18,199 nucleotides of DNA from Amoebophrya sp. AT5.2. Taxonomy: Eukaryota > Sar > Dinophyceae > Syndiniales > Amoebophryaceae. Shown in pieces: positions 1-18,199 of this stretch. Every line of letters begins with the position of its first letter. The first letter of the stretch is position 1. Location: the NCBI GenBank assembly GCA_005223375.1, contig RXOD01004799.1, positions 1-18,199 of the forward strand, in the 5' to 3' direction. A model generated the notes under the pieces. It had not been told where the DNA came from. It was given only the letters and a program-made list of their open reading frames with translations, and did not search any database. The position numbers were made by a program, and so were the translations under genes.

Positions 1-147
1 GAAGGGGCTGGGAGCAGAAAAGCGGCTATTCGCGGTTGGCAGGACTGCCGCCTTGACGCACTCGCCACCTAGGGCAATCCGCCACCCAAGTGGGGACCCA
101 TCACGAAGTACTTACCAGTTGGCCACTTACCAGCTGGTCCCTCCATA
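1..147 (-). mobile_element. Introner copy A, in the domain III pore region (truncated by window edge)
   Basis: Read on the minus strand from 147, this starts TATGGAGGGACCAGC and matches copy B (from 3690) over about 100 bp, down to GCGTCAAGGC near 51. A further patch near 15-35 (CCGCGAATAGCCGC) matches copy B near 3375-3395. Flanking coding sequence ends at AACTTCTACGA (NFYD), which lines up with the start of a domain III pore helix. The 3' end lies outside the window, so the flanking repeat and second inverted arm cannot be tested. A canonical GTAAGT...CCCAG exit (AG at 8-9) is also possible for this copy. Confidence 0.7.
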
Positions 148-3100
148 TCGTAGAAGTTCAGCCACTTGCCCCCCTGCTCCACGCAGGAGGCCGCGTCGTC
201 CACCAAGGGCTCGCAGGCTTCGGGGCAGAGACACTGCGAGATGCACTGGGAGAGGCAGTGGAAGCTGCTGCGGCTGTCGCGACAAAAATACAGGTCGGAC
301 TGGCACGCGTCGTAGCAGGTTTCGAAATCCGCGTCCTTCCCGTCCTGGTAGTAGCGCTGGAGAGAAGCGTAGTCCGCGATCCCGGGCCCGGTCGTGGACG
401 AGGCAGGCAGTACTTGCGCGGAAGTTAAAGATGCTGCTGCAGCGACACCAGCGTCAAAGCCGTCGTGCGCGAAGTACGCTTTTCGCCAGGGGCAGTGCTG
501 TCTTGCGCAGTGCGAGCACTGCAGCACTTGGTAGCCCCACACCGCGTTCTGTTGGCAGAATGCGGAGTCCTTACTGTTCTCGCAGTGCAACACACAAATC
601 GGCGTGTCCGCGGATTCCCGTCGGTACGGAACGAGCGTCGTGCCCGCGGCAACAGCTGCTGCCCCGATCATGCTGCTTGGCGCGTAGTCGTTCCTGTGGA
701 AGTAGTTTCCCGCGTCCAGGTACAGCAGCTCCACGCTTTTCGCTGGGTCCACTACCGTGTAGGGGAAGGGCAGGAACTCGCTCGTCTGGCAGGAGTAGAA
801 GGCGCCCTTGAAGGAAGAGATTCCGACCAGGCCGAACACCATGAAGACGACGGCGGCGACCAACGCGATGTTGCCCAGCTGCGGCAGCACGCGGAAGATT
901 GTGTCCACCACCAGCCGCAGCGACTCGTTCCGCTGGACCAGGCGAAGCGGGCGCAGCGCGCGGAACACCCGCAAACCCCGCAGCCCCGACAACCCCCCGT
1001 CCTGGACGTCCATCATTCGGGTCAGAATCTCGTCCGTCCAGCTGACGATGACCACGATGAGGTCGAGATAGTTCCACGCGTTCCGGAAAAACGGAACGCG
1101 CTGGTCGGCCTTGCTGCGCTGCCCCGGCTTCAACTTTTTTGCTTCCTGCCGCGTGGCGCGCTCCATGTGCCGGACTAAGTTCGCGAAGCAGGAAAGCTCT
1201 GGCTTATTGATTATTTGCTGCTGATTTTTTACTTGATTTCCACCGCCGTTGAAAGTAATGGAGCTGCCAGAGGACCTCTGGTTTTCTGCTGGAAGGATGC
1301 TCCTCGCGTTGGTTTGGTGAATCACAACGTCGGTTGTGGGCATGGTCGGCGAGCTGGGTGGAGAAGTCAGAATGGGATCGCTCATCATCGCGCCCAGGGG
1401 TTCGCGCTCCACCGGGCGCGCGGATCCGCTAGAACCGCGTGGCGTTTCGGGAGCTGCTGCAGGAGGGACTCCTGCGGGGCCGGTTGCTGGTGCGGCCTGG
1501 TCCACGTGGTTGGCGTTGTTTTTCGCAGACGTGTTTGCTCCCGCGCCAGCTGCCATGACGAGGCCCGACGACGACGACGCCTTGCTGCTTTTTCGGCTGA
1601 GCGCGCTCCGCGTAGTAGAGCTCTGCTTCGGCAAGTAACGGTTGGGTTCCCGGGGGAACCTACAGAAGCCAAGACAAAAGATGCGCAGCGCAATCTCGAT
1701 CGTGAAGATGATCGTGAAGACGAAGTTGCAGAAGTCCATCGCCTGGTACCAGTCGGCGGTGGGGTCCTCCAGGGGGTTTTGTGCGGCGATGAAGAGCGCG
1801 GACAGCACGATGCACACCAGAATGACGCGATCAAAAAACGGATGCAGAAGAACCAAGGTCAAAAACTCCCGGAGCGATACGCTGTCCGGCGAGAGCAGCT
1901 GCTGCGTCTGCGATCTGGACGGTGACACGCCGATCGTGGAGTTGCGCGGCGTGAGGCCCTCGGGACTGCTGCTGCCATGCGCGGTTTGCCCGGTGGGCTT
2001 CTTCAGCCAAGAATGCAAATCTGTTGTCGTCCTTGGGGACTTCGGCGCGGGGGCGGCGGGCGGGTCTTTGATGTAGAAACTGAAAGGCGCAGCTCCTCCG
2101 ACACCGACGCTGTTTCCGTTTAAAGACGGCGCCAGCGACGGCAACATGGGCGTTGCACTAGCGGTCGTGGGCTGCCCCGCGGTGGATATTCGTTCTTTCC
2201 CGTCCAGGAACGAGCTGGTGTCGTTGGAAACCCGCTCAGTGGTGTCGATCTGCTGCTGTGGTCCTGTAGCTGTTTCTAAGCTTGGATTTCCACTCCTGAC
2301 TTGCTCTTGGAGTTGTCTGCCACCGCCCGCACCACCGGAGCTGGTTTCAGAGAGCCGCTTGAAGACGAGCGGCTCTGTATCGTGCTCGCCGGAAATGTAA
2401 ATGTTGCTTGCGTTCAACGAGCTGCCGGGTGGTGCGCGATGCCTCGAGTCCGCTGCGTTACCATCTTTTGTGAACGCTGTAAAAGTCGCGCGTGGAGGCG
2501 CTGTTTCGGGTAGTGCCGGCGAATGACGCGCGGAAGGGCCGCCTCCGGGGGCTTTATCTGCACCGCCCCCGCTGTCTGAGCCCGACCCGGAATCGTAAAA
2601 ATCACTGTCGCTCTCGTCATCGTCTCCCCTGCGGCACAGGCACCGTCGCCGGGAGCGGCGCAGACAGCGGTCCATCGTGGTCTCAGCCTCGCGGTCCTCG
2701 AAGCGCCTCTCAAACGCGTCCAGGTTGCGCACGGCCTTACTTCGTCGCTGAATGAACAGCTTGCGTTCCCGCTTCTCCTGCTCGCGTTCCTGCTGCTGGC
2801 CGAAGTTGCCAATCAAGATGGCGAGGAAGACGTTCAGCACCACGAAAACACCAATGGTCAACACCCCCATAAAGTAGAGCGCGTATCCCTGTCTTACAGC
2901 ACGGACCGAGGCCAACCGCTGTATATCACGCAGCTTGAGCTGCTGCTGCTCTGCTACGCGTCTGCGTCGCTAGGCGTGCTCGTGCCTCCTCCCGTGCGCC
3001 GAAGAAGAACAAGTAGATGCTATGTATTCATTGCTACGCGGTCGCTTCTTTGTTTCTACTAAGACTAACCCTAACGCAAACGCTGCTCGATAAAAACTTC

Positions 3101-6100
3101 TTTTAAAAACTTCTCCTAGCAACTACATATAGAGCGACACAAGGGAGCACGCAGCCCCCCGACCTCAGGCCCACGCAGAAGTGGGCAGTGAGTTGGCCTC
3201 GATTGACCGTGCGTACGTAGCCTCTTGCTTTCATTCCGTCGTACATAACGAGGTGCCAGGCGTCCCCCGAGAATGTGGCGGGGCCAGATTGTAAGTGGTA
3301 AAGCAAGATTTAGGGGGGGCTCTCCGGGGTGCCCTTTCTGGGTGGTCCTAAAAAGAGATCTGCAGTAAAAGAAAGGCGGCTTTTCGCGGAGGTCTCTTGC
3401 AGCCTCTAGCCGACAATAAATATTGCGACCCTACGCGGCCTCTTTTGCCTTGTTTTCAGGCCTAATAACCATTGTAGTCAGTGGCTTTCCGCGACCGCTT
3501 CCCCCTACCTCTCGGGGTCTAACTTCCCGTCGGCCACACCCTACGCCCCCCCCGCATGGGGCATCTCGGAGACCGTCCCGAGCGCCTTGACGCGCTCGCG
3601 CTCGCCACGACCTCGGGAAATCGGCCACCCAAGTGGGGACCCATCGCCTAGCACTTACCAGGTACCCACTTACCACCTGGCTCCTTCATAGAGATGAGCT
3701 GGAACACAGTGAGACAGCTCCACAGGAAGTCGTCGAAGTGCCATCGCGGCAGGCACTTGTTCAGGTTCCTTTTGATCGTTCCCGAGCTGTCCCCCGCCTG
3801 GTATTGCGCCGAGACCTGCACCTCGTAGGTGGACAACAAGCTACCAGCACCACCTCCGGCCGGCACTGGCAATGGCAGCCACTGCAGCGGGTCGTGCATG
3901 TGGCAGTTCTGGTAGCACCACTGCTCGTTTTGGAGGAGCTGCGTGACCGGGGCGCACTTGGACAGGAAGGTGCCGTACATCGGCTCAAACATGAGGTAGG
4001 TCGCGAAGAACGCCTGCCCCAGTAGGGAGAAGATGTAGATCATCACAACCAGCAGCAGCACGAAGTTCCCAATCTGCGTCATGGTTCCGAGGATGGATTT
4101 TAGGAGTAGCCGGAAGGAGCGCCAGCTGCGCGCCAGTTTCAGGACCCGCAGCGCCCGGAACGCCGTGAACGAGCTGCCGGTGCTCCCGTCCTCCCGGAAG
4201 AAGAGCTCCAGCGTGGACAGGACCACGATGCTCCCGTCGAAGCAGGTTCCCAGCTTGAGCCAGTACATCTGGAAGCCGTGCGCGATGTGCAGCGTGACCA
4301 GCTCCAGCACAAACACCGCGTAGCAGACCAGGTTCAGCACAAACACCGCGTCGCGAACCGGCTTGGGGTGCGGCGGAAACTTGTCGAGGGAGAGAATAAA
4401 TGCGTTCACCGCGATCACCAGCATCACCGTCAGCTGAAACGTCTCGCCCTCCACGAGCGTGAAGGTACGCGCGCGAAAGCGTCGCCACTTCATCAGCCGC
4501 TCCTGCGGCGTCTCGCCGACAACCGCCGCTAAAGACCCCGTGCGCCTCAGTTGGTGCAGGGTCCCGCTTTTCTTGAGCAGCATTTTTCCGGCGGCCGCGG
4601 TCGTGGTCGCCCCCAAATCGGCGGAGGATTTGAATTCCGCCGTCGCGTGGTGCTGGGTCAGCAGCAGGCGGACCCTCGCTTGCTGCGACGCCTTCGTGGT
4701 CTTCATCTTCTTGCTCACGTGCTTATGGGCCTCCACGGACCGGTTCTTCAGCAGGTCCACTGCGGACTTGCTGCTCATCGCAACGTCCGCCGACTTGCTT
4801 CGGAAGTGGCGCGACCCCGGCATGCCAGAAGAAGACACCAGCATGGTGCCAGAACGTTTTCGTAGCCCAAAGCCAGAGAACTTGCGCTGCCGATGCTGGC
4901 GCTGCAAGTCGTCGGACTGAACCTTCAAAGGCTTGCCGAACGCGTTGTACTGAATCTGGCGAAGGTCCATCCCGAAAAAAATGCTCGTAGGGTCCCGCAC
5001 GTGCGGGTCGTCGACGACGCGCCCGTGAAAGTTGATGTCGCCCGGCAGCAGGTACCCACGCTCGCGGGCGGCCCTTCTCCGACCCTCGGTGTCGGAGGTA
5101 GAGGCGTCGGACAACAGGGGTGCAGGTGGGACAGCTGCACCGTCGCCGATTGCGGGCACCACAGGGTGGTCTTCCACAGCTTTCTTCTTCTCGCTTTGGT
5201 CTCGTCCCTGCTCAGCCTCTTCCGCACTGGAGGACGAGGACGCAAGCTCCTCTCCACAGGAAATCACCTCTTCCACGCCCTCGCCCTCTTCTCGCATCAA
5301 CGCCGTACTCGTACTTCTGCTTCGCCGGCTCTTCCGGGTGCTGCGGCGCACCTCAATTTTCGCGCCCGGTGTGGAATCACCCACCTGACGCATCAGTGCA
5401 TCGAGGTCGTCGTCAACGAAGGGGCTCCGAGGTGACGACGCGGATCTTCCCCGTGCCGCGCGCAGCAGCTTCCCCGGCGAAGCAATGGTCAGCTCGTCAC
5501 CATTCTCGGTGATAGCGCTGAGCGGAGTGCTCGCGGGCCGTCTGCACATATTTGCCCGCGACGCAAACCCTGATCCGAGGCCGAATAATCCACCGCTGCC
5601 GCACCCATATGCACCTCCTCCTCGCGACGAAGTAGAGCTGCCTTCACCATTCGGAGGGGAGCGGTAGGAGGCGCCCCCGCCTCCGCATCGGCTCAAGACG
5701 CCAAAGAACGAAGCGGCCCCTTGTGCTGGTGAAGAAAGAGACCTTCTCCGCCCGGCACTCCGGCTGCTCCACTCCCGCTGCAACATCGGCATGATTGGAC
5801 TCCCACTCCCGCGTCCACCGCGGTCCAGAAATACGTCGATATCATCCTCGTTCGATGTTCTCGCTGTTGGCGGCGGCGTGCCTAAGCATCCTCCACCTGC
5901 GGCCCCATGAGATTGAGAAGATGGCACTGGTGGTACTGCCGACGTACCTCCCCCCGCGTCTCTTCGCTTCGAGAAGCGACGGAACTCGGTGTGCGCCGAC
6001 ACGCGTCGGTGGTGTATCTCAGAATCGGAGATCCCCAGAAACTCCGCCTGCTGAAGCGTCGAAGCCGGTATTTCCGTACTGAACAGCAGCGTCGAAAACG

Positions 6101-8922
6101 GGCCGTCGCCGTCCGCTCCCTGTTCCAGCGTCGGTTCGTTGTCCAACCGCCGCCGCATAGTAGACGAAGCTCGCGACCCCGACGACCTCCAGGACCGCGC
6201 GCTACCCTCGCGCTCTAAGTAGGGTCTACTGCCTCTGCCTCTGTTTCTGCTCATCGCCCCCTCCGGTCCAGCTCCACGGCCCCCCTCTTGGCCAACGTCG
6301 TCTCCTGCCTTTCCCTCTCCGCCTACAACTTCCCCCGTCACCTCTGGGTTTGCGCGCAGTCCCGCCAGTAGGTTTGACGAAGAGAAGGAGGAGGCGGCTT
6401 TCGAGAAGGCGGACAAAACAAAGGTGCGCCGTCGCATGTCCACCTCTGTTTGGTCATGGTGGTCCTGCTGGTGTCCCGATTGGTCAATCACGATGTCCTT
6501 CGTGTGCGTGTCGATTTGCAGCACGTCCGAGTTGTCGGAGGACGCCTTGGAGGAAGAGGAGCTGCTGCTGGAGCTGGAAGACTCCTTGGAACGCGACCGG
6601 GCCCCCGCCTTCGATGTTGGTGCCTCCGCAGCTGTCGATGTAGTTTCTCCAGCACCGGCAGCTGCACCGCCTGGCTCATCTTGCGCGGCAGGGCCGAGGC
6701 CGTCCTGGTGGTTTTCCTTGCTGTGTTGTCTCTTTAGGATTTTCGCGGCCTTCTTCTTCGCGGTGGTGGTTTGTGTGGGGTCGTTGAACGCGTCGCACAC
6801 GACGGCGAGGGTGACGTTCAGCACGAAGAAGGTGCCCAGCATGATCACCACGGTGAAGAAGAAGCGGGCGAACGTGACGTCGAAGCTGTCCTCGTAGAGG
6901 TACATGAGGTCCACCCAGCCGGACAAAGTCACGGTCTGGAATAGCGTGAGTGCCGCCACGGGGAAGTTGTCGAACCCCGTCAGCGCCCAGTTGAAGTCCT
7001 CCACTTTGTCCAGCGCGATCATTTCGTGCCGCACCACCGCCGCCGTCGGAAACTTCGCGCCCAGATTTCCGCTGCTCCCGCTCCCGAAGAACGAGGACCC
7101 GTCTTCCTCGGCCGCAACCTCGGACGGGATGGACTTCTCGAAAATTGCGTCCTTCGCCAGCAGGTCCCGAAACTGCCGCATCCGCGGCCCGGTCAGAAAG
7201 CCGGAGGCCGCGTCTTCGTACAGCATGCTGCCGCAGTAGGTGCCGCCAGACGGGTTCTGTAGGCTGTAGAGGTCTTGGAGAATCTCCGCAATCCGGGTGG
7301 CGTCGGGCGCGATCTCGGGCAGGGTGGACACAACTACCGCCCCTGCAGAGGACCCCGAAGATCCGCCCGACGCCGTGGTGGTGTCGCCGGAGGAAACCCG
7401 TGGCCGGCGCTTGGGGACGCCGAACGCGGCCTGCTTCTCGCTAATCAGGGGGCAACTCCGGCCGCCGCAGCCGCGCGCAGTCTCCAGCAGAAGGGCGGCG
7501 TCGTAGGGCGGGGGCTCGGACTGGTAACCGAAATCCTGCAGCCCGTTCAGCACGGACTCGGACCGCGAGCTGTCGTCGATCGGCCACACGAGGAAAAAAC
7601 GGGGGACCTCCACCGGCAGGTCATTATCCCCCGCGGCGACTCCTTCCGCCACTTTTGCCGTCTCTGCCAGCCTGGTCCTGCACACCGTGCCCACGCCGCA
7701 GAGCCGCGCGATCAAGTTCAGGTTCTTTCCCTCCGTCGTGAGCGCGGTCTGGTTTGCGTTCATGAGCTCCACCGCAGACGCGTTGCCCTGGGTCGCAATG
7801 TCTAGCGCGTGCGGCTCGTTCACGAGGAACGCGAGCACGCTCGCCATGGTCGCGGAAGTGGCCGCGCCACCACCAGCTGCAGAAGTTGTACCTCGACCAC
7901 CTCCGAATGCGAATTGCGTCGAGTTGTAGAAGACGAGCGGCTCGGGCGTGAAGCGGCAGAAGCGGTGCAGCGTTCCGCCCATGAAGTTGATGCCGAGAAT
8001 ACCAAAAACCACGATCAGGAAAAGGAACATGGCCGCGACGTTCACCAGGCGCGAGACCGAGAGGAAAAAGGTACGGATGATCTTTCGCAGCCCGGGCAGG
8101 CGCGCCACGGACCGGAGCGGCCGGAGCACGCGCAGGACGCGGAGCACCGAGACGCCGCTGGACTCGCCGTCCTCGCCGTCCGAAGCGGAAACCGCACTCA
8201 CGAAGGAAATGAACCCGGACACCACCACCACGAAATCGAGAATGCACCAGGGGTCGCGCAAATACGCAGTGCGCCCGGTGATCAGCCCGAAAGCAATCAT
8301 CTTGATGAACATCTCGACCATGAACGCGAAGAGGAACACCTGGTGGGGAGTGCGGCCGCGATCCGATACGGATTTATTCGAGGATTTCGATCTATCGTCG
8401 TAAGTCCCGAATCCGTCTAGCTCGATGAGGACTGTGTCTACAAATTCAAAGAAATGGTGGAGGATCCCTCTCATCAGTAGACTACCGGCTCCAGGTTTTC
8501 GATGAAGACAGTGCGGTCTGACTTCGGGTTCCGGTAATCCAGTAGAGCCATGAACAAGGCGTTGAGAAAGATGAGTCCCAGCACAAGACGCTCGAAGTGC
8601 GGGTTGATGGAAATCCGCCAGCACCGGTAGCGCAGCGCCGTGTCGGGCGACAAGCAACCGACAGCACGCTCGCAGGTGGCCTCGCGCCACGCGGCCTCCT
8701 GCTTCTGCTGAGCCACTTGCATCTTCGTCTCCTGCTCCGATGTTGGCAGACGGACCACTCGTCCGAGGCCTAAAGTCTGGCAGCTCTGCCTCTGGGCCTG
8801 CTGTTGTGCTGGTTCTGCTTAGCACCCCTTGCAGTTGCACGACCGACTTGCCCCGGTCCTTGGTCCCCACGACCGTCGGCGCCGCTCGTCCCCGCTAGTG
8901 CCTGGTGCACGACAAGGTCCAT
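148..8922 (-). CDS. Four-domain voltage-gated cation channel (Cav/Nav-like) alpha subunit, 3' part missing
   Basis: Pore-forming subunit of a voltage-gated Ca2+/Na+ channel in a membrane. My model has exons 8922-8874 (tentative), 8769-8486, 8339-3691, 3268-3217 and 2888-148, all in phase, continuing past the left edge. Domain I: S1 about 8587-8534, S2 starting at 8339, arginine-rich S4 (VLRVLRVLRPLR), pore FDNF...TLSGW at 6915-6929, then S6. A roughly 780-residue low-complexity linker with a poly-Ser run follows. Domain II: S1 near 4440, FDGSIVVLS in S3, S4 ALRVLKLARSWR, pore TVFQLIS/GDAWHLVMYDGM, S6 about 2885-2814. Domain III: S1 to S5 (S4 GLRGLRVFRALRPLR), then a Cys-rich loop ending at NFYD. 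The domain III filter and all of domain IV lie outside. Channel identity is seen directly; ion selectivity is not predictable, because domain I has Ser where Cav channels have Glu. The first exon (ATG at 8922) rests only on phase agreement; ATG 8722 is the alternative start. Confidence 0.9.
2889..3216 (-). other. Channel intron with paired ends, between domain II filter and S6
   Basis: A GT-AG reading is TAC|GTACGC at 3217/3216 and GACAG|GGATAC at 2889/2888, phase 0, joining KARGY to GYALYF. The ends are complementary: GCACGGTCAATCGAGGCCAAC on the minus strand at 3212-3192 matches GCACGGACCGAGGCCAAC on the plus strand at 2899-2916. TACG also occurs at both edges (3219-3216 and 2885-2882); removal at those repeats would give KARGYALYF, also in frame. 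Which boundary is used cannot be told from sequence. Confidence 0.75.
3273..3298 (+). repeat. Terminal inverted repeat, 3' arm of copy B
   Basis: Partner of the arm at 3666-3690, starting directly next to the TCTC (plus strand GAGA) repeat at 3269-3272. The 5' arm starts one base (T) inside its repeat. This layout of direct repeat then inverted repeat is typical of DNA-transposon insertions. Confidence 0.8.
3666..3690 (-). repeat. Terminal inverted repeat, 5' arm of copy B
   Basis: The minus strand reads TATGAAGGAGCCAGG then TGGTAAGTGG. The plus strand at 3273-3298 reads ATGTGGCGGGGCCAGATTG then TAAGTGG. Shared blocks are ATG, GCCAG and GTAAGTGG, so the two intron ends could base-pair in the RNA. 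Confidence 0.8.
4296..4351. repeat. In-frame 30-bp tandem duplication in channel domain II S2
   Basis: GACCAGSTYCAGCACAAACA followed by CCGCGT occurs at 4296-4321 and 4326-4351. On the coding strand this gives the ten-residue periodic peptide DAVFVLNLVC / YAVFVLELVT across the start of S2. Confidence 0.6.
8340..8485 (-). other. Channel intron between domain I S1 and S2 (GT-AG)
   Basis: Donor CCG|GTAGTC and acceptor CACCAG|GTGTTC, 146 nt, phase 0. Splicing joins FIENLEP to VFLFAFMVEMFIKMIAFGL, giving an S1-S2 spacing normal for the family. Without it the S1 frame hits TGA soon after VVY. No inverted-repeat ends are visible. Confidence 0.85.
8770..8873 (-). other. Possible first intron of the channel gene
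   Basis: The S1 frame is closed by a TAA at about 8821. ATG at 8922 opens another frame (MDLVVHQALAG...). Donor GACG|GTCGTG (8874/8873) and acceptor TTTAG|GCCTC (8770/8769) would join the two in phase, and a branch-like TGCTAAG lies between. The donor is weak, so this is only a suggestion. Confidence 0.4.
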
Positions 8923-9821
8923 CCCTCGCAGCGTTCGCGCTCAGGACTGCCACCCACCCTCACACACGTAGATGATCGTCCCAGTTCCGCCTTCCTTCGT
9001 CGGCGAAAATCAGATTCAAGGCTGAGCAACAGGAACAGGCGACGTCACCAGCCTGCTCCTGCTCGACGTCAGGGCTCTTGCAGCAGCTTCGCATCCTTTG
9101 TTTTCAGGGCTACGCCAGGAGAAAGGAGTCGATCATTAGGGCTCACCCTCACTGCTTAAAAAATAAAGCGTGCGCGACAGGTTGTAACCGACCGACGCCC
9201 GCGGAAAAGAATATGATCCGCCGCACTGGCGAGAGAAACTGTCCGCCACAAGGCTCCACTACGCTTCCGCCTACGCCATCAGTCTTTTTTTTTTAAAAAG
9301 GGCAGGAGTAGAATTGTGATGAATTTTTCCCTTATTAATTTACAACAAATGCTCCGCTACTGCTTGCCTTCCGTTTGCTTTCAGATCTGTAGTCACTCCA
9401 TCGCATCCAGCTCATGCGCATGTTCCTCTCCTGCACTCTCCTTCAGACGCCTACTCTCGTTATTGCGTCGTCCGTTGGTAGTGCATGTACGGGTTGGAGA
9501 TCACACGACGACAAACACTTCTCGTTCTTGTACTTGAGTATATCGTGATTACGGCACCAGTCGCGGTAACGCCGTAAAGTAATTAATTTAAGTGAAGTAT
9601 GCCATTAGCTTCGGTCAGGAGCCTATCAAGACGCCTGCCAAGAAGATGTTCGCCGTAGCATTACACGAGACTTTCTACAGTCAACCATAAAGAAAAATGC
9701 CCATGTAGACATCATAGACATACGGTATCAATCAAAGAAAACTCTGCCTCTGACCGCCGTCCTGCTCCAACAGGAAGCTTTCTTGCTGCTCGTCGGAGCA
9801 GGAGGCTGCTGATCTTCGTCA
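8923..9821. other. Intergenic region between JMJD7-like gene and channel gene
   Basis: About 900 bp with no convincing coding sequence on either strand. It should hold the 3' end of the JMJD7-like transcript and the 5' leader of the channel. It includes a T10 tract followed by A5 near 9285-9298 and a small inverted repeat at 9549-9577. No known promoter motif is recognised. Confidence 0.5.
9549..9577. repeat. Short inverted repeat TTACGGC / GCCGTAA
   Basis: A perfect 7-bp inverted repeat at 9549-9555 and 9571-9577 with a 15-base spacer. It lies about 250 bp past the stop of the JMJD7-like gene, possibly in its 3' UTR. A stem this short can occur by chance. Confidence 0.35.
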
Positions 9822-11783
9822 TCATACACTTCCGCCACACGACTCCAGCAGGAAGCTTTGGTAGCACCACAGGTGGTCGAAACACATGTCGTACCACGCG
9901 TTCAGGGCAATGGTTGGCCCCTTCTGCGTCGCGGCATGCATCCACAGGCGCGGCAGGTACAACATCTCCCCCGGCTTCAGGAGCACCTGCTTGCAGTTTG
10001 CCTGGGCAAACCTCGGGTGTGTCCGAAGGATTTCTTCGTACGGAAGCCGAATGTCGATCGGACTCCACGGCGTCGAAGAGGAAGAACTTTGGCGCTCGGC
10101 ATCGCGCCGTGTATCTTCCCGACCAACGTTCTCCCCCGCTTCGTCGTGTGCCCCCATCGTACTAGAACTTGTGGACGCGGACGATGTAGTTGCTGTTGCC
10201 CCTTCGAGATCGATGGACCATTTTCCACGGTTTTCGTTTTCTTCCTTGCCCTCTTCTTCCGGGGATCGAGACCACCTGTACCTCGCGGTCTGGTACGCTT
10301 CTTGGTAGAAGTAGGGCGCCGAACAGGGTGGCGCCAGCCAGAACACCTTGCCCGCCCCGGCGGTGACGAGGTACAAGTTCTCGTAGTTGTCCTTGTGGAA
10401 GCTGCTCAGACTCCGCTCGTCCCCGACCCACAGGTTCAACGCCTCCATCTGCTGGAAAACGGCGTCGAGGTCTGGGTCCGGGCCAAACGCGGTACGCTCT
10501 TGTCTTCTGTACCACGCAGGCACCAGGTCAGAATAGCTATATTCAGGATTACCACCAACTCCGAAGCTTTTGAAGAAGCTCTCCACCATTTTGCGGTCGG
10601 CTTCGCAGCCCCTAAAGGCGTCGTCCTGGCGGAGGCAGTCGTCCTGCATCGAGAGGTAGGGGACGAACCTCGTTTTCCCCACGTCTTCGGGCGCATTTTC
10701 GCGTGGCGAAAACAAGTCGTCGCAGAACGCCCCGAAACTCATATCGGTTTCGTGCGGCTTCACGAACAGCTGGATACGATCGCGGTCGCTCGAGGACGAT
10801 GCGCTGTTGTTTCCGCCCTGGTGCCCACCTCCGTCGAAGACCGGGACGGTGACCACCGCGTCGCCATACCCGTCCGGCGTCGCGTTCACCCGCACTTTCG
10901 TGTTCTCGCCAACTGCGGCGAGGGCCTGCGTGAAGGATGTGAAACAACCAAACTTGGGGCGCGGAGGCTTGCCGCCGCCTTCTCCGTCCAGGTCCACGTG
11001 CGTGAAGATGCAGGGGCGGTTGCGGGCGACGAAGTCGCGCAAAAAGTCGGCCCGCCGGATAGAGCGGATATCCACACGAGGCACGGCGAACCCCGAGTGG
11101 TCCTGCAGCTCCGGATGATACGGAAACGAACAGCCGCGTCGAGAAGTACCCGCTGCCCGCTCTTGGTTTTTCCGTATCTCTTTGTGGTCCAAGTACTTTT
11201 CGGCGTTGCTGTTGTGGTAGCAAAACGAGGCGGCGTTCTCTGCGAGGTTCCGGCGAGCAGTATCCGCAACCCGCAGCACGTTGTCCTTCGTGGTTTTCAT
11301 CGCCTGCAAAGTCTGCAGAGCTCGGTCCAGCCCCTGCTCCGCTAACCTGTTCTCCCCCTCTAGCTGGGCGCATTTCTGCCGCAGCTGCGCCAGTTCTTCC
11401 GCAGCCTCGTCCTTCGACGACCCGTCGTCCACCGCACCTGCTCCCGCAGTGTCGCTTGCAATCGCTCCGCCGGCTTGTCCGGCCGCACCACCTGCATCTT
11501 CCTTTGTGATTTTTACTTCCGCGGCGGATAGCAGTGCGAGATCTTTCTTCACTGATTGCAATTGCTGCTTCAGCTTGCGATCCTTGCGGGAGGTCTCCAA
11601 AAACGATTTCCAGGCGGAAAAGCTCCAAAACTGCGCAGCACTGCGGTGCGCGATGGGCCCGGAACAAGCACGCTCTTCGGGTTCGGCGCAGGGCGGCATG
11701 CTGTTCGTGCTCGTCCTGCTGCTGCTGCTAGTAGCAGCTTCGATCGTCTGTACGTCGCCCTCACGACAGGTCGAGGTGTCCAT
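9822..11783 (-). CDS. JMJD7: JMJD7-like JmjC-domain 2-oxoglutarate oxygenase
   Basis: A single-exon gene of 653 residues from ATG 11783 to TGA. JMJD7 proteins are Fe(II)/2-oxoglutarate (3S)-lysyl hydroxylases. The C-terminal half fits closely: ALNLWVGD...SFHKDNYENLYLV gives the metal-binding HxD (H463, D465), and GEMLYLPRLWMHA gives the distal His (H616), followed by the JMJD7-type ending ALNAWYDM. About 240 residues precede the catalytic part, with charged probable coiled coils near 60-90 and 125-180. An acidic, Ser/Thr-rich stretch of roughly 80 residues (about 505-580) splits the catalytic fold. Known animal JMJD7 is about 316 residues, so this protein is twice that size. The start is chosen as the first in-frame ATG, 6 bases after a good 3' splice-site motif. 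Lysyl hydroxylation of particular substrates is not shown here. Confidence 0.88.
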   Translation of the reverse strand: MDTSTCREGDVQTIEAATSSSSRTSTNSMPPCAEPEERACSGPIAHRSAAQFWSFSAWKSFLETSRKDRKLKQQLQSVKKDLALLSAAEVKITKEDAGGAAGQAGGAIASDTAGAGAVDDGSSKDEAAEELAQLRQKCAQLEGENRLAEQGLDRALQTLQAMKTTKDNVLRVADTARRNLAENAASFCYHNSNAEKYLDHKEIRKNQERAAGTSRRGCSFPYHPELQDHSGFAVPRVDIRSIRRADFLRDFVARNRPCIFTHVDLDGEGGGKPPRPKFGCFTSFTQALAAVGENTKVRVNATPDGYGDAVVTVPVFDGGGHQGGNNSASSSSDRDRIQLFVKPHETDMSFGAFCDDLFSPRENAPEDVGKTRFVPYLSMQDDCLRQDDAFRGCEADRKMVESFFKSFGVGGNPEYSYSDLVPAWYRRQERTAFGPDPDLDAVFQQMEALNLWVGDERSLSSFHKDNYENLYLVTAGAGKVFWLAPPCSAPYFYQEAYQTARYRWSRSPEEEGKEENENRGKWSIDLEGATATTSSASTSSSTMGAHDEAGENVGREDTRRDAERQSSSSSTPWSPIDIRLPYEEILRTHPRFAQANCKQVLLKPGEMLYLPRLWMHAATQKGPTIALNAWYDMCFDHLWCYQSFLLESCGGSV

Positions 11784-11789
11784 TTTGAA

Positions 11790-11810
11790 CTTGAAGAATA
11801 AGTTTAGTAC
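11790..11810 (-). promoter_or_regulatory. Branch point plus 3' splice site just upstream of JMJD7-like start
   Basis: The minus strand reads GTACTAAACTTATTCTTCAAG, followed by TTCAAA and the ATG. It has a near-perfect branch motif (TACTAAA), a short pyrimidine stretch and an AG. It could accept a spliced leader in trans or end an intron in the 5' UTR; no donor or leader is seen. Confidence 0.5.
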
Positions 11811-11886
11811 GCAGTACAATGCCGCGCAGTCGTTGATGTAATCGTACTACTTGTTGTTCTTTTTCAGAAATGTATCAGATGTCATT

Positions 11887-11960
11887 CTCAAGCTCAACGT
11901 CGTCGACATGTTGTAGTTAGCGCTTCGTTTATACCCTTGCTTCTGGAGGTTGAGCTTGAG
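11887..11960. repeat. 12-bp perfect inverted repeat CTCAAGCTCAAC / GTTGAGCTTGAG
   Basis: Arms at 11887-11898 and 11949-11960 with a 50-base spacer. It sits about 100 bp upstream of the JMJD7-like ATG and could fold into a hairpin in the leader or mark the ends of a small insertion. No direct repeats are clear next to the arms. Confidence 0.5.
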
Positions 11961-12303
11961 CAACAAGCAGAAGCAACCGCCTACCACTAGCACTTTTCTC
12001 TGATGAATGTGTAATTTGAGCAGGAGTTGTTCAACATTCTATTTCATTGCGAAGGAACACGCGTTCGACTTTCGCAGCACGCAACGATCGCAGTTTCCGA
12101 GGATGACCATGCGCATGCAGCATCATGTTGAGTATTTTCATTTGAGACCTTCCGGTGCGTCGTCTCTCTTCAGTGGGACTGGGAATGGGATCCGCGCGGT
12201 GCCCGGAGAGAGAAGACTGGCGTAGTCATGGTTGCATGCGTCTCGTCTGCACCAATTGCATCATCGACGAATATGCAATCTCAAACGACCTGCTTCATCT
12301 GCT

Positions 12304-14524
12304 TCATGCGCCTCCTGCCCCTGCGACTGCTCCGATAGCTACATTCGGTCCCCCTGCGTCGTGCACAGCTGCAGTTATTTTTCCACACGTTTCCTTTTCC
12401 ACTTCCTCAACATCATCGGAAATTATGGCTCCAGCAAGGTCTTGGCGTACGCGTGTTTCCTTGCCTCCTCCAGGCACCTCCTCTACTTGCTCTCCCTCCT
12501 CTTCCGCGATGTCGTCAAACACCAGAGCAGCGGATTTCTCACGCTCCGACCGCAGGGTGCGCAGTAGCTCACGCGCCGTGACCAAGGAACTCGAAGGCTG
12601 CCCTCGCCCAGCGGCGGCCCCGCTCTTATTTTTCGTGGCGCCCAGCGTTTTTTCTTTGTGCGCACGGATCGCGGCATCCGTGCGGGGATTCCGCTGGTTC
12701 GCCGAGCACGATGAAGTAGCAACTGTGACCGCGGCTCTGTTCGGCGCTCCGCCGGCGAGGGCAAGCGAAGCTGCTGAGGGTAGCTGCTGCGTCCTCGATT
12801 TGTCGGCTTTTGCACCCCGCCCGCCTCCCGGAGTTATTTTGGCCGAAGCCGAGCTTCTGATCATTAGAGGCGGCAAAACGTCGACCGGCCCGCGCGGACT
12901 GCGTGCCACGCTTCCTCCGGGGTGGATTACAACAGGGCGCGCCGGGGGCGCGAGCACATGACGCACCGGCGATGCGGCTCCAGACACGCCCTGCAAAGGG
13001 GAGGACCGGGCAGACACCGATACCGTCGAAGACCCAGCAATCGTTGACCGTCGTGCTGTGGCCGACCTCGACGCCGCGTGCGCAGAAGTCAGCACCGCAC
13101 CGGATGGAGAAGTTGTCGCTCCCCCATCATGATCACGCTGCGCAGTCATCAAAACGGGCGGCATAGGAGGCGTCGCACCAGCATCCGCCAATGGACGGGA
13201 TGATCCGTCGACGGCCGCGGGCGACCGCGGTGACAAAAAGGCGTTCCGCATAAGCGTATGCTGGTGCTCCGCACCAGGCGCAGCTACTGCTCCCGTTCCG
13301 GCGCCGCGTCGCGTCGGGCTGCCCCGTCGCTGCTCCGCGCGTTCGAATTGGGCCACACGCCGCTGCAGAATTTCGATCCTCTTGCTTAGGGCAACGCGCT
13401 CCTGCTCGCCCTGCTCCACTGTGCGAGCCTGCAGCGCGACGGTATCTGAGGCGTGCATGTAGTCGAGTCGGAATGAATCTGAGGCGGCAGCACCAGCTCA
13501 CAATACTACTACATAGCCTCAAAACCTTGAAGAAGTCCAAGAGCAACTTGAACGCGATAAAACGAACGGACGTACTAGATTGACTTAAAGTTGTACCTTT
13601 TGCCTTTTTCCAGAGGTGCTGCAGCTTGGCGTACCGGTCGTCTTTCAACTTCAATTGATCCTGCAGTTGTAGTTGTGCTTCTTCTTGCTGTGCGTGTTGT
13701 TCCGCTTTCCCTTTCGTGACCGATGTCGCTGCCCCTGCGGCAGTCGTATGTCGCCGGTGCTTGTTCCCGCCGGACACTGCAGGCGCAGACGATGTGGAAA
13801 CTGCGGGTCCTGCCTTGCTCTTCTTTGTGCAGCCGCGCCGCTGTGCCGCCTGACCTGCAGCCGACCACACCCGGAAGCACTGCAGTAAGTGAAAACGGCA
13901 ATGCAATTTATTAAACCAGTTGTTCAGCCGGTCTGGCGAGATTGTGAGCGTCCTCACGCTCGTGCGCGTCGCTCCGGTGCTCGGTGTTTTCGCCGGAACC
14001 ACAACGCGGCTTGCCGCGGATTTTTGCTGACGCGCCGGCAAGTTTGGGCTGACGTCTACTCGCGGCCCTGGTACGAACACCGGAATGTTGTTTGCGGCAA
14101 GGCATTTTTCGTATTCTTTCCGAACACTGGAGACGAGCCGCGGGGGAGGCCCTCGATCGTAAAGCTGTAAAGAAGTGGACACGGTGCGCGTACTCGACAG
14201 CGGAGAGGATGTACAGGTCCTGCTTTTGCTTGTCGCTGTTCCATCCCGGCGGCGGGAGAGCGACGGTGGCGACTCCAAAATCACGTCGGCACTTCCGTGG
14301 TTCCCTTCGGGTTGGCGGGCAGGCGCTTCCGCTCCCTTCGGGTTGGCGGACAGGCGTTCCGGAGGAGCCGGACCCAGGGAAAAATCCGCGCCACTTCTTG
14401 GAGTCAAAGTCGATTTAGCTGCCGACGCTGTTCCGGGTACGGCGGGAAGTGCCGGGAAAGTGGTAACAGCAGCTGTGCCTCCGGCTCCGGAGGAGAGCGC
14501 GCCGTGTTCTTGCGATGTTGGCAT
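12304..14524 (-). CDS. Hypothetical coiled-coil, low-complexity protein (two exons)
   Basis: I do not recognise this family. ATG 14524 (MPTSQEHG) opens exon 1, which ends at 13597; exon 2 runs 13445-12304 and ends in TGA. Donor AAAAG|GTACAAC and acceptor CCTCAG|ATACC are both phase 1, and the spliced length is exactly 690 codons including stop (689 residues). The N-terminal third is Pro/Ser/Thr-rich. A hydrophobic/aromatic patch (NNWFNKLHCRFHLLQCFRVW) is the most ordered-looking part. The splice junction falls inside a probable coiled coil running from QQEEAQLQLQDQLKL to EILQRRVAQFERAEQ. The rest of exon 2 is Ala/Ser/Gly-rich and probably disordered. A scaffold or cytoskeletal role would fit, but nothing here proves one. 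Confidence 0.7.
13446..13596 (-). other. GT-AG intron in the coiled-coil gene
   Basis: 151 nt, phase 1, GTACAA at the donor and GCCTCAG at the acceptor. Splicing joins KKAK to DTVALQARTVEQ, keeping the coiled-coil pattern. No inverted-repeat ends are seen, unlike the channel introns. Confidence 0.75.
14302..14356. repeat. 24-bp direct repeat, period 31, inside the coiled-coil gene
   Basis: TCCCTTCGGGTTGGCGG, then R (G or A) and CAGGCG, occurs at 14302-14325 and 14333-14356 with one mismatch. The 31-bp period is not a multiple of three, so the coding strand reads the two copies in different frames (LSANPKGA and PARQPEGN). It is probably a slippage product. Confidence 0.7.
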
Positions 14525-15370
14525 CGCACAGATGAAGATGATCTTCTTGATAAGTACCGAACAGGTCTACTTCATCTCACAATAGATGCTCAAACGCTAT
14601 GTATTTGCTTTTTCTACGTGATGTCAAAGTAGCTACGATTGCGCTGGGGCCGCGTTGTCGTTGTCCACAACTAGACGTATTCAAGGAACCGCCACGATAG
14701 GTCCTATAAAGTAACCTGAATGAAAGGGAAAGACGTGCCGGACGAAACTTTCAATTCGTTCTATCCGCGTTCACGAAAACCACGATGCATAGATATAATC
14801 TATGCAATGACAAGAACAGCAAAAAGCATCAACAGTTTTGCGTGGCGCGGGCACAGGTCGGGAGAACACGTCGGGGGCCAGCTGAGGATGCCGAACACAT
14901 CCGCAAACAAGGACGTTCCTGTTGTCGCGCCAAAGCTGTCATCCGCTGCGGCCGACAGTGAATGTGGATATTCATCAATTTGAGACCGAGGCCACATCCA
15001 CCCGCCTTCGAACCAGTAACAGGTAGTGGGAGCCACTTTGATGCTGACTGCGCCAGCGTCACGAACACGATAATTTCTTTTCATTTTCCTTCGACACACA
15101 ACACACCGGTCGTCGGACGCTTGGCGATCGTGCCGGTTTTTCTCGCGTTGATGGTGGCAGGTTGCTATATTCTCAAAATAAATGTTCGCCAGTTCATCAA
15201 CATTGTATTATTTGCAGGGTCTCAAATAGACGGAAGCGCAAACCACCTCTGCTTGTATTGCCCATGCAAATGTTGATCCTGGAGGAGGCCCTGCCTTGTC
15301 TTGCCCATGCAAATGTTCACGTCTACCACCGAACACGCGGTGCGCATCTGCCAGGACTTTCGCTCATTCG
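14525..15370. other. Intergenic region between HSBP1 and the coiled-coil gene
   Basis: About 850 bp with no recognisable gene. Short open frames on both strands resemble no known protein. It contains a 23-bp direct repeat at 15252-15317. A tRNA-like GGTTCGAA near 15007-15014 (minus strand) lacks paired stems. Confidence 0.45.
15252..15317. repeat. 23-bp direct repeat containing CCCATGCAAATGTT
   Basis: CTTGTATTGCCCATGCAAATGTT-type copies lie at 15252-15274 and 15295-15317 (22 of 23 bases identical), 43 bp apart start to start. They sit just downstream of the HSBP1 stop, possibly in its 3' UTR. The function is unknown. Confidence 0.7.
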
Positions 15371-15732
15371 TCATTGGTTTGTAATATTGGTCGGCGCCTT
15401 TGCGGCTTCCTCATCCACCATCGCCTCGTTCATAAGCGTGTTGATGCTCCGCTCCAGCTCGTCGATCCTGTGGTCGTTGTGTGAAAAAACTCAAAATGTA
15501 TGAAAGACGTGCTGAACTACAACGACGATGAAAGTAGTCGCCAACGCCGGACGACGACGACAAAAGGTAAAGGCATCTATTGCTACTACCGTCCCCCCAT
15601 GTCGTCGATCCGGTTGATGATCCCGTCGGACATGGTCTGGAAACGGGTTTGCATTTCCTTCAGTAGGTTTTGGACAAAAAGCGTCAAGTCCTGGTGCTGA
15701 TCGTCCGGGACGGAAATCGCGGGATCGGTCAT
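15371..15732 (-). CDS. HSBP1: Heat shock factor-binding protein 1 homologue (two exons)
   Basis: A 79-residue protein that is almost entirely one coiled coil. Exon 1 is 15732-15590 and exon 2 is 15467-15371; the 122-nt intron has donor GGACG|GTAGTA and acceptor CCACAG|GATCG in matching phase (47 codons plus two bases). The core reads [20 protein letters not shown], then [12 protein letters not shown] and, after splicing, [14 protein letters not shown]. This is the HSBP1 signature (QDLTxxVQxLLxxMQxxFQTMSDxIIxRIDDMxxRIDDLE). In animals and plants HSBP1 forms oligomers and dampens heat shock factor; related forms act in endosomal actin regulation. The usual length of about 75 residues matches. 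The intron falls exactly between the two RIDD/RIDE repeats. The tail ([18 protein letters not shown]) is variable in the family. Confidence 0.93.
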
Positions 15733-16957
15733 TTTCCGAGGAGAAGAAGAAGATGGTGAAGCTGACGCGTTTCTTCACTTTTTAGTTTTAGGTACTGTCG
15801 ATGAAGCTACTTCAAAACTTGTATGTTTTAGAAGAATTTTGTTCGAAAGCCATCCGGCGCCGCTTCACGACAAGCTTCTTTTTACCTTGTTCGAGGGGTC
15901 GTTTTCGTTGTAGTAGAAAGATGATCTTCACAAAAATGTCAAATAATTGTCGATCGTCTTCTTCTTCTCGGAGGGTCGACCACTCGTTGGTTTAGCAAAC
16001 TTCGAATATGAAATGTAGCTCAAAGAGGTGCACCTGGTGCACCACAGCAATGTGACCGAGTTCGAGTTGCTTCCCCACCAGAACCACAAGAAAAAACCAT
16101 GAGACTCCTCAGACAGGAGTGGCACGGGCACGCAGCGCGTCGCTGCCTCCTACGACGAGGACAACTACGAACACAATCAAAGTCGTACTCGTGCTGGTTA
16201 GGGTTGGCTAGAAAGCAGAGGTACTATACTTACAAACATACTTGCATTTTCTCATGCGGCGCGGGCGCAATCAATGCGCAGAGCTCTACCTTGAATCCTT
16301 TATACCAGCGAGATCAGAACGAGTAGTTGTACATCCATGTATCGACCGTCGCAGCAGAAATCAACTTCAACGAAAATCATACATATCACAACCAGACGCC
16401 AACCTCTTCGGAAGCGATAAGCTCTGCCGAAGTAACTTCTCCTTCTGCGGCCACGGCGATACCACCGCGTGGGAGACCGCCGTCCCAAGTTAGTCCTGCC
16501 CGTAGGGCCGCATGTTGTTCGTGCGCGTGCGGGCTATTTCTCGGTCCACCCGTAACCCAGCAACATTTTTCGTCCTGTTGCTATTAAAGAAAGTAGCCGG
16601 TAAACGGCGACGGAGCCGCCGTGTCCTTTGAAGGGGCGGCGCAAGCCAGGTCATGGGCTAGCCCGAAGAAGTGGGGCCTTCTGGTTGCAGGGGCAGATGT
16701 ACTCCAGCTTCCCCTAGTCACGTCGTCGATCACGATCGCCAGCCGCGTGGACCTGGTCGACGATCTGCTCAGCGGGGACCCTTGGCAAAACGTCCTCTAG
16801 ATGTCGCACTGGCGCGGCCGCGGCCGACGCGCCTCGGCGGCCGCGCCTTCAGGTGCCGTCGTTCGACGTGGCCGTACTCGTACCTAGTGCCGACGTTAAT
16901 ACCTGATGGAAGATAGCAGCATCGTCGTGGCGGTGCGAACCCACCGAGTGGTCCACG
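15733..16957. other. Intergenic region upstream of HSBP1
   Basis: About 1.2 kb. The half near HSBP1 is AT-richer; 16570-16900 is GC-rich. On the minus strand a short open stretch at about 16831-16719 (HLEDVLPRVPAEQIVDQVHAAGD, written here in part: EDVLPRVPAEQIVDQVHA) looks protein-like, but it has no start, no partner exon and no known match. A doubled palindrome GGTGCACC lies near 16027-16043. No RNA gene is recognised. Confidence 0.4.
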
Positions 16958-18199
16958 TCAATGAAAGTCAAGAAACAAATCGGAGAACTCTCGTCCTCTG
17001 ATTGCTCGAGCTGGCTCGTCACGTGCTCTCACAAAGTAGTGACAATGTCCGTCATGGAGTAGATCATGCTTCGCCCAGACCACCAAACGCAAACCAGCAG
17101 TGCTAAATGGGGAATACCTGTCTTCTTCCATCATGCAGAGGAAGGGGTAGCACACCAGAAAGGCGACGCAGACCCAGCCGATGACGCAGGGTATACCGAC
17201 CACGATGTAGGACAATACCGGAAACAACAGCTGGTCCCGACTTATCTGTGATTTGGGTTCTTTCATTTTTGCGGTGATTGTGACTGAGGCTACAATAAGC
17301 ATGCCGCAAAAGCAGTTTAACTCGTACTAGTCTACTCTGAAATTGAGACTCTGAAAGGTGAAACCGTTTGTAGTTTCCACCTCTGACGATTGATCCTACT
17401 TTCAGCTTCTGCCAATGTACCATGAGGAATCCGGTCGAGAAGGGCAGCACGGCGACGCATATGGCGCCCAACTGCAGACTTTTGATCATGCAGATTTCGT
17501 CGTCGGTGTACACCTTTTCGTGCTCGCGATGATACTTCACCAGCAGCAAGCTCGTGAGCGCCGCCGATCCGAGGATGAAGAACACCACGAACACATTCAG
17601 CCCGTGGAAAAGGTAGTCGACCTGCACAATGACAACACAATAGTCCATAACCATAAAAAAATGTTTGTAAATGAAGCGCTCTACAACTACTCGGTCCAGG
17701 GAGTAGAGACCTCGCATCGCTTTCGGGATGATCTTCGTTTGTTTTCTTTTTACTATGAATGTGCACGTGCACCAGCACTTCCACTTGCAGTACCTCGCAG
17801 TGGTCGATGTCGAAGAGGCACATTTGGCAGCGCATTCCGGATTTGTCGTACCAGTTGAGAAAGTAGCCGACGAGCGAGATCTGCACGGGGAAGTCGCAGC
17901 ACACGAATTTCGCCAGCTGGAGTTGCGCGAGTCGCCGCGTGTCTGGTTCCTGCGTGTCGAACATGCGGTAGACGAGCGCGATGAAGACCACGCTCATCAA
18001 AATTCCCGCGTTCATCACCCACTCGCTGCGCGCGATCGACGCGTCCTCGTCCCGCCCCTGGTGCTTTTCGTTGAACTTCTTCCACGCGCCCTCAAACGCG
18101 CACTGGGCGTCCGTGGTCAGCTTCCGGATGTGGTCCGCGCTCATGGTCACATCCTGCACGTAGATGCGGTACCGGCTGGGCTTCTTCGCGGGCAGCCGG
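16958..18199 (-). CDS. Multi-pass membrane protein of unknown family, 5' end beyond window
   Basis: The frame is open to the right edge, so the start is either outside or at ATG 18144. Exon 1 ends at 17794 (TGCGAG|GTACTG); exon 2 is 17621-17400, after a T-rich tract and GTGCAG|GTC. Exon 3 starts near 17245 (ATCACAG|ATAAG), though its acceptor and the exon 2 donor have alternatives. At least five membrane spans are visible: ILMSVVFIALVYRMF and FVCCDFPVQISLVGYFLNWY in exon 1, LNVFVVFFILGSAALTSLLL and LQLGAICVAVLPFSTGFLMV in exon 2, and VLSYIVVGIPCVIGWVCVAF running into LVCYPFLCMM in exon 3. A Cys-rich loop MRCQMCLFDIDHCE lies between spans 2 and 3. The C-terminus is uncertain: the frame runs to a TGA at 16958, but a donor at 17117 (ACAG|GTATTC) could lead to a shorter tail ending near 17029. 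I know no family with this pattern. Confidence 0.7.
17622..17793 (-). other. GT-AG intron of the membrane-protein gene
   Basis: 172 nt, phase 0, GTACTGCAAG at the donor and TCATTGTGCAG at the acceptor, with a run of seven T inside. Splicing joins DIDHCE to VDYLFHGLNVFVVFF and removes the frame that would otherwise lose the membrane spans. Confidence 0.75.

Follow-up and report, generated by a model that had tools for sequence, protein, structure and literature searches.

We found that a 417-nt insert in the pore of a predicted voltage-gated channel gene is one copy of a repeat family with inverted-repeat ends and a flanking 5-bp target duplication. Removal of family members at the duplication restores reading frames, and the copy in the window offers no AG usable as a splice acceptor. 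The insert is probably an introner of the Amoebophrya type, removed from RNA at the duplication under the guidance of its pairing ends, a reading to which we give a probability of roughly 80%. That removal acts on RNA, and that the paired ends guide it, is what we infer from sequence. It thus appears to be an intron-forming element of a known kind, well delimited, whose removal several genes seem to need.

The window, that is, the whole stretch of DNA analysed, is one complete contig of 18,199 bases from a 50.7-Mb genome in 2,759 contigs. Its minus strand carries a multi-domain voltage-gated channel gene, two long open frames of which match Pfam Ion_trans; the best solved-structure matches of the product are T-type calcium channels (Table 1). 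The insert separates FQLIS from the pore motif GDAWHLVMYDGM. An earlier note on this DNA had reported the motif, an in-frame TAA ahead of it and the lack of an AG between the two, all of which we found again. It had also described direct repeats at both edges with terminal inverted repeats adjoining them; these are present, but their sizes had to be corrected. The duplication is 5 bp long (ATCTC/TTCTC), the TCTC given earlier being its four identical bases, and the arms are 25 bp, matching at 19/25, around an element of 417 nt (3690-3274). Downstream, the 21 residues between GDAW and YFMGV used to place the second intron correspond to what we take to be the pore-to-S6 spacing of T-type channels.

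Table 1. Features in the 18,199-base window and what each assignment is based on.
Feature	Position	Strand	Details and basis
Introner-like element in channel pore	3274..3690	-	417 nt; repeat bounded by terminal inverted repeats; ends set from 33 two-ended copies
5' terminal arm, TATGAAGGAGCCAGGTGGTAAGTGG	3666..3690	-	End pattern match
3' terminal arm, CCACTTACAATCTGGCCCCGCCACA	3274..3298	-	Complementary to 5' arm at 19/25; paired in minimum-energy fold
Target duplication, upstream copy ATCTC	3691..3695	-	5 bp, read from sequence
Target duplication, downstream copy TTCTC	3269..3273	-	One mismatch to ATCTC
TAA stopping the GDAW frame before the motif	3310..3312	-	AG absent from TAA to exon
Upstream open frame, predicted voltage-gated cation channel	3691..8894	-	1,734 codons up to insert; Ion_trans in three stretches; T-type calcium channel matches
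Short exon, remainder of pore, GDAWHLVMYDGMKARGY	3218..3268	-	Predicted 3' end; protein alignment and join test
Second intron, fitting GT-AG, gives GMKARGYGYALYF	2890..3217	-	328 nt; predicted from GDAW-to-YFMGV spacing, 21 residues
Downstream exon, S6 of same domain and further Ion_trans stretches	148..2889	-	Open frame, join test, Pfam
Second element copy in channel gene, 5' part only	1..147	-	Arm at 123-147, 1 mismatch; copy cut by contig end
Cupin_8/JmjC-like gene	9825-11846	-	Single open frame, 674 codons; Pfam

Within its own genome the insert had 47 BLAST matches, distributed over 40 contigs. Regions were fetched from all 39 other contigs, of which 8 lacked a two-ended copy and were left out. 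This yielded 33 two-ended copies including that of the window, 31 of them delimited by an end pattern (three starts being corrected from the BLAST alignment) and 2 by hand. With up to 3 mismatches, the end pattern matched the genome 759 times (387 + 372), against 0 + 0 when read backwards, and matched the window 3 times versus 0 expected. If two matches are assumed per copy, the family has about 380 members. The genome search for the arms that the earlier note had suggested thus establishes that the window insert is not a lone copy. Several of the genome-wide matches, like the copy at 1-147 of the window, are found near the ends of contigs, which suggests that the assembly breaks at the repeat.

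Copies of the family are 229-601 nt long, mostly above 400, have arms of about 25 nt and ends that read TATG...CATA. Of the 33 copies, 23 have a 5-bp duplication without mismatch, 7 have one mismatch in it and the other 3 have three or four. With terminal inverted repeats, target duplications, short length and no long open frame of their own, the elements have the make-up of MITEs. The targets of 29 copies show no strong consensus. The first base after the duplication at these 29 empty sites is C or G in 27 and A in none, which may reflect a preference in targeting or be a mark left by removal.

When 167 kb was scanned blindly for inverted arms next to a perfect 5-bp direct repeat, 22 hits emerged, versus none in shuffles; the loci had mostly been fetched because they bear the family, and the control was one shuffled copy per locus. 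This family accounts for 19 of the 22 hits. A candidate second inverted-repeat family (L038:2244-2497) was rejected: it matched only itself among the fetched loci, and its interior continues the reading frame of the gene. The remaining two hits are in L022 and L027. At L027, the flanks of the element copy are inverted repeats of one another, forming a palindrome centred on the element, either an assembly artefact or a real inverted duplication.

The effect of removal on coding was assessed in 30 copies, three with poor duplications having been dropped, by codon scoring with other loci as the training set. When the element and 5 bp were taken out, the two sides shared their best-scoring strand and frame in 21/30 copies; where both flanks were clearly coding, all 12 copies did so. 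Six out-of-frame offsets gave only 1 or 2 concordant copies of 30. Random removals of matched lengths were concordant in 419 of 1,800 cases (p 7.6e-8), or in 120 of 290 among those with coding flanks (p 2.5e-5). A second set of 20 regions, picked by the end pattern alone, contained 13 testable copies, 7 of which were concordant, including 7/7 with coding flanks, versus 2/13 for every join shifted by 1 or 2. The 15 pairs printed for this set include one element listed twice and one false pairing, and 12 ends were unpartnered; the duplication is exact in 9 pairs and off by one in 4. When the two sets are pooled, all 19 coding-flanked copies (12+7) are restored. The copies that were not concordant (9/30 and 6/13) may be in non-coding sequence or next to other introns. 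The window copy itself was not called concordant by this codon-only test, a likely reason being its short downstream exon, and the case for it is made by protein alignment. Insertions fall in all three codon phases (9/10/10 in 29 copies). A test of longest open frames, in which 12/30 precise joins left 100 open codons on each side versus 7 to 10/30 for out-of-frame shifts, was replaced by codon scoring because it is too blunt in a GC-rich genome.

Frame restoration would also be expected if these were ordinary transposon insertions that break host genes and are never removed, since any recent insertion gives the frame back when taken out, and the duplication is indeed still perfect in 23/33 copies. 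We consider this unlikely, although it fares best among the alternatives. The 33 copies are 11-28% diverged from their consensus and no two are near-identical, the highest pairwise likeness being 89%; part of this divergence may, however, be older than insertion. The elements do not avoid coding sequence: 21/30 are placed in concordant coding sequence versus 1,314/3,000 repeated random draws from the same loci (Fisher p 0.005). The channel gene and a glycoside hydrolase 2 (GH2) gene each carry two copies, as does a single coding strand of locus L067, and frames are open around the joins. Nor does concordance fall steadily with divergence, being 9/10, 4/10 and 8/10 from the least to the most diverged ten. 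The enrichment in coding sequence, together with the concordance of the most diverged copies, makes young gene-breaking insertions hard to uphold.

Protein alignments across the joins agree with removal. No gap appears at the join when the restored channel pore is aligned with pores of T-type channels of solved structure, and the joins in topoisomerase III-beta and in glycoside hydrolase 2 are likewise ungapped against solved structures. Among topoisomerase relatives, 115/120 are ungapped within 3 residues of the join and 108/120 within 8. The nearest of these (P0007; 59% identical over half the query) has nearly identical residues to the predicted topoisomerase on either side of the join and lacks the insert. 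Leucine aminopeptidase is a weaker case: most of its relatives, largely bacterial, have a 3-residue gap slightly upstream of the join, leaving 40/120 ungapped within 3 residues and 1/120 within 8. Its top match, P0121, which carries the source tag merc (presumably a marine eukaryote transcript catalogue), is ungapped at the join. No same-species transcripts were among the relatives of the channel (0 hits), the topoisomerase (best 59%, over half the query) or the aminopeptidase (best 59%). The claim that excision is needed for function apparently stands; removal itself we infer from reading frames and protein conservation.

Exact removal that needs no splice sites and is indifferent to orientation could also be a DNA-level event of the life cycle, like that of the IESs of ciliates. 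This is very improbable, since the duplications are variable 5-bp sequences outside TA ends rather than the TA of ciliate-type IESs, the assembled DNA carries the elements, and we know of no somatic nucleus in dinoflagellates.

We then considered the joins that could splice the window copy, taking donors between a point 26 nt ahead of the insert and one 400 nt into it, and acceptors as far as GDAW. None of 1,005 frame-keeping, stop-free joins ended in AG; the last AG inside the element is at 3320-3319. Exact LIS-GDAW came from 6 of the 1,005 joins, each of them placed at the duplication or no more than one base from it, as expected from the earlier proposal that excision at the repeats restores this sequence with no residue changed. 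None of the six is GT-AG, their boundaries being TC-AT, CT-TT, TC-TC, CT-CT, TA-TC and AT-CG. On sequence grounds, canonical splicing is thus excluded for the window copy, and the joins, the arms and the duplication bear out the earlier description of a target-duplicated inverted-repeat intron beyond the reach of GT-AG splicing. In the family, a canonical dinucleotide pair is possible at the equivalent junction in 2/29 copies. An AG usable in frame is present in 23/29 and absent from 6/29, the window copy among them. GT-AG boundaries supplied by the element or its target duplication, as in a GT-AG introner, were not found.

Splicing at hidden canonical sites by the spliceosome, with GTAAGT within the 5' arm as donor, is if anything a shade less credible than removal from DNA. 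The GGTAAGT of the arm resembles, and we take it to match, the U1-binding donor consensus; genes for U1-70K and U1-C and introns fitting GT-AG are present, and an in-frame AG lies upstream of the exon in those 23 copies. However, the remaining six have no usable AG, no window join uses one, and the arm donor would insert residues that are absent from the protein alignments. A self-splicing ribozyme (group I/II or other catalogued) was rejected, as an Rfam search of window positions 3200-3760 gave no match up to E 1. Ribosome hopping, known from the byp elements of mitochondria, deserves almost no credence: a perfect 5-bp duplication always offers the same in-frame codon at both ends of the hop, but here a structured RNA of >400 nt, for which distance we know of no precedent, would have to be crossed in nuclear genes and in all three phases.

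GT-AG-fitting introns occur in the same genes as the elements, namely the channel gene (3217-2890) and the GH2 gene. In the latter (L036:1446-2088), such an intron lies between two AGGTACTC copies, in addition to the two elements with inverted-repeat ends, and looks as if a duplicated AG|GT target had given rise to it. As for the splicing machinery, U6 was found at 2 loci and a match to U1-70K was obtained; U1-C was matched by a finger search that also matched its Escherichia coli control. A genome search of the type that found U6 detected neither U1 nor U2 RNA, and the negative result for U1 says little because U2 was missed too. A search for Prp8 domains gave no match, nor did its controls.

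The host has the marks of a dinoflagellate. The query sequence, which we take to be the dinoflagellate spliced leader, has 18 exact matches in the genome and 33 with up to one mismatch, versus 0 reversed. Of four leader loci inspected, three (L048, L050 and L051) have no GT donor after the leader, like recycled cDNAs or retroposed mRNAs, and in L049 the leader is followed by GTACC, making it a possible leader-RNA gene. In a topoisomerase tree the host stands beside Prorocentrum and unnamed rows (95/85), with Symbiodinium and Amphidinium placed elsewhere; one row of the set is labelled copepod.

With respect to the strand of the gene, 11 elements are sense and 11 antisense (21 copies by codon score and the window copy by protein alignment). 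Fixed interior splice signals are therefore unlikely to be required, since only the ends and the duplication are identical both ways round. The occurrence of both orientations, together with the absence of fixed splice dinucleotides, makes the ends the likely removal signal. Folding of the intron RNA, which the earlier note had proposed as a check of end pairing, supports it in part: the arms are paired in the minimum-energy fold, but the fold of the whole insert is unexceptional (z -1.49; 8/100 shuffles as good). Between the two arms of one copy, the match is no closer than between arms taken from different copies (p 0.17), so covariation gives the pairing no support.

We propose that the channel gene was entered by a MITE-like, non-autonomous DNA element, whose insertion made a 5-bp duplication. 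The transcript would be cut at equivalent positions of the two copies of the duplication, giving back the pre-insertion sequence, with the inverted-repeat ends, paired as a hairpin, as the recognition signal. The candidate catalyst to which we give about even odds is a route that cuts and ligates independently of splice sites; ranked below it, with a somewhat smaller chance, would be a spliceosome that accepts relaxed sites once the hairpin has brought them together. The family 3' arm has ACUUACC, which we take to be the U1 donor-pairing sequence, opposite GGUAAGU of the 5' arm, and the element might by this means supply its own stand-in for U1; ACUUACC is degenerate in the window copy. More tentatively, the symmetric ends that move the element as DNA may double as an orientation-free signal for RNA excision, with machinery blind to dinucleotides joining the duplicates alongside GT-AG splicing in the same transcript.

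Such intron-spreading elements, present here in hundreds of copies, are known from one genus of parasitic dinoflagellates. Introns without splice sites pose the question of their removal in Amoebophrya, euglenids and diplonemids alike, and the equal use of sense and antisense copies points to symmetric ends as the signal. cDNA synthesis can jump between direct repeats that flank hairpins, and the evidence in Amoebophrya is RNA-seq. The case for removal made here is built on DNA, from reading frames and protein conservation, free of cDNA.

The closest described kind is the introners of Amoebophrya, as the earlier note had suggested. According to the available text of Farhat et al. 2021 (PMC7789003), more than 60% of introns in strains A25 and A120 are non-canonical, and a share of these non-canonical introns (11% in A25, 30% in A120) carries 8-20-nt inverted and 3-5-nt direct repeats, in many families. 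The words "template switch", "artefact" and "artifact" are absent from the main text of that paper, and in the portions of the literature searched, that paper's wording included, we found no statement on orientation independence for non-canonical introns. As far as they are described there, these introners are resembled by the present family in its terminal inverted repeats, short direct repeats at the boundaries, absence of fixed splice dinucleotides (non-GT-AG boundaries being indicated here by reading frame), repeated copies and dinoflagellate host. In contrast, its duplication is 5 bp (theirs 3-5 nt), its arms are about 25 nt (theirs 8-20) and its ends are TATG..CATA. Set side by side by description, the present ends start with TAT and have no run of A, whereas the A120 motif has a TAT start and terminal As and that of A25 a TTA start. 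The A25 and A120 introners rest on RNA-seq, the present element on DNA and proteins. Amoebophrya ex Karlodinium, by the excerpt available, has mainly GT-AG introns (PMC12005148).

GT-AG introners share with the present family MITE-like intron gain and, in many families, target duplications and terminal inverted repeats, as excerpted from Gozashti et al. 2022 (PMC9860276), and both insertion orientations were reported for introners by Huff et al. 2016, as cited in PMC10228655. Unlike the window copy, into which none fits, these introners carry or co-opt splice sites (PMC9860276). The nonconventional introns of euglenids and diplonemids also combine the lack of GT-AG with pairing ends and short direct repeats (PMC12621601, PMC4770533), but belong to another lineage, for which the available text of PMC12621601 describes no single large family with terminal inverted repeats and target duplications. 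The routes proposed there for diplonemid intron removal are RNase III with a ligase, a tRNA-splicing-like reaction or the spliceosome (PMC12621601).
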